Under the pieces are notes generated by a model. That model was not told the DNA's origin and did no database searches. It saw only the letters and a program-made list of their open reading frames with translations. Of a stretch of DNA of 64,000 nt, positions 1 through 64,000 are shown one piece after another (position 1 is the stretch's first letter; each line of letters begins with the position of its first letter). Made by a program: the position numbers and the translations under genes. Origin of the DNA: Chloroflexota bacterium (GTDB lineage: Bacteria; Chloroflexota; Anaerolineae; Anaerolineales; VGOW01); NCBI GenBank assembly GCA_016197225.1, contig JACPWC010000059.1, positions 1 to 64,000 on the forward strand, in the 5' to 3' direction.

Positions 1-2
1 AT

Positions 3-1079
3 CACGACCTGGATAAATCAACACGCGCCATCGCCGAGTTTGTGCGAGACAATCCAGTGCAGGCTGTTCTCTCTGCCGACGATAGCGCGACGGTGCTGGC
101 CGCTAGAGCCGGCCACACCCTCGGCCTGCGCCACAACTCGCCCGAGGCCGCCGAAGCCGCCCGCGACAAGCACCTCATGCGCCAACTGTTTGCCGAAGCA
201 GGAGTGCCCTCGCCGCGCTTCAAGCTGTATTCGCTCGACGACGACGTGGAAGAGATCGCCGACGAAATCAACTATCCTTGTGTCATCAAGCCGCTCACCC
301 TCTCCGGCAGTCGCGGCGTGATTCGCGCCGACTCGCCGCTGGACTTCATCGCCGCCCATCACCGCCTCAAATCCATTCTGAACGCCACCGGCAGTGGCGA
401 GTTTCTGGTTGAAGATTTCATTCCCGGCTTTGAAGTGGCGCTGGAAGGGTTGATGAACAACGGCGAACTCACGGTGCTGGCCTTGTTCGATAAACCTGAC
501 CCGCTCGATGGCCCCTACTTTGAAGAGACGATCTATGTGACGCCGTCTCGTTTATCTGGCGCGACTCAACAGGCCATTGCCGACTGCGCCTCGCGCGCCG
601 CCATCGCGCTCGGCCTGCGCGAAGGCCCCATTCACGCCGAACTGCGCATCAACGAGCAAGCCGCATGGATGGTCGAAGTCGCCGGGCGCTCCATCGGCGG
701 GCTGTGCTCGCAAACCTTGCGCTTCGGCACGGACGTGTCGCTGGAAGAATTAATTTTGCGGCAAGCGTGCGGCTTGGAAATTCCTACAATGGAACGGGAG
801 AAGCGGGCGGGGGGTGTGATGATGATCCCCATCCCGGCGGCGGGGATACTGAGGGAAGTAGAGGGAGTTGCCGAAGCAGATGCTGTGCCGGGGATCGAGT
901 CAATCGAGATCACGGCCAAGTTGAATTACATGATCACGCCCTTGCCAGAAGGCGAGAGTTATCTTGGCTTCATCTTCGCGCGTGGCGAGAGTCCGGCTGA
1001 GGTCGAGTGGACGCTGAGAGAAGCGCACCGGCGGCTCAACTTTAGAATCGAGCCAGAGATCGCTTTAGCGACGGTGTGA
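3..1079 (+). CDS. ATP-grasp domain ligase (5' partial)
   Basis: The open frame continues to the left edge of the window with no stop, so the first visible ATG at 42 is internal and the N-terminus is missing. The visible part has the ATP-grasp layout: a central region around FVLV/PCVIKPLTLSGSRGV (nucleotide-binding lysine and glycine-rich loop), the FLVEDFIPGFEVALEG segment, and the C-terminal metal/ATP motif HAELRIN...MVEVAGRSIGG. This places it with carboxylate-amine ligases of the BacD/PurD/CarB-like group, which activate a carboxylate as acylphosphate and couple it to an amine. Substrate cannot be told from sequence. It ends just before a hairpin shared with the convergent yggX gene. Confidence 0.85.
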   Translation, partial: HDLDKSTRAIAEFVRDNPVQAVLSADDSATVLAARAGHTLGLRHNSPEAAEAARDKHLMRQLFAEAGVPSPRFKLYSLDDDVEEIADEINYPCVIKPLTLSGSRGVIRADSPLDFIAAHHRLKSILNATGSGEFLVEDFIPGFEVALEGLMNNGELTVLALFDKPDPLDGPYFEETIYVTPSRLSGATQQAIADCASRAAIALGLREGPIHAELRINEQAAWMVEVAGRSIGGLCSQTLRFGTDVSLEELILRQACGLEIPTMEREKRAGGVMMIPIPAAGILREVEGVAEADAVPGIESIEITAKLNYMITPLPEGESYLGFIFARGESPAEVEWTLREAHRRLNFRIEPEIALATV

Positions 1080-1080
1080 A

Positions 1081-1133
1081 TCCACGAAGTCACACGAAGT
1101 TTCACCAAGATTTTTCTTCGTGCTCTTCGTGGA
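1081..1133. terminator. Imperfect inverted repeat between convergent genes
   Basis: CCACGAAG...ACGAAG on the left pairs with CTTCGTG...CTTCGTGG on the right around an AT-rich loop containing TTTTT. It fills the whole gap between the ATP-grasp stop and the yggX stop, so it probably acts as a bidirectional terminator. The CGAAG words recur at 1489-1565 and 55476-55626. Confidence 0.5.
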
Positions 1134-1466
1134 TCATTTGCTCTGCGGCGCGCCGCCTTTGGTTTGCTGTCCGCCCTTCGTCTGTTGCCCGCCTTCGCCC
1201 TCAGGAACCCAGCCTTCGGGCATGGCCGCATCTTCGCCGAAGAAGAAGTCTTCCATCTGCTCCATCAAAAACTTGGTGGCGTTCGGGTCAGCCAGCCGCA
1301 GGCCGTAGTGATTGATGAGCAGAGTGGATTGTTGCGTCCACAGTTCCCAGGCTTGCTGAGAAACGTTATCATAAACGCGCTGGCCCAACTCGCCGGGAAA
1401 CGGGCGGCGGGCCAGGCCGGGCAATTCTTGTCCAAGTTTGACGCACTTCACTATTCTTTCAGCCAT
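1134..1466 (-). CDS. yggX: Oxidative damage protection / Fe(2+)-trafficking protein YggX
   Basis: The 110-residue product matches the small YggX family over its first 90 residues: an early cysteine (VKCVKLGQE), the conserved FPGELGQRVYDNVSQQAW block, then LINHYGL and a C-terminal EQMEDFFFGE. YggX proteins are cytosolic and are implicated in protecting iron-sulfur clusters and labile iron during oxidative stress. The C-terminal tail here is extended with GGQQTKGGQQTKGG, a tandem repeat not typical of the family. An AAGGAAC Shine-Dalgarno lies just upstream of the ATG. Confidence 0.9.
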   Translation of the reverse strand: MAERIVKCVKLGQELPGLARRPFPGELGQRVYDNVSQQAWELWTQQSTLLINHYGLRLADPNATKFLMEQMEDFFFGEDAAMPEGWVPEGEGGQQTKGGQQTKGGAPQSK

Positions 1467-1488
1467 CGAAGTTCCTTTCGGAAGATTG

Positions 1489-1565
1489 AACCGCTAAGAC
1501 CGCTCCGCGAGAGCGCGAAGTCTTTTCAAAAGTTTTCTTAGCGTCCTTCGCGCCTTCGCGGTAAA
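1489..1565. repeat. Intergenic repeat, CGCTAAG / CTTCGCG word family
   Basis: AACCGCTAAGAC ... GCGCGAAG is followed by CTTAGCGTCC TTCGCGCC TTCGCGGT, giving inverted copies of the same short words around an AAAAGTTTT centre. The same words recur at 55476-55626. It lies in the divergent gap between yggX and the formyltransferase. Confidence 0.6.
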
Positions 1566-1586
1566 ACTATACAGTCTAAAAGCAGG

Positions 1587-2507
1587 ATGTCAAGCGCGAT
1601 TCTTTTCATGGGAATGTTCGGCGAGTTGTCGTTTCGACCTCTCGCCGGCCTGATCGACTCCGGGGCGTCGGTGTGCGCCGTCCTTGTCCCCGCCTCAGGG
1701 GCAACCGCCACTGCGCCTCAACGTTTAACTCCGCCCGCCCCGGCTGACGACAGCCTGTCCGTCATCTCCGGCTATCCAACTCGCAACATCGTCACCCTGG
1801 CCTGGGAAAACTACATTCCCGTTTACGAAGTCAACTCACTCTCTCACCCCTCAGTTCTCTCTTCCCTCCTCTCTCTTCACCCCGACCTCATCGCCGTCTC
1901 TTGCTTCCCCAAAATTCTTCCACCCTCACTTCTGGCCTTGCCCAAACTTGGCGCGATCAACTTGCACCCCTCACTGCTCCCAAAGTATCGCGGCCCCGAA
2001 CCGCTCTTCTGGCAATTTCGGAACGGCGAGACTCGGGCAGGCGTCACCCTCCACTTCATGAACGAGCGCCCTGACGCCGGTGACATCCTGCTTCAAACCG
2101 AAGTGCCTTTTGCCGATGGCATCACCGGCGCAGAAGCCGAAAGGCTGTGTGCCATCGCCGGGTCAAGGTTGATGGGTGAAGGGGTGAAACTGTTGAGAGG
2201 CGGCAACCCCCCGCGCCAAAAGCAGAACGAAGCCGACGCCACCTACTTTCCCAATCCAACCCGCGCCGACTTCGTCATCTCAACGGATCAGCCTGCACGC
2301 CGAGCATTCAACTTCATGCGCGGCGCAAACGGCTGGCCCTGGCCGTTTGAAATCCATGTTGGCGACCACGCCTTTCAAGTTCGCGAAACGATTTCTTTCT
2401 TGCCCGACGCGATTTTGGGTGAACCCTATCATCTTGAAGGCGACGAACTTCAAATCCAGTTCTCGCCAGGCGTGCTTTGCCTGAAGTCCCCCTCTCCTAA
2501 AACGTGA
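1587..2507 (+). CDS. Formyltransferase family protein (methionyl-tRNA formyltransferase-like)
   Basis: This 306-residue protein has the formyltransferase fold signature: INLHPSLLPKYRGPEPLFW (catalytic His in the HPSLLP block), then GVTLHFMNERPDAGDILLQ, with the Asp expected for formyl transfer from 10-formyl-tetrahydrofolate. Length equals that of Fmt (about 310). The residues after YRG differ from canonical Fmt, and a C-terminal segment of about 85 residues is present but not clearly the usual Fmt C-domain. It could be the genome's fmt or a paralogue formylating an amino sugar. A weak GCAGG Shine-Dalgarno precedes the ATG. Confidence 0.75.
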   Translation: MSSAILFMGMFGELSFRPLAGLIDSGASVCAVLVPASGATATAPQRLTPPAPADDSLSVISGYPTRNIVTLAWENYIPVYEVNSLSHPSVLSSLLSLHPDLIAVSCFPKILPPSLLALPKLGAINLHPSLLPKYRGPEPLFWQFRNGETRAGVTLHFMNERPDAGDILLQTEVPFADGITGAEAERLCAIAGSRLMGEGVKLLRGGNPPRQKQNEADATYFPNPTRADFVISTDQPARRAFNFMRGANGWPWPFEIHVGDHAFQVRETISFLPDAILGEPYHLEGDELQIQFSPGVLCLKSPSPKT

Positions 2508-2546
2508 TTTCCGTTTCAGGGATGGGGCCGGGGCGTGGCACGACTC

Positions 2547-2575
2547 TTGCTCAGAATCCACTATCCGAGTACATT
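2547..2575 (+). promoter_or_regulatory. Sigma70-type promoter of a probably leaderless amidase mRNA
   Basis: TTGCTC (2547-2552), a 17-nt spacer and TACATT (2570-2575), followed after only 6 nt by the ATG at 2582. With the usual distance from -10 to +1, transcription would begin at or next to the start codon. Confidence 0.5.
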
Positions 2576-2581
2576 TAGCGC

Positions 2582-3343
2582 ATGTCCGCTTCCGAAGCCC
2601 CCTCTTCCATTTCTCGCGCCTTGCGTCACATCGGCGTGGTGCTGTTGGCCGCCGTGGCTTCGGCCACTGTTTTTGCCAATTGGACTCCGTCCTCGCTCCT
2701 GCCGTCGGGTGTGTCAAGGGCGATCTCTATTGCCAACGCCACTCGCATTGCCTCCGACTCGACGCCCGTGCCGCCTACGGCCACGCCCGCGCCCTTGCCC
2801 CTCATCGGTCTCGTGGCCGGGCACTCCGGCCCGCAAAACGACCCCGGCGCGGTCTGCCCCGACGGCCTCACCGAAGCCTCCATCAACCTTGATGTTGCCA
2901 ATCGCGCCAAAGCTATTCTGGAGCAGGCCGGTTTTCGCGTTGACCTGCTCACCGAGTTCGACGACCGGCTGGTGGGTTATCGCTCGGCGGCCATGGTGTC
3001 CATCCATTCGGACTCATGCGCCTTCGTCAACGAGCAAGCCACCGGCTTCAAAGTGGCCCGCGCCCTTTACGACAAATCGCCCGAGCAGTCCGACCGCCTC
3101 GTGGCCTGCCTCACCGACCGCTATCAAAAACGCACTGAGATGAACTTTCACTCCGGCTCGATCACGGTTGATATGACCAGCTATCACGGCTTCGACGAGC
3201 TGGCCGTCGAGACGCCCGCCGCCATCATCGAGGTGGGCTTCCTCAACCTCGACCGCGACATGCTCACCAACCACCCCGACCTGGTGGCCCAGGGCGTGGC
3301 CGAGGGCATTTTGTGCTTTGCGCGAAGTGAGCCGGTGCCGTAA
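2582..3343 (+). CDS. N-acetylmuramoyl-L-alanine amidase (Amidase_3), membrane-anchored
   Basis: The 253-residue protein starts with a hydrophobic segment (about residues 20-38, VVLLAAVASATVFANW) acting as signal or anchor, then a Ser/Thr/Pro linker. The Amidase_3 domain follows with the zinc ligands in order: His in AGHSGPQND, Glu in LTEASIN, His in VSIHSDSC and the catalytic Glu in IIEVGFLN. It hydrolyses the amide bond between MurNAc and the L-Ala of the stem peptide. It heads a run of exported wall enzymes. No Shine-Dalgarno is evident and a -10-like TACATT lies 6 nt upstream of the ATG. Confidence 0.88.
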   Translation: MSASEAPSSISRALRHIGVVLLAAVASATVFANWTPSSLLPSGVSRAISIANATRIASDSTPVPPTATPAPLPLIGLVAGHSGPQNDPGAVCPDGLTEASINLDVANRAKAILEQAGFRVDLLTEFDDRLVGYRSAAMVSIHSDSCAFVNEQATGFKVARALYDKSPEQSDRLVACLTDRYQKRTEMNFHSGSITVDMTSYHGFDELAVETPAAIIEVGFLNLDRDMLTNHPDLVAQGVAEGILCFARSEPVP

Positions 3344-3344
3344 G

Positions 3345-3437
3345 TTAGAGATTGGAAGTTGGAGGTTGGAAGTTAGAAGTAGGACTACGGAACACGCAAT
3401 ACGCATTTGAGAATTGTGCACTGAGAATTGTGAATTG
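3345..3437. repeat. 7-nt-period arrays (GAGATTG/GGAAGTT, ACGCAAT and GAGAATT/GTGAATT words)
   Basis: Three blocks occupy the whole gap: TTAGAGA TTGGAAG, then TTGGAGG TTGGAAG; next ACACGCA ATACGCA; then GAGAATT GTGCACT followed by GAGAATT GTGAATT. All keep a 7-nt register. The last block ends a few bases before the ATG at 3440. Confidence 0.8.
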
Positions 3438-3439
3438 AT

Positions 3440-5485
3440 ATGGCAATCACCACCAAATACGGCATCACCATCGGCCCTTACGCCACCACCCTCAACGACG
3501 TCAACACCTTTCGCGCGCTCGGCTTTGGCGCGGTCAAACTGCTGTGCGGCGTCCACAACCCGGCCGTCGTTCCGGCCTACCGCGACGCGGGCGCGTTTAT
3601 GTTGCAGGCCCGTATTGTCTACCCCGAAATCGCCGAAGGCCAGGGGCCGGCCCAGTTCGTGAACGACCGCCGGAATCAGATCGCGGCTTTCATGGATGCC
3701 GGGCTGGGCGAGTTTGAGATTCTCACTCAGCCCAACTTGAGCCGCGAAGGCTTTGGCCGCTCGTGGACATCGCCTCAAAGCTTCAACGCCTGGTATCTCG
3801 AAGCGGTGGATCGGTTGCGTAACCTCTTCCCCAACATCCGGCTCGGCTTCCCCGGCCTCTCCCCCGGCCCCGCCGATTTCAACATTGACCCGCTGGCTGG
3901 CCGCCCAACCCGGCCTGTCGGCGACGTGGACTTTATCAACAATTGCGCCGAGGCCGTTCAAGCCTCCGACTTCTTGTGCGTCCACACTTACTGGCAGAAC
4001 GTCAACATGATGCGCGACATTGACCCGAACAACACGGGCTTCGGCGGTTTGCGCTTCGTGCGTTATTATCATGAACGCTTCCCGGCCATGACTCTCGTCA
4101 TCTCCGAGTTTGCCAACAACCGTCCCGGCACCGGCGGTCTCCACCCGGCAGACGCCCAGTGGCGCGTCATCGGCGACGAGTACGCCGAGTTCTACACCCT
4201 CTGCGCTCAGTACGAATGGATCGAAGCCGCTTTTGCTCACACTCTGCGCGACCCCGACCTGCCCGACCAGAGCTGGGTTACGGACGACTTCGTCGAGCGC
4301 CGCATCATCGAAGGCGTCAAAGCCCGCCCGCCCATTCCCGAGCCGGGCCAACTTAACCTCAAGTGGCCCACTCAATATCAGCGCGTCACCCAGCCTTACG
4401 GCCTGCGCCAGATTGATTACTCGCGCTTCAGCGGCGGCTCCCTGCACGGCGGCCACGAAGGCATAGACCTGGCCGCGCCGACCGGCTCCGACATTTATGC
4501 GTCACTGTCCGGCACGGTTGTGCGCAGTGAAGCCTCACGCGGCAACTTCAGCAACGGCTACGGCGCTTACGGCGAACTGATTACTGTAGACAGCGACGTG
4601 CCGGGGGTGGGGCGGGTGTCGTTGACCTACGCTCACCTCAGCCGGCGGCTGGTTCCGAGAGGGGCAGTGGTGAACCGAGGAGAACGGATCGGACTCGCCG
4701 GGGCGACCGGCAACGCGCAAGGGGCGCATTTGCATCTCTCGATGCGAATCTCCGGTATCCCCCTCTACGCCCAACTCGACTACCTCAACCCCGGCCTGTA
4801 CCTTGATTACGACACCGCGCCCGCGCCGCCGTCCACACCCTCACCAGGCGCGCCGCGTGTTCAGTATGAAAGAACGGTGGTGCTGTTGCCACCGCCTGCC
4901 GGGTTGGATTTTGTGGAAGCCGTCTTGCGGGCCAGTTGGAACGCGCATCGTTACACCGTCGGGGGTTCCGCCGACGACGGCGGCATCGGCGACCTCGAAC
5001 GCCGCCGGGTGATCGCCATCAATCCGCAACAGTGGAACGGTGACTTGCAGGCCTGGTACAACCAACATTATCCCGGCGTGGATTACGTGCCGATCAACGC
5101 CGCCACGCCCTCGGCCCTGCAAGCCATTTTGCAAAGCTTCAACCTTGGCTCGCCGAACCCGTCCTCCTTCGTCAATCGCGGCCAGCCGCGCGAGCAGTAC
5201 GCCCGCGCCTACATTCTCATCCCGCCGCCGCGCGGCGTGGACTTTGCCATCGCCGCCGCCCGCGTGACCTGGCCGAAATATCGAATCACCATCGGCGGCT
5301 CGGCGGACGACGGCGGCATTGGGGCGCTGGCCCGGCGGCGGGTCATCGCCATCAACCCCAACGAGTGGGGCGGCGACTTGCAGGCCTGGTACGCCCAAAA
5401 CTACCCGGGCGTCGAATACATTCCCATCTCGGCCATCGGCGACCCCAACCAATTGATGCGGGCCTTATCGCAGTTATATCCATAG
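3440..5485 (+). CDS. M23 metallopeptidase fused to glycosidase-like N-domain and two C-terminal repeats
   Basis: 681 residues in three parts. Residues 1-290 look like a TIM-barrel glycoside-hydrolase-like domain ([33 protein letters not shown]); I infer this from motif style only. Residues about 300-455 are an M23/LytM endopeptidase with HxxxD (H339, D343), YAHLS and HLH (H430, H432) zinc and catalytic residues. Residues 473-565 and 584-676 are two closely similar repeats of unknown type, each with PPPxGx[21 protein letters not shown] and DLQAWY. No signal peptide is visible at this start, which is odd for a wall hydrolase. The gene sits between an exported amidase and exported L,D-transpeptidases. 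Confidence 0.85.
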
Positions 5486-5506
5486 AGACGACGAAGGAGT
5501 TTGGCC

Positions 5507-5541
5507 GTCATTCGTCCTTCGTCCGTCGTCCATCGTCATGT
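5507..5541 (+). repeat. Heptamer array GTCcgTC containing the start codon of the next gene
   Basis: Units GTCATTC, GTCCTTC, GTCCGTC, GTCCATC and GTCATGT follow each other in exact 7-nt phase. The ATG at 5538 lies within the fifth unit. The same word returns inside the coding sequence at 5881-5911. Confidence 0.85.
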
Positions 5542-6653
5542 CATCGCTTCTTTCTCAAGCCAGGACTCTGATCAATCAAGGCCAAAGAGCCGAAGCTCAT
5601 CGTTTGCTTCAGCAGGCAGTGGCGCTTGACTCGAACAGCGTTGAGGCCTGGTTGCTGTTGGCGGCCATTGCCACGCCTGAAGCCAGCGTGATGTATGCTG
5701 AAAAGGCGCTGGCGCTTGACCCGAACAACACAACAGCGCAAGCCGCTCTGGCCTGGGCGCGCGGGCGACTCCCGCCGGAAAAACCCGCGCTCGAACTTCC
5801 CGCCGTTCCTCAGGCATATGCCGCCTCTCAGCCTCGCTATCAACCAGTTGCCGTCAGGCGTAAAAAGCCCGCGCCGCAACCTCCATCGTCCATCGTCCGT
5901 CGTCAATCGTCTTTTCCCTTCGGCCTGACGGCCCTCACCATCCTGGTCGCCCTCGTTGTCAGCGCCGCGCTACTTCTTGGCGGCGGACTGTTCTACCCGC
6001 CCATCCCTCGCGCCGTGGCCCAGGTGGGCACGCTTGCGAAAGCAACGTTCACTTTCACCCCCTCAAATACGCCGACGAACACACCGACCGCTACCGCGAC
6101 GCCCACAAACACACCAACGAATACGCCGACGTTCACTCCGACCGCTACCTTGACGCCTACCAATACTCCTACCTCAACCCCCACCAACACACCGCTTCCG
6201 ACGAACACGCCTCTGCCCACGGACACACCCCTGCCAACAAACACGCTTCTGCCGACCGCCAGGCCGCCCACCGCCACCGCACAACCTCCGGTGAGCGACG
6301 GCGCGCGCTGGATTGACGTCAACCTTTCCGAGCAAAGCATCACTGCTTACGAAGGCGACTCGCCTCTTGTCACCTTCATTGTCTCCACCGGAACCTGGCA
6401 ACACCCGACCGTCACCGGCAAGTACAATATCTACGTCAAACACACCTTTGCCGACATGCGCGGCCCCGACTACTTCTTGCCTGACGTGCCTTACGTGATG
6501 TATTTTTATCAAGGCTATGGCTTTCACGGCACGTACTGGCACAACAACTTTGGCACGCCCATGAGTCACGGCTGTGTCAACCTGCGCACCGAAGACGCCG
6601 CCTGGCTATTCGACTTTGCCTCGGTAGGCACTCAGGTTAGGATTCACTACTGA
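5538..6653 (+). CDS. L,D-transpeptidase (YkuD) with N-terminal TPR and Thr/Pro linker
   Basis: 371 residues. Residues 1-75 form TPR-like helices ([31 protein letters not shown]), 129-150 a single membrane helix, 170-250 a linker of repeated TPTNT/TPLPT, and 257-371 a YkuD domain. Catalytic residues are H330, H344 and C346 in SHGCVNLR. YkuD enzymes form 3-3 peptide cross-links or attach proteins to the wall through a thioester intermediate. The topology implies a cytoplasmic TPR and an extracytoplasmic catalytic domain. Residues about 115-125 (SSIVRRQSS region) are encoded by a heptamer array. The next gene is a second YkuD enzyme one base downstream. Confidence 0.9.
5881..5911 (+). repeat. 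Heptamer array inside the TPR-YkuD gene
   Basis: CTCCATC, GTCCATC, GTCCGTC, GTCAATC and GTC in register, coding for the junction just before the membrane helix. The word family is the same as the array over this gene's start codon. Confidence 0.8.
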
Positions 6654-6654
6654 C

Positions 6655-7122
6655 ATGCGTTATCTCATCGCCTTTTTCATCGGGCTAGCCGCCACTGTGA
6701 CATTGGCCGTTGCCCCGCCCGTGGCGGCTACCCCGGCCTCCCATGTTTCGACCGGCCTCGATCCGGCTCCCCGGCACTGGGTCAGCGTTGACCTCTCCGA
6801 ACAAACGCTCACCGCTTACGAAGATGAAGTGGCGATCAAGACGTTTGTCGTTTCCACCGGCGACGCTGATCACCCGACGCTCAGAGGGCGCTATCACGTA
6901 AAGGCCATGTGGGAAAAGATTGACGTCATCGGCAAAGACTATTACTTTCACGACGTGCCGCATTTCATCAAATACTACGGAAGCTTCGCCATCCACGCCG
7001 CCACCTGGCACGACGACTTTGGCACGCCCGTCTCGCATGGTTGCGTCAACATGAAACCTGAAGACGCCAAGTGGGTGTACGAGTTTCTCAGCGTTGGCGA
7101 CCTCGTATATATCCACAAATGA
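6655..7122 (+). CDS. Small exported L,D-transpeptidase (YkuD)
   Basis: 155 residues: a signal peptide (about residues 1-25, MRYLIAFFIGLAATVTLAV, Ala-rich end) followed by a YkuD domain whose C-terminal motif HAATWHDDFGTPVSHGCVN has the catalytic Cys and both His. It is highly similar to the YkuD domain of the preceding gene, so the pair probably arose by duplication, one copy losing the TPR and linker. One base separates the genes, and the following SDR overlaps it by ATGA. Confidence 0.9.
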   Translation: MRYLIAFFIGLAATVTLAVAPPVAATPASHVSTGLDPAPRHWVSVDLSEQTLTAYEDEVAIKTFVVSTGDADHPTLRGRYHVKAMWEKIDVIGKDYYFHDVPHFIKYYGSFAIHAATWHDDFGTPVSHGCVNMKPEDAKWVYEFLSVGDLVYIHK

Positions 7123-7844
7123 CCCGCCGATTTCAAGACAAAGTCACTCTCATCACCGGCGCCAGCCGGGGCATTGGCCGCTCGCTGGCTGGCGCGTTTG
7201 CCGGCGAAGGCTCGCGCGTCGTTCTCACCGCCCGCACCCAGTCGGAACTGGAGGCCGCCGCTCATCAAATTGAACGTGAACACCGCGTCCGTGCCCTGCC
7301 CATTGTTTGCGACGTGTCGGACGAAGCACAGGTGAAGCACGCCGTTGAAACCGCTGTAAGTGAGCTAGGCCGGGTTGATGTGTTGATCAACAACGCCGCC
7401 ATCACCAACATTCGCCCGGTCTACGGCCTCACTCACTCCGGCTGGGAGCGAACCCTGGCCATCAACCTGACTGGCACTTTCCTCTTCACCAAGCACGTCT
7501 GGAAGCCCATGAAGAATCAGGGCGGGGGAGTCATCATCAATATCTCCTCGATTGGCGGGCGCAAAGGCTACCCACTGCTCTCGGCTTATTGCGCCAGCAA
7601 GTGGGGACAGATTGGCTTCTCCCTGGCCGCCGCCGAGGAGGGTAAGGCCGACAACATCCGCGTCAACGTCGTGGCCCCCGGCAAAGCCGACACCGCCTTC
7701 CGCGCCCAAATCAAGGAAGACAAGACCCAAATGCTCACCGCCGACGACTGCAACGGCATTTGCCTGTTCCTGGCCTCCGATGAAGCCAAATGGGTGAACG
7801 GGCAGGTGGTGGAAGTAGAGTGGTTCGGCCCGAATAAGGCCTAA
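7119..7844 (+). CDS. Short-chain dehydrogenase/reductase (SDR)
   Basis: The ATG at 7119 overlaps the stop of the upstream gene (ATGA); a longer upstream reading would only translate that gene in another frame. The 241-residue product is a classical SDR: TGASRGIG nucleotide-binding motif near the N-terminus, NNAAITN, the Ser in ISSIGG, YCASK active site, and the PGKADT segment after the sixth strand. It is likely NAD(P)-dependent; the substrate is not predictable. It ends before a good terminator, so it appears to be the last gene of the wall-enzyme run. Confidence 0.9.
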   Translation: MTRRFQDKVTLITGASRGIGRSLAGAFAGEGSRVVLTARTQSELEAAAHQIEREHRVRALPIVCDVSDEAQVKHAVETAVSELGRVDVLINNAAITNIRPVYGLTHSGWERTLAINLTGTFLFTKHVWKPMKNQGGGVIINISSIGGRKGYPLLSAYCASKWGQIGFSLAAAEEGKADNIRVNVVAPGKADTAFRAQIKEDKTQMLTADDCNGICLFLASDEAKWVNGQVVEVEWFGPNKA

Positions 7845-7874
7845 ACCTGCTGTTTTGCCTTTAGTTCTCATACG

Positions 7875-7903
7875 AGAGCCGACAACTGTCGGCTCTTCTG
7901 ATT
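7875..7903 (+). terminator. Rho-independent terminator after the SDR gene
   Basis: AGAGCCGAC (7875-7883) pairs perfectly with GTCGGCTCT (7888-7896) around loop AACT and is followed by TCTGATT. It separates the wall-enzyme run from the dcw promoter. Confidence 0.7.
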
Positions 7904-7966
7904 CCTGAGCGGAGCAAGCGTAGGTAGGAAATATGGACTTTGCACCCTTAAATAATCACTTCTTGC

Positions 7967-7996
7967 TTGCGTTCAAGTGGGAAACTGTGTTATAAA
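7967..7996 (+). promoter_or_regulatory. Promoter of the dcw operon
   Basis: TTGCGT (7967-7972), an 18-nt spacer and TATAAA (7991-7996), preceded by TGTGT as a partial extended -10. It is the only good promoter between the terminator at 7875 and mraZ, and the MraZ-type repeats begin 2 nt downstream. Confidence 0.55.
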
Positions 7997-8031
7997 TGTG
8001 GAAGTTTGTGGGTTAAAGTGGGGCAAAGTGG
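7977..8031 (+). promoter_or_regulatory. MraZ operator: GTGG(G) direct repeats with 10-nt period
   Basis: GTGGAAGTTT, GTGGGTTAAA, GTGGGGCAAA and GTGGTAAACG start at 7998, 8008, 8018 and 8028, exactly 10 nt apart, and a further GTGGG lies at 7977, 21 nt before the first. MraZ in other bacteria binds such tandem GTGGG-like repeats with 5-nt spacers upstream of its own gene. Overlap with the -10 and the expected transcription start fits autorepression of the dcw operon. Confidence 0.8.
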
Positions 8032-8033
8032 TA

Positions 8034-8059
8034 AACGCCGGAACGATAGTTCCGGCGTT
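8034..8059 (+). promoter_or_regulatory. Perfect 11-bp hairpin in the mraZ leader
   Basis: AACGCCGGAAC and GTTCCGGCGTT are perfectly complementary around a GATA tetraloop. No T-run follows, so it is not a normal terminator. It starts within the last GTGG repeat and ends 25 nt before the mraZ ATG. Confidence 0.6.
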
Positions 8060-8084
8060 GCCGCTTAAGTGACTGTTAGAACAT

Positions 8085-8522
8085 ATGTTTCTAGGCGAGT
8101 ATTTGCATGCGTTTGATGACAAGAGCCGTCTGACCATCCCGGCCAAGTTTCGGGATGAGTTGGCTAAAGGCTGTGTCGTCACGCGCGGCTTCGAGAAACA
8201 CATCATCATCTACACCTCCGAAGCCTTTGGCGACCTCATTAAGAAAGCCCAGACCATGAGTCCTACTGACCCTGAAACCCGCGCCCTGCAACGCCTGATC
8301 TTCTCTGGCGCGAGCGAATCAGTGCCCGACAAAAGTGGCCGCATCCTCATTCCGCCATTCCTGCGAGCCTACGCTGACCTCGAGGGCGAAGTCTACGTGA
8401 TTGGCGTGGGCCAGTATATTGAACTCTGGAGCAAGGCCGGTTGGGATGAACAGCTTCAAGCCATGAACGATCCCGAAGCCAACTCCCGTCGCTTCGCCGC
8501 GTTGAACCTGGCGACAAGTTAA
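8085..8522 (+). CDS. mraZ: Transcriptional regulator MraZ
   Basis: 145 residues with the typical start MFLGEYLHAFDDKSRLTIPAKFRDEL and a second half-repeat DKSGRILIPPFLRAYADLEGEVYVIGVG. The two SpoVT/AbrB-like swapped-hairpin units (residues about 5-50 and 80-125) are characteristic of MraZ, which assembles as a ring and binds the tandem repeats in its own promoter. It heads the dcw cluster; rsmH starts one base after its stop. Confidence 0.95.
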   Translation: MFLGEYLHAFDDKSRLTIPAKFRDELAKGCVVTRGFEKHIIIYTSEAFGDLIKKAQTMSPTDPETRALQRLIFSGASESVPDKSGRILIPPFLRAYADLEGEVYVIGVGQYIELWSKAGWDEQLQAMNDPEANSRRFAALNLATS

Positions 8523-8523
8523 C

Positions 8524-9435
8524 GTGCACGTCTCGGTCCTTTACAACGAAATCATAACCGGCCTTCAACCGCGCGCCGGCGGGCGCTACATTGACGGCAC
8601 TGTTGGAGCGGGTGGACACGCCTTCGGGATTTTGACAGAGTCGGCCCCAACCGGCGAAGTGCTGGGGCTGGACCTGGACCCGGCCGCCCTCGGTGTCGCC
8701 GCCAACCGTCTCCGGGAGTTTGGCTCTCGCGCCCACCTGGCTCAGGCCAGCTATCTCGCCCTTGCCCAAGAAGCTCACAAGCTGGGCTGGAAGTCGGTGG
8801 ACGGAATCGTGCTTGACCTGGGCCTGTCGTCTTTGCAGTTGGAAGATGCGAATCGCGGTTTTGCCTTCAAGCACGACGGGCCGCTCGACATGCGTTTCAA
8901 CCCGGCGGGCGGCCTCACCGCCGGCGATCTTGTCAACGGCGCTTCGCCCGACGAGCTGGCCGACATTCTTTTCAAATTTGGCGAAGAGCGAAACGCCCGG
9001 AAGATAGTGCGAGCCATCGTGGCCGCCCGGCCCATTCACAGCACCGGCCAGTTGGCCGGGGTGGTAGCCGCCGCTGTGAAAGGGAGGCGGGAGGAAACGC
9101 ATCCAGCCACCCGAACCTTTCAAGCCTTGAGAATTGCAGTGAATGAAGAACTGGACACGGTCGAGCAGGTTCTGCCCATTGCCCTGAAAATCCTGAAGCC
9201 GGGCGGGCGGCTGGCTGTCATCAGCTTTCATTCGCTCGAAGACCGGATCGTGAAGACGTTTTTTCATCGCGAGGCCCGCGATTGCCTTTGCCCGCCCGAC
9301 CAGCCGGTTTGCACTTGCGGCCACCGGGCGGGCCTGAAAGAAATAACGCGAAAACCTGTCGCGCCGCCTTTGGAGGAGATTGCCCGAAACCCCCGAAGCC
9401 GGAGCGCCAAATTGAGAATTGTTGAGAAGCTCTAA
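8524..9435 (+). CDS. rsmH: 16S rRNA (cytosine(1402)-N(4))-methyltransferase RsmH
   Basis: 303 residues from a GTG start next to the mraZ stop. Features: YIDGTVGAGGHAFGIL (SAM motif I), GLDLDP, GIVLDLGLSSLQLEDANRGF, DMRFNP and the C-terminal GGRLAVISFHSLEDRIVK. It methylates N4 of C1402 in 16S rRNA. Length and position directly after mraZ are standard. Confidence 0.95.
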   Translation: MHVSVLYNEIITGLQPRAGGRYIDGTVGAGGHAFGILTESAPTGEVLGLDLDPAALGVAANRLREFGSRAHLAQASYLALAQEAHKLGWKSVDGIVLDLGLSSLQLEDANRGFAFKHDGPLDMRFNPAGGLTAGDLVNGASPDELADILFKFGEERNARKIVRAIVAARPIHSTGQLAGVVAAAVKGRREETHPATRTFQALRIAVNEELDTVEQVLPIALKILKPGGRLAVISFHSLEDRIVKTFFHREARDCLCPPDQPVCTCGHRAGLKEITRKPVAPPLEEIARNPRSRSAKLRIVEKL

Positions 9436-9501
9436 CTTGGCATAGACCTTGCATTTCCTGTTGAGGAGGCTGATTTCGGCCTCACACAGAGGAAAAAGAC
9501 G

Positions 9502-9963
9502 ATGCAGACTTTTGCTCAATTCCGCTACACAGAAATCTCCCGCGCTTTCAAGCAAGCGCCTTGGCGGGTGCAGACGCAAATGATCGCCACCCTGGCCGTG
9601 GTGGCGGTGGTGGTTGTGGCCCTGGGCGGCATGTACCTGGCCGAGGCCTCGCGCGCCGCCACCGCCGGGCGCGACGTGCAATCTTTGCAAGAACAAAAGG
9701 CCGCTCTGAACTTTGCCATTGACCGCCAGGAGGCTACGTTGGCCGAGGCCAAAGCCCTCACCCGGCTGGAGGCGCGCGCTCGCGAGTTGGGTTATGTGCC
9801 GGCCCTGTCGGAGCAGATGGAATTTTTGGTGGTGAACGGTTACCCCGGCGCGCAAACAGTGGCGGCGACCCCGGCGGCTGAAGTCGCGCTACCAGATTAC
9901 AACGAGTCCCTGGGGACGGCGGTGGCGCACTGGCTGTCCACCGTCATCCGGCCCGGAGGGTAA
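9502..9963 (+). CDS. ftsL: FtsL-like septum formation initiator
   Basis: 153 residues: cytoplasmic N-terminus of about 30 residues, one membrane helix (about 31-50, TLAVVAVVVVALGGMYL), then a coiled coil (DVQSLQEQKAALNFAIDRQEATLAEA) followed by LEARARELGY, which is typical of FtsL/DivIC proteins that bridge to FtsQ and activate the FtsW-FtsI synthase. Sequence conservation in this family is weak, so the name rests on topology and on its place between rsmH and ftsI. An AGAGGA Shine-Dalgarno precedes the ATG. Confidence 0.8.
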   Translation: MQTFAQFRYTEISRAFKQAPWRVQTQMIATLAVVAVVVVALGGMYLAEASRAATAGRDVQSLQEQKAALNFAIDRQEATLAEAKALTRLEARARELGYVPALSEQMEFLVVNGYPGAQTVAATPAAEVALPDYNESLGTAVAHWLSTVIRPGG

Positions 9964-9967
9964 CGCT

Positions 9968-11698
9968 ATGGCAGATGCTGTTCGCGGGCGGTTGCGTTTC
10001 ATTCTTGGCGTTTTTGGCGTGCTGACCGGCCTGATTCTCATCAGGCTGGTCAGTTTGCAGTTCGGAAGCGCGGTTGCTTATTTTGAGCACAAATATGAGC
10101 AAGCCACCAGCTACCGGGTGGAAATTCAGTCGCCGCGTGGCCGTATCTTCGACCAACATGGCGAACTACTGGCGACGAATGGCGTGCAGTACGCGGTTGG
10201 CGCTTCGCCCGACGTGGTGACAAACGCCGACGAGTTGGCTCAAACATTGCAAACAGTGCTGGGCGTTGACCTGGCCGAGGTTCACACTCTGCTGGCGCAA
10301 CGCGACGAGAAGGGCGAGTTGCTCCCATACGTCTCCATCAAGCGGCCTGTGTCTGCCGAACTGGGTGACAAACTGATCGCCATGCGCGACGACCCGAAAG
10401 GCCCGAACTTGAGCGGCCTGATCGTGGAGCCAGTGCAGACGCGGGTGTACCCGGCCGGCCGGCTGGCGGCGAACGTGCTGGGTTTTGTAGGCTACGACAA
10501 CAAGGGCTATTACGGCGTCGAAGAGTTTTACAACGACATTTTGGCCGGGCACTCGGTGGTGGGCATCAAACAAGTGGTGCCATTCGACGTGGCCCTCAAC
10601 CCGACTCCGGATCAGGGCGCCGACCTGTATTTGACTCTCGACCGCGACATTCAATTTCTGGCCGAGCAAACGCTGGCCGGCGCAACGCAACGCTACGGCG
10701 CTGAAGGCGGCACGATCATCGTGATGGAGCCGAAGACGGGGCGCATTCTGGCTATGGCGGTAACGCCGTCTTTTGACCCGAACAACTTCCTCAACGAACC
10801 GGACGCCGCTCGCACCAACGCCGCCATCAGTTCCCAGTTTGAGCCGGGGTCGGGCTTCAAAGTGCTCACCATGGCCGCCGCTTTGCAGGCCGGTGTTGTG
10901 ACTCCCGAAAGCACCTACCTCGACACCGGCTACATCGAAGTGGGCGGCGTGGGCGTTACCAACTGGAACCAGGCGGCCTGGGGGCCGCAGGACATGACCG
11001 GCCTGCTCCAACATTCGCTCAACGTCGGCGCGGCCTGGCTCTCCACCAACATGGGGCCGCAGACGTTTTACAGCTACATGACCGCTTTCGGCATTGGGCA
11101 GGGCACCAATGTTGACTTGAGCGGCGAGGCCTCTGGCCGCCTCAAGCGCCCCGGCGACTCGGACTGGTACGAATCTGATCTGGGCACGAACGCATTTGGG
11201 CAGGGTGTGGCGACCACGCCGATTCAATTGTTGACGGCGACCTCGGCAGTGGCAAACGGCGGGGCGATGATGCAACCGCACTTGCTGGAACAGGTGGTGG
11301 ACAAAGACACCGCCCACACCACCCAGCCGCAAGTGCTGGGGCGGCCCATCTCGGCTGACGTCGCCAACATGCTTTCGGTGATGTTGGCCACGAGCGTGGA
11401 GCGCGAAGCTTCTGCCGCGCTGGTGCCAGGCTACCGGATCGCCGGTAAAACCGGCACGGCCCAAATTCCGATTCCGGGCGGTTACGACAAGACCAAGACC
11501 ATCACCACGTTTGTGGGGTGGGGGCCGATTGATGATCCCCGATTCATTGTGCTGGTGAAGCTGGACAAGCCCAGCGCGTCCATTTGGGGTTCGGAGACCG
11601 CCGCGCCGGCCTTTGGTGAATTGGCGAAACGGCTGGTAGTGCTCATGGAAATTCCGCCGGATGAGGTGAGGCAGAAGATAACGGCGGCAGGGCAGTGA
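9968..11698 (+). CDS. ftsI: Division transpeptidase FtsI / penicillin-binding protein 2
   Basis: 576 residues: N-terminal membrane helix (about 13-33), PBP dimerisation domain starting at SPRGRIFDQHGELLATN, and a transpeptidase domain with EPGSGFK (SxxK serine), SLN (SxN) and GKTGTAQ (KTG). It makes 4-3 cross-links at the septum as partner of FtsW. A GGAGGG Shine-Dalgarno overlaps the end of ftsL. The gene normally found next, murE, is missing here. Confidence 0.95.
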   Translation: MADAVRGRLRFILGVFGVLTGLILIRLVSLQFGSAVAYFEHKYEQATSYRVEIQSPRGRIFDQHGELLATNGVQYAVGASPDVVTNADELAQTLQTVLGVDLAEVHTLLAQRDEKGELLPYVSIKRPVSAELGDKLIAMRDDPKGPNLSGLIVEPVQTRVYPAGRLAANVLGFVGYDNKGYYGVEEFYNDILAGHSVVGIKQVVPFDVALNPTPDQGADLYLTLDRDIQFLAEQTLAGATQRYGAEGGTIIVMEPKTGRILAMAVTPSFDPNNFLNEPDAARTNAAISSQFEPGSGFKVLTMAAALQAGVVTPESTYLDTGYIEVGGVGVTNWNQAAWGPQDMTGLLQHSLNVGAAWLSTNMGPQTFYSYMTAFGIGQGTNVDLSGEASGRLKRPGDSDWYESDLGTNAFGQGVATTPIQLLTATSAVANGGAMMQPHLLEQVVDKDTAHTTQPQVLGRPISADVANMLSVMLATSVEREASAALVPGYRIAGKTGTAQIPIPGGYDKTKTITTFVGWGPIDDPRFIVLVKLDKPSASIWGSETAAPAFGELAKRLVVLMEIPPDEVRQKITAAGQ

Positions 11699-11702
11699 AC
11701 GT

Positions 11703-13139
11703 GTGCTGACTCTTTCGCACATTCTCGAAGCGCTCACCGGCATTCCGCTGGCGGGCGGCCAGCAGGTGATTGCCGACGTGGTTGTCGACTCGCGGCTGGC
11801 AATTCCCGGCGCATTGTTCGTGGCCCTGTCCGGCGAGCGGACTGACGGCCATTCGTATTTGAGCGCCGCCTTTGCCAAAGGGGCCGCGGCGGCCCTGGTT
11901 GAAAAAGAGACGCCGGACTTTTACACATTGGATTTGCGCGAGCCGGTGACGTTCGACATGGCCGCCGGTTTCAAAATACCGGTATGCCTGCGGGTGACGA
12001 GCACCCTGGCCGCCCTGCAAACGGCGGCTCAATTCTGGCGAAGCCGGTTGAATCCGCGCGTGGTCGGCGTCACCGGCAGTGTGGGCAAGACCACAACCAA
12101 AGAGATCATCGCCGCCGTGCTTGGCACGCGGTTCCGCACCTTAAAAAGCGAAGGCAACTTCAATAACGAGATTGGCTTGCCGCTCACTCTCCTGCGGTTG
12201 AGCGAGGCGCACGAGCACGCCGTGCTGGAGATGGGTTTTTACGAGATCGGCGAAATCGCCTTGCTCTGTTCGTTGGCCCGGCCACATGTTGGCGTGGTGA
12301 ACAACGTGTATCCCGTTCACCTTCAGCGAGCAGGGAGCATTGAGAACATTGTTCAGGGCAAGGGCGAGTTGGTGGAGGCCCTGCCGCCTGCGCCGGACGG
12401 GGTGGCCGTCCTCAACTACGACGAGCCGCTGGTGATGAGCATGGCCCGCCGCACCCAGGCCCGGGTGTTCACCTATGGCCTCGACCCGCAAGCCGACATC
12501 TGGGCTTCGGAAGTGACCGGGTTGGGGTTGGATGGCATCCACTTTCAGCTTCATTACACCAGGGCGCGCGAGACTTTGCACGTGCGTTTTCCTATGTTAG
12601 GCCGCCACTCGGTTCACACCGCCCTGCGGGCGGTGGCCGTTGGTTTGACAGAAGGCCTGACTTGGCAGGAGATCATCGAAGGCTTGCAGGGCATTGAGGC
12701 GCAATCTCAATTGCGTTTGTACGCCGTCAGCGGGCCGGGCCGTAGCTTGATATTGGACGACACTTACAATGCCTCACCTGAGTCCATGATTGCGGCGCTG
12801 AACTTGCTCGATGACATGGAAGCGCGGCGGAAAGTGGCGGTGCTGGGTGACATGCTGGAGCTGGGCGAGTACGAAGACGAAGGCCACCGCCTGGTGGGCC
12901 GGCGCGCCGGTGACGTGGCCGACTTGCTGATTACGATTGGCATCCGGGCCGAAACAATCGCCGCCGAGGCCATGGATGTTGGCCTCCCGGCCAGCCGGAT
13001 CATCAAAGTGCCGGATCGGGCTTCGGCCCTGCAATATCTGAGAGAGCAGTTGCGTGAAGGAGATTTAGTGTTGGTAAAAGGCTCGCATGGCATGAGGCTC
13101 GACCGGCTGGTGAACGCGCTGGAGATCACCTCGACATGA
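11703..13139 (+). CDS. murF: UDP-MurNAc-tripeptide--D-Ala-D-Ala ligase MurF
   Basis: 478 residues from a GTG start. The Mur ligase pattern is complete: N-terminal UDP-binding domain (VVVDSRLAIPGALFVAL), P-loop GVTGSVGKTTTKE, central EMGF and the C-terminal domain with DDTYNASPESM. The NASP block marks MurF rather than MurE. It adds D-Ala-D-Ala to the UDP-MurNAc tripeptide in the cytosol. It overlaps mraY by ATGA. Confidence 0.95.
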   Translation: MLTLSHILEALTGIPLAGGQQVIADVVVDSRLAIPGALFVALSGERTDGHSYLSAAFAKGAAAALVEKETPDFYTLDLREPVTFDMAAGFKIPVCLRVTSTLAALQTAAQFWRSRLNPRVVGVTGSVGKTTTKEIIAAVLGTRFRTLKSEGNFNNEIGLPLTLLRLSEAHEHAVLEMGFYEIGEIALLCSLARPHVGVVNNVYPVHLQRAGSIENIVQGKGELVEALPPAPDGVAVLNYDEPLVMSMARRTQARVFTYGLDPQADIWASEVTGLGLDGIHFQLHYTRARETLHVRFPMLGRHSVHTALRAVAVGLTEGLTWQEIIEGLQGIEAQSQLRLYAVSGPGRSLILDDTYNASPESMIAALNLLDDMEARRKVAVLGDMLELGEYEDEGHRLVGRRAGDVADLLITIGIRAETIAAEAMDVGLPASRIIKVPDRASALQYLREQLREGDLVLVKGSHGMRLDRLVNALEITST

Positions 13140-14131
13140 AAGACGTCACGTTCGCGTTGACACTCGGCAGTGTGACCTTCCTGCTGGCCGTGATCTGGGG
13201 CGGGCCGTTCATCGAACTGCTCAAGCGCTTCAAGATTGGCAAGCAAATTCGAGTGGACGGGCCGCAGACGCATTTTGTCAAGATGGGCACGCCGACGATG
13301 GGCGGGCTGATGGTGATCGTGCCAGTGCTGATCATCACCGCCATTCTTAACGTCGTAAGCCTGGCCGTGCCGGTGATTGGCCGCTCGATTTTAGTCCCGC
13401 TGGCGGCGCTGGTTATTTTTGCCCTGCTGGGCATGCGCGACGACTGGGAAGGCCTGCGCGGCGTGAACGCCAAACGCGGCGAAGGCATGAGAGCCAGATA
13501 CAAGTTTTTGCTTCAAGTGGTGCTGGCGCTTGGCATTGCATTCGTGCTGTATTTTGCTCTGGACATTCACAGCGTGGCCCTGCCCGGCAACCCGCGCAAG
13601 ATTGACATTGGCCTGATTTACATTCCGATTGCCGTGTTCATCATCGTCGCCTCGTCGAATGCCATCAACATCGCCGACGGTTTGGATGGAATGGCCGGGT
13701 TGATTTCGGCCACGGCCTTTGCCGCCTACGGCATCATCGCCGTTTTGCAGGGACAGTTTTTTCTGGCCCGCTTCTGTTACACCCTGGTCGGCGCGTTGTT
13801 CGCCTTCCTCTGGTACAACGTCCATCCGGCGCAGTTGATCATGGGCGACACCGGCGCTCTTTCTTTAGGCGCAGTGCTGGGCGTGGTGGCCCTGATGACC
13901 GGGCAGTGGCTTCTCTTGCCTATCATCATCGTCATTCCCGTGTCCACCACGCTGTCGGTGATTTTGCAGGTGGCCTACTTTCGCTGGACGGGCGGCAAGC
14001 GGCTCTTCAAAATGGCCCCGCTTCACCACCACTTCGAGTTGCTGGGCTGGAGCGAGACCCAGGTGGTTCAACGCTTCTGGCTGGTGAGTTTGCTGGGGGC
14101 GATGGTGGGAATAGGACTGGCATTGTTGTGA
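13136..14131 (+). CDS. mraY: Phospho-MurNAc-pentapeptide transferase MraY
   Basis: 331 residues, about ten membrane helices. Signature motifs are present: PTMGGLMV, LGMRDDWEG, NAINIADGLDGMAG, MGDTGALSLGA and the MAPLHHHFELLGW loop. It transfers phospho-MurNAc-pentapeptide to undecaprenyl phosphate to give lipid I. Length is slightly short of the usual 360 but all catalytic motifs are there. Confidence 0.95.
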   Translation: MKDVTFALTLGSVTFLLAVIWGGPFIELLKRFKIGKQIRVDGPQTHFVKMGTPTMGGLMVIVPVLIITAILNVVSLAVPVIGRSILVPLAALVIFALLGMRDDWEGLRGVNAKRGEGMRARYKFLLQVVLALGIAFVLYFALDIHSVALPGNPRKIDIGLIYIPIAVFIIVASSNAINIADGLDGMAGLISATAFAAYGIIAVLQGQFFLARFCYTLVGALFAFLWYNVHPAQLIMGDTGALSLGAVLGVVALMTGQWLLLPIIIVIPVSTTLSVILQVAYFRWTGGKRLFKMAPLHHHFELLGWSETQVVQRFWLVSLLGAMVGIGLALL

Positions 14132-14136
14132 GGGGC

Positions 14137-14197
14137 AACCCGTATTTCGTATTGCGTATCCCGTTGCGATACGTGATACGGAATACGCAATACGGAA
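14137..14197. repeat. Inverted heptamer arrays between mraY and murD (GTATTGC words)
   Basis: CGTATTT, CGTATTG and CGTATCC, then after CGTTGCG the complementary ATACGTG, ATACGGA, ATACGCA and ATACGGA, all in 7-nt phase. The two halves can fold back into a long imperfect hairpin. It is the same family as 15619-15668, 38916-38957, 39082-39132 and 60336-60390. Confidence 0.85.
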
Positions 14198-14203
14198 CAT
14201 GAG

Positions 14204-15601
14204 ATGGTGGAGTGGCATAACAAGCGAGTCGTGATTTTGGGCCTGGCCCGGCAAGGCACGGCTCTTGCAAGATACCTGGCCGGGCAGGGCGCTCGGGTAA
14301 CCGTGAGCGACTCTAAACCGGTGGAACAACTGGCCGGGGCGCTGGAGAGCCTGCGCGACTTAACAATTGAATATGCCCTCGGCGGCCACCCGCTCACGTT
14401 GCTCGACGGCGCAGACCTGTTGTGCCTTTCGGGCGGCGTTCCGGCGGATGAGCCGCTGGCGCAGGAAGCGCGCCGTCGTGGCCTGGCCCTATTCAACGAT
14501 TCGCAAATCTTTTTGGACGCGGCCCCGTGCCAGGTGATTGGCATCACCGGCTCGGCAGGCAAGACCACGACGACGACGCTCACAGGATTGATGAGTCAAG
14601 CCGGGGGTCGGCAGGTCTGGGTCGGCGGCAACATCGGCAATCCGTTGCTCGCCGACCTGGATCGGATACAGGCCGACGACCTGGCTGTGATGGAACTTTC
14701 CAGCTTCCAGTTGGAGATTATGACCCGGTCGCCGCAGATCGCAGGCGTGTTGAACATTACGCCGAACCACCTGGATCGGCACGGCACGATGAACGTTTAC
14801 ATTGAAGCCAAGAGCCACATCCTGCGCCACCAAAACGCGAGTGACATCGCCGTGCTGGGCCGGGAGGACGAAAATGCCCGGGGGCTGGAGTCGGCCACAC
14901 CGGGGCGGGTGTGGTGGTTTGCCGTGTCCGCTCCTGCCGACGAGGCGGCTGGAACGTTCATTCACGACGACGTGATTTATTTGCGCGATGGCGAGCGTGA
15001 ACGCCCGGTCTGCCCGGTGAGCGAGATCAGATTACGCGGGGCGCACAATGTTTTGAACGTGCTGGCGGCTTGCGCCCTGGCCGGGGCCGCCGGAATTGAA
15101 CCGGCGGCGATGGGCGAAGCGATTAACAATTTTAATGGCGTGGCTCACCGCCTCGAACTGGTGCGCGAGCGCAACGGCGTGAAGTGGTACAACGACTCGA
15201 TTGCGACTGCGCCGGAACGAGTGGTAGCCGCCCTCAAGTCGTTCGATGAGCCGATCGTGTTGCTGACCGGCGGGCGTGACAAGAAACTGCCCTGGGGCGA
15301 ATTGATGGCCCTGGCCCGGCAGAGGGTGAAGGCGCTGATCGTCTTCGGGGAAGCCGCCGATTTGATCGCCGGGGCGGCCGAGGAAGAAAACGCCAGGGTT
15401 GAAGGCCGACGCTACAAAATGGCGCCACGGTTGTTGAAGGTGGTGAAGTGCGGCACGATGGCCGAAGCTGTGCAGAAAGCCGCCGAAGCCGCCGAGGCGG
15501 GCGACGCGGTTCTGCTCTCGCCCGGTTGCACAAGTTACGACGCGTTCAAGGATTTTGTGGAACGCGGCGAGGTGTTTAGAGAGATGGTGAATCGGCTTTG
15601 A
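14204..15601 (+). CDS. murD: UDP-N-acetylmuramoyl-L-alanine--D-glutamate ligase MurD
   Basis: 465 residues. Motifs: VVILGLARQGTALARYL, IGITGSAGKTTTTTL (P-loop), MELSSFQLE, NITPNHLDRHGTM, GVAHRLELVRERNGVKWYNDS and the LLTGGRDKKLPW region. It adds D-Glu to UDP-MurNAc-L-Ala. Its stop (TGA) overlaps a possible TTG, but that would translate the downstream repeat array, so ftsW is given a later start. Confidence 0.95.
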   Translation: MVEWHNKRVVILGLARQGTALARYLAGQGARVTVSDSKPVEQLAGALESLRDLTIEYALGGHPLTLLDGADLLCLSGGVPADEPLAQEARRRGLALFNDSQIFLDAAPCQVIGITGSAGKTTTTTLTGLMSQAGGRQVWVGGNIGNPLLADLDRIQADDLAVMELSSFQLEIMTRSPQIAGVLNITPNHLDRHGTMNVYIEAKSHILRHQNASDIAVLGREDENARGLESATPGRVWWFAVSAPADEAAGTFIHDDVIYLRDGERERPVCPVSEIRLRGAHNVLNVLAACALAGAAGIEPAAMGEAINNFNGVAHRLELVRERNGVKWYNDSIATAPERVVAALKSFDEPIVLLTGGRDKKLPWGELMALARQRVKALIVFGEAADLIAGAAEEENARVEGRRYKMAPRLLKVVKCGTMAEAVQKAAEAAEAGDAVLLSPGCTSYDAFKDFVERGEVFREMVNRL

Positions 15602-15618
15602 GAAATGTGTCGCCTGTT

Positions 15619-15668
15619 ACGCATTTCGTATTGCGTATTTCGCGACGTGATACGGAATACGCAATAGG
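15619..15668. repeat. Inverted heptamer arrays between murD and ftsW
   Basis: CGCATTT, CGTATTG and CGTATTT are followed, after CGCGACGTG, by the complementary ATACGGA, ATACGCA and ATAGGC. Same family and same fold-back layout as at 14137-14197. Confidence 0.85.
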
Positions 15669-15681
15669 CACTACGACAATT

Positions 15682-16731
15682 ATGACTGCAACAACAACTC
15701 CTGCAACTCCAACTCGCAAGAAAGCCGGCCCCCTCAACCTGGATTGGGGCCTCCTGCTCATCGTGGGCGTTCTGCTGGCCTTTGGGCTGATGATGGTGTA
15801 TTCGACCACGTTCGATTGGTCGTACACCGACTTCAAGTCGCCGACCACCGTGTTCTTCCGGCAGGTGCGTTCGTTGGCAATCGGCCTGGTGGTCATGGCG
15901 GCGCTGGCCCGGCTCGACTACCACCACTTGCGGCGGGCGGCAGTGCCGCTGTTAGGAATCACGATTCTGGCGTTGATAGTGGTGTTGGTCTTTGGCACGT
16001 TCGCCTTCGGCGCGCAACGCGGCTTGCTCAACGGCTCCTATCAACCCTCGGAGTTGGCGAAACTGGCTACGGTGATTTACCTCAGCGTGTGGTTGACGTC
16101 GAAAGGCGAGATGATCAAAGACTTTGGCTACGGCCTTGCGCCTTACGGGGTCGTCGTCGGCGTGCTGGCCGGCCTGGTTCTGCAAGAACCGGACGTGAGC
16201 GCCACCCTCACCATCGTCCTCGTCGGCGCAACCATGTTCTTCCTGGCCGGCGCCGACTTGTTGCAAATTGCCCTGGCCTCCATCGTCAGCGGCGCGGCCG
16301 GCTATGCCGTTGTCATGTCGTCTACCACCGCTCGCGACCGTATAGCCGAATATCTGGCCGGGCTGACGAACATCGAACAAACCTCCTGGCACGTCCAGCA
16401 AGCCATCATCGCCTTCATCAACGGCGGCGTGTTTGGGCGCGGCCTGGGCCAGAGCTACCAGAAATTTGAGGCCCTGCCTACGCCACACACCGACAGCGTG
16501 ATCATCAACATTGGCGTGATGGTGGCCGCCCTGCCGTTCGCCGGCAACGCTTTGCCGCTTATCAGTTACGGCGGGTCGTCATTAGTGGTGACGTTAGCCG
16601 GGATTGGCGTGTTGTTGAGCGTTTCACGCCACAACCCGAATGAAACTTTACAGAGGAAGACGCGTGCGTCTTTTGATTACAGCCGGCGGGACCGGCGGCC
16701 ACGTGTATCCCGCCCTCGCAGTGACGAGTAA
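15682..16731 (+). CDS. ftsW: SEDS glycosyltransferase FtsW with an internal segment missing
   Basis: Start chosen at the ATG at 15682, beyond the repeat array; a TTG at 15598 would translate the array. The protein (349 residues) has the SEDS pattern: MMVYSTT, the FWRQV-like FFRQVRSL, GSYQPSELAKLATVIYL and LQEPDVSATLTI. It then has PTPHTDS running directly into IINIGVMVAALPFAGNALPLISYGG. In other FtsW proteins about 55-60 residues (a GEELG block and two membrane helices) lie between those two motifs. The frame stays open through the junction near 16498. The C-terminus overlaps murG by 68 nt. Without the lost helices the protein is probably not functional, or the assembly is wrong here. Confidence 0.85.
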   Translation: MTATTTPATPTRKKAGPLNLDWGLLLIVGVLLAFGLMMVYSTTFDWSYTDFKSPTTVFFRQVRSLAIGLVVMAALARLDYHHLRRAAVPLLGITILALIVVLVFGTFAFGAQRGLLNGSYQPSELAKLATVIYLSVWLTSKGEMIKDFGYGLAPYGVVVGVLAGLVLQEPDVSATLTIVLVGATMFFLAGADLLQIALASIVSGAAGYAVVMSSTTARDRIAEYLAGLTNIEQTSWHVQQAIIAFINGGVFGRGLGQSYQKFEALPTPHTDSVIINIGVMVAALPFAGNALPLISYGGSSLVVTLAGIGVLLSVSRHNPNETLQRKTRASFDYSRRDRRPRVSRPRSDE

Positions 16732-17502
16732 ATTGCCCGCAACCGCGCAAGTGCTCTGGGCCGGTTCAGTCGGCGGCATGGAACGTGAACTCGTGACCCG
16801 GCATGAGAAGCGGATCGAGTTCAAGGAAATTCAAGCAGGCGCGGTGGTTGGAGTGGGCGCGTGGCGAGGCGCAGTTGGGCTGGTAAGACTCGCGTGGGGA
16901 ACAATACAGGCCCTCGGCCTCATCCGCCGGTTCCGGCCAGGGGCAGTTTTAACAACCGGCGGCTACCCCGCCATTCCGACGGCTCTGGCGGCGTGGGCAT
17001 CGGGCCTGCCAATTCTGGTCTACCTGCCGGATATTGAGCCAAAGAGATTCAGATCATCCACCTCAGCGGCGAGTTGGACTGGCCAGCGGTGAAAGCGCGG
17101 CGCGAAGGCTTGCCGGCAGATCAGCAAGTTCATTACCATGCGTTTCCATACTTGCACGACGAAATGGGGCTGGCCCTGGCCGCCGCCGACCTGGTGGTAT
17201 CGCGGGCAGGGGCAAGCACGCTCGGTGAGTTTTCCATATTCGGCTTAGGTGCAATTCTCGTGCCGTACCCGCACGCCTGGCGCTACCAGAAAGTGAACGC
17301 CGACTTTCTGGCAGGGCGGGGCGCGGCAGTGCGGTTGAACGACGAAGACTTGAAGATGAAATTATTGCCCACCCTCCGCGAACTCCTGCATGACCCGGCC
17401 CGCCTTTCGGCGATGGGCGTTGCGGCGCGGGCTTCCGCTGTGCCAGACGCGGCAGAGCGCATTGCGGCAGAACTTGTGGCCCTGGCAGGCGCTCGGCCAT
17501 GA
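16664..17502 (+). pseudogene. murG: murG disrupted by internal deletion and frameshift
   Basis: The GTG at 16664 has a good AGAGGA Shine-Dalgarno and gives RLLITAGGTGGHVYPALAV and LTTGGYPAIPTALAA, the MurG N-domain up to LPDIEP near 17040. The frame then continues as unrelated sequence to a stop at 17092. From 17038 the +2 frame reads KEIQIIHLSGELDW, then HAFPYLHDEMGLALAAADLVVSRAGASTLGEF to 17502, the MurG C-domain. About 85-90 residues that normally join the domains are missing, and the two halves are out of frame. MurG adds GlcNAc to lipid I and is normally essential, so this is either an assembly error or the gene is complemented elsewhere. Confidence 0.85.
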
Positions 17503-18020
17503 TGTCTCTGTCCACCGTCTTCTGGCTCCTGCTGATCATCTTCGGCACGATTGGCGGCATGCGCGGCTGGGCCAAAGAGATTCTGGTGCTGTTCAGCATG
17601 GTGCTGGCCTTGTTCATTGACACGCTGATCAAAACTTTCGTGCCGAATATCGAAGGCGCGCTTCAGGCGCAAGGCCCCATGATGTTGTTCTACGTGCGAA
17701 CCACCTTTTTTCTCCTGCTCGCGTTCTTCGGCTACGAGACTCCGGCGGTGTCGAGCGCGCTCTCCGGCAAAGGCAAGCGAGAACGGTTGCAGGATATTTT
17801 GCTGGGCGTGGTGATCGGGATGTTGAACGGCTATCTATTGATCGGGACGATCTGGTTCTACATGCATCAAGCCGGGTATCAGGTGCCGGGCATCACCCCG
17901 CCCACCGACCCGGCGGTGCTGAATTACATCAACTTCATGCCGCCCAAAGTGATCGGCCCGCCCTACATTTACTTTGCGGTGGCGGTGGCGTTTGTCTTTG
18001 TGATTGTGGTGTTCTTGTGA
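17499..18020 (+). CDS. Polytopic membrane protein, CvpA-like
   Basis: 173 residues with four to five membrane helices: 5-20, 30-48, 65-80, 100-120 and a C-terminal 150-172. The GTIGGMRGWAKEILVLFSM segment resembles the glycine-rich helix pairs of CvpA (colicin V production) family proteins; I rate this as a resemblance only. It overlaps the murG remnant (ATGATGA) and the murC start (GTGA), so it is translated as part of the dcw operon. CvpA-like genes are not usual members of dcw clusters. Confidence 0.7.
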   Translation: MMSLSTVFWLLLIIFGTIGGMRGWAKEILVLFSMVLALFIDTLIKTFVPNIEGALQAQGPMMLFYVRTTFFLLLAFFGYETPAVSSALSGKGKRERLQDILLGVVIGMLNGYLLIGTIWFYMHQAGYQVPGITPPTDPAVLNYINFMPPKVIGPPYIYFAVAVAFVFVIVVFL

Positions 18021-19381
18021 GGCGAGTGCACTTGGTTGGAATCGGTGGTTCGGGCATGTCGGCAATCGCGACGCTCTTGTTGGAGAGCGGTTGTGCCGTT
18101 TCCGGCTCGGACGCGCTGGCCTCGGAGACGACGACCAGGCTGGCCGCGCTCGGCGCAACTATTTCAATCGGACACAAGGCCGAGAACGTGGCCGGCGCCG
18201 ATCAGGTGGTCGTCTCGTCGGCGGTTCAGCCCGACAACCCGGAAGTGGTCGCCGCCAACGCCAATGGCACCCCGGTTCTCAAACGGGCCGACTTCATCGG
18301 CGGCCTGATGCAGGATCGGGTTGGGGTAGCAGTGGCCGGCACGCATGGCAAGACGACGACCACGGCCTTGATCAGTTACATTCTGCTAAGAGCCGGGCGC
18401 GATCCCTCATTCATCGTTGGCGGCGTGCTGGCCGATCTGGGAACAAACGCCAAACACGGCAACGGCGATCCATTCGTGGTCGAAGCCGACGAATACGACG
18501 GCATGTTCCTGGGCCTGCATCCGAAAGTGGCGGTGGTAACAAACGTCGAACACGATCACCCCGACTACTACCCGACGCTGGCCGGTTACACGAAAGCCTT
18601 TGAGCAGTTCGTTTCACTCATTCTCGGCGATGGCTGGCTCATTGCCTGCCGTGACGACGCAGGCGCAAAGCAGTTGGGCGAAGTAGCCGCGAAAAATGGC
18701 AAACGTGTGATCTGGTACGGGTTGAAGAATGGGGTGAGTTGGAAAGCGGAAAACATTCAGGCCAACGGCGCGGGTGGCAGTGATTTTGTGGTGACGCGGG
18801 ACGGGAACACTGTCGGGCTGGCCCGCACCCGGCTCCCCGGCCTGCAGAACGTGAGCAACACCCTGGCCGCCCTGGCCGCCGTGGACGCCCTCGGCGTGGA
18901 TTTCAACACCGCGCGCAACGCGCTGGCCGAGTTTCAGGGGGTGGGGCGCAGGTTTGAAGTGAAGGGCGAAATTGGCGGCATTACCGTGATTGACGATTAC
19001 GCCCACCACCCGACCGAGATTCGAGCGACGCTGGCGGCGGCCCGGCGACGATATGCTGGCCGCCAAATCTGGGCCATGTTCCAGCCGCACACCTTCAGCC
19101 GCACGCGAGCGCTCCTGGCCGACTTCGCCGCCAGCTTCGGCGATGCCGACCATGTGCTGGTGACGGACATTTTCCGCTCACGCGAAGCTTTCGACAGCTC
19201 CGTGAGCGCCAAAGACATTGTGGCGCAAATGCGCCACGCCGACGCGCGGTATTTGCCTTCGCTCGACGAGGCCACCGCGACTCTGTTGGCGGAAATGAAA
19301 CCGGGCGATGTGCTGATCACGCTCGGCGCCGGCGACGGCAACACCGTCGGCGAAAAAGTGCTGACAAGCATGAAGGGATAG
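18017..19381 (+). CDS. murC: UDP-N-acetylmuramate--L-alanine ligase MurC
   Basis: 454 residues from a GTG overlapping the previous stop. Motifs: HLVGIGGSGMSAIA, VAGTHGKTTTTALI (P-loop), VEADEYDGMFL, NVEHDHPDYY, DDYAHHPTEIRATLAA and FQPHTFSRT. It adds L-Ala to UDP-MurNAc, the first amino-acid addition of the stem peptide. It ends with TAG, showing that TAG is an ordinary stop in this genome. Confidence 0.95.
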   Translation: MRRVHLVGIGGSGMSAIATLLLESGCAVSGSDALASETTTRLAALGATISIGHKAENVAGADQVVVSSAVQPDNPEVVAANANGTPVLKRADFIGGLMQDRVGVAVAGTHGKTTTTALISYILLRAGRDPSFIVGGVLADLGTNAKHGNGDPFVVEADEYDGMFLGLHPKVAVVTNVEHDHPDYYPTLAGYTKAFEQFVSLILGDGWLIACRDDAGAKQLGEVAAKNGKRVIWYGLKNGVSWKAENIQANGAGGSDFVVTRDGNTVGLARTRLPGLQNVSNTLAALAAVDALGVDFNTARNALAEFQGVGRRFEVKGEIGGITVIDDYAHHPTEIRATLAAARRRYAGRQIWAMFQPHTFSRTRALLADFAASFGDADHVLVTDIFRSREAFDSSVSAKDIVAQMRHADARYLPSLDEATATLLAEMKPGDVLITLGAGDGNTVGEKVLTSMKG

Positions 19382-19386
19382 CAAAG

Positions 19387-20337
19387 GTGACAGTCATGGT
19401 CATGTCGGCGCGACCCACAACGGCAACCGCCCTGCGGTTAGCGTTTGGGGATCGTCTGCGCGAAGGCGAGCCGCTCAACCGTCACACCTCGGCCCGAATT
19501 GGCGGGCCGGCCGACTTTTTTGTGACGGTGGAATCGGCCAATGAACTGGCCGATGCCGTGATGGAAGCCAAACGGCACGGCCTCAAATACTTCGTGCTGG
19601 GCGCCGGGTCAAACATTCTCGTCTCCGATCGTGGCTTCCGTGGGCTGGTGATCCAGAACCGGGCGCGGGCGATGACTTTTCACGAAAAGGGTGACAGGTT
19701 TATCGTGCGCGTCGAGTCGGGCATGGGCTTGCCGACTCTGGCCCGGCAATGTATTTTGCGCGGGGCAGCCGGGCTGGAGTGGGCCGCCACCGTGCCCGGC
19801 ACGGTGGGTGGGGCGGTGGCCGGCAACGCCGGGGCGCACGGCTCGGACGTGGCTGCCACTCTGCGACTGGCAACGATCTTGCAGGGCAATGGTGAGATAC
19901 GCGATTGGTCGGCCGCCGAGTTGAAGCTGGCCTACCGCAAATCTGTTCTCAAGAACGGCCAGCGCGGGAGCGTGGTGCTGGCCGCCGAGTTTGAACTGGA
20001 GCGCAGCAACCCGAACGACCTGCAAGTCAAACTCGACAAGTTCCAGGCGCATCGCAAGCGCACCCAGCCGCCGGGGGCCAGCATTGGCTCCATGTTCAAG
20101 AACCCGCCGAACGACTTTGCCGGGCGGCTCATCGAAGCAACCGGCCTCAAAGGAATGCTGGTTGGCCGGGCCGAAATCTCGGCCGTTCATTCCAACTTCT
20201 TCGTCAACCGGGGCGGGGCTAAAGCGCGTGACGTTTATACCCTGATCGCTCTGGCTCAAAGCAAGGTGCGTGAAATGTTCGGTGTTGAACTGGAGTTGGA
20301 AATTGAGCTGGTGGGAGACTGGGGAGGGAAGTGCTGA
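19387..20337 (+). CDS. murB: UDP-N-acetylenolpyruvoylglucosamine reductase MurB
   Basis: 316 residues, GTG start 5 nt after murC. FAD-binding PCMH-type domain: HTSARIGGPADFF, FVLGAGSNILVSDRGFRG, TVPGTVGGAVAGNAGAHG, then LAYRKSVLK and the C-terminal GSMFKNPPNDFAGRLIE and HSNFFVN blocks. It makes UDP-MurNAc with NADPH. The C-terminal arrangement without extra inserts suggests the type II (Bacillus-like) enzyme. Confidence 0.95.
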   Translation: MTVMVMSARPTTATALRLAFGDRLREGEPLNRHTSARIGGPADFFVTVESANELADAVMEAKRHGLKYFVLGAGSNILVSDRGFRGLVIQNRARAMTFHEKGDRFIVRVESGMGLPTLARQCILRGAAGLEWAATVPGTVGGAVAGNAGAHGSDVAATLRLATILQGNGEIRDWSAAELKLAYRKSVLKNGQRGSVVLAAEFELERSNPNDLQVKLDKFQAHRKRTQPPGASIGSMFKNPPNDFAGRLIEATGLKGMLVGRAEISAVHSNFFVNRGGAKARDVYTLIALAQSKVREMFGVELELEIELVGDWGGKC

Positions 20338-20340
20338 CAA

Positions 20341-21459
20341 GTGGCACGCAAAATACGAGTCGGCCTGATCTTCGGCGGGCGGAGCGGCGAGCATGAAGTG
20401 TCACTCATGTCGGCCCGGTCGGTGATGAAGGCGATTAACAAAGACAAATACGACGTGACCTTGATCGGCATCACCCGGAGCGGCAAATGGATCGCGGGCG
20501 ACGACCCGATGAAGGCGTTGGAGGCCGGGGCCGCCGACGCGCCCCACGCAACGCTTTTGGGTGAACCCCAGAGCCGGGCGCTTTTACAAGTCAGCGAGTC
20601 GGGCGGCAAGGCGGTTGCCCTGTCGTCCATCGCCGAACTCGACGTGGTCTTTCCGCTTCTGCACGGCACGTTCGGCGAAGACGGCACGGTGCAGGGTCTG
20701 CTCGAACTGGCGAACCTGCCCTACGTGGGCGCAGGCGTGGCCGGGTCGGCGGTGGGCATGGACAAAGCCCTGTTCAAAGCGGTGATGGCGGCGGCCCATA
20801 TTCCAACGCCAAAATTCGTGTTGGCCTTGCGGAGCGAGATCGAAGGGAACGTTGACAACGTGGTTGCGCGAGCCGAGGCCCAGTTTGGCTACCCGATTTT
20901 CACCAAGCCGGCCAACCTGGGATCATCGGTGGGCGTGGTGAAAGCGCACAACCGGAGCGAACTGCCGTACGCTTTGCGCGAGTCGGCGCGCTGGGACCGG
21001 CGAGTGCTGGTCGAAGAAGGCATCAACGCCCGCGAGATCGAAGTGAGCGTGCTGGGCAACGACGAGCCGATTGCCTCCCTGCCCGGCGAAGTGATACCCG
21101 ACCGCGAGTTTTACGATTACGCGGCCAAGTACCTTGACAGCGACTCGGAGTTGATCATTCCGGCCCCGCTCGACGAAGCGACGACGAAGCGGGCGCAGGA
21201 GATCGCCGTCGCCACGTTCAAGGCGATTGACGCCGCCGGCATGGCCCGAGTGGATTTTTTGCTCGACCACGAGAGCGGCGAGTTATACGTGAACGAAATC
21301 AATACCATCCCCGGCTTCACCCAGATCAGCATGTACCCAAAGCTGTGGGAGGCCAGTGGACTTAGTTACAGCGCGTTGATAGATCGGTTGATTGAATTGG
21401 CTTTGGAGCGACAGGCCGACAAGGATCGAACCGAACGGACTTTTGAGGTGAAGGGATGA
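20341..21459 (+). CDS. ddl: D-alanine--D-alanine ligase
   Basis: 372 residues from a GTG. Motifs: GGRSGEHEVSLMSA, LHGTFGEDGTVQGLLELANLPYVG, KALFKAVM, FTKPANLGSSVGV (ATP-grasp), the catalytic Tyr-like EFYDYAAKY loop, and the metal-binding YVNEINTIPGFT. It forms D-Ala-D-Ala for MurF. An ATGA overlap with ftsQ indicates translational coupling. Confidence 0.95.
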   Translation: MARKIRVGLIFGGRSGEHEVSLMSARSVMKAINKDKYDVTLIGITRSGKWIAGDDPMKALEAGAADAPHATLLGEPQSRALLQVSESGGKAVALSSIAELDVVFPLLHGTFGEDGTVQGLLELANLPYVGAGVAGSAVGMDKALFKAVMAAAHIPTPKFVLALRSEIEGNVDNVVARAEAQFGYPIFTKPANLGSSVGVVKAHNRSELPYALRESARWDRRVLVEEGINAREIEVSVLGNDEPIASLPGEVIPDREFYDYAAKYLDSDSELIIPAPLDEATTKRAQEIAVATFKAIDAAGMARVDFLLDHESGELYVNEINTIPGFTQISMYPKLWEASGLSYSALIDRLIELALERQADKDRTERTFEVKG

Positions 21460-22436
21460 CGATGCCACGACGCCCAACCAGTGACCGCCCGGACTCGGAC
21501 ACCGTGACGCGGGCTGACGCCGCCCGCGCCCGCCGCCGTTCACGCGAGACGCCTCAGCGGACGTGGACGCCGTCTCGCACTATGAGCCAGATTCGTTCGG
21601 CAGTGGAGGACGCCACCGCCACCCGGATTCGGACACCCAAGCGCAACACCACCGCCACCCGGCCCACCCGTCGCACCTCAAACTGGAACGCGGCGGCGGC
21701 CCGGACGGGCCGGGTGCGCTCGACCGGCGCGAGCATGGCCCTGCCGCAAATTCAAGTGAGTTGGCGGGCGGCAAGTTTGGCGATCGTGATGTTGTTGAGT
21801 TCGCTGTTACTACACCTTCTGTCGTCGTCGGATTATTTTGTGACGGCGATCAGCCTGGCCGGTTCGCATTACGTGCCCGGCGAGGACATTTACAGCGCCT
21901 CGGGCGTGAACAACATCAACATCCTGTGGATCGATCCGGCTCAGATCAAGGCCGGTGTGGAAGCCGTGCCGGGAATTAAATCAGCGGTGGTGGAAGTGGC
22001 CTGGCCGAACAGCGTTACCATTGAAGTGGTCGAGAACGAGCCGGTGCTGGCCTGGTCGCAGGGCGGGCAGACGATGTGGGTGGACAAAGAAGGCGTGGTC
22101 TTCCCGGCCCGGGATGAACTTTCGGGCCTGCTCCCCATTGCCGTTGACGACGCCACCGTGCCGCTGGCCGAAGGGTCGCGCATCCCTGTCTCGGTGGTCG
22201 AAGGCGCGTTGCAGTTGAAGCAGTTGCGCTCAAACATAGAACTGCTACACTATGACTCGGCTAACGGCTTGTCGTATCAGGATGGCCGGAACTGGCGCGG
22301 CTACTTTGGCGCCGGCGCCGACATGGAAGTGAAGCTGGCCGTTTACGAAACCTTGATTAGCGACTTGCTGGCGCGCGACATTCACCCGGCGACGATTAGC
22401 GTTGTGGACAAAGATGCGCCATACTATAGAAAATAA
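21456..22436 (+). CDS. ftsQ: Cell division protein FtsQ (POTRA-type), long basic N-terminus
   Basis: 326 residues. The first 100 or so are an Arg/Thr/Pro-rich, very basic cytoplasmic tail (RRSRETPQRTWTPSR, RTPKRNTTATRPTRRTS). One membrane helix follows at about 105-125, then a POTRA domain (TAISLAGSHYVPGEDIYSAS...AVPGIKSAVVEVAWPNSV) and an FtsQ/DivIB beta domain. FtsQ scaffolds FtsL and the septal synthase. The long basic tail is unusual and could bind DNA, membrane lipids or FtsZ filaments; that is inference. Confidence 0.88.
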   Translation: MTMPRRPTSDRPDSDTVTRADAARARRRSRETPQRTWTPSRTMSQIRSAVEDATATRIRTPKRNTTATRPTRRTSNWNAAAARTGRVRSTGASMALPQIQVSWRAASLAIVMLLSSLLLHLLSSSDYFVTAISLAGSHYVPGEDIYSASGVNNINILWIDPAQIKAGVEAVPGIKSAVVEVAWPNSVTIEVVENEPVLAWSQGGQTMWVDKEGVVFPARDELSGLLPIAVDDATVPLAEGSRIPVSVVEGALQLKQLRSNIELLHYDSANGLSYQDGRNWRGYFGAGADMEVKLAVYETLISDLLARDIHPATISVVDKDAPYYRK

Positions 22437-22439
22437 AAT

Positions 22440-22490
22440 AATTCTCCAATTCTCATTTGAGAATTAGAGAATTGGAGAATTAGAGATTGT
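22440..22490. repeat. Perfect 15-bp inverted repeat built of 7-8-nt units before ftsA
   Basis: AATTCTCCAATTCTC at 22440-22454 is the exact reverse complement of 22467-22481, with a 12-nt loop. Reading on, GAGAATT, AGAGAATT, GGAGAATT and AGAGATT form a 7/8-nt array ending 5 nt before the ftsA ATG. It may attenuate transcription between ftsQ and ftsA. Confidence 0.8.
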
Positions 22491-22495
22491 AGTTA

Positions 22496-23737
22496 ATGGA
22501 AGCACCCTTACTAACTGCCATTGACGTTGGCACCACCAAAATTTGCACTCTGGTCGCGGAGATGATCAACGAGACCGACTTCGAGATTCTCGGCGTCGGC
22601 CTTGAGCCGTCTCGCGGGATGCGGAAGGGCGTGGTCGTCAACGTGGACGAGGCCGGGGCGGCCATTCGCGAGTCGGTGGCCAAGGCCGAACGCTCGTCGG
22701 GCCTGGAGATCGGGCAGGCGCTGGTGAGTCTGGCCGGGTCGCACATCGCTTCGGTCAACAGCCGGGGTGTGGTGGGCGTGTCCAGCCAGCGCGGGATCGA
22801 TCAGGAGGACATTGATCGCGCCCTTGATGCGGCCCAGGCCATTGCCATTCCGCACAACCGCGAAGTGTTGCACGTCATCCCGCGCGGCTTCATCGTGGAC
22901 GGGCAGGAGGGCATCCGCTCGCCGCTCGGCATGCACGGCTTTCGTCTGGAAGTGGAGGCCCACATCGTCACGGCGGCTTCCACCTCCGTCCAGAATCTCA
23001 CCAAGTGCGTGGAAAGCGCGGGGGTGCAGGTCGAGTCCTACGTGCTCAACCCGCTGGCCTCTGCCGAGGTTGCGCTGACCGACACCGAGCGCGAGATGGG
23101 TTGTATCGTCTGCGACATCGGCGGCGGCACGACCGATCTGGCGATTTACATTGAAGGCAACGTCTGGCACACGATGGTGCTGTCGGTGGGCGGCAGTCAT
23201 CTCACGAGTGATATTGCTCACGGCCTGCGCCTGCCTGCCGACGTGGCCGAGAAGATCAAGATCGATCACGGCTCGGCCCGCGCCAAAGACGTGGACGCCG
23301 CCGACACTTTTTCGGTGAAGCCGTTCGGCGAAGAAAAGCCGGTGCAGGTGGGCAAGGCCGATCTGGCGATGATCATTGAGGCCCGCATCGAGGAAGTCTT
23401 CAGCCTGGTTCTGCAAGAAGTCAAACGCTCAGGCTACGATGGCCTGCTCCCGGCAGGCATCATCCTGACGGGCGGCACGGCCCAGTTGAAGAATCTGCGG
23501 TTGGCGGCCAGCAACGTGTTGAACTTGCCGGCGCGCGTGGCCGCGCCGGAAGATTTGCGCGGGCTGGTGGACTCGATCAAAGGCCCGCAGTTTGCCACCA
23601 GTGTCGGCTTGCTTAAATGGGCGGCTCGCGAAACGGTGGCCGCCGCCCGCTCGCCGGCCAAGAGCCGCAAAAACAAAAAAACGATGGACGACGGCATGAA
23701 TAAAATGTCGGACTGGTTTCGCCGGTTATTGCCGTAA
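22496..23737 (+). CDS. ftsA: Cell division protein FtsA
   Basis: 413 residues of the actin-like FtsA family: LTAIDVGTTKICTLVAE (phosphate 1), the SHI 1C domain with SVNSRGVVGVS, GCIVCDIGGGTTDLAIY (phosphate 2), SVGGSHLTSDIAHGL and GIILTGGTAQLKNL (adenosine motif). The C-terminal MNKMSDWFRRLLP is an amphipathic membrane-targeting helix. It tethers FtsZ filaments to the membrane. No Shine-Dalgarno other than the purine-rich repeat array is seen. Confidence 0.95.
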   Translation: MEAPLLTAIDVGTTKICTLVAEMINETDFEILGVGLEPSRGMRKGVVVNVDEAGAAIRESVAKAERSSGLEIGQALVSLAGSHIASVNSRGVVGVSSQRGIDQEDIDRALDAAQAIAIPHNREVLHVIPRGFIVDGQEGIRSPLGMHGFRLEVEAHIVTAASTSVQNLTKCVESAGVQVESYVLNPLASAEVALTDTEREMGCIVCDIGGGTTDLAIYIEGNVWHTMVLSVGGSHLTSDIAHGLRLPADVAEKIKIDHGSARAKDVDAADTFSVKPFGEEKPVQVGKADLAMIIEARIEEVFSLVLQEVKRSGYDGLLPAGIILTGGTAQLKNLRLAASNVLNLPARVAAPEDLRGLVDSIKGPQFATSVGLLKWAARETVAAARSPAKSRKNKKTMDDGMNKMSDWFRRLLP

Positions 23738-23752
23738 AACAAGGAGCATCGA

Positions 23753-24988
23753 ATGTTGAACAGTTACTCTCAGCCAATGTCATCCAGAACACCGCATGGG
23801 AACGGAGCGCCCGTGCCAACCGATCAGAGGAGGGATTCTATGCAGGTCAACCCACAACTTGAGTCTTTTGCCCGAATAAAGGTTATCGGCGTCGGCGGCG
23901 GCGGCTCGAACGCCGTCAACCGCATGATCGAAGAAGGGCTGACGGGCATTGAGTTTATTGCCGTCAACACCGACGCCCAGGCGCTGTTGCTGGCCAACGC
24001 GCCGCGCCGGGTGCGCATCGGCGACAAGCTGACGCGCGGCTTGGGCGCGGGCGGCAACCCGGAGAAGGGCGCGAAGGCCGCCGAAGAGTCGCAGGAAGAA
24101 TTGTACGAAGTTTTGCGCGGCTCGGACATGGTCTTCATCACCGCCGGCATGGGCGGGGGAACCGGCACCGGGGCCGCCCCGGTGGTAGCCCAGATTGCCC
24201 GCGAACTCGGCGCGTTGACTATCGGCGTTGTCACCCGGCCCTTCACGTTTGAGGGCGCCAAGCGCACCGGCACCGCCGAGGCCGGTATCACCAAGCTCAA
24301 AGAGCAGGTGGATACGTTGATCGTCATCCCGAACGACCGCCTTCTGCAGATCGTGGACAAGCGGGCGTCGTTGAACGATGCGTTGCGAACCGCCGACGAT
24401 GTTCTGCGGCAGGGCATTCAGGGCATTTCAGAATTGATCACCGTGCCCGGTTTGATTAATTTGGACTTTGCCGACGTGCGAGCGATCATGGCTGAAGGCG
24501 GCGCGGCGCTGATGGCCGTGGGCCGGGCCGGCGGCGAGGATCGGGCGCGCATGGCGGCTGAAGCGGCGATCTCGTCGAGCTTGCTTGATATTACGATTGA
24601 CGGCGCGCGTGGCATCCTGTTCAACATCACCGGCGGCCCGAACATGAGTCTATTTGAGGTCAACCAGGCGGCGGCCATTATCAAAGAGACAGCCCACCCG
24701 GATGTGAACCTGATCTTCGGCGCGGTGATCGATCCGAACCTGGGCGACGAGATGCGAATTACGGTGATTGCCACCGGTTTCGAGCGCCAGGGCATGCCGC
24801 GCCGGGTGTCGCAACCACGCGGCGCGTCTGGGACGCACGCACCTGCGGCCAAGTCTTCGCAACACGGCCAGCCACAACAACCGGCGGCTCCGGCCACAGG
24901 CGCAACTGAAAAGAACGAAGCCGAGTTCACGCCGCGTGTGTATAATACCGAAGACTTGGACATCCCGGCCTTCCTGCGGCGAAAATAA
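23753..24988 (+). CDS. ftsZ: Cell division GTPase FtsZ
   Basis: 411 residues: [33 protein letters not shown] (tubulin signature), NDRLLQ, and the C-terminal peptide [12 protein letters not shown] that binds FtsA. Two starts are supported: ATG 23753 has AAGGAG seven bases upstream, and ATG 23840 ([10 protein letters not shown]) has an even stronger AGAGGAGGGA at 23825-23834. The long form adds 29 Ser/Pro/Arg-containing residues. It is the last gene before a terminator. Confidence 0.95.
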
Positions 24989-25037
24989 CCCCACACCCTC
25001 TCGACGGTTGGTTGCTCCACCGACCGGTGCTCCGGCC

Positions 25038-25073
25038 AGGCAGTCCGCGATGTTTGGACTGCCTTTGATTTTT
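25038..25073 (+). terminator. Rho-independent terminator of the dcw operon
   Basis: AGGCAGTCC (25038-25046) pairs perfectly with GGACTGCCT (25056-25064) and is followed by TTGATTTTT. It lies 50 nt past the ftsZ stop. Confidence 0.85.
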
Positions 25074-25161
25074 AAGTGAACGGTTTCGGCCTTGTATTCT
25101 CAGGGCAGAGCGCCTCTCTTAAAGCCCTTCGGAGTTTTAAGCGAAACGGTACTCAAGGGTA

Positions 25162-25191
25162 TTGCTAAAAAAATTTTACCCATGCTATAAT
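25162..25191 (+). promoter_or_regulatory. Promoter of nrdR-nrdJ
   Basis: TTGCTA (25162-25167), an 18-nt spacer and a perfect TATAAT (25186-25191). The NrdR boxes begin about 13 nt downstream, covering the likely transcription start and leader. Confidence 0.75.
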
Positions 25192-25203
25192 CCTGCTCTC
25201 TCA

Positions 25204-25250
25204 AGCGCCATATATTGGCTGAAATTTTCGCAACGCCCTATATATGGTGT
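25204..25250 (+). promoter_or_regulatory. Pair of NrdR boxes
   Basis: AGCGCCATATATTGGCT (25204-25220) and ACGCCCTATATATGGTGT (25233-25250) are both near-palindromes around ATATAT, resembling the known NrdR-box consensus ACACWATATATWGTGT. Core centres are 29 bp apart, close to three helical turns, as for other paired boxes. They imply NrdR-dATP autorepression of nrdR and nrdJ. Confidence 0.8.
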
Positions 25251-25272
25251 AAAACGTCCGTTCTTAGCTCAT

Positions 25273-25719
25273 ATGCGCTGTCCCTACTGTTCCAACGCTG
25301 ACTCCAAAGTTATTGACACCACCCACGATGCGCGGGGTGGTGTGCGCCGCCGCCGCGAGTGCCAGGCTTGCGGCCAACGCTTCACCACTTACGAGCGCGC
25401 CATTCTGGCAACGCCCCTGCTGGTGAAGGGCGACGGCTCGCGCGAGGAGTTCGACCGCGAGAAGTTGATCCGGGGCATTCGCGTGGCTTGCGCCAAGCGC
25501 CCGGTGGCCACCGCCGACATTGACCGGCTGGTGGGCGAGATTGAAGCCACATTGCAGACGATGGGCAAGCCGGAAGTGTCGAGCCGGGTGGTGGGCGACA
25601 TGGTGATCAGCGCCCTCAAGGAACTGGATCACATTGCTTACATTCGTTACGCGATTGTATATTTGAAGCTGGATGATTTGCGCTCGGTGCGCGACGAAAT
25701 CAACCGCTTGCTTGAATAA
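25273..25719 (+). CDS. nrdR: Transcriptional repressor NrdR
   Basis: Start set at ATG 25273 (MRCPYCSNADSKVIDT); a longer frame upstream would translate the NrdR boxes. 148 residues: zinc ribbon CPYC...CQACGQRF, then the ATP-cone (PLLVKGDGSREEFDREKLIRGI). NrdR senses ATP/dATP and represses ribonucleotide reductase operons. It sits directly upstream of nrdJ, its expected target, under a promoter with two NrdR boxes. Confidence 0.95.
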   Translation: MRCPYCSNADSKVIDTTHDARGGVRRRRECQACGQRFTTYERAILATPLLVKGDGSREEFDREKLIRGIRVACAKRPVATADIDRLVGEIEATLQTMGKPEVSSRVVGDMVISALKELDHIAYIRYAIVYLKLDDLRSVRDEINRLLE

Positions 25720-25801
25720 CTCGGCCTGATTCGTTCGTGGGTGAGGAACGATTGGGCCGTTTTGTTTGTGTGGCCTAAAAACTCTTGCTGGAGGGGAAAT
25801 C

Positions 25802-28800
25802 ATGCAACAACAGAAAGCGAAACAAAAGGGGAATAACAACGGCAATGGCAATGGCAAGCCGCCATTGGGGGAAGTGAAGCTGGCCGACAATGCGCGGGTG
25901 GTGCTGGAGAAGCGTTATCTCCGGCGCGGCCCGGACGGCAAACCTGCCGAAACGATTGAAGGGATGTTCTGGCGAGTGGCGCACAACATTGCTTTGGCCG
26001 AGCGCGAGTCGGGCGGCTCGGAGACGGATGTTGAGAATGAGTTTTACGATCTGCTGACCTCACTGCGCTTCTTTCCTAACTCGCCCACGTTTACTGGCGC
26101 GGGCACGCCGCTGGGCCAACTGGCCGCCTGCTTTGTGCTCAAAATCGAAGACGACATGGGCCGCTCCGAGTCCGGCATCTTCCAGACCTTGCGCGACGCG
26201 GCGCTGATTCAGCAGACTGGCGGCGGCAACGGCTTCTCCTTCTCTCGCCTGCGCCCGAAGAAATCGCTGGTCAAGTCCTCGGCGGGCGAGGCTACCGGGC
26301 CGGTGGGTTTTCTGCGCGTGTACGACAATGCCTTTGCGGAGATCGCTCAAGGTGGCACAAGAAGGGGCGCCAATATGAGTGTGTTGCGGGTCGATCACCC
26401 CGATATCGAAGAGTTCATCACTTGCAAGATTGACGAGAACGCCATCACCAACTTCAACATCTCGGTCGGCATTACCGACGCTTTTATGGAGGCGGTAAAG
26501 CGCGACGCCGACTGGGAACTGCGTTTCCCGGACGTTCACTCGCCCGAATATCACGGCTTTCAGGGTACGTTGCCTCAGGCCGAGAAAGCCGGCGTCCCGA
26601 TCAAAACTTACAGGCGCATGCGCGCCCGCGATTTGTTTGCGAAAATCCTTGAGCACGCGCACCACAACGGCGAACCCGGCGTGCTGTTTTTGGATGCCGC
26701 CAACCGCGAAAATCCTGTGCCGCATTTGTACGAGTTGGAGGCAACGAATCCGTGCGTCACTGGCGAGACGTTGATCTACACCGACGGCGGCTTGAGACGC
26801 GCCGACGAACTGGCGGTGGCGGGGAAACCCGTTCGCGTCGTCGCCGATGGCCGTTTTGGGAGGGAGACGTTGTTGGCGGCTTCACCTGTGTTTCCAACAG
26901 GCGTCAAAGACGTGTATCGCCTGATCACGCGTGAGGGATACGAACTGCGCCTTACCGCCGAGCATCAGGTGATGACATCGCGCGGCTGGGAAGCCGCCTC
27001 TGAACTCCAACCCGGCGACCGTGTTCACATCCTTAATCGTCGCGGCGGCTTCGGCAACGAAGGTTCTCTGGAAACCGGGCGGGTGTTGGGCTGGCTGGTC
27101 GGCGATGGCACTGTCAACGCCATTCGCGCTGTGCTGTCCTTCTTCGGCGACGAGAAACGCGAACTGGCGCCGATGTTTGCAGAGGCGGTCAACTCGCTTG
27201 TAGAAGATCGCGGCCTGCGCGCTCGCGCTTATCCTGTGGGCGTCATCGAAGTGAAGGGACGCGCCGAGGCTCGCGTTTCATCCGAACGCTTGCAGGCATG
27301 GGCGGCTGAATATGGTCTATTGGAAGATAAATTGATCGTTCCGGCAGGCGTGTTGGCCGGTAGTGAAGAAATGCAACGCGGCTTCTTACAGGCTCTATTC
27401 ACTGCCGATGGACAGGTGAACGACGGCGGCGAGAAGGGGTGTTCGGTGCGGTTGAGTTCCAGTCATCTGCCTTTGCTGAAAGATGTTCAGCGACTGCTAT
27501 TGAACTTTGGTATTGCCAGCCACATTTACGAAAATCGGCGGCCCGGCGGCTACCGCCCCATGCCTGACGGACGCGGCGGCACAAAAGAATACTTCCATCA
27601 GCCGCAACATGATCTGGCAATCAGCAAGACCAACTTGATCCGCTTTGCCGATGAGCTGGGTTTCCTGACCGAAGCGAAACAGGGCAAACTGGCCGATTAC
27701 TTGAGCCGCATGATGCGCGGGCCATACAGGGAAACGTTTTTGGCGACGGTGAAAGCCGTTGAGCCGGATGGCCGGGAAACCGTTTACGATCTGCAACAAC
27801 CCGACACGCATTCATTCATAGCGAACGGCCTGGTCGTTCATAATTGTGGTGAGCAGTTTTTAGGTCCCTTCGAAAACTGCTGTCTCGGCTCGATCAACCT
27901 CGCCCAGCACTTCGGCCCCGACGGAACTGTGGACTGGGAGAAACTGCGCCAGAGCACGGTGCTGTCTACCCGCTTCCTCGACGACGTGGTGTCGGCCAAC
28001 GCCTACGTGCCCGCCGTGCCGCAACTAAAAGTGGCGGCTTACAAAGCGCGCCGCATCGGCCTGGGCATCATGGGCCTGGGCGACCTGATGTATCACTGCG
28101 GCATCCGCTACGGCTCCGAGGAGGCGCAGGAGTTTGCGGCCCAGGTGATGGAGTTCGTCCGTTATCACTGCATGCTCACCAGCGTCGAACTGGCCGAGGC
28201 GCGCGGCCCGTTTGAGGCGATTGAAGGCAGTCTCTATGATCCGAAGAACCTCAAGTGGTCGCCGCCTTTACCGCTCGCCCCGTATCAACACAATTATGGC
28301 CGCCCCGTTGTTGACTGGAACGCCATTGTGACCGGGATCAAGAAGCACGGTCTGCGCAACGCCTGTCAGACGACGATTGCCCCGACCGGAACCATTGCCA
28401 CCGTGGCTGGATGCGAATCTTACGGCTGTGAACCGGCGTTTGCCCTGGCTTACATCCGACATGTTAACGACAAAGGGCGTGACCTGAAGCTCACTTACAC
28501 CAGCCCGATGTTCGAGAAGGCTTTGATCGAAGCCGGGGTTGACGACGCGACTCGCTTGAAGATCGTGGAGCAGGTTCTGGCAAGCGGCTCGTGCCAGAAT
28601 ATTCCCGAAGTGCCTGATCGCATTCGGCATACCTTCGTCGTCTCGCAAGACATCACCGCCGAAGAGCACGTGCGCATGCAAGCGGCCCTGCAACGCTTCG
28701 TTGACAACTCGATCTCCAAGACCTGCAACTTCCCCGAAGGCGCGACCGAAGACGACGTGGCCGAAGCTTACTTGCTGGCCTGGGAGACGGGTTGCAAAGG

Positions 28801-29473
28801 CCTCACCGTTTACGTCACCGGCTCGCGGCAAAAAGTGGTGCTGGAGACGCATGCGACGGCTAAGGCCAAGGAAGAGGCGGCAACCCCGGCGACAGTGACG
28901 GCCACACCGGTCGCCCAACCTCTGCCCATCTTCCACGAGAGCAAGAAGCCGCGTCCGCAAGTCCTGCATGGCGAGACGTTCAAGATCACGTCGCCGATGG
29001 GCAAATCGTATGTGACCATCAACCGCAACGGCGGCCAGGAACCGTTTGAGGTCTTTATCAACACCGGCAAGGCCGGGAGCGAGATTTTCGCCGTCTCGGA
29101 AGCGATTGGCCGTTTGATTTCGTACAACCTGCGGCTGGCCTCGTCCGTGCCGCCGCGCGAGCGGCTGGCCGAAATCTCTCGTCAGTTGGGCGGCATTGGC
29201 GGGAGCAGGGCGATGGGCTTTGGCCCCAACCGCGTGCTGTCACTGCCCGACGCGGTAGGCCGAGCCTTGAGCGATTACCTCAGTCTGGAAACCGAGTCAC
29301 TGGAGCCGATGCCTGACTCAAACGGCAACGGACATAGCGAGCATGCCGAAGCGCCCGCACCCGGACAAATGGCGCTGAAGATTGGCGACCTGTGCCCCTC
29401 GTGCGGCGAGGCGGCGATGGTAAACGAAGAGGGTTGCCGCAAGTGTTACGCTTGCGGACATAGCGAGTGTTGA
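25802..29473 (+). CDS. nrdJ: B12-dependent (class II) ribonucleotide reductase NrdJ, intein-containing precursor
   Basis: Start ATG 25802 has a GGAGGGG Shine-Dalgarno. The precursor is 1223 residues; residues 318-681 are an intein, leaving an 859-residue enzyme. Extein motifs: [35 protein letters not shown], the split active site [30 protein letters not shown] and [11 protein letters not shown]-terminal four-Cys zinc ribbon (CPSCG...CRKCYACG) is typical of the NrdJ group. The enzyme makes dNTP precursors with adenosylcobalamin and needs no oxygen. The intein's +1 residue, Cys682, is the cysteine of NPCGEQ, matching the thiyl-radical cysteine position, so splicing must occur before catalysis. 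Confidence 0.95.
26753..27844 (+). mobile_element. Intein with LAGLIDADG homing endonuclease in nrdJ
   Basis: 364 residues. Block A starts [13 protein letters not shown]; block B is [25 protein letters not shown]; block F/G is [21 protein letters not shown], with the penultimate His and terminal Asn, followed by extein Cys. Between them are two dodecapeptide motifs, [10 protein letters not shown] (about 27086-27115) and [12 protein letters not shown] (about 27382-27417), each retaining its Asp, so the homing endonuclease looks intact and active. Ribonucleotide reductase large subunits are frequent intein hosts, and the NPC/GEQ site is one of the known insertion points. Confidence 0.95.
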
Positions 29474-29491
29474 GCGTTGGGAGTTAGAGTC

Positions 29492-29529
29492 AAAGTGCGG
29501 GCCGGAAACGGCTCGCACTTTTTTGTTTT
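29492..29529. terminator. Bidirectional terminator between nrdJ and aat
   Basis: AAAGTGCGGGCCG, loop GAAA and CGGCTCGCACTT form a long stem with one mismatch, flanked by TTTTTTG on the right and CAAAG on the left. It lies between convergent genes. Confidence 0.85.
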
Positions 29530-30112
29530 AAAACGTCGCTCTCACCTTCAACGCCTCCGCCAGCCGCGCCTTGTACTCTTCGCGCGGAATCAAGGTCACG
29601 CCAAAAGTTTGCAGATGCGGCGTGGCAAACTGGGTGTCGTGCAGGACAAAGCCCCCGGCTCGCAAACGCCACGTGAGATGAACAAGCGCCACCTTGCTGG
29701 CGTCCCTCACTCGGCTGAACATGCTCTCGCCGGCAAACAGCCCGCCCAAACTCACGCCGTACAACCCGCCAACCAGTTCGCCACCCAACCAGGCCTCAAC
29801 ACTGTGAGCCAGGCCGGCTCGATTCAGTTGTGAATAGGCTTCGACGAACTCATCGCTGATCCAGGTCGCTTCGCGGCTCGGGGCGGGTTGGGCGCAGGCG
29901 GACATCACTTCGCGAAAGGCGGTATCCACCTTGATCTCAAATGGGTTGCGTCTGAGCGTCCGCGCCAGCGAACGCGAGATACGAAATGAGTCATCGAGAG
30001 GCAAAATTGCGCGCGGATCAGGATCAAACCAGTCAACGCCGCCCGCCCGGTTGGACATTGGAAAGAGGCCCTGGCTGTAGGCGATAACGAGCAGGGTGGG
30101 CGAGAGGTTCAT
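29528..30112 (-). CDS. aat: Leucyl/phenylalanyl-tRNA--protein transferase
   Basis: Start chosen at MNLSPTLLVIAYSQGLFPMS (30112); upstream codons in frame lie in a palindromic repeat and in the next gene. The 194-residue product carries the family core: AYSQGLFPM, WFDPDPRAILPL, FRISRSLARTLRR, TWISDEFVEAY, AHSVEAWLGGELVGGLYGVSLGGLFAGESMFSR, HLTWRLRAGGFVLHDTQFATPHL. It adds Leu or Phe to N-terminal Lys/Arg of proteins, marking them for ClpAP/ClpS degradation (N-end rule). Confidence 0.93.
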   Translation of the reverse strand: MNLSPTLLVIAYSQGLFPMSNRAGGVDWFDPDPRAILPLDDSFRISRSLARTLRRNPFEIKVDTAFREVMSACAQPAPSREATWISDEFVEAYSQLNRAGLAHSVEAWLGGELVGGLYGVSLGGLFAGESMFSRVRDASKVALVHLTWRLRAGGFVLHDTQFATPHLQTFGVTLIPREEYKARLAEALKVRATF

Positions 30113-30116
30113 TCGT

Positions 30117-30142
30117 GTAGGGCGGGGTCGCCCCGTCCTTAC
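30117..30142. repeat. GTAG...TTAC palindromic element providing a stop codon
   Basis: GTAGGGCGGGG, TCG and CCCCGTCCTTAC form an imperfect palindrome. The TTA at 30139-30141 is the TAA stop of the sugar-dehydrogenase gene on the minus strand, and the other end abuts the aat start. Confidence 0.65.
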
Positions 30143-31284
30143 CTGGCCCGCACCACCCGATAAATCGTCGTGATGTCGGAGTAGTAGATATTTCCATCCG
30201 GCCCCTGCACGAGATCGATCAGGCATTGTTTGTCAAAGCCGGTCTCGATGCGCTCCGACTTGTGCAGGTGATAGCCGTCTTCGGCCAATTCAAGGCGGAT
30301 CATTTTACCCACGTGCCATGAGCAGAAGATCATGTTGCCCTTCCACTCCGGGAAGGTCTCGCCGTCGTAAAACATAATGCCGGTCGGGCCGATGGTGGGG
30401 GTGAAGTAGAGCAGGGGCTTTTGATACGGATAGTCGGCAGGCAGGGCGTTGTCTTCGCAGAGGCCGTCAGTGTGCCAGCCGTAGTCGCCGCCCGGCGCGA
30501 TCAGGTTGATCTCGTCGTCGCAGTCGCCGCCATTCTCGGTTCCGTACAGCCAGCCGTTGGCCGGGTTGAAGGTGAAGTCGAACATGTTGCGCAGGCCGCG
30601 GGCGAAGATGGTGCTGTCCGGCTCAGGGTTGCCGGGGGCAGGGGCGGCGGGGAACGTCGTCGGGTCAACCCGATGCAGTTTGCCCTGCGGCGAGTCCGGT
30701 TCGTTGGAAGCGAACACGTTGTTGGTCGAACCGGCGGAGATGTACAACATGCCATCCGGCCCGAAGTGCAGGCCGCCGCCGTTGAGGATGGTGGACGTTT
30801 CAAATGCAATCTTGAACTCAAACGACACTTGCTCGTCAGCCGCCTTGTCGTCTTTCACGGTGAAGCGCGAAACGCGATTGACGAGCGCGTCGCCGCGCGT
30901 GTAGAACACCCACAGGTAGCCATTCTCGGCAAAGTTCGGGTCGAGGGCCAAACCCAACAGGCCGCGCTCGCCGCTGGCGTCAATGTTGGTGAGAGTTAAG
31001 ATCGGGTCGGACACTTTGCCGTCGGCTGTGATGACGCGCACTGTGCCGTTCTTCTCGGCGATGAACAGGCGGCCATCGGGTGCGAACTCCATAGCTACCG
31101 GGAAGGCGACGAAATTGGCAAATGTCTCAACTTTGTAAATGGCCTCGCCGACTTCCTCGACAGGGGCAGTGGTGAGAGAGAGGGTGGTAGTGGGGTCTGA
31201 TGGTTGGGTTGGGGTGGCGGTTGCCCCGGAGCAGGCGGTGAGGAAGAGAATGGAGATCAGGAGATTAGAGATTAGAGATTTCAT
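30139..31284 (-). CDS. PQQ-type sugar dehydrogenase-like lipoprotein (GSDH beta-propeller)
   Basis: 381 residues: lipoprotein signal peptide ending LFLTAC (lipobox, Cys 18), a Thr-rich spacer, then the glucose/sorbosone dehydrogenase propeller: FPVAMEFAPDGRLFIAEKNGTVRV, GERGLLGLALDP, NGGGLHFGPDGMLYISAG, ARGLRNMFDFTFNP, NGGDCDDEINLIAPGGDYGW. Proteins of this family are secreted, Ca/PQQ-binding aldose dehydrogenases or non-enzymatic relatives. The first seven codons (KSLISNL) are encoded by a GAGATTA heptamer array. A TATAAT box ends 6 nt before the ATG, so the mRNA is probably leaderless. Confidence 0.87.
   Translation of the reverse strand: MKSLISNLLISILFLTACSGATATPTQPSDPTTTLSLTTAPVEEVGEAIYKVETFANFVAFPVAMEFAPDGRLFIAEKNGTVRVITADGKVSDPILTLTNIDASGERGLLGLALDPNFAENGYLWVFYTRGDALVNRVSRFTVKDDKAADEQVSFEFKIAFETSTILNGGGLHFGPDGMLYISAGSTNNVFASNEPDSPQGKLHRVDPTTFPAAPAPGNPEPDSTIFARGLRNMFDFTFNPANGWLYGTENGGDCDDEINLIAPGGDYGWHTDGLCEDNALPADYPYQKPLLYFTPTIGPTGIMFYDGETFPEWKGNMIFCSWHVGKMIRLELAEDGYHLHKSERIETGFDKQCLIDLVQGPDGNIYYSDITTIYRVVRAR
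31256..31281. repeat. Heptamer array encoding part of a signal peptide
   Basis: GATCAGGA, GATTAGA, GATTAGA and GATTT on the plus strand. On the minus strand this is the start of the lipoprotein signal sequence. Confidence 0.75.
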
Positions 31285-31290
31285 GCGGAC

Positions 31291-31318
31291 ATTATATCAA
31301 TTCGTTGCGGGGTACAAT
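31291..31318. promoter_or_regulatory. Divergent -10 boxes between two leaderless starts
   Basis: On the minus strand TATAAT (31296-31291) precedes the ATG at 31284 by 6 nt. On the plus strand TACAAT (31313-31318) precedes the ATG at 31326 by 7 nt. The 41-nt gap has no room for a Shine-Dalgarno leader on either side. Confidence 0.6.
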
Positions 31319-31325
31319 TGCCAGC

Positions 31326-32849
31326 ATGAATAAAACGGATTGGCGAGTCGCCGCCACGTTGTTCACCGTCATCTCGTCGGTGTATTTTGCGACCGTAGCC
31401 GGAATCACCTCGTCGAACGATGGCAGCCACTACGCGCTGGTGCGGGCGCTGGCCGACAAGCGAAGCTTTGAGATTTCAGAGTATTTGGAATTCACCGAGA
31501 ATCAGGATTATGCGCTGAGAGGCGACCTGCGATTCAGCGACCGGCCGCCAGGGACGGCGATTCTGGCCGCGCCCGTTTACGCCCTCTCTCAGGTGTTGCC
31601 GCCACCGCTTGTTGAACTTCGTTCTAAGCACGACCCCGGCAACCCGCGCCTGGTTTACGCTTTGCTCGTGCCGGTAATTGCGGCCAGCGCCACTGCCGTT
31701 ATTTTGTTTTGGATGTTGAGGGCGCATTTTGCTCTGCCGCTTTGGTCGAGCGCCTTGACAACGCTGGCGTTTGCCTTTGGCACGATGACGTGGAAATATG
31801 GAAGTCTGCTGTATTCGCACGCTACCAGCGAACTGGCGGTGATGGCGGCGACAGCGTTGATACTGCGGCGCACAGGAATGTCAACGAATAAGGAAACGAA
31901 TAAACGAATAATCCTTTCGAGCGGGCCTCATTCGTTTATTCGATGGATATTCGTTGACAGAGACATTTCGATAAACTTCTTTCTCGGCCTCCTCCTCGGC
32001 CTGAGCGTGTTGATGGAATACACAAACATCATCTTCGTCGCCTTTGCCGGGCTTTACTGGCTTTGGCAGACCTTCTCCCCTTCCCCCCTTCTCCCCCGCT
32101 CCCAAGCAAAAGAGAAAATCGTCAGGCTTTTTTTCTTCCTGTTTGGCGGCCTCCTGCCCGCGCTCTTCCTCATGTGGTACAACGCCGTCAACTTCGGCGG
32201 GCCGTTCAAACTGTCCACCTTCAACGCCGATACCACTCGCTGGCCGCAAAACCTCTCCTTCCTCACCGACTTTGCCACGCCAATTTGGGTTGGCCTGCCA
32301 GCCATGTTGTTCTACGGCAGTGACAATCAGGGATTGTTCTGGCTGGCGCCAATTTCGTTGCTGGGGTTGGTGGGCGTGAGGGGATTGTGGAAATTCTCGC
32401 GGCGTGAATGTGTATTAATTATCGGTGTATTTCTGGCGATGCTGTTGCTCTTCAGCACCAGCACCACGTTCAACCCATTCACCAATGATGGGCGATATAT
32501 CACGCCGTTTTTGGGGTTGTGGTTTGTGGCGGTGGGGTTTGGGGTTGTGCGTTTCGTAGGGGCAATTCATGAATTGCCCCTACGTTGGGCAATCGTTTAC
32601 GGCTTGCTCTTTCTTTCTATCCGCAACCAAATCCTGCACATCGCCTTTTCGTGGGGGCACGATTTGAATCTGGCGACGTTGAGGCCGTGGGCGGCAGCCC
32701 CGGAAAACATTGCCGCGTTGTGGCAGGCGGTGTTTCCCAACGCGTTGAACGTGCCGCTGTGGTGGGGGGTGGTGGCGGTGGGGTGGTTGGCGTGGCGGTT
32801 GCGGCGGAGGAGGGGACGGGCCGCAGAGCTTGAATCACTGAAGCACTGA
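31326..32849 (+). CDS. Polytopic membrane protein, GT39/ArnT-like glycosyltransferase fold
   Basis: Start at MNKTDW (31326), downstream of a TACAAT box. About 507 residues with around ten membrane helices. The first loop SSNDGSHYALVRAL has the acidic residue typical of polyprenyl-phosphate-sugar-dependent GT-C enzymes, followed by SDRPPGTAILAAPVYAL. Function is inferred from topology and these motifs only. Two foreign-looking stretches interrupt the frame: a fold-back repeat coding about 35 residues (near STNKETNKRIIL...) and a 30-bp perfect palindrome coding VGAIHELPLR. Both fall in loops or helix edges and keep the frame. Confidence 0.75.
   Translation: MNKTDWRVAATLFTVISSVYFATVAGITSSNDGSHYALVRALADKRSFEISEYLEFTENQDYALRGDLRFSDRPPGTAILAAPVYALSQVLPPPLVELRSKHDPGNPRLVYALLVPVIAASATAVILFWMLRAHFALPLWSSALTTLAFAFGTMTWKYGSLLYSHATSELAVMAATALILRRTGMSTNKETNKRIILSSGPHSFIRWIFVDRDISINFFLGLLLGLSVLMEYTNIIFVAFAGLYWLWQTFSPSPLLPRSQAKEKIVRLFFFLFGGLLPALFLMWYNAVNFGGPFKLSTFNADTTRWPQNLSFLTDFATPIWVGLPAMLFYGSDNQGLFWLAPISLLGLVGVRGLWKFSRRECVLIIGVFLAMLLLFSTSTTFNPFTNDGRYITPFLGLWFVAVGFGVVRFVGAIHELPLRWAIVYGLLFLSIRNQILHIAFSWGHDLNLATLRPWAAAPENIAALWQAVFPNALNVPLWWGVVAVGWLAWRLRRRRGRAAELESLKH
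31879..31959. repeat. Fold-back element inside a membrane-protein gene
   Basis: The left arm (31879-31909, TGTCAACGAATA...AATAAACGAAT) is the approximate reverse complement of the right arm (31930-31959), with about 25 of 30 positions matching, around a GC-rich 20-nt loop. The arms are built from AACGAATA words. Confidence 0.8.
32555..32584. repeat. 30-bp perfect palindrome inside a coding sequence
   Basis: Both halves of 15 bp are exact reverse complements (CGTAGGGGCAATTCA and its complement). The CGTAG/CTACG ends match the GTAG...CTAC elements at 30117 and 43955. It is read in frame within the GT39-like protein. Confidence 0.9.
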
Positions 32850-32854
32850 AAAAT

Positions 32855-32888
32855 TGAGGTGCGCTGATCTGTGACTCAGTGCACCTCA
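32855..32888. terminator. Hairpin between convergent genes
   Basis: TGAGGTGCGCTGA (32855-32867) pairs with TCAGTGCACCTCA (32876-32888) with one mismatch. Further CACTGAA words lie on both flanks. No T-run is present, so termination strength is uncertain. Confidence 0.5.
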
Positions 32889-32901
32889 GTGATTCAGTGG
32901 T

Positions 32902-35900
32902 TCACGGGGCCGGACACACCTCTACATGCAAATACTGCTGGCACTCCTCCGCCGTGAGCGACCGCGTGACGCGCGATTGAGCGAGCGCGATTAAGTCTTC
33001 TATGGGTAGCACGTAGACGCGCGCCGTCCTATCCGCACTGGTGGTGACCAGGCGCATCCCATCCGGGCTAAAGGCGGGTAGATAAACTGTACCGGCGTGA
33101 CCGTATAAGGTGAGCAACTCCTGCCCGCTCACGGCGTCCCAGACTTTCGCGGTCTTATCTGCGCTGGTGGTAGCCAGCCGCGTCCCATCCGGGTTGAAGG
33201 CCACGCCCCAAACTCCTCCGGCGTGGCCGGACAGCTCCATGAGCAGCTGGCCGGTCGCAGCATCCCACACTTTTGCGGTCTCGCCCGTATCAGCCGTGAG
33301 CAGACGCGTGCCATCCGGGCTGTAGGCGGCGTCGGTGAGGAAACTGGTCTGGATGGGCAGCCTGAACAGCTCCTGGCCGGTGGTGAGGTCCCAGACGATG
33401 GCCACATCGTCATCCCCGCCCGTGAGCAGGCGCGTCCCATCCGGGCTGAAGGCGAGGCAATGCAGCCCACCCGCGTGCCCGGATAAAGTGAGCAACTCCT
33501 GACCCGTCGTTACATCCCACAGCCTGGCCGTCTTATCCGCGCTGGTGGTAGCCAGGCGCGTCCCGTCCGGGCTGAACTCGACCTGACCGACGGCCGCACT
33601 ATGGCCGCTCAGGGTGAGCAACAACTGGCCAGAAGTTGCATCCCATATCTTCGCCGTTCCATCCCAACCGCCCGTGGCGATGCGCGTGCCATCCCGATTG
33701 AAGGCAATTCCCTCGACCAAGTCGGCGTACAGGGTGAACAACAACTGGCCGGAAGCCGCGTCCCACACTTTCGCCGTCCTATCCGCACTGGAGGTGGCCA
33801 GGCGCGTCCCATCAGGATTGAAGGCCACCCCATAGACCTCATTGGTGTGGCCGACCAGGGTGAACAACTCCCGGCTGGGCGCGGCCTCCCACACCCTTGC
33901 GGTTTCGTCGGTGCTAGCCGTGGCAATGCGTGCCCCATCCGGGCTGAAGGCGACGGCCTTGACTGCACTAGCGTGGCCGGCAAGGGTGAACAATTCCTGG
34001 CCCACAGAGGCATCCCAAACTTTCGCCGTTCCATCTTCGCTGACGGTGGCCAGGCGCATCCCGTCCGGGCTGAAGACCACGCCTTCGAGTCGAGCGGTAT
34101 GGCCGGATAAAGTCAACACCTCATCACCCGTCCCGGCATCCCACACTTTCGCCGTCGCATCGAAACTGGCCGTGGCCAGGCGTTGCCCATCCGGGCTGAA
34201 AGCGAGGTCAAGGATCACGCTATTGTGACCGGCCAGGGTAAGCAATTCCTCCCCCGTCACGGCATCCCATACCCTGGCCGTGTTGTCAGGGCCAACTGTC
34301 GCCAGGCGTGTCCCATCGGGACTGAAGGCGACATCGTGCGGAACAATAGTGTAATCAGGCGGTTGAGCGAGCTGGATGGAGAGGGTGAGCAAGACCCTCT
34401 CCGTCGCCAGATCCCAAACTCGCACCGTCCCATCGGTGCTAGCGGCGGCCAGGCGGGTCCCGTCCGGGCTAAAGGCAATCGCCGAAATAGGCGGGGCCTG
34501 CGCCGCTTCGCCCAGGGTGAGCAACGCTTCGCCGGGCGCAGTCGAAATGTCCCACACGGTCACCGTTCCATCCTGGCCGGCCGTGGCCAGGCGCGTCCCA
34601 CGCTCTGCGGGGTTGAAGGCGACGCTGTAAAGTTCGCCGCCGGGCGCGCCAGCCGCCTCGCCGCCGTGATCGCCATGGCCGCCGGACGCGCCTGCGTGGC
34701 CTCCTTGGGGGAGGGTGAACAACTCCTGGCCCGTCGTCGCATCCCATATTTTCGCCGTCCCGTCCAGACTGGCCGTCGCCAGGCGTGTCCCGTCGGGGCT
34801 GAAGGCGACGTCGCTCACCCCACTGCTGTGGCCGCGCAGGGCGAGGTGGGGTTGCGCCGCCGAGACGGCCCGGTGGAGCGCTTCTTCGGCTTCCCCTGTC
34901 CACGTTTTATCCACCGAGTAGGTCACCGACACGGCTTGCAGGGCCAGCAAAATGCTTCGGTCCGGGTCCACACCTACGTTGCTGACAGCGGCGGCGGCCC
35001 ATTCGCGCGAGGAGGCGAGGCGGGCCTGCTGTTCGGCACGCTGTGCGTTTTGAGTCGCCTGCTGACCGAACACCACGGCGGCGACTGCCAAGACGCCAGC
35101 GACGATCAAGGCAACGGTCAGGAACACAGCCCTCTGCCGCAATCGTTGAGCGGCTCGCCTCTCGGTCTCGGCCAATTTTCGGGCGGCCTCCAGTTCACGC
35201 CGTTGTCGCTCGCCCTCTACGGCTTCGCGCTGGCCACGCTCTGCAATGCTGGCATCGAGAAATGCACGCTCGTCGTGCGTCAGTGCAATCGAGGTATTTG
35301 CCGCCCAGCCCTCGAACTGCTCCAACTTCGCGCCGGTCAACAGGAAACTCGAGTCGCGGTTCGCGGCCTGCCATTCAGTGGCGGCGGCGGCGAGTTGGCG
35401 TTGCAGACGCACGTCGGCGCGCGACTCGTTCAGCCACTCGCGCAGACGCGGCCACTCGCGCAACAACGCCTCATGCGCCACTTCGACGGTGGGGCCACGC
35501 GTGATCGGGTCGCGGTCGAAGGAGAGGAGGCGATGTGCGCCGAAGGAATCGAGGACATTGCCGATTGGGAGCTTGAAATTTGAACTTTGAAGTTGTTCCA
35601 ATTCTGCCTTCAACACTCGCCTTCGCGTGTCTTCCACCCCTTCGCCCACTGTGACCAAACGCAAGAATAACTGGCGCGCGATAGATTGTTCGGCTTCGTT
35701 CAATCCCGCATACACGGCCTCGGTGCGTTTGCCCAACGCCCCGGTCACGCCGCCGAGATCGGCGTAGGCTTTCTTGGTGAGGGCGCGGCCTTCGCGTTTC
35801 TCGAACAGTTCGGTGAGGGCGTATTGCAACAACGGCAGTGCGCCGGGTTGATCGCCGACTTCACGGATCATAGCCGAGGTTAACCCGGCTTCCAAGCGCA

Positions 35901-37731
35901 AGCCGACTCGTTTGGCCGGGCCGAGGATAGCGCGCTCCAATTCATCGGGGGTGAGGGCCATGACGAATTCGGATCGCCGCTGGACGAGTTCGCCGAAGTC
36001 CACGTAGCGCAATGGCCGGTCGGTGAAGTCGGCGCGCAGGGTGATCACTAGACGCATTCGACTGCGCTCGTCGAGAACGGCTGTTACCAGATTGGTCAAT
36101 AGCAAAGCCCTTTCTTTTTCATCTGTGATCAACGTGAACACTTCCTCAAACTGATCGAGCACTAACACAAGTTCGACCGACTCGTCGGCGGGCAGAATGC
36201 GGTTGACCGCGCGCAGAAGGCCACGATTGCCGTCCCGCAATTGCGCCAGCAGACTCGGCGGCGGGTTGACGGCCACCCGCAGTAAAGCGGCTTCCAGTTC
36301 CTCAAAGGGGTGCGGCCCCGGCATGAAATCCACGATGAACCAATTTTCGGATCCGGGCAGGCCGCCACGCCGGAGGATCGGGAGCAGCCCCGCCTTCACA
36401 ACCGATGACTTGCCACTGCCACTTGGCCCGACGACGGCCAGGAAGCGCGACAGGTCGCCACCTTCGCCCAATCGCGCCAGCAGTTGTTGAATCAGACTCT
36501 CGCGCCCGAAGAAATCTTCTGAATCAGCCTCATTGAACGCGCGCAAGCCTTTGTAGGGATTGACGAGTTCAGTCTCAGCCTCTTCGTCCGGCGCTGGAAT
36601 GAAGACGGGCCGCGCTGTTGGACTGCCTTCCAGGGCGCGACGGAAATCGTCAAGCAGGCTCGACACATCTTGGTAGCGGTCTTGTGGATTTTTGGCCGTG
36701 GCCCGGCCAATCACCTCGTCCAGCGCGGCCGGCAATCCTGCGCGGCGGGCGGCTAACGGCGGCATGGGAGCATTAATGTGTTGTTGGATCAGGTCAAACG
36801 GGGTCGGCCCGGTGAATGGCAATGAGCCGGTCAGCATCTCATAGAGCATGACGCCGAGGCAATAGATGTCCGTCTGCGGTCTGACCGAGAGCGACCGGAT
36901 CTGTTCGGGCGACATGTACTGAGGCGACCCCATCACTACGTCCACCTGCGTATGCGCTTCGAGATTAGGGTTGCCGAGATTTTTAGCGATGCCGAAATCG
37001 GCAAGATAGACGTTGCTGTCTTCGTCCAGCAACACATTCGCCGGTTTGAGGTCGCGATGAATGACGCCGATGCGATGAGCGGCGTTCAGGGCCGAGCAAA
37101 TTTGTTCCAACAGGTGGTAGGCGGTCTCCAACGGAAGCGGCCCGTTCTGTATGAGCGCCTGTATGTTGCCCCCACGCAAAAGGCGCATCACCAGATAGGC
37201 CACGCCCGGCTCGCGCCAGTAGTCGTAGAGGGGAACGATGTGCGGGTGTTCGAGGCGGGCGACGAGTTGGGCCTCGGCTTCGAAGCGGCGGATGAAGTCG
37301 GGATGATTGGCGTAAGCGGGGAGGATGATTTTGATTGCAACTTCGCGCTCGACGTTGGGCTGAATGGCGCGATAGACTGCCCCCATGCCGCCACTGCCAA
37401 TTCGATCAGCCAGCGCGTAGCCGCGAATAGCCCGCCCGGTTAAATCTTCCTGGCCAATCTCTTCAAGCGCCGGAGCCGGGGTAGGGATTTCGGCGGGTTC
37501 AGGGTGGGCGGTTCTGGCTCGGCGGACAAACTCGGCCCGGTCGTCCAGCGGGATCGCCAGCGCCATTGCCAACCTTTCCGCGATCTGGACGGAAGGTCGC
37601 AGGTCGTCTGCCTCGATTTTGCGGATGGTGATGGCGGCGCATCCCACCCGCCGGGCCAATTCCTCTTGCGTCAGGTCAAGGGCGCGGCGGCGCTCGCGGA
37701 CAAAGCGGCTAAAGGACTCTTCGTTGCTCAT
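32902..37731 (-). CDS. HTH-Ser/Thr kinase-nSTAND1-WD40 signalling protein
   Basis: 1609 residues. 5-62: Xre-type helix-turn-helix (LTQEELARRVGCAAITIRKIE). 105-355: Hanks kinase with GSGGMGAVY (G-loop 112-120), VAIK (K134), HRDLKPANVLL (225-235) and DFG (245-247), so active. 391 on: nSTAND1 NTPase beginning NPYKGLRAFNEADSEDFFGRE, Walker A GPSGSGKSS (435-443) and Walker B LVLVLDQFEEVF. One membrane helix near 870-890 (VFLTVALIVAGVLAVAAVVFG). From about 940 to the end: 14 WD40 repeats, enough for two seven-bladed propellers. The second repeat has a Gly/His-rich insert. HTH, kinase and NTPase would be cytosolic and the WD40 part outside, or the helix is only peripheral. Role unknown; it resembles a ligand-gated or danger-sensing hub. 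Confidence 0.92.
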   Translation of the reverse strand: MSNEESFSRFVRERRRALDLTQEELARRVGCAAITIRKIEADDLRPSVQIAERLAMALAIPLDDRAEFVRRARTAHPEPAEIPTPAPALEEIGQEDLTGRAIRGYALADRIGSGGMGAVYRAIQPNVEREVAIKIILPAYANHPDFIRRFEAEAQLVARLEHPHIVPLYDYWREPGVAYLVMRLLRGGNIQALIQNGPLPLETAYHLLEQICSALNAAHRIGVIHRDLKPANVLLDEDSNVYLADFGIAKNLGNPNLEAHTQVDVVMGSPQYMSPEQIRSLSVRPQTDIYCLGVMLYEMLTGSLPFTGPTPFDLIQQHINAPMPPLAARRAGLPAALDEVIGRATAKNPQDRYQDVSSLLDDFRRALEGSPTARPVFIPAPDEEAETELVNPYKGLRAFNEADSEDFFGRESLIQQLLARLGEGGDLSRFLAVVGPSGSGKSSVVKAGLLPILRRGGLPGSENWFIVDFMPGPHPFEELEAALLRVAVNPPPSLLAQLRDGNRGLLRAVNRILPADESVELVLVLDQFEEVFTLITDEKERALLLTNLVTAVLDERSRMRLVITLRADFTDRPLRYVDFGELVQRRSEFVMALTPDELERAILGPAKRVGLRLEAGLTSAMIREVGDQPGALPLLQYALTELFEKREGRALTKKAYADLGGVTGALGKRTEAVYAGLNEAEQSIARQLFLRLVTVGEGVEDTRRRVLKAELEQLQSSNFKLPIGNVLDSFGAHRLLSFDRDPITRGPTVEVAHEALLREWPRLREWLNESRADVRLQRQLAAAATEWQAANRDSSFLLTGAKLEQFEGWAANTSIALTHDERAFLDASIAERGQREAVEGERQRRELEAARKLAETERRAAQRLRQRAVFLTVALIVAGVLAVAAVVFGQQATQNAQRAEQQARLASSREWAAAAVSNVGVDPDRSILLALQAVSVTYSVDKTWTGEAEEALHRAVSAAQPHLALRGHSSGVSDVAFSPDGTRLATASLDGTAKIWDATTGQELFTLPQGGHAGASGGHGDHGGEAAGAPGGELYSVAFNPAERGTRLATAGQDGTVTVWDISTAPGEALLTLGEAAQAPPISAIAFSPDGTRLAAASTDGTVRVWDLATERVLLTLSIQLAQPPDYTIVPHDVAFSPDGTRLATVGPDNTARVWDAVTGEELLTLAGHNSVILDLAFSPDGQRLATASFDATAKVWDAGTGDEVLTLSGHTARLEGVVFSPDGMRLATVSEDGTAKVWDASVGQELFTLAGHASAVKAVAFSPDGARIATASTDETARVWEAAPSRELFTLVGHTNEVYGVAFNPDGTRLATSSADRTAKVWDAASGQLLFTLYADLVEGIAFNRDGTRIATGGWDGTAKIWDATSGQLLLTLSGHSAAVGQVEFSPDGTRLATTSADKTARLWDVTTGQELLTLSGHAGGLHCLAFSPDGTRLLTGGDDDVAIVWDLTTGQELFRLPIQTSFLTDAAYSPDGTRLLTADTGETAKVWDAATGQLLMELSGHAGGVWGVAFNPDGTRLATTSADKTAKVWDAVSGQELLTLYGHAGTVYLPAFSPDGMRLVTTSADRTARVYVLPIEDLIALAQSRVTRSLTAEECQQYLHVEVCPAP

Positions 37732-37878
37732 GTGTTTCTCCGGCGATTCAGGTTAGAGACGGGAGATCAGAGATTGACCACTTTCCGATGTCTAAAATCA
37801 CTCTAGCACAATTGCTTGAGGCAAGGCAATAGATTTTCGCCTTTGTATCGCTATTTCTATCGCTTGTGCCGGTGTGAA
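37732..37878. other. Intergenic gap with partial GAGATTA array
   Basis: Contains TTAGAGACGGGAGATCAGAGATTG, broken here as TTAGAGA, CGGGAGA and TCAGAGATTG, another 7-nt-phased stretch, near 37753-37776. The rest is unremarkable. A GGAG Shine-Dalgarno precedes the kinase ATG. Confidence 0.5.
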
Positions 37879-40134
37879 CTATTTCTGGTAGGAGGTGAGG
37901 GGGATGTCAGAGTAGCGTTTGCCGTCGGCCAGGGAATACAAACCGACTCGAATGCCGTATTCACCCGGCGGCAGGTCGGGCGAGATGGGGTGGCGTTGGA
38001 CGATGATGTCGCCAGCTTGCCAATATTCAGCAGGAACGCCAAGGGCGTCGTAGGCTTCGGCTAAAGCGCCGTCGGGCCAGTTGAAGTGGACGAAGATGGA
38101 GACGGGCGGCGGGGCGGGTTCGGTGACGAGCCAGGTGAGGGTGAGGGCTTCAGGGGAGAGGTCGTAGTTGAGGAGGGAGAGGTATTTGGAGTTGGTTATT
38201 GGTAATTGGTTATTGGTTATTAGTAATTGGCCGCTCCGCGTGGTTATTGAGGAGCGGTAGAGGCGATAGTAGGTTGTGCCGTCACTGCGTTTCCATTCGT
38301 AAGCAGGTTGGCCGAGGTCAATGATTGGTGTTTGGTCTTCGGGGTAAAGGATGAGGCCGGGGTGGGCGGGTAGGAGGATGCTATTGGCGCAGTCGAAGGT
38401 GAGTTGGCGGGCTTGGCGGTTGAGCAGGTGAGTTGTCGTTGCCAAAATGGGTGGGGCGCATTGAGCGAAAGAAGTAACAGGTTCCCGCTCCGGAACTTCA
38501 TAGACGAAGATGGAGTAGTTAATGACGGCGAGCGGAGTCAGGTTGCGGAAGTAGGCGAAGGTGTTGGGCTGATCGAGTTGGGCGCCGACGAAGTTGCTGG
38601 CCGAGATGGCGTAGAGGCCGGGGGCCGGGTCGGCGGGGGAGAAGTCGGCAACATCATCGGGCGGCGGCCACCCCGGCAGGCGAGTCGCGTTGATGCCGTA
38701 ATAAGCCGGATCGGCTTGTCCAAAGTAAGAAAGATAAACGGGGCGGCCGTCGAGGGCGCGGGCAAGCGCCGGCAAGTCTTGTCCCCAGTCTAAGTTGGAG
38801 TCGGCCAACACTTGGTAGCCGTTCTCCGGGCCGACGAATTCGTTGAAGTAGGCGAGGAAGTGAGGGGCGATGGCGAGGGTGGAGGCGGCGTGGGCGATGA
38901 AGAGAAGAGTGAGGAGTATTGCGTATCGCGTATTGCGTATTGCGTGTTGCGTAACGGAGGCGGCGAGGATGTGGAGGAGTGGAAGCGCCGGGAGGAGGTA
39001 GCGGTAGCCGACGTTGAGGGAGAAGATGGTGATGGTAGCAAGAAGGTAGAGTGAAGCCGGAAGAAAGACGTTGGCGAGCGCGTATTGCGTGTTGCGTATT
39101 GCGTATTGTTTACGAAATACGGAATACACAATAAGAGCGGTGGTCATGAAGAGCAGAATGAGGAGCGGCAGGGGTGTTTTGACTGCGAAAACAACCAGAT
39201 GGTAATACCACCAGCCTTTGAGTGAGAGTTGGCCGAGGAGGTAAGCGGTGTGGCCGCCGGTGGCTAAGTTGGTCAGGTCGGTAAGCTCGCGGAGGTATTG
39301 GGCGAGCGGGTAGGGGTTGAGGGCGAAGCCGTAGGTGGCCCAGGCGGTGAGGAAGGCGGTTACAAGAATCAATAAACCACGAAGGCACAAGGGCACAAGG
39401 GCACTAAGAAAATAATTCTTTGTGCCTTTGTGCTTTTGTGCCCTAGTGTTGAACAAGTTGAGTAGAAAAAGCAAACCGAGGGTGGGGCCGAGGAGGAGGG
39501 CGGAGAATTTGCTGGTGAGGGCGCAACCTAAGAAGATGCCGGTGAGGATGGCGTTGCGGGTGTTTGGCTTTTTGGTGAAGCGATACCAGGCGTAGAGGGT
39601 GAAGACGTAGAAGGCGGCTACGGGGAGGTCGGTGGTGGCGAGGGCGGCGTTGGCGAGAAGGTTGGGGCTGAGGGCGTGCAAGGCCAATGCCGCCATGGCG
39701 GCTTCCCAGCCGAACAATTCTTTGGCCCAGCGGGCAGTCACGGCTCCGAGTATCAGACCGAGGAGCAGAATCGGGTAGCGTCCGAGAAATGTGAGGCGGC
39801 CGGCATTGAGGCCGCGCTTCCACATCAAGTCACTGCTGGAGTCGTCGTACTGGTCGCCGGCCCAGCCGTCGAGGGTGCGCGGGTCGGGCAGGTTCGGCTC
39901 GAGGATGACGCCGAGGGCCGAGAGCCAGTGGGCGAGTGGCGGGTGGCCGATGGGGACGAGGTGGCCGGTGCGGAGGGCGGCGTAGCCGCGCAGGAGGGTG
40001 TAGCCTTCGTCGAAGGTGGGCGAGGTGGTGGTGAGTTGGGCGAGGGCGAGGGCGAAGAAAATAGTAAGCAGTAAACAGTAAACAGTGCGTATTCCGTAGT
40101 GCGTATTGTGTATCGAAGATTGCGCGCCGTTCAC
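37879..40134 (-). CDS. GT39/PMT-like glycosyltransferase, ORF containing several repeat insertions
   Basis: 751 residues from a GTG inside a heptamer array. GT-C features: first-loop acidic motif TTTSPTFDEGYTLLRGY, HPPLAHWLSAL, LNAGRLTFLGRYPILL, ALTSKFSALLLGP, then about ten helices and an extracytoplasmic C-terminal domain (NLDWGQDLPALARALDGRPVYLSYFG). It probably transfers a sugar from a polyprenyl carrier; the adjacent GT2 may make that donor. At least five segments are encoded by repeat arrays: the N-terminus, NTRAQKHKGTKN/LVPLCLRGL, FRKQYAIRNTQYAL, TQHAIRNTRYAIL and LLITNNQLPITNSKYL. All keep the frame open. Confidence 0.85.
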   Translation of the reverse strand: MNGAQSSIHNTHYGIRTVYCLLLTIFFALALAQLTTTSPTFDEGYTLLRGYAALRTGHLVPIGHPPLAHWLSALGVILEPNLPDPRTLDGWAGDQYDDSSSDLMWKRGLNAGRLTFLGRYPILLLGLILGAVTARWAKELFGWEAAMAALALHALSPNLLANAALATTDLPVAAFYVFTLYAWYRFTKKPNTRNAILTGIFLGCALTSKFSALLLGPTLGLLFLLNLFNTRAQKHKGTKNYFLSALVPLCLRGLLILVTAFLTAWATYGFALNPYPLAQYLRELTDLTNLATGGHTAYLLGQLSLKGWWYYHLVVFAVKTPLPLLILLFMTTALIVYSVFRKQYAIRNTQYALANVFLPASLYLLATITIFSLNVGYRYLLPALPLLHILAASVTQHAIRNTRYAILLTLLFIAHAASTLAIAPHFLAYFNEFVGPENGYQVLADSNLDWGQDLPALARALDGRPVYLSYFGQADPAYYGINATRLPGWPPPDDVADFSPADPAPGLYAISASNFVGAQLDQPNTFAYFRNLTPLAVINYSIFVYEVPEREPVTSFAQCAPPILATTTHLLNRQARQLTFDCANSILLPAHPGLILYPEDQTPIIDLGQPAYEWKRSDGTTYYRLYRSSITTRSGQLLITNNQLPITNSKYLSLLNYDLSPEALTLTWLVTEPAPPPVSIFVHFNWPDGALAEAYDALGVPAEYWQAGDIIVQRHPISPDLPPGEYGIRVGLYSLADGKRYSDIPLTSYQK
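38194..38228. repeat. In-frame heptamer array GGTTATT (5 units)
   Basis: GGTTATT, GGTAATT, GGTTATT, GGTTATT and AGTAATT in exact 7-nt phase inside the GT39-like gene. The same words recur at 42627-42655 between genes. Confidence 0.85.
38916..38957. repeat. In-frame heptamer array GTATTGC (6 units, 42 nt)
   Basis: GTATTGC, GTATCGC, GTATTGC, GTATTGC, GTGTTGC and GTAACGG, six exact 7-nt units. Total 42 nt equals 14 codons, so the frame is preserved. Confidence 0.9.
39082..39132. repeat. In-frame inverted heptamer arrays (51 nt)
   Basis: GTATTGC, GTGTTGC, GTATTGC and GTATTGT, then TT, then the complementary ACGAAAT, ACGGAAT and ACACAAT. The stretch is 51 nt, 17 codons, inside a loop of the GT39-like protein. 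Confidence 0.9.
39376..39450. repeat. In-frame inverted array of GGCACAAG words
   Basis: CACGAAGGCACAAGGGCACAA with further GGCACTAAG on the left is approximately complementary to CTTTGTGCC, TTTGTGC, TTTTGTGCCC and TAGTG on the right, around AAAATAATT. It is coded as NTRAQKHKGTKN...LVPLCLRGL. Confidence 0.8.
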
Positions 40135-40163
40135 TGTTCACTACTCACTGTTGGCTGTTCACT
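40063..40163. repeat. Chain of heptamer arrays spanning the GT2/GT39 gene junction
   Basis: AGTAAGC, AGTAAAC and AGTAAAC (40063-40083); GCGTATT-type words (40085-40115); then GTTCACT, GTTCACT, ACTCACT, GTTGGCT and GTTCACT (40129-40163). The last array holds both the TGA stop of the GT2 gene (40145-40147) and the GTG start of the GT39-like gene (40132-40134). Confidence 0.85.
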
Positions 40164-40903
40164 GACAATCGGTGCCGCCACATGAGCCGCCACATGTCTT
40201 TGATGTTCTGCCACACTTTCATTTTGGTTGCGCCGGGTTTGCGGTCGTAGCGCAAGTCCATGGGCGTTTCGCCGAACTTGAGGCCGGGCAGGAGCGAGAG
40301 CTTGAGCAAAATTTCGGTCATGCAGGCGAAGCCTTGCTCGGTGATCAGTTGATCGCCCCAACGATTCACAGTGCGCCGCAGGGCGCTGGCGCGGTAAAGG
40401 CGGAAGCCGCACGAGAAGTCGCGCACGCCGGGAATGGGGGTGAAGGTTTGAAATAGCACGCTCACGCCCCAACTGAACAGTTGGCGGTGCGGCGGGATGC
40501 CTTCCATTTTTGCGCCGGGTTGAAAACGGGAAGCGATCACCACGTCAAGGCCGGTGTTCAGTTTGTCGAGCATGAGTTTGAGTTCGCGCGGCTGATGTGA
40601 GTTGTCAGCGTCCATGCTGGCGATGAGGCCATCTTCAGGGGCGGCGGCCAACGCGGCGGCGAGGCCGGTGCGCATGGCCTGGGCCAGGCCCATGTTGCGC
40701 GGGTGCGGCACGAGCTTCACCCAGCCAGTGTTAAAATCGCGGACGACCTGGGCAGTATTGTCCTTGCTTCCGTCGTTCACGACGATGACGCTCAGGTTGG
40801 GGAGGAGGGTGGCGCGGGTCTCGGCGACGGCGGCGAGCAGGGGCGGGAGGGCTTCCTGCTCGTTGTAGGCGGGGAGGACAAGGATGATAGAAGGATGGGG
40901 CAT
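40145..40903 (-). CDS. Family 2 glycosyltransferase, dolichyl-phosphate mannose synthase-like
   Basis: 252 residues: GT-A fold with LVLPAYNEQEALPPLL, VIVVNDGSKDNT (first Asp motif), MDADNSHQPREL (DxD-like) and ASRFQPG, then RLYRASALRR. No C-terminal membrane helices, which fits a polyprenyl-phosphate sugar synthase of the DPM1 type. It lies upstream of the GT39-like gene on the same strand, so it may supply that enzyme's lipid-linked sugar. The last residues (SVNSQQ) and stop codon come from a heptamer array. Confidence 0.9.
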   Translation of the reverse strand: MPHPSIILVLPAYNEQEALPPLLAAVAETRATLLPNLSVIVVNDGSKDNTAQVVRDFNTGWVKLVPHPRNMGLAQAMRTGLAAALAAAPEDGLIASMDADNSHQPRELKLMLDKLNTGLDVVIASRFQPGAKMEGIPPHRQLFSWGVSVLFQTFTPIPGVRDFSCGFRLYRASALRRTVNRWGDQLITEQGFACMTEILLKLSLLPGLKFGETPMDLRYDRKPGATKMKVWQNIKDMWRLMWRHRLSVNSQQ

Positions 40904-40910
40904 TGAGGTT

Positions 40911-40940
40911 GGAGATTAGAGAATTAGAGATTGGAGATTG
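40911..40940. repeat. Heptamer array GGAGATT
   Basis: GGAGATT, AGAGAAT, TAGAGAT, TGGAGAT and T in 7-nt phase fill the gap between the GT2 start and the ettA stop. Confidence 0.85.
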
Positions 40941-40944
40941 ATCT

Positions 40945-42618
40945 CTATCTCGTCAACGGCTTGTAGTGAATGCGATGCGGCGTGTCGGCGGCCAGGCCCA
41001 GGCGCTTGTGGCGATCTTCTTCGTAGTCGGAGAAGTTGCCGTCGAAGAAGCGCGCCTGGCTGTCGCCTTCGAAGGCCAGAATATGAGTGGCGATGCGGTC
41101 GAGGAACCAACGGTCGTGGCTGACGACGACGGCGCTCCCGCCAAAATTGTCGAGCGCCTCTTCGAGTGCGCGCAGGGTGTTCACGTCCAGGTCGTTGGTC
41201 GGCTCGTCGAGCATGATGACGTTCGCGCCTTCCTTCAGCGTCTTGGCCAGCAAAACGCGATTGCGCTCGCCGCCGGAGAGTGACTTCACTTTCTTTTGTT
41301 GATCGGTTCCGAGGAAGTTGAAGCTGGCGACGTAAGCCCGCGAGTTCATCCGCCGTGTGCCTAACACCAGACTCTCCTCCCCGCCCGAAATTTCCTCCCA
41401 TACGTTCTTCTCGCCGTCGAGCGTCTCCCGGCTTTGTTCCACGTAGGCCAGTTTGACCGTCTCGCCAAGTTTGAACGTGCCGGTGTCGGGCGACTCGTGG
41501 CCGGTGATCATTTTGAGCAGAGTCGTTTTGCCGGCGCCGTTGGGGCCGATGACGCCGACGATGCTTCCCGGCGGCACGGTGAAGGTGGCGTTATCAATCA
41601 AGAGGCGGTCGCCAAACTATTTGCTCACGCCCTTGCACTCGATCACCACGTCGCCCAATCGCGGGCCGGGCGGGATATAAATTTCCAGATTCTCGCGGCG
41701 CTCCTCTTGTTCCTGGCTGAGGAGTTTTTCGTAGGCGGTGACGCGCGCTTTGCCTTTGGCCTGCCGCGCTTTGGGCGACATGCGAATCCATTCCAGCTCG
41801 CGCTCCAGCGTCTTCTGGCGTTTGCTCTCGGCCTGCTCTTCCTGCGTCAGCCGCGTCTGCTTTTGCTCCAGCCACGACGAGTAGTTGCCCTTCCACGGAA
41901 TGCCGTAGCCGCGATCCAGTTCCAGGATCCAACCGGCCGCGTTGTCGAGAAAGTAACGGTCGTGGGTGACGGCGATGACCGTGCCTTTGTATTGTTGCAA
42001 ATGCTTTTCCAGCCAGGCCACCGACTCGGCGTCGAGATGATTCGTCGGCTCGTCGAGGAGCAAAATGTCCGGTTCGGTGAGCAGGAGACGGCAGAGGGCG
42101 GCGCGGCGGCGCTCGCCACCGGAGAGAACGGTGACGGGCGTGTCGCCGGGCGGACAACGAAGCGCGTCCATCGCCAGTTCCAGCCGGGCGTCCAGGTTCC
42201 AGGCGTCGTGCTTGTCCAACTCATCTTGCAGTCGCGCCTGTTGCGCGATCAGCGCGTCGAAGTCGGCGTCGGGTTCGGCGAACCTGGCGTTGACTTCGTC
42301 GAACTTCGCCAGCATGTCTTTGATGGGTTGGACGGCCTCTTCGACAACTTGCTTCACCGTTTTGTTTGAATCAAGTTGCGGTTCCTGCTCAAGCAGGCCG
42401 ACGGTGTAACCGGGGCTTCTGACGATTTCGCCGACGTAGTCCTGATCGACTCCGGCCATGATGCGAAGCAAAGTGCTTTTGCCGGCGCCGTTGAGGCCGA
42501 GCACGCCGATCTTTGCGCCGTAGTAGAAACCGAGCGAGATGTCGCGCAGGACTTGCTTGTTGGGTGGGTGGATGCGCCCGACGCGCACCATCGAAAAGAT
42601 GACTTGTCCGTCTGCCAT
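40945..42618 (-). pseudogene. ettA: EttA-like ABC-F translation factor with an in-frame TAG
   Basis: Reading through one codon gives 557 residues, the normal EttA length. First half (42618-41620): GLNGAGKSTLLRIMAG Walker A, LSGGERRRAALCRLLL signature, LLDEPTNHLDAESV Walker B, and an arm/linker. Second half (41616-40945): [42 protein letters not shown], ending [14 protein letters not shown]. Between them ECKGVSK is followed by TAG (41619-41617) and then [12 protein letters not shown] in the same frame, so one codon is a nonsense codon. EttA gates ribosomes by ATP/ADP ratio. It may be a single-base error, a recent pseudogene or a split gene. Confidence 0.9.
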
Positions 42619-42620
42619 GA

Positions 42621-42690
42621 TGGTTATTGGTAATCAGTTATTGGTTATTGGTGTTCAGCAATCAGCCGTCAGTAGTTGCGCTGACGGCTG
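42621..42690. repeat. Heptamer array GTTATTG / GTAATCA upstream of ettA
   Basis: GTTATTG, GTAATCA, GTTATTG, GTTATTG, GTGTTCA, GCAATCA, GCCGTCA and GTAGTTGC keep the 7-nt phase. The second part drifts into a different word, and GCCGTCAGTAGTTGCGCTGACGGC can form a hairpin. Confidence 0.85.
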
Positions 42691-42707
42691 GGGTTGGGGC
42701 AATTATC

Positions 42708-43001
42708 TCACAACTTTGACTCAAGATAGCGTTTGAGGCGCGGAATGGCATCTTCGATCCAATCACTTCGCCGGTTGCGTGCGACCTTAAGCCACAATCG
42801 CCGCTCACGAGGCCACCATGTGATCTCAAGCGTGGCGCGTTCTTTGCCTTTCTTATAGTGCCAATGGATACAGCCTGGATATTTGGCGAGAGTGCCTTTC
42901 AGCGTGAGCGTGAGATCAAGAGTCGTACAGGCACGCTCGACGGTGCGAGGAGCTAGGGTTGGTTTCGCAGAAAGAGGAACGGGGATTTCGATCTCGGTCA
43001 C
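42708..43001 (-). CDS. Conserved-looking hypothetical protein
   Basis: From a GTG at 43001 (TEIEIPVPLSAKPTL) the product has 97 residues: TLTLKGTLAKYPGCIHWHYKKGKERATLEITWWPRERRLWLKVARNRRSDWIEDAIPRLKR in outline, alternating strands ending in a basic helix, and no membrane segment. An ATG at 43067 would extend it, but those codons overlap the neighbouring phosphotransferase and a palindrome. I do not recognise the family. The basic, Trp-rich character would fit a small nucleic-acid- or ligand-binding fold, but that is a guess. Confidence 0.6.
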   Translation of the reverse strand: MTEIEIPVPLSAKPTLAPRTVERACTTLDLTLTLKGTLAKYPGCIHWHYKKGKERATLEITWWPRERRLWLKVARNRRSDWIEDAIPRLKRYLESKL

Positions 43002-43016
43002 GGTCAAAGGCTCGTG

Positions 43017-43037
43017 GGGCAAATTGGAAATTTGCCC
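43017..43037. repeat. GGGCAAATT palindrome at a gene 3' end
   Basis: GGGCAAATT (43017-43025), loop GGA, AATTTGCCC (43029-43037). On the minus strand the TAG stop of the phosphotransferase (43039-43037) lies at its edge. Confidence 0.75.
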
Positions 43038-43945
43038 TATAGCAATTCGGTCAACAACTCGGCGCATACCATTGCTTCTTCCCAGCCATGTCCATGATCC
43101 TCAATACTCCACCACGCCGAGAGCACAGCCTGAGCCACGCCCCAGCCGAGGATGCGCTGGCGGTCGAAGCCGAGTTCCTCGGCGAGGATGGCGACCCGGC
43201 GGGCGAAGAGGCGACTCGGGTTGGGTTGGTTGAAGAGGTGGCCGACCGGGTTGCGGAGCCACGCGCCCACTTCATAGCACGGCTCGCCGACGATGCCTTT
43301 GGGATCGAGGGCGAGCCAGGGTAAGCGTGTGGCAGAGAGGATATTCCAGTGATGCAAGTCGCCGTGAAGCAAGACCGGATCGGCTTGTGAACCGAGCAAT
43401 TCGGCAAAAAGCGACTCGGCGGTCTCGACGATTTTTGCGGGCAGAGGGCCGGTGTCGCCGTCGAATCGTTTACGAAGCCGCCTCAGGCCCTCGGCCCAGG
43501 TCTGCGGGGTGTCGAAGTTGTGAACGGCGGGGGCGGGTATCCGAAGTTGGCGGGCAACCTGGGCGAAGATGCGGGTGGCTTCTTCATCGTCTTCGACGGT
43601 GACGAGCGGTGTGCCGGGCTGGAGGCGTTCGAGGAGCATGATACCCTGATCAGGATCGCAGTCGAGCAATTGCACAATACCGCGACCATCCCACAAACGA
43701 AGCGCCGTCATCTCGTCGGTGAGCGCGCCGTCAGGCACGCCGAGTTTGAGGACGACTTCGGTTCCGTCGGCGCAGATAGCCGGGGCGACGTAGTTGTAGG
43801 AAAGATCAAACGGGGGCAGAACTTGGAGCGACCAGCGGCGTTCGCAGTCGGCGATGAGGCCCGGCAAGTTCTCTAGCCATGCAACGCCGCGCTCGTTGAA
43901 GAGATCGGTGATGGTGCGGATGAAATTGTCGGGGAGGAAGGGCAT
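43037..43945 (-). CDS. Aminoglycoside/hydroxyurea phosphotransferase family kinase
   Basis: 302 residues resembling the APH(6)/hur family: VLKLGVPDGALTDEMTALRLWDGRGIVQLLD in the N-lobe (Lys in VLKLG), LLERLQPGTPL, the catalytic loop LLHGDLHHWNIL and the metal-binding Asp in LALDPKGIVGEP. Members phosphorylate streptomycin or related compounds, but many environmental homologues have other small-molecule substrates. The gene ends inside a palindromic element. Confidence 0.87.
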   Translation of the reverse strand: MPFLPDNFIRTITDLFNERGVAWLENLPGLIADCERRWSLQVLPPFDLSYNYVAPAICADGTEVVLKLGVPDGALTDEMTALRLWDGRGIVQLLDCDPDQGIMLLERLQPGTPLVTVEDDEEATRIFAQVARQLRIPAPAVHNFDTPQTWAEGLRRLRKRFDGDTGPLPAKIVETAESLFAELLGSQADPVLLHGDLHHWNILSATRLPWLALDPKGIVGEPCYEVGAWLRNPVGHLFNQPNPSRLFARRVAILAEELGFDRQRILGWGVAQAVLSAWWSIEDHGHGWEEAMVCAELLTELL

Positions 43946-43954
43946 TCAAAGCAT

Positions 43955-43981
43955 GTAGCGCAAACTGACAAGTTGCGCTAC
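43955..43981. repeat. GTAGCGCAA...TTGCGCTAC palindrome providing a stop codon
   Basis: GTAGCGCAA (43955-43963) and TTGCGCTAC (43973-43981) are exact complements around a 9-nt loop. CTA at 43978-43980 is the TAG stop of the DUF4058 gene on the minus strand. Confidence 0.85.
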
Positions 43982-44742
43982 TGAGCCTTCTTGATCAGTT
44001 CACGCGCCCAGGCGGAGTCTTCGTTGCTCAACTGCGGCACGGGCGGCTGGTCGTAGTCCAGGCCTAAATCGAATCGAGCGCGGTCGTAGAGGGCGTGCAA
44101 GATGGTGTTGAGGTCAACGGTCGGTTCGTCGTCACCGGGTAAGAGGGGGAGGAGAAAGGGCGGAATGGGCTTGCGAACGCTGAACGCATAAAGCTTGCCC
44201 TGAGGCCGCGTGTCGCCGCGCATCACTAGAATCCGGTAATCGCTTCGCACTTGTTTGCTAACCGGCATCGGGTCGCCGGCGCGGAGCAAGTCAATCTCGA
44301 CCAGGTGGGTGAGGCTATGCAAAATATGTTTGCGTTTCTTTTCGTAGTCGCGCCGGCCTTCGGCGTGCAGTTTATTAGCGGGCGATAGAACCTCGACGAC
44401 GGTGACGACGTTGCGTGTTTTGGTGTCGTGGACTTCAAGATAGCTTTCGCCGACCTCATCCTGGATGAGAGCTTCAACTTCGATTACGTCCATTTCAGCC
44501 AGCGGCAAGTTAGCGCGCGGCGTTGGAACATGCAACGGCATTACACTTAAATCGGGGCGGCCAATAAATTCCAAGTCATTGGGTGTGAACACGTAGGCGC
44601 GCCGTTCAAGGCGGATGTAGTAGTTGGGCGCAAGAAGAGGCGATAATTCGTCTCGAATAGCCGCGATTAAGCTGTTATGCAAGTCGGGCCACAGCGCCGG
44701 GTGTTCGAGCCACGGATCCATGCCAGGAAATGGTGAGCGCAT
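43978..44742 (-). CDS. DUF4058 family protein
   Basis: 254 residues with the DUF4058 hallmark N-terminus SPFPGMDPWLEHPALWPDLHNSLI, then AIRDELSPLLAPNYYIRLERRAYV, a beta-rich core and KTRNVVTVVEVLSPANK with a possible PD-(D/E)XK-like VVEVLSPANK. The biochemical role is unknown; the VEVLSP...K arrangement recalls restriction-endonuclease-fold proteins, but I cannot confirm catalysis. A TAAAAT box lies 6 nt upstream of the ATG. Confidence 0.85.
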   Translation of the reverse strand: MRSPFPGMDPWLEHPALWPDLHNSLIAAIRDELSPLLAPNYYIRLERRAYVFTPNDLEFIGRPDLSVMPLHVPTPRANLPLAEMDVIEVEALIQDEVGESYLEVHDTKTRNVVTVVEVLSPANKLHAEGRRDYEKKRKHILHSLTHLVEIDLLRAGDPMPVSKQVRSDYRILVMRGDTRPQGKLYAFSVRKPIPPFLLPLLPGDDEPTVDLNTILHALYDRARFDLGLDYDQPPVPQLSNEDSAWARELIKKAQ

Positions 44743-44751
44743 ATCTCTATT

Positions 44752-46731
44752 TTATGCCGCTTTGCGGATTTCTTCCACCGCCACCGGATTCTCCAACGAG
44801 CTTGTGTCGCCCGGGTCTTGGCCCAAATACGCCGAGCGGATGATGCGGCGCATGACTTTGGCGTTGCGGGTTTTCGGCAGGTCGCGCACGAATTTGATCT
44901 CGCGCGGCTTGAGGGGCTTGCCGAGTTCGGCGGCCACTTTTTCTTTGAGGGCTTCACGCAACTCATCCGATGGTTGGTGGCTTGGCTTGAGTACGCAGAA
45001 GCACACCACTTCGTTGCCCTTCACTTCGTCGGGGACGGCGATGGCGGCGGCCTCGGCCACGGCGGGGTGGGCGACGAGAATCGACTCGACTTCAGCCGGA
45101 CCGAGACGCTTGCCCGCCACTTTGATCGTGTCGTCCGACCGGCCCAGGATGTACCACAGGCCGTCGTCGTCAATGGCGGCCCAGTCGCCGTGAACCCAAA
45201 CATTCGGCCAACGCGACCAATAGATGTCTTCGTAACGTTGCGGGTCTTTCCAGAAGCCGTGCGTCATGCCAATCCAGGGCGCTTTGATGACGAGTTCGCC
45301 GACGGCATTGCGAACCGGCTGGCCGTTCTCGTCGAACACGTCGGCGGCGATGCCGGGGCAGGGCGCAGAGAAGGCGCAGGGCTTGAGGGGCAGGAGCGGA
45401 TTGCCCATGACGATGCCGCCCGAAATTTCGGTGCCGCCGGAATAGTTGATGATGGGCAGTTTGCCGCCGCCCACGGTGTTGAACAGCCACAGCCAGGGAT
45501 CAGGATTCCACGGCTCGCCCGTTGAGGCGAAGGCGCGAAGCGAAGAAAGGTCGTGCTTCTTCACCGGCTCGTCGCCAAACTTGAGAATGGCGCGAATGAA
45601 GGTTGGGGACACGCCGAGGGTCGTGACCTTGTGGCGGGCGACCATTGACCAGAGTCGGTCGGGGCCGCCTCCTAGCTTCGCCGGGGCGTAGTCGGGTGAC
45701 CCGTCGTAAAGAAACATCGTCGCGCCCAACAGAGTCACGCCGAACACTTGCCAGGGGCCCATCATCCAACCCATGTCGGTCATCCAATACAAAATGTCGC
45801 CGGGTTGAATATCAGTGCCGAAGGCCATGTCTTGCGCCGCTTTGACCGGGAAGCCGCAGTGCGTATGAACCGCGCCTTTGGGTTTGCCGGTCGTGCCGCT
45901 GGTGTAGATGATCATCAGCGGGTCTTCGGCAGAGGTCGGCTCGCTGGGGGCCAGCTCCATTTGCTTTGGCATTTCGTCGTGCCACCAGTGATCGCGCCCG
46001 GCCTGCATGTTCACTTCGTTGCCGACGCGCTTGAAGACGAACATTTTTTGCAGAGTCGGAATCTGTTTGGCCGCCTCGTCGGCGGTGGGTTTGAGGGGGA
46101 CAAGCTGGCCGCGCCGGAAGAATCCGTCGGCGGTGAAGAGCGCCTTCGCGCCCGCGTCGTTGAGGCGCGAGACGATGGCCGAGACGCCGTAGCCGGAGAA
46201 GAGCGGCAGAACAATGCCGCCGATCTTGACGATGGCGAGCAGGGCGACGACGATTTCCGGCGTCATGGGCATGAAGAGGCCGACGGCATCGCCCTTCTTC
46301 AAGCCGTGCGCCCGGAGCATGTTGGCGCAACGGTTGACTTCAAAGAAGAGGTCGCCGTAAGTGAGCAAGCGGACATCTCCTTCTTCGCTTTCGTAGATGA
46401 TGGCGACTCGTTCTCGCGTCCCGGTTTCGAAATGTTTGTCTACGCAGTTGAAGGCGATGTTGGTCATGCCGCCCACACACCACTGCGGCCACTGAATGCC
46501 TTTGGACAGATCGATGACGGACGAATAGGGGCGCTGGAAACTGATGTCCAGAAACTTGAGCACGGCATCGGTGAACCAGGCCACGTCGGTGGTCGAGCGC
46601 GCCAGCAATTCGTCAAAGGAGGTGATGTTGTGCTGACTCATAAATTTTTGCAGGTTGGAGCGAGCGATGATTTCGGGCGACGGTCGCCAGACGATGTCGC
46701 CGCCGAAGGTGAAGGTGCCTGTGTCGGTCAT
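44752..46731 (-). CDS. Acetyl-CoA synthetase-like acyl-CoA ligase
   Basis: Start at [10 protein letters not shown] (46731); upstream in-frame codons belong to a heptamer array. 659 residues of the AMP-forming ANL superfamily: [15 protein letters not shown] (P-loop), [45 protein letters not shown] (hinge) and the C-terminal [12 protein letters not shown] with the acetylatable Lys. The N-terminal ACAS_N-like region and length match acetyl/propionyl-CoA synthetases. It makes acyl-CoA from a short carboxylate and ATP. Promoter TTGTCT-17-TACAAT is followed by the ATG after 7 nt. Confidence 0.9.
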
Positions 46732-46738
46732 GCGATAT

Positions 46739-46767
46739 ATTGTAATGAACAATGAACAATGAGACAA
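46739..46767 (-). promoter_or_regulatory. Promoter of the acyl-CoA ligase, built on a heptamer array
   Basis: On the minus strand TTGTCT (46767-46762), an exactly 17-nt spacer and TACAAT (46744-46739), 7 nt before the ATG. The spacer is two and a half units of the CATTGTT/ATTGTTC array. Confidence 0.6.
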
Positions 46768-46816
46768 TGAAGAAATGAAAACCCCCAATTTCCAAAATCC
46801 CAAATTCCAAATCCCA
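46741..46816. repeat. Two heptamer arrays in a divergent gap (AATGAAC and AAATCCC words)
   Basis: AATGAAC, AATGAAC, AATGAGA and CAATGAA are followed by AACCCCC, AATTTCC, AAAATCCC, AAATTCC and AAATCCC. Reading frames on both strands run through it, which is why naive starts would lie inside. Confidence 0.85.
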
Positions 46817-46831
46817 ATGAGGGTTAGCACG

Positions 46832-48157
46832 ATGAAACGACAAACGACAATGAGGGTGTTGAGCCTGCTGGTGGCGGTGACGCTGGCGGCCTGCGGCGGG
46901 GGCGCTCAGGTTCCGCCGACTCTGGTGGTGGAGATTCCCACGTCGTCCTCCGGGTCGGCGGCGACGAACGCGCCGCCGACGGCCACAACAGAGGCGGCGA
47001 CTGCCACGACTCGCGCGCCGGCTGGCCAGGGGACGGCGACACAATCTTCATCAGGCCAACCATCTGCGGCGACGGTCGTTGCGGCGACAAACGCCGTTTC
47101 AACCACAGCCGCCTCGTCGCCCACGCCCGCCGAGGGAGTGGGTGGCGGCGGCGGCGCGCAGGGTATTGACGGCTCAATCGTGGTGCTGGCGAACTTTTCT
47201 ATTGACCCGCCGCAATTGACGGCAGTTGATCCGGCAACCGGCGAGGCCGAGGCCATCTTTTCTGCGCCGGGATTGAGGGAAAGCTTTTCACAGTGGGTGG
47301 CCGATGGCTACTTGTTTTATATTGACGATGAGACTCAGGTGGTGAAGCGAGTGGCGTTTGATAACACGCTCACCGAGTTGCCGTTTGTCAACTCTGGTGG
47401 CGAGTTATTTGAAGGCCAGTTCCTGCCGTCGCCGAATGGCGAGCGAATAGCATGGGGCACTTCCGTCTTTGAGCCGCACCCGGAGGGCGACACGCACATT
47501 CAGTTGAAGGCGGCGAACGCGGACGGCTCGGACGAGCAATTCATTCTGGATAAAAGGTTGCCGGACGAAGCGATTTTGCCGCAACCCATCGGCTGGTCGC
47601 CCGAGGGGCGGTATTTGTATTTCACCAATCCGCTTTATGGCATCGGCGGCTACATCTTGTTTTTTGGCGGGTCGGACTTGCAACAGGCCGATTTGAAGAC
47701 CGGGTTGGTCAAGGAGATTCTGCCGAACATGGATTGCCTGTGCGCCATGTCGCTCTCGCCCGACGGTTCAACCGTCGCCTACATCCCCGGCGTTGAACAA
47801 TTGGAGTTGGTTTTGCATGACGTGGCAAGCGGGGCTGAACAGCGCGTGCCGATTGACGTTGACCATCATCAAGCCGGCGGCATCATCTGGTCGCCTGACG
47901 GCGGCTTGCTGATGTACACGATGGCCGTCGGCAACCCCGACTCAGAAGCGTATTCGGTGGTGAAGGTGGATGTTGCGACGATGTCCCAGACTGTCTTGAT
48001 TCAGGATGATGACCGCCTCTTGCAAACCATCCTCTGGCCGGTGACCGACACAGTTTGGTTGAACGACGCCAGCGGCAGCGCCTGGAGAATGGATACCGAA
48101 AGCGGCGCGCTGACGAAGGCTGACGTGCCGGGAGGGGTGGTGAGAGCCGGGTGGTAA
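46832..48157 (+). CDS. Beta-propeller lipoprotein (TolB/PD40-like)
   Basis: Start at [10 protein letters not shown] (46832), 7 nt after GAGGG; earlier ATGs fall in the repeat array. 441 residues: signal peptide with lipobox LAAC, a long Thr/Ser/Ala-rich spacer, then a propeller with PD40-like units ([54 protein letters not shown]). Such proteins are surface lipoproteins thought to bind ligands or partners. No enzyme motif is seen. The hairpin at 48163-48220 follows. Confidence 0.85.
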
Positions 48158-48162
48158 GAGAA

Positions 48163-48220
48163 ACCGCACCCTGAGCGGAGGCCAACGTGCTTTTCGCTGG
48201 CCGAAGTCGAAGGGTGCGGT
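48163..48220. terminator. Long hairpin between convergent genes
   Basis: ACCGCACCCT (48163-48172) pairs exactly with AGGGTGCGGT (48211-48220), and inside it GGCCA pairs with TGGCC around GTGCTTTTCGC. CCTGAGCGGAG and CGAAGTCGAAGG are words of a short repeat common in bacterial intergenic DNA. Confidence 0.65.
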
Positions 48221-48229
48221 CCCTGCTTT

Positions 48230-48733
48230 TCAGCGAATGTAAGCCGCCGGAAAGATGCCCTGAGCAATTTCGGCCCTCAGCCTGTTCATCGTGCTGAGGG
48301 CTTTTTCTTGCTGGTCGTCGGAGAGCAGGCCGTTCTGAACGGCGGCCTCAAACTCGTCCCAGTCCAGTTCTTTGAACGTCGTCGAGTCCGGGAACACCCA
48401 CAGGTCGAGCATCAAGTCGGTGAGGAAGTATTCGTCGCCAATCTTTTGCAAAGGCGTGGCAATGTCCGAGTAGTAGCCCAGCAAGTCTCCGGCTTCGTCG
48501 CGAAGCTCAAGCACGTCGAAGTGCTCGTTGTAGAAGTGATACTTGGCGACCGAGTAAATCAGTTGCCCTTGCGAAATTAGACCCTCCCGCCACCAGCCTT
48601 CTGACATCGGTGTCTGATATTCGGGCGGCACAATATTGAACGTCCTCAGCCGCTTCCCGTCGTCTTCGAGGAGGCCTTCAGTGTAAATGGCAGTCTCTTT
48701 GCCAATCCGGGCGTAGTTAATTTTGACGTTCAA
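48230..48733 (-). CDS. DUF402 family protein
   Basis: From a TTG at 48733 (LNVKINYARIGKETAIYTEG) with an upstream GGAAGA the product has 167 residues. The body matches DUF402 proteins: a small beta-barrel with LRTFNIVPPEY, GWWREGLISQGQLIYSVAKYHFYNEHFDVLELRDEAGDLLGYYSDIATPLQK, YFLTDLMLDLWVFPD and the KELDWDEFEAAVQNGLLS helix. Several relatives are nucleoside-phosphate hydrolases or ribonuclease-associated. The start overlaps the upstream CCA-adding gene by 17 nt, so the two are co-transcribed. Confidence 0.85.
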   Translation of the reverse strand: MNVKINYARIGKETAIYTEGLLEDDGKRLRTFNIVPPEYQTPMSEGWWREGLISQGQLIYSVAKYHFYNEHFDVLELRDEAGDLLGYYSDIATPLQKIGDEYFLTDLMLDLWVFPDSTTFKELDWDEFEAAVQNGLLSDDQQEKALSTMNRLRAEIAQGIFPAAYIR

Positions 48734-51242
48734 GAATCTTCCCCAACAGTGCCCGCTCCTCTTCGGCGTTCGTAATCTCGTCATCCAAATACGCATTTTG
48801 CAGGCGGCCCAGAATCTCGCGGTAGCGCGGACCGGGTGGCAGGCCAAGCGCCTGCAACGTCTCGCCGGTGGTCGCCAGCTTCAGCGACTCGCGGCGGCGC
48901 AAGTAGTCTTCAAGCCGGCGACGCAACGACTCTTGATCGCAAAGTGATGTGGCAAGCCGGAGTGATTCGCGATCGATTTGCCCTAGCCAGGCGTTCAGTT
49001 CGCTCATGCGGACTCCGCCGGGGAGGCCGCCGATGCCAAGATAAGCATGCGCGGCCTGTTGAACGATCTCGGCGTTGTGAGCAGAGAGCCGCAAATGTGA
49101 GACGACATCGTTCAAGACAGAAGGAGTGAGGGGCAGGAGCCACGCCGACCACTTCAAGGGCAGGGCGCACTCGCGCACAGCTTTCATCCGGCGTGGCAAG
49201 TCGGAGTCGGCGGGCAGTTCGGGGTGAATGTGCGAGAGGATGCCAAGCCCGGCCAGGCGGGCAATGTGGCGCTCCGGCTCGGCCTCTTGCAGAATCAAAT
49301 CGAGTTCGTGGCGGATGCGGTCGCCGCTGACCTTGTGGAGCAAATGCAAGGCGTGGGCCAACAACTCGGCGGTGCGGGCTTCGATGCGAAAGCCGAAGCG
49401 TTGCTCAAAGCGCACCGCCCGCAGAATCCGGGTAGCGTCGTCCACGAAGCTGAGCGAGTGCAGGACCCGGATCAGGCCGTCGCGCAAGTCGCGCTCGCCG
49501 CCCCAGAAGTCGAGCAGGTCGCCGAAGGCTTCACGGGCGAGCCGAATCGCCAGCGTGTTGAGAGTGAAATCGCGGCGGTGCAGGTCAAGCTTGATGCTCC
49601 CGCGTTCAACCTCTGGCAAGGCTGATGGATGGGCGTAAAATTCGGTGCGAGCCGAGACCAGATCGAGGTGGCCGGACGGGATCGCCGGACTGAGCGCGGG
49701 CGGCAGTTTCCATTTGGCCGTGCCGAACTGTGAGTGCGCGGTGACTCGCCCGCCATGTTTGGCCGCCAGCCGTTTCGCCAGGGCAATGGCCTCACCTTCC
49801 ACCACGATGTCGAAATCCAAACCTGGCTGGCCGAGCAAGAGATCGCGCACAAAGCCGCCGACAATAAAGGGCGAGACGTTGAGGGCCGTCGCTTCGTCGG
49901 ACACGAGATGCAAGAGCGCCAGCCGTTCCGCCGGAAGGGCACGGGCAAGTTGATCGGCCAAATTCCGGCGAGGCGGCTTCACCGGAGTCGCCAGGCGCTT
50001 GAGCAGGTCGGTGCGAGTCACCACGCCGATCACATTTCCCGCGTCAGCGTCTACCACCGGCACTTGCCCCCAGCCATGCGTCGTCATCAGCTTTTGCAAA
50101 TGTTCCAGCGAGTCGCCTGGCTTCACCGTCACTTCACCCGAATCCATGATGGCGCTGACGGGCTGGGTGTCGAGATGATGATGGATGGCGCGATCCACTG
50201 CCCGGCGGGTAAGCAAGCCCACCACGCGCCCCGCGTCCACCACCGGATACCCTTCGTAGCTGTGTTTTTTGAATCGCTCGGCGGCGGCGCGCACGGTGGT
50301 GTCGGGCGAAAGGGTTTGCACGCCGTGCGACATGATCTGGGCGACGGTGGCGACCGGTCGAATGTGATCGGGCAGGGCGGCGATCAAGGCGGTGCGAACG
50401 TCGTCGAGGGAACGATCGCGGATGAGGGCGGCGGCGGCCCGACCGTGGCCGCCGCCGCCAAAGTGGGTTGCCATTGCCCCCACATCCACGTTGGCCGTCG
50501 TGGAGCGGGCAATCAGTTGAACTCTCGGCTCGTGGCCGCGCAGGTTCACCAGCACGAAGAGGGCGGCGGGGTCAAGTGTGTCGCGCAGTTTGTGGGCCAG
50601 CGTTGAAAGTTCTTCGTCGGTTTCGCCGCCATCAATGGCGCTGATCGTCACTGCCTGGCCGTTAACAAGGTGAGTCTCAGCGGCGGCCAGTAGTTGATCG
50701 TAGAGCGCCCTTTGTCCGCCGGTGAGCGGGTGATGCAAAAACTCGCGCGCGGCTTCGAGTTGCGCCCCGGCCTCAAGCAGGTGAGCGGCGGCGCGGGCGT
50801 CGCGCGGGGTGGTGGTGAGATAGGTGAGCGAGCCGGTGTCTTCGTAGATGCCGAGCAGGAGCAGGGTGGCCTCGACGGGCGAGAGCGGCGTGAGCGACTC
50901 GGCCAATTGCTCGGCCAGGAGGGTGGTGTTGGCCCCGGTGCCGGAGTCGGGTTGACCGGCGTGGTGATCAATCACCGTGATCTCGGTTTTGGCCGACATC
51001 CCTTTCACTGACGAGGCCGATTGAGCGTCCACGACAATGACGCGCTCGACTCGCTGGCGCGGCAGGTCTTCGGTTTCGGCAAAGCCGAAGTGGTCGCCGT
51101 ATAAGTTGAGGAAGGCGCGGACGTTGCGGTTGACGCGGCGCGGGAGGACGGGGATGGCAGACGGATGGAGACGATGCGCGGCCCACAACGAGGCCACTGC
51201 GTCAAAGTCGGCCTGCTCGTGGGTGAGAATGAGGGTCGTCAT
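48717..51242 (-). CDS. DHH-CBS-polynucleotide adenylyl/CCA-adding transferase fusion
   Basis: 841 residues. 1-300: DHH phosphoesterase with LTHEQADFDAVASLWAA, IVVDAQ, VIDHHAGQPDSG, and DHHA1 with FGGGGHGRAAAA. About 305-420: two CBS domains (VAQIMSHGVQTL, VSAIMDSGEVTV). About 440-840: class II polymerase-beta head FIVGGFVRDLLLGQPGLDFDIVVEGEA (GG and DxD) plus tRNA NTP-transferase C-domains with RRDFTLNTLAIRL. This fusion is known in several phyla; the polymerase adds CCA or A to tRNA 3' ends, and DHH may trim RNA. CBS domains suggest nucleotide control. Confidence 0.92.
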   Translation of the reverse strand: MTTLILTHEQADFDAVASLWAAHRLHPSAIPVLPRRVNRNVRAFLNLYGDHFGFAETEDLPRQRVERVIVVDAQSASSVKGMSAKTEITVIDHHAGQPDSGTGANTTLLAEQLAESLTPLSPVEATLLLLGIYEDTGSLTYLTTTPRDARAAAHLLEAGAQLEAAREFLHHPLTGGQRALYDQLLAAAETHLVNGQAVTISAIDGGETDEELSTLAHKLRDTLDPAALFVLVNLRGHEPRVQLIARSTTANVDVGAMATHFGGGGHGRAAAALIRDRSLDDVRTALIAALPDHIRPVATVAQIMSHGVQTLSPDTTVRAAAERFKKHSYEGYPVVDAGRVVGLLTRRAVDRAIHHHLDTQPVSAIMDSGEVTVKPGDSLEHLQKLMTTHGWGQVPVVDADAGNVIGVVTRTDLLKRLATPVKPPRRNLADQLARALPAERLALLHLVSDEATALNVSPFIVGGFVRDLLLGQPGLDFDIVVEGEAIALAKRLAAKHGGRVTAHSQFGTAKWKLPPALSPAIPSGHLDLVSARTEFYAHPSALPEVERGSIKLDLHRRDFTLNTLAIRLAREAFGDLLDFWGGERDLRDGLIRVLHSLSFVDDATRILRAVRFEQRFGFRIEARTAELLAHALHLLHKVSGDRIRHELDLILQEAEPERHIARLAGLGILSHIHPELPADSDLPRRMKAVRECALPLKWSAWLLPLTPSVLNDVVSHLRLSAHNAEIVQQAAHAYLGIGGLPGGVRMSELNAWLGQIDRESLRLATSLCDQESLRRRLEDYLRRRESLKLATTGETLQALGLPPGPRYREILGRLQNAYLDDEITNAEEERALLGKILERQN

Positions 51243-51262
51243 TCAATGAACAATGAAACAAG
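51241..51262. repeat. Short heptamer array CAATGAA
   Basis: TCAATGAACAATGAAACAAG keeps a 7-nt repeat of CAATGAA next to the start codon of the CCA-adding gene. Confidence 0.65.
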
Positions 51263-51285
51263 CCAACAGGGCCAGACTTGGGCCG

Positions 51286-51478
51286 TCAGCGTGACATGAT
51301 GGAGAAGATGACGGTGAGCAGGATGATGGTGAGCAGGGCGATGAGGCCAAACAAAATAGAGCGTGAAGTAAGTGCCGCTTTCGGTCACGGTATGCTCGGT
51401 GACGCTGAGGCAGACCGGGCAGACTTTCTGCTGGTTAGGCAGGGGCCGCTGGACTTGCTTGGTGCCGAAGAAAAGCAT
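51286..51478 (-). pseudogene. Remnant of a zinc-ribbon membrane protein (frameshifted)
   Basis: From ATG 51478 the frame reads MLFFGTKQVQRPLPNQQKVCPVCLSVTEHTVTESGTYFTLYF in outline, a CxxC half zinc ribbon followed by the ESGTYFTLYF block typical of small zinc-ribbon proteins. It then loses homology-like character, while the +1 frame (51286-51366) encodes a clean membrane helix SILFGLIALLTIILLTVIF and a stop. A second CxxC expected between the two is absent. This looks like an internal deletion with frameshift. TATAAT ends 6 nt before the ATG. Confidence 0.55.
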
Positions 51479-51492
51479 ATGAAGATTATACT

Positions 51493-51527
51493 TTGGAAGT
51501 TGAACGTTGGAGGTTAGAGGTTGGAAA
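51493..51527 (+). repeat. Five heptamers directly abutting a start codon
   Basis: TTGGAAG, TTGAACG, TTGGAGG, TTAGAGG and TTGGAAA, then ATG. The purine runs GGAGG and AGAGG serve as Shine-Dalgarno-like sequence for the NUDIX gene. Confidence 0.9.
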
Positions 51528-51974
51528 ATGGACATTATTCACTACGAAGCGGCGGGCGGGATTTTGTTTGACGGCGACAAGGTGCTTCTCCTGCGGAAGC
51601 ATGGCCTGAACGAGGTTGTTTTGCCGAAAGGCCACGTCGAAGATGGCGAGACGGCGGAGCAGGCGGCGGTGCGGGAGACCGTTGAGGAAACGGGCTATTC
51701 AAACCTGGAAGTGCTGGCCGATCTGGGCGTGCTTCAGGCGCAGTTCCGGGGCAAGGATGGGGCATGGTACGTCCGCAACGAGCACTATTTTGTCATGCGG
51801 CTCCGCAACCACGATCATGCTGGTGAAATGGATTACGACGACGCCGAGCACGACCGCCAGACGTTCGAGCGGCTGTGGGTTCCGGCGGCGGAGGCCGAGG
51901 CGATGATGAGCTTTGAACCAGCGCGGAGTTTCGTGCGGCAGGCGGTGGGGTGGTGGAGGGAGAGGAGAGATTAG
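51528..51974 (+). CDS. NUDIX hydrolase
   Basis: Start ATG 51528; an upstream ATG at 51507 would translate the repeat array. 148 residues with an exact Nudix box, GHVEDGETAEQAAVRETVEETGY (GX5EX7REUXEEXGU), seen here at about residues 36-58. The preceding YEAAGGILFDGDKVLLLRK and following RNEHYFVMRL strands resemble diadenosine tetraphosphate or related pyrophosphohydrolases. Substrate unknown; likely house-cleaning of nucleotide pyrophosphates. Confidence 0.9.
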   Translation: MDIIHYEAAGGILFDGDKVLLLRKHGLNEVVLPKGHVEDGETAEQAAVRETVEETGYSNLEVLADLGVLQAQFRGKDGAWYVRNEHYFVMRLRNHDHAGEMDYDDAEHDRQTFERLWVPAAEAEAMMSFEPARSFVRQAVGWWRERRD

Positions 51975-51984
51975 ACGCTTCGCG

Positions 51985-52013
51985 TAGAGAATTGGAGATT
52001 AGAGATTGGAGAG
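51985..52013. repeat. Heptamer array TGGAGAT
   Basis: AGAGAAT, TGGAGAT, TAGAGAT and TGGAGAG just after the NUDIX stop. Confidence 0.8.
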
Positions 52014-52082
52014 ACGGGCCACACTCTAAACTCTAACTCACCCCTTTGTTCCCTCCCAACTTCTCAGGTAAGATTGCCCTCG

Positions 52083-52114
52083 CACGCGCCGTCTATTAAG
52101 AGGAACGGCGCGTG
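52083..52114 (+). terminator. Perfect 10-bp hairpin after the NUDIX gene
   Basis: CACGCGCCGT (52083-52092) and ACGGCGCGTG (52105-52114) are exact complements with a 12-nt loop, followed by TTGTGTTAT. Probably a terminator, although the T-tract is poor. Confidence 0.6.
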
Positions 52115-52152
52115 TTGTGTTATAGTTGCGTGGTATTTTGAAATTGGAGTTC

Positions 52153-52250
52153 GGCGATTAAAATCGCGGCAACATAAGGCGAAGTCGGCTTGCGCCGACT
52201 AGTCCACGCAGGTGGACTTGGCTTTTGTAGGCGCGGTTTCCAATTGCCGG
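52153..52250 (+). repeat. Tandem hairpin element upstream of the Tat-exported L,D-transpeptidase
   Basis: Three perfect stems follow each other: CGATT/AATCG near 52155-52166, AGTCGGC/GCCGACT (52183-52200, loop TTGC) and AGTCCAC/GTGGACT (52201-52218, loop GCAG). Then comes TTTGTAGGCGCGGTTTCCAATTGCC. Stems 2 and 3 are directly adjacent and share the AGTC/GACT ends. It reads like a short interspersed repeat with RNA structure. The rest of the 286-nt gap holds the array and hairpin above. Confidence 0.65.
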
Positions 52251-52260
52251 CCCTATATCT

Positions 52261-53328
52261 ATGGCAATAAAACTTTCTCGACGCGAATTCATCAAACTCT
52301 CATCCATCACCCTCGGCGCGATGGCCTTCGGCACGTTGTCGCCTAATGACTTGCGCCTGGCCGCGCCGCTCACCCGGTTGGGTCGGGTGACGATCGCCTC
52401 GGCCCGGGTGATCACCCGGCCCAATCCTCAGGGCGAGCAGGTGACTTATAAATACCGCGATGACATCGTGGAGATTTACCGGGCGGTAGTCGGCGAAGGC
52501 TGGTTCCCACACAATAACGTCTGGTTTGAAATTCCCGAAGGTTACATCTACTCGTCGGGCGTCCAGCCGGTGAAGAACGAGACTCATACACCCATCACCG
52601 TTCTTCCAGAAGACGGCTTCTACGGCGAGATCACTGTTCCTTACACCGAGTCGCGGGCGGCGGCGGATTCCAACTCGCCCATCGTCTACCGTCTCTACTA
52701 CAGCACTGTGCTCAAGATTGACAAGATCGAAACCGGGCCGGACGGCATTGTGTGGTATCACGTGGAAGACGACCAGGGCAAGAGTTTCTGGGCGCAGGGC
52801 CGGCACACCCGCCTCATTACCGCCGATGAAATTGCGCCCATCTCGCCGAACGCGAGCAACAAGCGCATCGTGGCCGATGTCGGCACGCACTGGCTCTCGG
52901 CTTTCGAAGGCAAGACCGAGGTGTTTCGCACCAAGATCGCTTCCGGCGCAACGTTTTTTGAGCCGGATGGAAGCAAGCGCGCGGCGCTGACTCCCGGCGG
53001 CGTTCATCCCATTTGGAGCAAGCGCATCTCGCGCCACATGACGGGCGGCACGGCCACCAACGGCTTCGACCTGCCGGGCATCGGCTGGGTGTCGTACTTT
53101 GCCAGCAGTGGCGCGGCCATTCATTCAACTTACTGGCACAACGATTACGGGCGGCCCCGTTCACACGGTTGCCTCAACTGCCCACCGGCGGCCTCCAAGT
53201 GGCTCTTTCGCTGGACAACGCCCGAGGTGACTTATATTCCGGGCAACGTCACCGTAGAGTGGCCGGGCGGCACGCGGGTTGAGATTCAGGGCACGCCGCC
53301 GCCGCTTACCAACAACGAAGGTGGATAG
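52261..53328 (+). CDS. Tat-exported L,D-transpeptidase (YkuD)
   Basis: 355 residues. The N-terminus SRREFIKLSSITLGAMAFG has a twin-arginine motif (S-R-R-x-F-I-K) and short hydrophobic stretch, so export by Tat is likely. Residues about 35-190 form SH3-like beta domains (VITRPNPQGEQVTYKYRDD, RAAADSNSPIVYRLYYST). The C-terminal YkuD domain has HSTYWHNDYGRPRSHGCLNC with the catalytic Cys and His residues. It cross-links peptidoglycan. It is the third YkuD enzyme of the window and leads into ccdA and tlpA-like genes three bases later. Confidence 0.9.
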   Translation: MAIKLSRREFIKLSSITLGAMAFGTLSPNDLRLAAPLTRLGRVTIASARVITRPNPQGEQVTYKYRDDIVEIYRAVVGEGWFPHNNVWFEIPEGYIYSSGVQPVKNETHTPITVLPEDGFYGEITVPYTESRAAADSNSPIVYRLYYSTVLKIDKIETGPDGIVWYHVEDDQGKSFWAQGRHTRLITADEIAPISPNASNKRIVADVGTHWLSAFEGKTEVFRTKIASGATFFEPDGSKRAALTPGGVHPIWSKRISRHMTGGTATNGFDLPGIGWVSYFASSGAAIHSTYWHNDYGRPRSHGCLNCPPAASKWLFRWTTPEVTYIPGNVTVEWPGGTRVEIQGTPPPLTNNEGG

Positions 53329-53331
53329 ATT

Positions 53332-54111
53332 ATGAATCCTGTAGCTGTCTCTACCGAGAAGCCGACTCTGAACCAGCGGCTGACGGTGTTTGTGCACGCC
53401 GTGCTGTTTGTGTTTGGCTTTTCGCTGGTGTTCGTCGTGGGCTGGGGCGGCGCTGTCACCTTGCTGGGCGAACTGTTCGGCCAATTTAAGTCGGTCATCG
53501 CCCAAATCGGCGGCTTTGTCATTATCCTGTTCGGCTTCGCCACCCTCGGCGTCATCAAACTTCCCTGGCTCTATTACGCCGACACCCGCCCGCAATTCCA
53601 GAATCAACGCAACGGCTTCCTGGCCTCGGCCCTCATGGGCATTTTCTTCGCCGCCGGTTGGACGCCCTGCGTAGGCACCACCCTCGGCGCTATTCTCACT
53701 CTGGGCCTCAGCCAGCAATCGGTGGGCCAGGCCATGATCTTGTCCAGCGGTTACGCCCTCGGCCTCGGCCTGCCTTTCCTGGCCATTGGCCTGGGCATGG
53801 ATCGAGCCGCCCAATTTGTCCGCCGCTTCCGCAAACACATGCGCACCATCGAAATCATCAGCGGCCTCTTCCTCATCCTCATCGGCCTGATCATGTTCAC
53901 TAACAACCTGAGTTGGATCGCCATCTGGGCACAACGCAACGGCTTGTTCCTCGACGTGACTTTCGGCCAGTCGGCAGTGCCCAGCTACCCGGTGGCGATT
54001 CTGGCCGGACTGCTTTCGTTCCTGTCGCCGTGCGTCCTGCCGCTTGTCCCGGCCTACATCGGCTATTTGAGCGGCCACGCCTTCGGCGGCGTATCAAAGA
54101 ACTCGATTTGA
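53332..54111 (+). CDS. CcdA-like thiol-disulfide membrane transporter, apparent permuted helix order
   Basis: 259 residues and six membrane helices. The ATG at 53332 has AGGTGG upstream. In usual CcdA the first helix carries [24 protein letters not shown] and the fourth carries FAxGWTPCxG. Here [20 protein letters not shown] is helix 3 and the [14 protein letters not shown] block is the last helix (about 225-250), and the N-terminus starts where helix 2 normally is ([13 protein letters not shown]). Both redox-active cysteines are thus present but the order is circularly permuted. CcdA moves electrons from cytosolic thioredoxin to extracytoplasmic thioredoxins such as the next gene's product. 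Confidence 0.82.
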
Positions 54112-54112
54112 C

Positions 54113-54691
54113 ATGGAAAGCGGGAACTCAGCGCGCGCGACACTATTGATTCTTGGCGGCGGATTGCTGATCGGGCTGGCGATCGGCGCGATTGTGTTTA
54201 TTGGCATGCCGACGCTGGCCAACAACGGTTTGGCCGCCAACGGCGGGGGCGGCGGGACTCCGGCCCCGGCCCCCATCGTCGGCTCGCCCGCGCCCGACTT
54301 CACCCTCACCAACATCAACGGCGGAACCGTCACCCTGAGCGACCTCAAAGGCAAACCCGTCCTCATCAACTTCTGGGCCACCTGGTGCGGCCCGTGCCGC
54401 GTCGAAATGCCCGCCATTCAGGCCGCCTACGACGCCAATAAAAGTGACGGCCTCACCGTGCTGGCCGTAGACGCCGACGAATCGAAAGCTGACGTGGTGG
54501 ATTTCGCCAACGCTCTCGATTTATCTTTTGAGTTTCTGCTCGACCCCGGCCTGGTCGTCAACGATCTCTATCGCATCCGCGCCTACCCGTCCAGCTTCTT
54601 CGTTGGCCGCGACGGAACCATCGCCGCTTTCCAAATCGGCTCGATGACCGAATCCCAACTCGCCGACAACCTCGCCAAAATTCTAAAGTAA
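54113..54691 (+). CDS. TlpA/ResA-like extracytoplasmic thioredoxin
   Basis: 192 residues: N-terminal membrane anchor (about 10-32, [21 protein letters not shown]), Gly/Pro linker, then [43 protein letters not shown] in outline, with the WCGPC active site, and the cis-Pro region [11 protein letters not shown]. It reduces disulfides outside the membrane using electrons delivered by CcdA. It begins one base after the ccdA-like stop, so they are coupled. Confidence 0.93.
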
Positions 54692-54764
54692 AAATCCCAA
54701 ATCCCAAAACCCCAACTTCCAATTCTCTAATCTCCAATTCCCTAATCTCTAACCTCCAACCTCC
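54692..54764. repeat. Composite heptamer array (AAATCCC then CTAATCTC words)
   Basis: AAATCCC, AAATCCC and AAAACCCC, then AACTTCC, AATTCTC, TAATCTC, CAATTCCC, TAATCTC, TAACCTC and CAACCTCC. Units are 7 or 8 nt. It ends exactly at the ATG at 54765. Confidence 0.85.
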
Positions 54765-55475
54765 ATGACCTCCAAACCCGTCACTGGTCGCGAACGCGAC
54801 TTCGTCATCTGGCTCGACAAGCAAATCTATGGCCTTAGCAAGCACTGGCTGGCCGTATTCAACACGCTCGTCCTGGTCTACGTCGGCTTGCCGTTCGTCG
54901 CCCCGGTGCTGATGAAGACCGGCCTCACCGGCCCGGCCAACCTCATCTACACCGCCTACTCGCCGCTCTGCCACCAATTCGCCTTCCGCTCCTGGTTCCT
55001 CTTCGGCAAAAACTTCTTCTATGAAGCCCCGGCTTTCAAAGCCCTCACCGGCATTGATCCTTACAACCTTCTGGATCGTTTTGCCGCCAAAGCCTTTGTC
55101 GGCAACGAGATCATGGGTTATAAGGTGGCTTACTGCGAACGCGACGTGGCGATCTATGGCGCGATCTTAGTTGCTGGCCTCATCTTCGCTATCGTTCGCG
55201 CTTCGGGAGTCAAAATCAAGCCGCTCAACATCTTCGTCTACGGCCTGGTTGGCATCGCCCCTATCGCCCTCGACGGCTTCAGCCAGTTGTTCTCCCAGCC
55301 GCCGTTCAACTTCCTGCCGTTGCGCGAGAGCACGCCCTACCTGCGCACCCTCACCGGCTTCCTGTTCGGGGCCATGAACGTCTGGCTGGCTTACCCTTAC
55401 GTCGAAGACTCATTCGCCGAGATCAAAGCCGAACTGACGGCCAAGCTGACGCAGGCGGGAGAGTTGAAGACTTAA
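54765..55475 (+). CDS. DUF2085 membrane protein
   Basis: 236 residues with about five membrane helices. DUF2085 markers: YSPLCHQFAFRSWFLFG and YCERDVAIYGAILVAGLIF, i.e. a conserved Cys-His-Gln and a second Cys with RD, followed by PIALDGFSQLFSQ. Function unknown; the paired Cys/His suggests metal or heme-like binding near the membrane surface. Location after the CcdA-TlpA pair could link it to extracytoplasmic redox, as inference only. Confidence 0.88.
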   Translation: MTSKPVTGRERDFVIWLDKQIYGLSKHWLAVFNTLVLVYVGLPFVAPVLMKTGLTGPANLIYTAYSPLCHQFAFRSWFLFGKNFFYEAPAFKALTGIDPYNLLDRFAAKAFVGNEIMGYKVAYCERDVAIYGAILVAGLIFAIVRASGVKIKPLNIFVYGLVGIAPIALDGFSQLFSQPPFNFLPLRESTPYLRTLTGFLFGAMNVWLAYPYVEDSFAEIKAELTAKLTQAGELKT

Positions 55476-55626
55476 CCGCTAAGACGCTAAGCGACTGTTT
55501 AATAAATGCTCCCCAACCGCGTCCTCGCGGTTGGGAACGCCCGCGAGGACGCGGGCTAAGAGCAATTTTCAAACAGCTAAGAGCACGAAGAAAACAAAAT
55601 CTTTGCGTCCTTCGCGCCTTCGCGGT
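55476..55626. repeat. Array of CGCTAAG / CACGAAG words interrupted by a MITE-like element
   Basis: AACCGCTAAGACGCTAAGCGA on the left and CTAAGAGCACGAAGAAAAC... TTCGCGCC TTCGCGGTT on the right match the 1489-1565 array. An 82-bp structured insert separates the two halves. Confidence 0.75.
55495..55576. mobile_element. MITE-like miniature element (82 bp)
   Basis: Ends are imperfect inverted repeats (CTGTTTAATAAATGCT / AGCAATTTTCAAACAG). Inside are two perfect hairpins: CCCAACCGCG/CGCGGTTGGG (55512-55535, loop TCCT) and CCCGCG/CGCGGG (55540-55555, loop AGGA). CTAAG flanks both sides, a possible target duplication. It carries no ORF. Confidence 0.55.
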
Positions 55627-55638
55627 TCAATCCTGATC

Positions 55639-56415
55639 ATGCTTGAACATACCTCAGGCGGCCTTAGCTACTTCACCTTCAACTCTTTCCCCAACGGCTC
55701 GCTTGCCCACGCCATCTTTGCCCGCACCGGCGGCCTCAGCCCGCAACCCTGGGCCTCGCTCAACATGAGCATCAGCACCGGCGACTCGGCGGAGAATGCG
55801 CGGGCCAACCGCTTGCGAGCCTTTGAAACACTGGCGCTTTCAGCAGAAAGCATGGCCGATGTGTGGCAGATTCATGGCACGGAGACGATCCGGATTGATC
55901 ACCCACGCGGCGACGGCCCCCCGATCAAAGCCGACGGCCTCATCACCGACCGCCCCGGTGTCGCCCTCTTTCAACGTTTTGCCGACTGCGTCCCCATTCT
56001 GCTTTACGATCCCAAACGTCAGGCGCTGGGCATGGTTCACTCCGGCTGGCGCGGCACGGTAAACAAAGCGGCGGCTTCTCCGGTAAAGGCGATGGCCGAG
56101 GCTTACGGCTCGCGCCCCGCTGACCTCATCGCCGGCATCGGCCCCTCCATCGGCCCCGAACATTACGAAGTCGGCCCCGAAGTCATCGAGGCCGTTCGTC
56201 AGGGTTTCGACAACGCCGACGAATTACTGATCACCAATAACAATAAAACTCATTTCAACCTTTGGGCCGCCAACGCCCGCGTTCTGCGCGAGGCCGGGGT
56301 GGAGCAAATTGAAGTGGCCGGGCTTTGCACTGCCTGCCGCAACGATCTGTTTTTCTCGCACCGCGCCGAGGCCGGCAAAACCGGGCGCTTTGGGGCAGTG
56401 ATTGCTTTGAGGTAA
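55639..56415 (+). CDS. pgeF: Peptidoglycan editing factor PgeF / YfiH-type laccase-domain protein
   Basis: Start at ATG 55639 (MLEHTSGGLSYF), the first outside the repeat array. 258 residues of the YfiH/PgeF family: FARTGGLS...SLNMS, WQIHGTET, DGLITDRPGVAL, FADCVPILLYDP (zinc Cys), GMVHSGWRGTVNKAA (zinc His), IGPSIGPEHYEVG and CTACRNDLFFSHRAEAGKTGRFG. It removes wrongly incorporated residues from peptidoglycan precursors or deaminates adenosine. It heads the pgeF-yggS-yggT-yggU group. Confidence 0.92.
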   Translation: MLEHTSGGLSYFTFNSFPNGSLAHAIFARTGGLSPQPWASLNMSISTGDSAENARANRLRAFETLALSAESMADVWQIHGTETIRIDHPRGDGPPIKADGLITDRPGVALFQRFADCVPILLYDPKRQALGMVHSGWRGTVNKAAASPVKAMAEAYGSRPADLIAGIGPSIGPEHYEVGPEVIEAVRQGFDNADELLITNNNKTHFNLWAANARVLREAGVEQIEVAGLCTACRNDLFFSHRAEAGKTGRFGAVIALR

Positions 56416-56416
56416 A

Positions 56417-56488
56417 AACCACTGATTACACCGATTTCACGGATGGGAATCAAAATCTGTGCGCTTCGCGTCCGTGAAATCTGTGGTT
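56417..56488. repeat. Inverted repeat of GATTTCACGGA words
   Basis: AACCAC...GATTTCACGGA pairs with TCCGTGAAATC...GTGGTT; the inner 11 bp and outer 6 bp are exact. It fills the pgeF-yggS gap and could terminate or attenuate. Confidence 0.7.
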
Positions 56489-56495
56489 CCCTTCT

Positions 56496-57215
56496 ATGAC
56501 TACGCTTGCCGAGAACTACGCCAGAATTTGTGACCGCCTCGCCGCCGCCGCCCGCCGCGCCGGGCGCGAGCCGGCGAGCGTGCGGCTGGTGGCCGTCTCC
56601 AAAGGCCGCCCCTTCTCGGCCATCCGCGAGCTTTATGAACTCGGCCAGCGCGACTTTGGCGAGAACCGGATCGAAGAAGCTGGTGATAAAATTATGGCGG
56701 CTCGCGAGGCCAGCTTGAGCATCACCTGGCACATGATCGGCCACATTCAAAGCCGCAAGGCGCGGGCAGTGACGGCTGATTTCAATTGGGCGCATTCGGT
56801 GGATGGCGTCGCGCTGGCCGAGCGCCTGAGCCGGGCGGCAGGCGAGGTTAACCGGACTCTGCCGATCCTGCTGGAGTGTAACGTCTCCGGCGAAGAGGCT
56901 AAATACGGTTTGGCCGCCGACCGCGTGGGAACCGATTCGGAGCAGTGGGACGTTTTGTGCGTCGCCGTCGCCGCCATCCTGGCCCAGCCAGGCTTGCAAG
57001 TGCGCGGGCTGATGACGATGGCCCCCGTTCTGCCCGAACCGGAACAGGCCCGTCCGGTGTTTAAGAAGTTGCGAGAGTTGCGTGACCGCCTGGCCGGTCG
57101 TTTCCCGACTGCCGATTGGCGCGAACTTTCGATGGGCATGACCGACGATTTTGAACCGGCCATCAAAGAAGGGACGACGATGGCGCGAATCGGGCGGGCA
57201 ATATTTGAAACTTAG
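56496..57215 (+). CDS. PLP homeostasis protein YggS/PROSC family
   Basis: 239 residues: alanine-racemase-like barrel with VRLVAVSKGRPFSAIRELYELGQRDFGENRIEEA (PLP Lys in SKGR), WHMIGHIQSRKAR, VDGVALAERL, LLECNVSGEEAKYGL and LSMGMTDDFEPAIKEGTTMARIGRAIF. It binds pyridoxal phosphate without enzymatic activity and balances PLP and amino-acid pools. In Firmicutes the same gene (ylmE) lies near ftsZ and pgeF. Confidence 0.93.
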   Translation: MTTLAENYARICDRLAAAARRAGREPASVRLVAVSKGRPFSAIRELYELGQRDFGENRIEEAGDKIMAAREASLSITWHMIGHIQSRKARAVTADFNWAHSVDGVALAERLSRAAGEVNRTLPILLECNVSGEEAKYGLAADRVGTDSEQWDVLCVAVAAILAQPGLQVRGLMTMAPVLPEPEQARPVFKKLRELRDRLAGRFPTADWRELSMGMTDDFEPAIKEGTTMARIGRAIFET

Positions 57216-57223
57216 GAGAATTT

Positions 57224-57493
57224 ATGGCTCAAACCCTGATCAGTCTTATCAACCTGCTGGCAGCATTGTTCTCATTGCTCATTTTGGCCCGGATCGTGTT
57301 TTCCTGGGTTCAGGTGGATCGTTACAACCCGGTTGTCAACTTCGTCATTCAAGTGACAGAGCCAATCCTGGCTCCCATTCGTAATATTATGCCGTCCGGG
57401 ATGATGCTCGACTTCAGCCCGATGATCGCCATGTTGTTGATCAATTGGGTCATTGTCCCAATCTTGTCTACTATAGTACGCTCCATCTTTTGA
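57224..57493 (+). CDS. YggT family membrane protein
   Basis: 89 residues with two membrane helices (5-28 and about 62-85) and the family motifs VFSWVQVDRYNPVVNFVIQVTEPILAPIRNIMP in outline, followed by DFSPMIAMLLINWV. It has AGGAG in its leader and sits 8 nt after yggS. YggT/YlmG proteins influence nucleoid and septum placement in several bacteria and plastids. No SepF gene lies between yggS and yggT, unlike Firmicutes. Confidence 0.9.
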   Translation: MAQTLISLINLLAALFSLLILARIVFSWVQVDRYNPVVNFVIQVTEPILAPIRNIMPSGMMLDFSPMIAMLLINWVIVPILSTIVRSIF

Positions 57494-57522
57494 TAGTAAA
57501 ATGCCAGGGTAGGGAGGGCAAT

Positions 57523-57855
57523 ATGTCGGCACATAAATTTCAGTTTGGCAAAGGCACGGGCGGGTCGGCCCTGTCGGTGAAGGTGACGCCTCGGGCGCGC
57601 AAGAACGAGATTGTGGGCGTGATGGCGGATGGCACGCTCAAGGTGCGGGTCACGGCCCCGCCGGTGGACAACAAGGCCAACGAGGCCGTCATCGAATTGC
57701 TGGCCGAGGCCCTCAACGTCCCGAAGTCGCGAATAGACATCGTGGCCGGTGAGACCAGCACCCAGAAGCTGGTAAGCGTCACCAACATCACCCCGGCGCA
57801 AGTGGAAGAGCTGTTGCAAAAGCTGGCGCGAGAAGATGGGGATGATGAGGAGTGA
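57523..57855 (+). CDS. DUF167 / YggU family protein
   Basis: Start ATG 57523 preceded by AGGGAGGG. 110 residues: LSVKVTPRARKNEIVGVMADGTLKVRVTAPPVDNKANEAVIELLAEALNVPKSRIDIVAGETS in outline, the complete DUF167 domain with the KANxA helix. Biochemical role unknown. It is usually found with yggS and yggT as here, and is followed by a strong terminator. Confidence 0.92.
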   Translation: MSAHKFQFGKGTGGSALSVKVTPRARKNEIVGVMADGTLKVRVTAPPVDNKANEAVIELLAEALNVPKSRIDIVAGETSTQKLVSVTNITPAQVEELLQKLAREDGDDEE

Positions 57856-57873
57856 ACGGTGGGCAGTGAACAG

Positions 57874-57904
57874 AAAACGGCGCGGGGAGCGCCGTTTTTT
57901 TGTT
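57874..57904 (+). terminator. Strong rho-independent terminator after yggU
   Basis: AAAACGGCGC (57874-57883) pairs perfectly with GCGCCGTTTT (57889-57898) around GGGGA, then TTTTTTTTGTTG. The A-run on its left lets it also serve the convergent gene. A short AGTGAAC heptamer stretch (57852-57872) precedes it. Confidence 0.92.
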
Positions 57905-57908
57905 GCCC

Positions 57909-60335
57909 TTACAACGCTATTCTTTGCCCGGTGGCCATGGCAACATGCGCCAGCGCCTTGTAGGCCGCATCACGCACGCCGGGCGAATTTTCACGGGCGG
58001 CGGCGATGAGGACAGGAATGGCGTCGGTGTGTGTCAGGCGGCCCAGGTAATCGGCGGCGGCCATGCGGTTCGGCTCGTCGCCATCCTGCATGGCCTGCAC
58101 CAGAGCGGCCTTGCTGGCCGGGCCGGCAGGCACGCCGCGCCCCTTGCTGGCCGCAAAGGCCACCAGCCAGCTTGACGTTTCGGGAGAAGGCACGGGTTCG
58201 GGGAAATGATCCGGCGGCTCGCGCAATTCCTGAGCCGCGGCCTCGGCGGCGTTGCGCACCAGCCACTGCGTATCATTGAGGAAAGCGTTGTCCAACAGTT
58301 CCAGCACCCAGGGTGCCGGGCCGACGCGCTTCATGCCCGCCACCGCGCCGCGCCGCACCACCACATCCTTGTCCTTGATGGCGTCCTGCAACATCTTGTG
58401 GCCCTCAGCCGGGTGTAGGGCCAGCGCCTCGCACACCGCCCGGCGCAGTTGCTCGTTGCCCTCTACCAGGGCGACGGCCAACCCTTCGAGCGAGTTCTGG
58501 TCGCCGATGACGGCCAGGGCCAGCGCCGCCGCCCAGCGCACGTACAAATCGTCGTCGTTCAACAGTTTGCGAATCTCGCCCACTGCCGTCATGTCGCTCA
58601 ACGCGCCGAGAGCCAGAACCGCATACTGCCGGGCCAGCGGGTCGGCGCTGCTCAGGTTTTGCTTGAAGAGCTTGTTCACGCTCTCGTCGCGCGAGGCCAC
58701 CAGCGCGCAGGCCGCCCGCGCCCGCAATTGAGTGGGCAGGTTTTGGGTCACAAAGAACTGAGCCAGCTTGCGGAACACGTCGCCGCGCCAGGGCGCATTG
58801 AGGGGCGCATCGCTCAGCCAGCCGGCGGCCGCAAACAAATCCGTTTGAAAGGCGTCGGGCGGCGCGGCTACTCTTTGCATGGCGATGCTGGAGGCATTGG
58901 CCAGCGAGGCATAAAACCGCAAGGCCACCGTCCAGCCCGGCTGTCCATGAACTGCCGTGATCGCGTCGGTGTCGCTGCCCGCCGCAAAATGTCGCGCCGC
59001 CAAATAACCGGCCACTGCCGGATGTGAAAATGAATAGCGCCCGCCGGATCGTTTGACCAGCAGGCCGCCTTTGCGCGCCAACTCGTCCACCAGATCGTCG
59101 GCGTCCATGGACGACGGGTGAGCCGTCTCGGCTCGACTGGCGTTGATCCACTCCACCAGCTTCTCGCGCGGCGCGCCGTAACGATCACGCGACAGCATTT
59201 CGGCGGCGGCGCGCTCCAATGCTTTGCGCGCTTCGGGGGCGATAGACAGGCGCTTGACGAAAGTCTCAAACCAATCTACCGGGCGCGCGCCCTCGGCGTC
59301 GCCGGCCAGCCCCGTCCAAATCTTCAGCGACACGTCCAGTGGAGACCGCCCGCCGGCGCCGCCGGTGAGCCAGCCGGCCACCAGCGCCGGGTCGAGATCG
59401 TCGTCGCGCTTGCGGCGCTTCTGCGCGGCCAGCACCGAAGGCCAGACCGCCACCCACTTGTCCACCAGCGATTGGAACATCGTCGTTGACCAGCCGCCCA
59501 TGATCACCGGCACGAAGTCGAGCGAGAGGAAGGGCGCAAAGCCGGCGAGCGGCCCGGTGGCGATGATCCGATTCTTCCCGTAAGTTGCCCGGAAATTTCT
59601 CAGCCACTCGATCACCAGCGCCTGATGCGAGGACGGCAGATCGTCGAAGCCATCCAGCAGGATCAGCGCCTTGCCTTCTTTGAGGATGTTTTTGAAGAAG
59701 GAGGGAAAAGCCGGGGCGGTGATGGCGCTCAACCGGGCCGAGACGGCCTCCACCAACGGTTGAGCCGGATCTGTTTTTTCGGCGATGGGCAATTCCAAAT
59801 CCCCGACGTGAACCAGCGCCGGCACGACCGGCTTGTCAAAGATTTCAGTAGCGACGTTGGACTCGGCGGCAATGGAGCCAAGCTGGGCCAGCAGGGCGCT
59901 CTTGCCGGCGCCGGGCCTGCCGACGACGATCAGGCTGTGCGGGGCGCGGGCGAGATCGCGCAGCGTGTAAGACGGTGTTTGATAGAGCGCGGTCAGGTCG
60001 GGGAAGTCGGGCGTGGATGGGACGACGAGGGTGAGGTCGGATTCCGGCTCTTTGCCGGGGTCGGCCATCGGTTCATCAATCCAGAAATGCGGTTGAACGA
60101 AAATTTCGTCGAGGGCGATGATGGAGCCGGCAATGTGATGGGTTTGCCAGAGGCCCAGCACGTCCTGCCGGTAGCGTTGCTCGGCGCCGGAGCTGAGGCG
60201 TTCGCCAAATCGCTTGAAGGTGTCGCCGATGTTATCGCGTGTGTTTCGCAGACCTTCGCGGAAGCGATAGATCAGCCCGAAGAAAATGGTGGCGGTGAGA
60301 AAGCCGAGGAGGAAGGAGACGAGATCAAAGCGCAT
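57909..60335 (-). CDS. Membrane-anchored NACHT-type NTPase with HEAT repeats
   Basis: Start at MRFDLVSFLLGF (60335); the longer frame would translate a heptamer array. 808 residues: membrane helix 5-23, a linker, P-loop VVGRPGAGKSALL (137-149), Walker B ALILLDGFDDLP (223-234), a winged-helix-like middle, and C-terminal HEAT-like repeats (AVLALGALSDMTAVGEIRKLL, AAALALAVIGDQNSLEGLA, AADYLGRLTHTDAIPVLIAAA). The design is that of STAND signalling ATPases, some of which act in antiphage immunity or stress sensing. No effector domain is seen beyond the membrane helix, so the output may be membrane-linked. Confidence 0.9.
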   Translation of the reverse strand: MRFDLVSFLLGFLTATIFFGLIYRFREGLRNTRDNIGDTFKRFGERLSSGAEQRYRQDVLGLWQTHHIAGSIIALDEIFVQPHFWIDEPMADPGKEPESDLTLVVPSTPDFPDLTALYQTPSYTLRDLARAPHSLIVVGRPGAGKSALLAQLGSIAAESNVATEIFDKPVVPALVHVGDLELPIAEKTDPAQPLVEAVSARLSAITAPAFPSFFKNILKEGKALILLDGFDDLPSSHQALVIEWLRNFRATYGKNRIIATGPLAGFAPFLSLDFVPVIMGGWSTTMFQSLVDKWVAVWPSVLAAQKRRKRDDDLDPALVAGWLTGGAGGRSPLDVSLKIWTGLAGDAEGARPVDWFETFVKRLSIAPEARKALERAAAEMLSRDRYGAPREKLVEWINASRAETAHPSSMDADDLVDELARKGGLLVKRSGGRYSFSHPAVAGYLAARHFAAGSDTDAITAVHGQPGWTVALRFYASLANASSIAMQRVAAPPDAFQTDLFAAAGWLSDAPLNAPWRGDVFRKLAQFFVTQNLPTQLRARAACALVASRDESVNKLFKQNLSSADPLARQYAVLALGALSDMTAVGEIRKLLNDDDLYVRWAAALALAVIGDQNSLEGLAVALVEGNEQLRRAVCEALALHPAEGHKMLQDAIKDKDVVVRRGAVAGMKRVGPAPWVLELLDNAFLNDTQWLVRNAAEAAAQELREPPDHFPEPVPSPETSSWLVAFAASKGRGVPAGPASKAALVQAMQDGDEPNRMAAADYLGRLTHTDAIPVLIAAARENSPGVRDAAYKALAHVAMATGQRIAL

Positions 60336-60390
60336 AGTGCGTATCGCGTATTGCGTATCGCAATAAGCTATCAGCGATACGCGATATGCC
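60336..60390. repeat. Inverted heptamer arrays (GCGTATT words)
   Basis: GTGCGTATC, GCGTATT and GCGTATC, then GCAATAA, GCTATCA, and complementary GCGATAC and GCGATAT. It spans the 57-nt gap between the NACHT start and the zinc-ribbon stop. Confidence 0.85.
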
Positions 60391-60392
60391 AA

Positions 60393-61151
60393 TCACCACC
60401 GGAAGATCATCTCGTCTTCGCCGCCCTGTTTGAGGTTGTAGTCCACCTTTTGCCCGGCGTGCAGGATGCGGTCGCAGTTGCTGCAGCGCACCAGATTCTC
60501 GCTCTGGCGGATGGCCTGGATGCGGGCCGAGGAGGGCGCTTCGCCGCAACCGTTGCAAACGCCGCTTTCGAGCAGGGAGACGGCCAGGCCGCGTTTGCGC
60601 GGGCGGAGCGAATCGTACAGGGCCAGGTCTTCGGGGTTGATGTTGGAAGTGGCGGCTTCGCGCTCGCCGCTGGCTTTGGCAACCAGGGCTTCGAGCGCGC
60701 CTTGGTCGCGAACGAGATCGGTTTGCTCGCCTGCGCGGACGGTTTCGGCGGCGGCCAGCGCCTCGCGGGCGGCGGCCTCCCCGGCCTCGGCGGCTTCCCC
60801 GGCCTCCATCGCCGCCAACTGTTGATCGTCCAGCCCGCCGCGTCGTTTCTTCAGCGAGTCAACCTCGGCCTGCAAGTCTTTGAGTTCGCGCGGGTTCGTC
60901 ACCTTGCCGCCGTAAAGCTGGTCTTCCACTTCGGCGATCTTGGCGGCCAAGACCTGGCTTTCGGCTTCGATGTCTTTGGCCTTCTTGCGGGCTTCGGCCA
61001 GTTGGGCCTGGGCGGCGTTCAGGGCGGCCTGCGCTTTTTGCACCGCCGGGCTGTTGGCCAGCTTGGCGTCCACTTCTGCCAGCTGGGCGCGGCGCAGGTC
61101 AAGTTCGGTGTCAATGGTTTGCAATCGGTAGAGGGTAGATGAGCGGCTCAC
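60393..61151 (-). CDS. Coiled-coil protein with C4 zinc ribbon
   Basis: From a GTG at 61151 (SRSSTLYRLQTIDTEL) the product has 252 residues. About 1-190 is a long antiparallel coiled coil rich in Ala, Glu and Lys (AQAQLAEARKKAKDIEAESQVLAAKI), with YGGKVTNPRELKDLQAEVDSLKKRR at the hairpin; 200-240 is a zinc ribbon CNGCGEAP...CSNCDRIL. This matches the CT398/HP0958-type zf-RING_7 family (flagellar or RNA-binding chaperone relatives). TATAAT lies 7 nt upstream of the GTG, suggesting a leaderless mRNA. A longer frame upstream would translate the repeat array. Confidence 0.87.
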   Translation of the reverse strand: MSRSSTLYRLQTIDTELDLRRAQLAEVDAKLANSPAVQKAQAALNAAQAQLAEARKKAKDIEAESQVLAAKIAEVEDQLYGGKVTNPRELKDLQAEVDSLKKRRGGLDDQQLAAMEAGEAAEAGEAAAREALAAAETVRAGEQTDLVRDQGALEALVAKASGEREAATSNINPEDLALYDSLRPRKRGLAVSLLESGVCNGCGEAPSSARIQAIRQSENLVRCSNCDRILHAGQKVDYNLKQGGEDEMIFRW

Positions 61152-61167
61152 AAGCAGGATTATACAA

Positions 61168-61243
61168 TGAACAGTGAACAAAAACCCAAATCTCAAACTC
61201 CAAAACCCCAATCCCCAATCCAAAATCCCAAATCCAAAATCGT
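61168..61243. repeat. Heptamer array AATCCCA in a divergent gap
   Basis: AACCCAA, ATCTCAA, ACTCCAA, AACCCCA, ATCCCCA, ATCCAAA, ATCCCAA and ATCCAAA, eight consecutive 7-nt units, preceded by AATGAACAGTGAAC. The longest uninterrupted array of the window. Confidence 0.9.
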
Positions 61244-61256
61244 AAAGTGGGTGCGC

Positions 61257-61262
61257 TATAAT
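61257..61262 (+). promoter_or_regulatory. -10 element of the adaptor-permease operon
   Basis: TATAAT at 61257-61262 with GAAAGGA further down as ribosome site; no convincing -35 is visible because the repeat array occupies that position. Confidence 0.4.
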
Positions 61263-61299
61263 CCCCTGCTGACTCTTGCTGAAAGGAACTACACCCGAC

Positions 61300-62694
61300 A
61301 TGTTCTCACGTCGCAATCTCATCATCGCCGGCATCGTCATTCTGATCCTGGCCGGGGGAGCCGCCTACTATTTTCAACAGCAGGCGGCCCAGCGCGCCGC
61401 CGAGGCCGCCGCCCTGCGCACCGAGGTGGTGGCCACCGGTGACATTCTCTCCACCGTGAGCGCCACCGGCAGCATCGCGCCGGAGGCGCAGGTGAACTTG
61501 AGCTTCGCCACAACGGGCACAGTGGCCGAAGTGCTGGTGGAGGTAGGCGACGCCGTGAAGAAGGGTCAGGTGCTGGCCCGGCTGGACACGACGAATTTGG
61601 AGTTGACGGTGGCCCAGGCCGAGCAGACCTACGTTCTGCAACAGGCCAACCTGGAGCAACTTCAGACCGGCTCCAGCGAGTCGGAGATCAAAGCGGCCCA
61701 GGCGGCCATTGCCAGCGCCAACGCAACTTACGCCGCCGCCAAGCAACAGACCGACGCCCAGCCCGACTCGCTGGTGATTGCCCAGTCGAATCTGGACAAA
61801 GTCAAAGAGCATTTGCGGGTGGCGCAGTGGGCCTACGACAACATGCTCAACACCTGGTTCCTCAAAGACTACGCGCCCAACTCGCCGCAGGCCGAAGCCC
61901 TGAAGAATGCCCAGACCGATTACGACGTTGCCCTGGCCGACTACAACTTGAAGAAGGCGCAGATCAATTCCAGCAGTTTGTCGGCGGCTTATGCCCAGGT
62001 GACGCAGGCTCAGGCCAACCTGGCCAAGCTGGAGGCCGGGCCGAGCGCGGCCCAATTGAAGGCGGCTCAGGCGCAGGTAGAGCAGGCGCGCATTTCGCTG
62101 GAGATTGCGAAAACGAATCTGGAGAAGGCCACGCTCAAAGCGCCGTTCGTGGGCGTGGTGGCGGCGGTGAACGTGAAGCTGGGCGAGACGGCGGGCGGCG
62201 GTTCAGCTTTTGTGCTGGTAGACGACTCGCTCTTTCACATTGACGTGACGGTGGACGAAGTGGACGTGGCCCGCATTGCCCTCGGCCAGCAACTCACGGT
62301 GACTCTGGACGCCCTGCCCGGCGAAGTCATCAACGGCCAGGTGGATCAGATTGCGCCGACGGCGACGGTGAACGGCGGGGTGGTGTCATATGCCGTCCGC
62401 CTGGTGCTGGACTCGACAGACGCGCCACTGCGCGCCGGGATGAGCGCCACCGCCGACATCGTGGTGGACAGGGCCACGAACGTGGTGCTGGTTCCCAACT
62501 GGGCTATCCGCCGCGACCGGGACACGGGCGAGGTGCTGGCCAGCATTCTCAAAGACGGCCAGCCCGTCGAAGTGCCGGTCACCCTCGGCCTGCGCAACGA
62601 GACCCTCTCCGAAGTGAAAGAGGGCGTGCAGGCCGGCGACACGGTAGCCGTCTCCACCCTGCGCGAGCAGTTGAGCTTCTTCGGCGGCGGGTAG
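61300..62694 (+). CDS. MacA-like periplasmic adaptor (HlyD family)
   Basis: Start ATG 61300 (MFSRRNLIIAGIV). 464 residues: N-terminal membrane helix (6-26), barrel-sandwich half VSATGSIAPEAQVNLSFATTGTVAEVLVEVGDAVKKGQVLARL in outline, a long coiled-coil hairpin (LEQLQTGSSESEIKAAQAAIASANATYAAAKQ), the second lipoyl half LKAPFVGVVAAVNVKLGETAG, a beta-barrel and membrane-proximal domain. It partners an ABC or permease component in export across the membrane; the next gene supplies the permease. Confidence 0.92.
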   Translation: MFSRRNLIIAGIVILILAGGAAYYFQQQAAQRAAEAAALRTEVVATGDILSTVSATGSIAPEAQVNLSFATTGTVAEVLVEVGDAVKKGQVLARLDTTNLELTVAQAEQTYVLQQANLEQLQTGSSESEIKAAQAAIASANATYAAAKQQTDAQPDSLVIAQSNLDKVKEHLRVAQWAYDNMLNTWFLKDYAPNSPQAEALKNAQTDYDVALADYNLKKAQINSSSLSAAYAQVTQAQANLAKLEAGPSAAQLKAAQAQVEQARISLEIAKTNLEKATLKAPFVGVVAAVNVKLGETAGGGSAFVLVDDSLFHIDVTVDEVDVARIALGQQLTVTLDALPGEVINGQVDQIAPTATVNGGVVSYAVRLVLDSTDAPLRAGMSATADIVVDRATNVVLVPNWAIRRDRDTGEVLASILKDGQPVEVPVTLGLRNETLSEVKEGVQAGDTVAVSTLREQLSFFGGG

Positions 62695-62772
62695 TTTGAC
62701 AACGGATTTAACGAATGTAAATGGATAAAAAACAATCATCCGTTCTTTCCGCTCCATCCGTTGTCCAAAACC

Positions 62773-64000
62773 ATGACTCTTTCCGAAAACATCCGTCTCG
62801 CGCTTCGGGCGCTGGCCGCCAACCGGCTGAGAGCGGCCCTGACCATGCTGGGCATCATTATCGGCGTGGGGGCCGTCATCACTTTGCTTTCAGTCGGCAA
62901 GGGCGTCGAGAAGTCGGTCTCCGACTCGTTCCAGAACATCGGCACCAATTTGCTATTCGTGATACCGGGCGGGGAGAACAGCAACGGCAACCGGCCCGGC
63001 GCGGCGGCTCAATTTCAAAGCAACCCCAAAGACCTGACGGACGACGACGCTGAGGCCTTGCTTGATCCGGTTCGCGCGCCTGACGTGATTGCCGTCTCAC
63101 CGGAATACGACATCTTCGCCGCCGTCGAGTTTGGCCGCTCCGACACGCAGACCAACATCTGGGGCGTCACGCCCAACTTCCCCGCCGTGCGCGATTACGC
63201 CCTGGCCGACGGCGACTTCTTCACCCAGACTGAGCTTGTGTCTCGCTCACGGGTGGCCGTCATCGGCCAGACCATCGTCAAGAATCTCTACGGCGAAGAT
63301 GAAGCGCCGATTGGCACGACGATCAAGATTCGCGGCATCCCCTTCAAAGTGATCGGCGTGCTGGCGAGCAAAGGCGGCTCCACCTTCGGCGACGCCGACG
63401 ATCTGATCCTGATCCCGCTGACGACGATGCAGGAACGTCTGGCGAATGCCCGCAACGGTGAAGGCGACTTGCGGGTGTCGTTCATTACCGCCCAGGTGAG
63501 CGCCAGTGACCGGATGGAGGCCGCCGCTCAGCAGATCACCGACCTGCTCCGCGACCGCCACCAGATTGATTACCGGGCTGAGGACGATTTTTCGATCATC
63601 ACCCAAACCGACGTGCTCTCGGCCTTTGGGCAAGTGACGGGGGCCATCACCGCTTTTCTGGGAACCATCGCCGCCATCAGTTTGCTGGTGGGCGGCATTG
63701 GCATCATGAACATCATGCTGGTCTCGGTCACCGAGCGCACGCGCGAGATTGGTTTGCGCAAGGCGGTGGGGGCCAAGCGCGGCGACGTGTTGTGGCAGTT
63801 TCTGGTGGAGGCCATGACGCTCTCGGTGACGGGCGGCGCCATCGGCATCGCTTTTGGCGTGGCGCTGGCCCTGTTGATCGCCAGCCTGCAGGACAACCTT
63901 GAGATCGTCGTGACCTGGGACGTGGTGGCGATGGCGACTCTGTTCTCTGCCGCCATCGGCTTGTTCTTCGGCATCTATCCGGCTTACCGGGCCTCTAAGT
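62773..64000 (+). CDS. MacB-like ABC transporter permease (3' partial)
   Basis: The frame opens at ATG 62773 (MTLSENIRLALRALAANRLR) and is still open at the window edge, giving 409 residues so far. N-terminal helix LTMLGIIIGVGAVITLLSVG, a MacB_PCD extracytoplasmic domain (GTNLLFVIPGG, VIAVSPEY, VIGQTIVKNLYG, PFKVIGVLASKGG), then FtsX-like helices with GGIGIMNIMLVSVTERTREIGLRKAVGAKRGDVLWQFL. No ATPase domain is fused, so the ATPase must be a separate gene, perhaps just downstream. It forms a tripartite-like export system with the adaptor. Confidence 0.93.
   Translation, partial: MTLSENIRLALRALAANRLRAALTMLGIIIGVGAVITLLSVGKGVEKSVSDSFQNIGTNLLFVIPGGENSNGNRPGAAAQFQSNPKDLTDDDAEALLDPVRAPDVIAVSPEYDIFAAVEFGRSDTQTNIWGVTPNFPAVRDYALADGDFFTQTELVSRSRVAVIGQTIVKNLYGEDEAPIGTTIKIRGIPFKVIGVLASKGGSTFGDADDLILIPLTTMQERLANARNGEGDLRVSFITAQVSASDRMEAAAQQITDLLRDRHQIDYRAEDDFSIITQTDVLSAFGQVTGAITAFLGTIAAISLLVGGIGIMNIMLVSVTERTREIGLRKAVGAKRGDVLWQFLVEAMTLSVTGGAIGIAFGVALALLIASLQDNLEIVVTWDVVAMATLFSAAIGLFFGIYPAYRASK

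Follow-up and report, generated by a model that had tools for sequence, protein, structure and literature searches.

The open reading frame (ORF) at 37879–40134 on the minus strand of the window, that is, of the whole stretch of 64,000 nucleotides analysed here, starts with GTG and is, as judged from sequence profiles and a structural model, the gene of a PMT/ArnT-like (GT-C, GT39-type) membrane glycosyltransferase of 751 amino acids. Its translation matches the Pfam families PF13231 (PMT_2) with 50.7 bits (cut-off 26.1) and PF02366 (PMT) with 39.8 bits (cut-off 22.7), and a profile search against solved structures returned yeast PMT1/PMT2 and ArnT among its matches. Foldseek with the AlphaFold model (mean pLDDT 72) retrieved Pmt4 and ArnT, the best being 9i5k and 5ezm (E 2e-7 to 2e-6), with modest TM-scores of 0.34–0.41. 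The protein shares with the PMT/ArnT glycosyltransferases (PF13231, PF02366; 9i5k, 6p25, 5ezm) the transmembrane (TM) core and the conserved DE after TM1, here the nearly invariant acidic pair D42 and E43, and differs from them by a C-terminal beta domain and by the array-derived loops described below. Homologues were found in 68 of the 346 genomes covered by a class-wide search, among them GT39-type proteins of 35–44% identity. Upstream, at 40145–40903 on the minus strand, lies a GT2-type glycosyltransferase gene, whose last codons (VNSQQ) are themselves array-derived. The same strand also carries an EttA-like ABC-F ATPase gene (41617–42618 and 40945–41601), the frame of which is intact apart from one in-frame TAG (VSK*FGDR, where the related genome G004 has TKAYGD); a sequencing error, a pseudogene or read-through are all possible. 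A further minus-strand ORF, at 32902–37731, encodes a protein of 1609 amino acids. As read from its sequence, this protein has a helix-turn-helix-like stretch at the N-terminus, together with a WD40-type propeller and a serine/threonine kinase domain; the scan for heptamer arrays gave none with a score of 11 or above in this ORF.

The glycosyltransferase ORF contains five arrays with a period of 7 or 8 nucleotides, all open in the coding frame, the limits of which were sharpened by self-match at lags 7 and 8. The N-terminal site (40063–40164, residues ~1–24) consists of (AAACAGT)n followed by (CGTATTN)n, together forming an array from 40063 to 40113 or 40115, and of a facing arm of (GTTCACT)n that extends to ~40164; residues 7–24 fall at the N-terminus and in the first turns of TM1 in the AlphaFold model. 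Site 4 (39376–39450, sharpened to 39378–39441) is built of two arms that face each other and consist of the 8-nt units GGCACAAG and CTTTGTGC (CACAAAGG / CCTTTGTG); it codes for residues 229–253, which in the model run from the end of the TM helix 210–233 through a loop into helix 240–267. Site 3 (39080–39132, residues 335–351, KQYAIRNTQYA) combines (CGTATTG)n at 39080–39108 with an inverted partner at ~39109–39132 and falls in the loop between the modelled helices 322–340 and 347–370. Site 2 (38916–38957, sharpened to 38916–38952; residues 393–407, QHAIRNTRYAI) is again (CGTATTG)n, placed by the model between helices 383–392 and 402–422. Site 1 (38192–38228, residues 636–648) is (TTGGTTA/TTGGTAA)n, coding QLLITNNQLPITN, within a low-confidence loop (632–660) of the C-terminal domain where the pLDDT of residues 636–648 is under 50; the array-coded residues of the enzyme also include, for example, NTQYALANVFLPASLYLLATITIFSLNVGYR. 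A reading made from the sequence alone had reported at least five arrays in this ORF, read in frame, with odd peptides (AIRNTQYA, AIRNTRYA, ITNNQLPITN, KHKGTKN) at tolerant loops between helices; the arrays and the peptides are as it described, and in the predicted structure the array residues do fall at loops or helix ends. It had also remarked that two of the array lengths were exact multiples of three. Although 42, 51 and 75, three of the five lengths quoted, are divisible, this carries no weight, because the edges of the arrays are fuzzy and divisibility is therefore uninformative; the segment has to be judged by its net length as a whole.

Three of the sites are predicted to form strong RNA hairpins. 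The N-terminal one reaches from the last part of the GT2 gene across the intergenic gap into the first part of the glycosyltransferase gene (–41.1 kcal/mol, z –5.2), site 4 folds with –40.7 kcal/mol (z –7.7) and site 3 gives z –3.6, while no significant RNA hairpin was obtained at sites 1 and 2. The GTG start codon itself (40132–40134, minus strand) lies inside a (CAGTGAA) array unit, and GTGAAC stands at the corresponding place in the two orthologues of the same genus, G003 and G004. No other in-frame ATG, GTG or TTG occurs ahead of the conserved TM1, the array GTG being the only usual start codon there, so that the N-terminal array would be translated, if the enzyme is made. In this trivial sense, as the supplier of the start codon, the N-terminal array is indispensable; otherwise the array peptides are probably without a specific function in the enzyme.

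The gene was compared, by codon alignment, between the window's genome (G000) and the orthologues of G004 (same genus, 69%), G003 (same genus, 57–64%, in two pieces), G025 (another family, 52%) and G060 (37%, partial). G004 carries arrays at all five sites of G000, mostly with other 7-mers, and G003 at some of them, whereas the G025 orthologue has no array. At the N-terminal site, where the protein is variable in all orthologues, the words differ between G000 and G004, and G003 has a degenerate array. The CACAAAGG/CCTTTGTG arms of site 4 are replaced in G004 by CGCGATC and CATTCGT words; the inverted CGTATTG pair of site 3 is common to G000 and G003, while G004 has CATTCCG and CCTCCTT words; and at site 2 the CGTATTG of G000 corresponds to TTGGAAGT-type words in G003 and G004, those of G004 being TTTGGAG-type. 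Only at site 1 are the words of G000 and G004 near-identical, with no array in G003 or G025. One additional G004 array (L051, 13545–13579) sits in an ungapped, alignable stretch. In the G003 orthologue (L004, G003:C70, ~1550–1700) a deletion with a change of frame, reaching from directly behind the PVAAFY motif as far as ATYGF, removes the region of the site-4 array; it may be a real break or an assembly join and was left out of the evidence.

The residues coded by the G000 arrays are only 19% identical to G004 (73% outside the arrays) and 16% to G025 (54% outside), with a range of 16–33% overall, and random sets of five segments, matched in length, were in none of 20,000 draws as poorly conserved as the five array sites. 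No orthologue bearing the same residues over non-periodic DNA came to light, G025 having neither the arrays nor those residues. A simple protein repeat was rejected as an explanation, as the array residues are unconserved and the 7-nt units pass through all three codon phases. An assembly artefact was rejected too, since independent assemblies show arrays at orthologous positions and other genomes, some of them non-MAG records, contain them as well.

The lengths of the segments between conserved anchors, with the protein alignment as ruler, bear directly on how the arrays came to be there. In the order G000/G004/G003/G025, the segment of site 4 measures 45/39/deleted/42 amino acids, that of site 3 47/49/42/43, that of site 2 29/33/33/25 and that of site 1 23/20/14/15. 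One possible history is that noncoding arrays were inserted, or expanded, at five places, as lineage-specific gains kept where the frame survived. The sequence-only reading had proposed just this, and site 1 agrees with it, since G000 and G004 have a net in-frame gain of 8–9 codons there over G003 and G025; on these alignments site 1 is the only clear net insertion, common to G000 and G004. The noncoding composition of the arrays (GC3 of 43% within them against 76% elsewhere in the gene) points the same way. The other internal sites, however, differ by just 3–4 residues, even though the arrays are 15–25 residues long: sites 4, 3 and 2 are nearly as long in the array-free G025. Nor are the sites lineage-specific, since they are common to species with different words. 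The proposal that new protein segments arose from noncoding repeats stands as far as the lack of conservation and the repeat-like composition of the segments go, but insertion as the way in which they arose is mostly unsupported. As segment length is barely altered except at site 1, the arrays mostly replaced existing variable loops, and the shared sites with other words argue that the same tolerant loops were overwritten time and again, rather than hit by five independent insertions.

Could the peptides coded by the arrays, or their RNA hairpins, be useful to this enzyme or its mRNA, the periodicity of the DNA being a mere consequence? The strength of the three predicted hairpins would suit such selection. 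So would the concentration of arrays in this gene, which has the highest count among 185 orthologue pairs in both G000 and G004. Yet neither peptide nor hairpin is conserved, the words differing between species, two of the five sites are without a significant hairpin, and like arrays occur in unrelated genes and between genes. A selected protein or RNA feature is thus the least credible of the readings considered, and very improbable.

The five arrays are members of a single family, spread over the genome, of short arrays with heptamer and sometimes octamer units. In a scan for segments with a lag score of at least 14, in which order-3 Markov shuffles served as control, lag 7 gave 33 segments in 446 kb of G000 (0 in the shuffles) and 48 in 398 kb of G004 (1 in the shuffles), a frequency of 74–121 per Mb in the genus; in the G000 sequence lag 8 gave 13 segments and other lags 0–4, harmonics at 14–16 excepted. 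The arrays are thus not a product of chance. A larger sample, of 1.51 Mb of G000 and 1.20 Mb of G004 (~30% of each genome; genes called as the longest ORF, with no trained gene finder), contained 234 and 257 arrays at lag 7 or 8, of which 101 and 129 (43–50%) lie fully in ORFs. Density is far higher outside than inside ORFs (487 vs 74 per Mb in G000, 529 vs 120 in G004). At the in-ORF density of ~74 per Mb, only ~0.2 arrays are expected for a gene as long as that of the glycosyltransferase, which with five is an outlier. The GC content of the arrays is 38–46%, compared with 61–62% in their flanks, and is lowered within genes too, where GC3 of the array codons is 45% (G000) and 55% (G004) against 75% in the remainder of the same genes. 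The vocabulary is restricted, with 57 distinct words in G000 and 70 in G004 where random draws would give 97 and 151. Words with stops on both strands account for 2 of 72 and 0 of 96 arrays in ORFs and for 8 of 103 and 13 of 117 elsewhere, a deficit that follows partly from the definition of an ORF.

Other arrays of the window also lie in ORFs, near the ends that code for N-termini, at 46744–46817 (ORF 44751–46830, minus strand) and at 60326–60389 (ORF 57908–60392, minus strand), the latter with facing CGTATTG/CGATACG arms; smaller heptamer arrays, at 31245–31280 and 5882–5911, lie within other ORFs or at their ends. A near-perfect GTTTGGA array of G004 (L104, 1806–1963; G004:C9) reaches ~18 units, 4–5 being typical, and faces a short complementary arm.

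Facing arms are frequent in the family. Within 100 bp, 61 of 175 arrays in G000 (35%) and 50 of 213 in G004 (23%) have a facing complement that is 10 nt or longer, as against 3.8 and 7.2 arrays (2–3%) under the null, whereas extra direct copies numbered only 3 and 9; the count of facing complements may include both arms of one hairpin, and 69 separate hairpins were listed. Rickettsia palindromic elements are selfish DNA that resides in frame within protein-coding genes, each family having one recognisable sequence of 100–150 bp that is inserted as a unit. The facing arms, the dispersal and the in-frame residence of the present arrays recall these elements, and a MITE-like or RPE-like palindromic unit that jumps and is tolerated in frame was accordingly weighed. 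Such a unit should have a body, but none common to the hairpins was detected in their loops or outer flanks: same-word and different-word hairpins score 8.3 and 8.1 in the flanks and 4.5 and 3.7 in the loops. Hairpins with the same word, without usefully similar loops or flanks, are therefore not copies of one element. Moreover, loop length varies from 5 to 134 nt (median 23 nt), and most arrays have no partner arm. The mobile element was rejected because the hairpins share no body, and we regard it as quite improbable.

Growth in place, by slippage from a chance heptamer duplication and with no exchange between sites, would be a simpler source of arrays. Tandem units do vary from unit to unit, bacteria are known to show slippage of heptamers (PMC4692102, PMC4679880), and 7-nt indels separate strains of Cyanothece (PMC4679880). 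Slippage in place does not explain, though, why the GC content of the arrays should lie 15–23 points under that of the flanks, in genes as elsewhere, or why the words should be few, and simple slippage does not make facing inverted arms. In addition, one word recurs across phyla. Three tandem copies of CGTATTG are present in the genome collection in no fewer than 119 stretches, and the matches listed are mostly from Chloroflexota but include Phycisphaerae, Kiritimatiellales, Bacteroidota and others; some of these arrays lie in ORFs and code for the same RNTQYAIRNT peptide. Among 151 genomes of the order the CGTATTG word was met 19 times, in 5 genomes, whereas two composition-matched control words were absent, which indicates that the word itself, and not merely its composition, is favoured. 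Purely local slippage is for these reasons a rather improbable account.

The persistence of sites and the turnover of words were followed in 185 reciprocal-best orthologue pairs of G000 and G004. An internal array is present in at least one species in 17 of the 185 pairs, and in both species in only 6. Of the 14 internal arrays of G000, 10 coincide with an array of G004, in excess of an approximate, conservation-matched null in which placement was confined to stretches of similarly low conservation (p 0.002, or 0.005 when the glycosyltransferase gene is left out). Where one species alone has the array, the net difference in length has a median of +1 amino acid for arrays of 13 amino acids, and just 3 of the 22 single-species arrays add at least 70% of their own length. 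With so few gains of length, plain insertion appears unlikely as the general history of these arrays. The array-less partner segments remain enriched in 7-nt periodicity (Fisher p 7e-5). At the shared sites the words are related in ~4 of 12 cases and at chance level in the others, inherited words being seen at site 1 and in G000_295, so that both inheritance and replacement of words must have taken place.

Taken together, the observations are probably, though not securely, explained by a dispersed and fast-evolving family of heptamer repeats whose array-prone sites are kept while the words at them turn over, and whose survivors within genes are those that are stop-free, frame-neutral and placed in tolerant loops. 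As composition, vocabulary and hairpins suggest, slipped or template-switching repair synthesis would write and rewrite the arrays, copying from other arrays, and snap-back of this synthesis on itself may produce the facing arms. Existing arrays would be preferred targets, and sites would in this way persist as words change. Selection would then remove in-gene arrays that bring a stop, a frame shift or damage to the folded core, leaving peptides in loops. A bolder proposal, which we hold to be possible but doubtful, is that of a distinct, as yet unnamed DNA-writing process, spread across bacterial phyla, with a 7-nt register, a shared vocabulary, length-neutral overwriting and a preference for array-bearing sites, that replaces protein loops. 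If this is true, a DNA-writing process keeps supplying new peptides to protein loops. Reports of heptamer repeats in bacteria go back decades; most concern intergenic DNA, and they do not explain how the repeats arise. Since the same loops carry different words with little change in length, the turnover of in-gene arrays becomes traceable, and it becomes testable how arrays are written, why the unit is seven and how often repeat DNA yields new protein segments. The glycosyltransferase offers a natural case in which repeat DNA repeatedly rewrites parts of working proteins.

Among known systems, the coding palindromes of Nematomorpha mitochondria resemble the present arrays in being inverted repeats inside protein-coding genes, but they are long and perfect, and the abstract describes no heptamer arrays of restricted vocabulary (PMC6649704). 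The likeness to the Rickettsia palindromic elements lies in the in-frame repeat DNA of ordinary genes, at sites that the fold tolerates, and in a palindromic tendency; the arrays differ from them in having no shared body, in their 7-nt units and in a segment length that is mostly conserved. They are not G-quadruplex heptamers of the GGGNATC type either, since the dominant words are not G4 formers: the commonest (AATCTCT, AACCAAT, AACAGTG, AATACGC, AAGGATG and AAACTCC) contain no GGG on either strand, the exception being AAATCCC (4 arrays in G000). The closest resemblance is to the heptameric SSR/STRR of cyanobacteria and to related heptamer repeats in Xanthomonas, Beggiatoaceae, Microcystis, Bacteroidetes and Chloroflexus aurantiacus (PMC4692102, PMC4679880, PMC6749651). 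Heptameric SSRs are over-represented in many bacteria but little studied (PMC4692102); in Chloroflexus aurantiacus a single heptamer makes up 22 satellites (PMC6749651), and Microcystis and Bacteroidetes have mixed heptamer assemblages, nearly all intergenic, with a few sets in small ORFs in Microcystis (PMC4679880). In the literature searched, mostly outside subscription journals, no description was found of heptamer arrays in the present group; nor did the literature yield a precedent for sister species that differ in their words at shared in-gene sites, or for near length-neutral replacement. As in the SSR/STRR, the units here are 7-nt tandem repeats in excess over chance and over other lengths (site 4 itself being 8-nt), more than one word occurs per genome, and the arrays are dispersed, at higher density in intergenic DNA, and present in distant phyla; this is a resemblance and does not imply common descent. 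The present family differs from them in its many words per genome (57–70 in the 1.2–1.5 Mb sampled), in its frequent facing arms, in the 43–50% of arrays that lie fully in ORFs, conserved enzymes included, and in the different words that sister species carry at the same in-gene sites.
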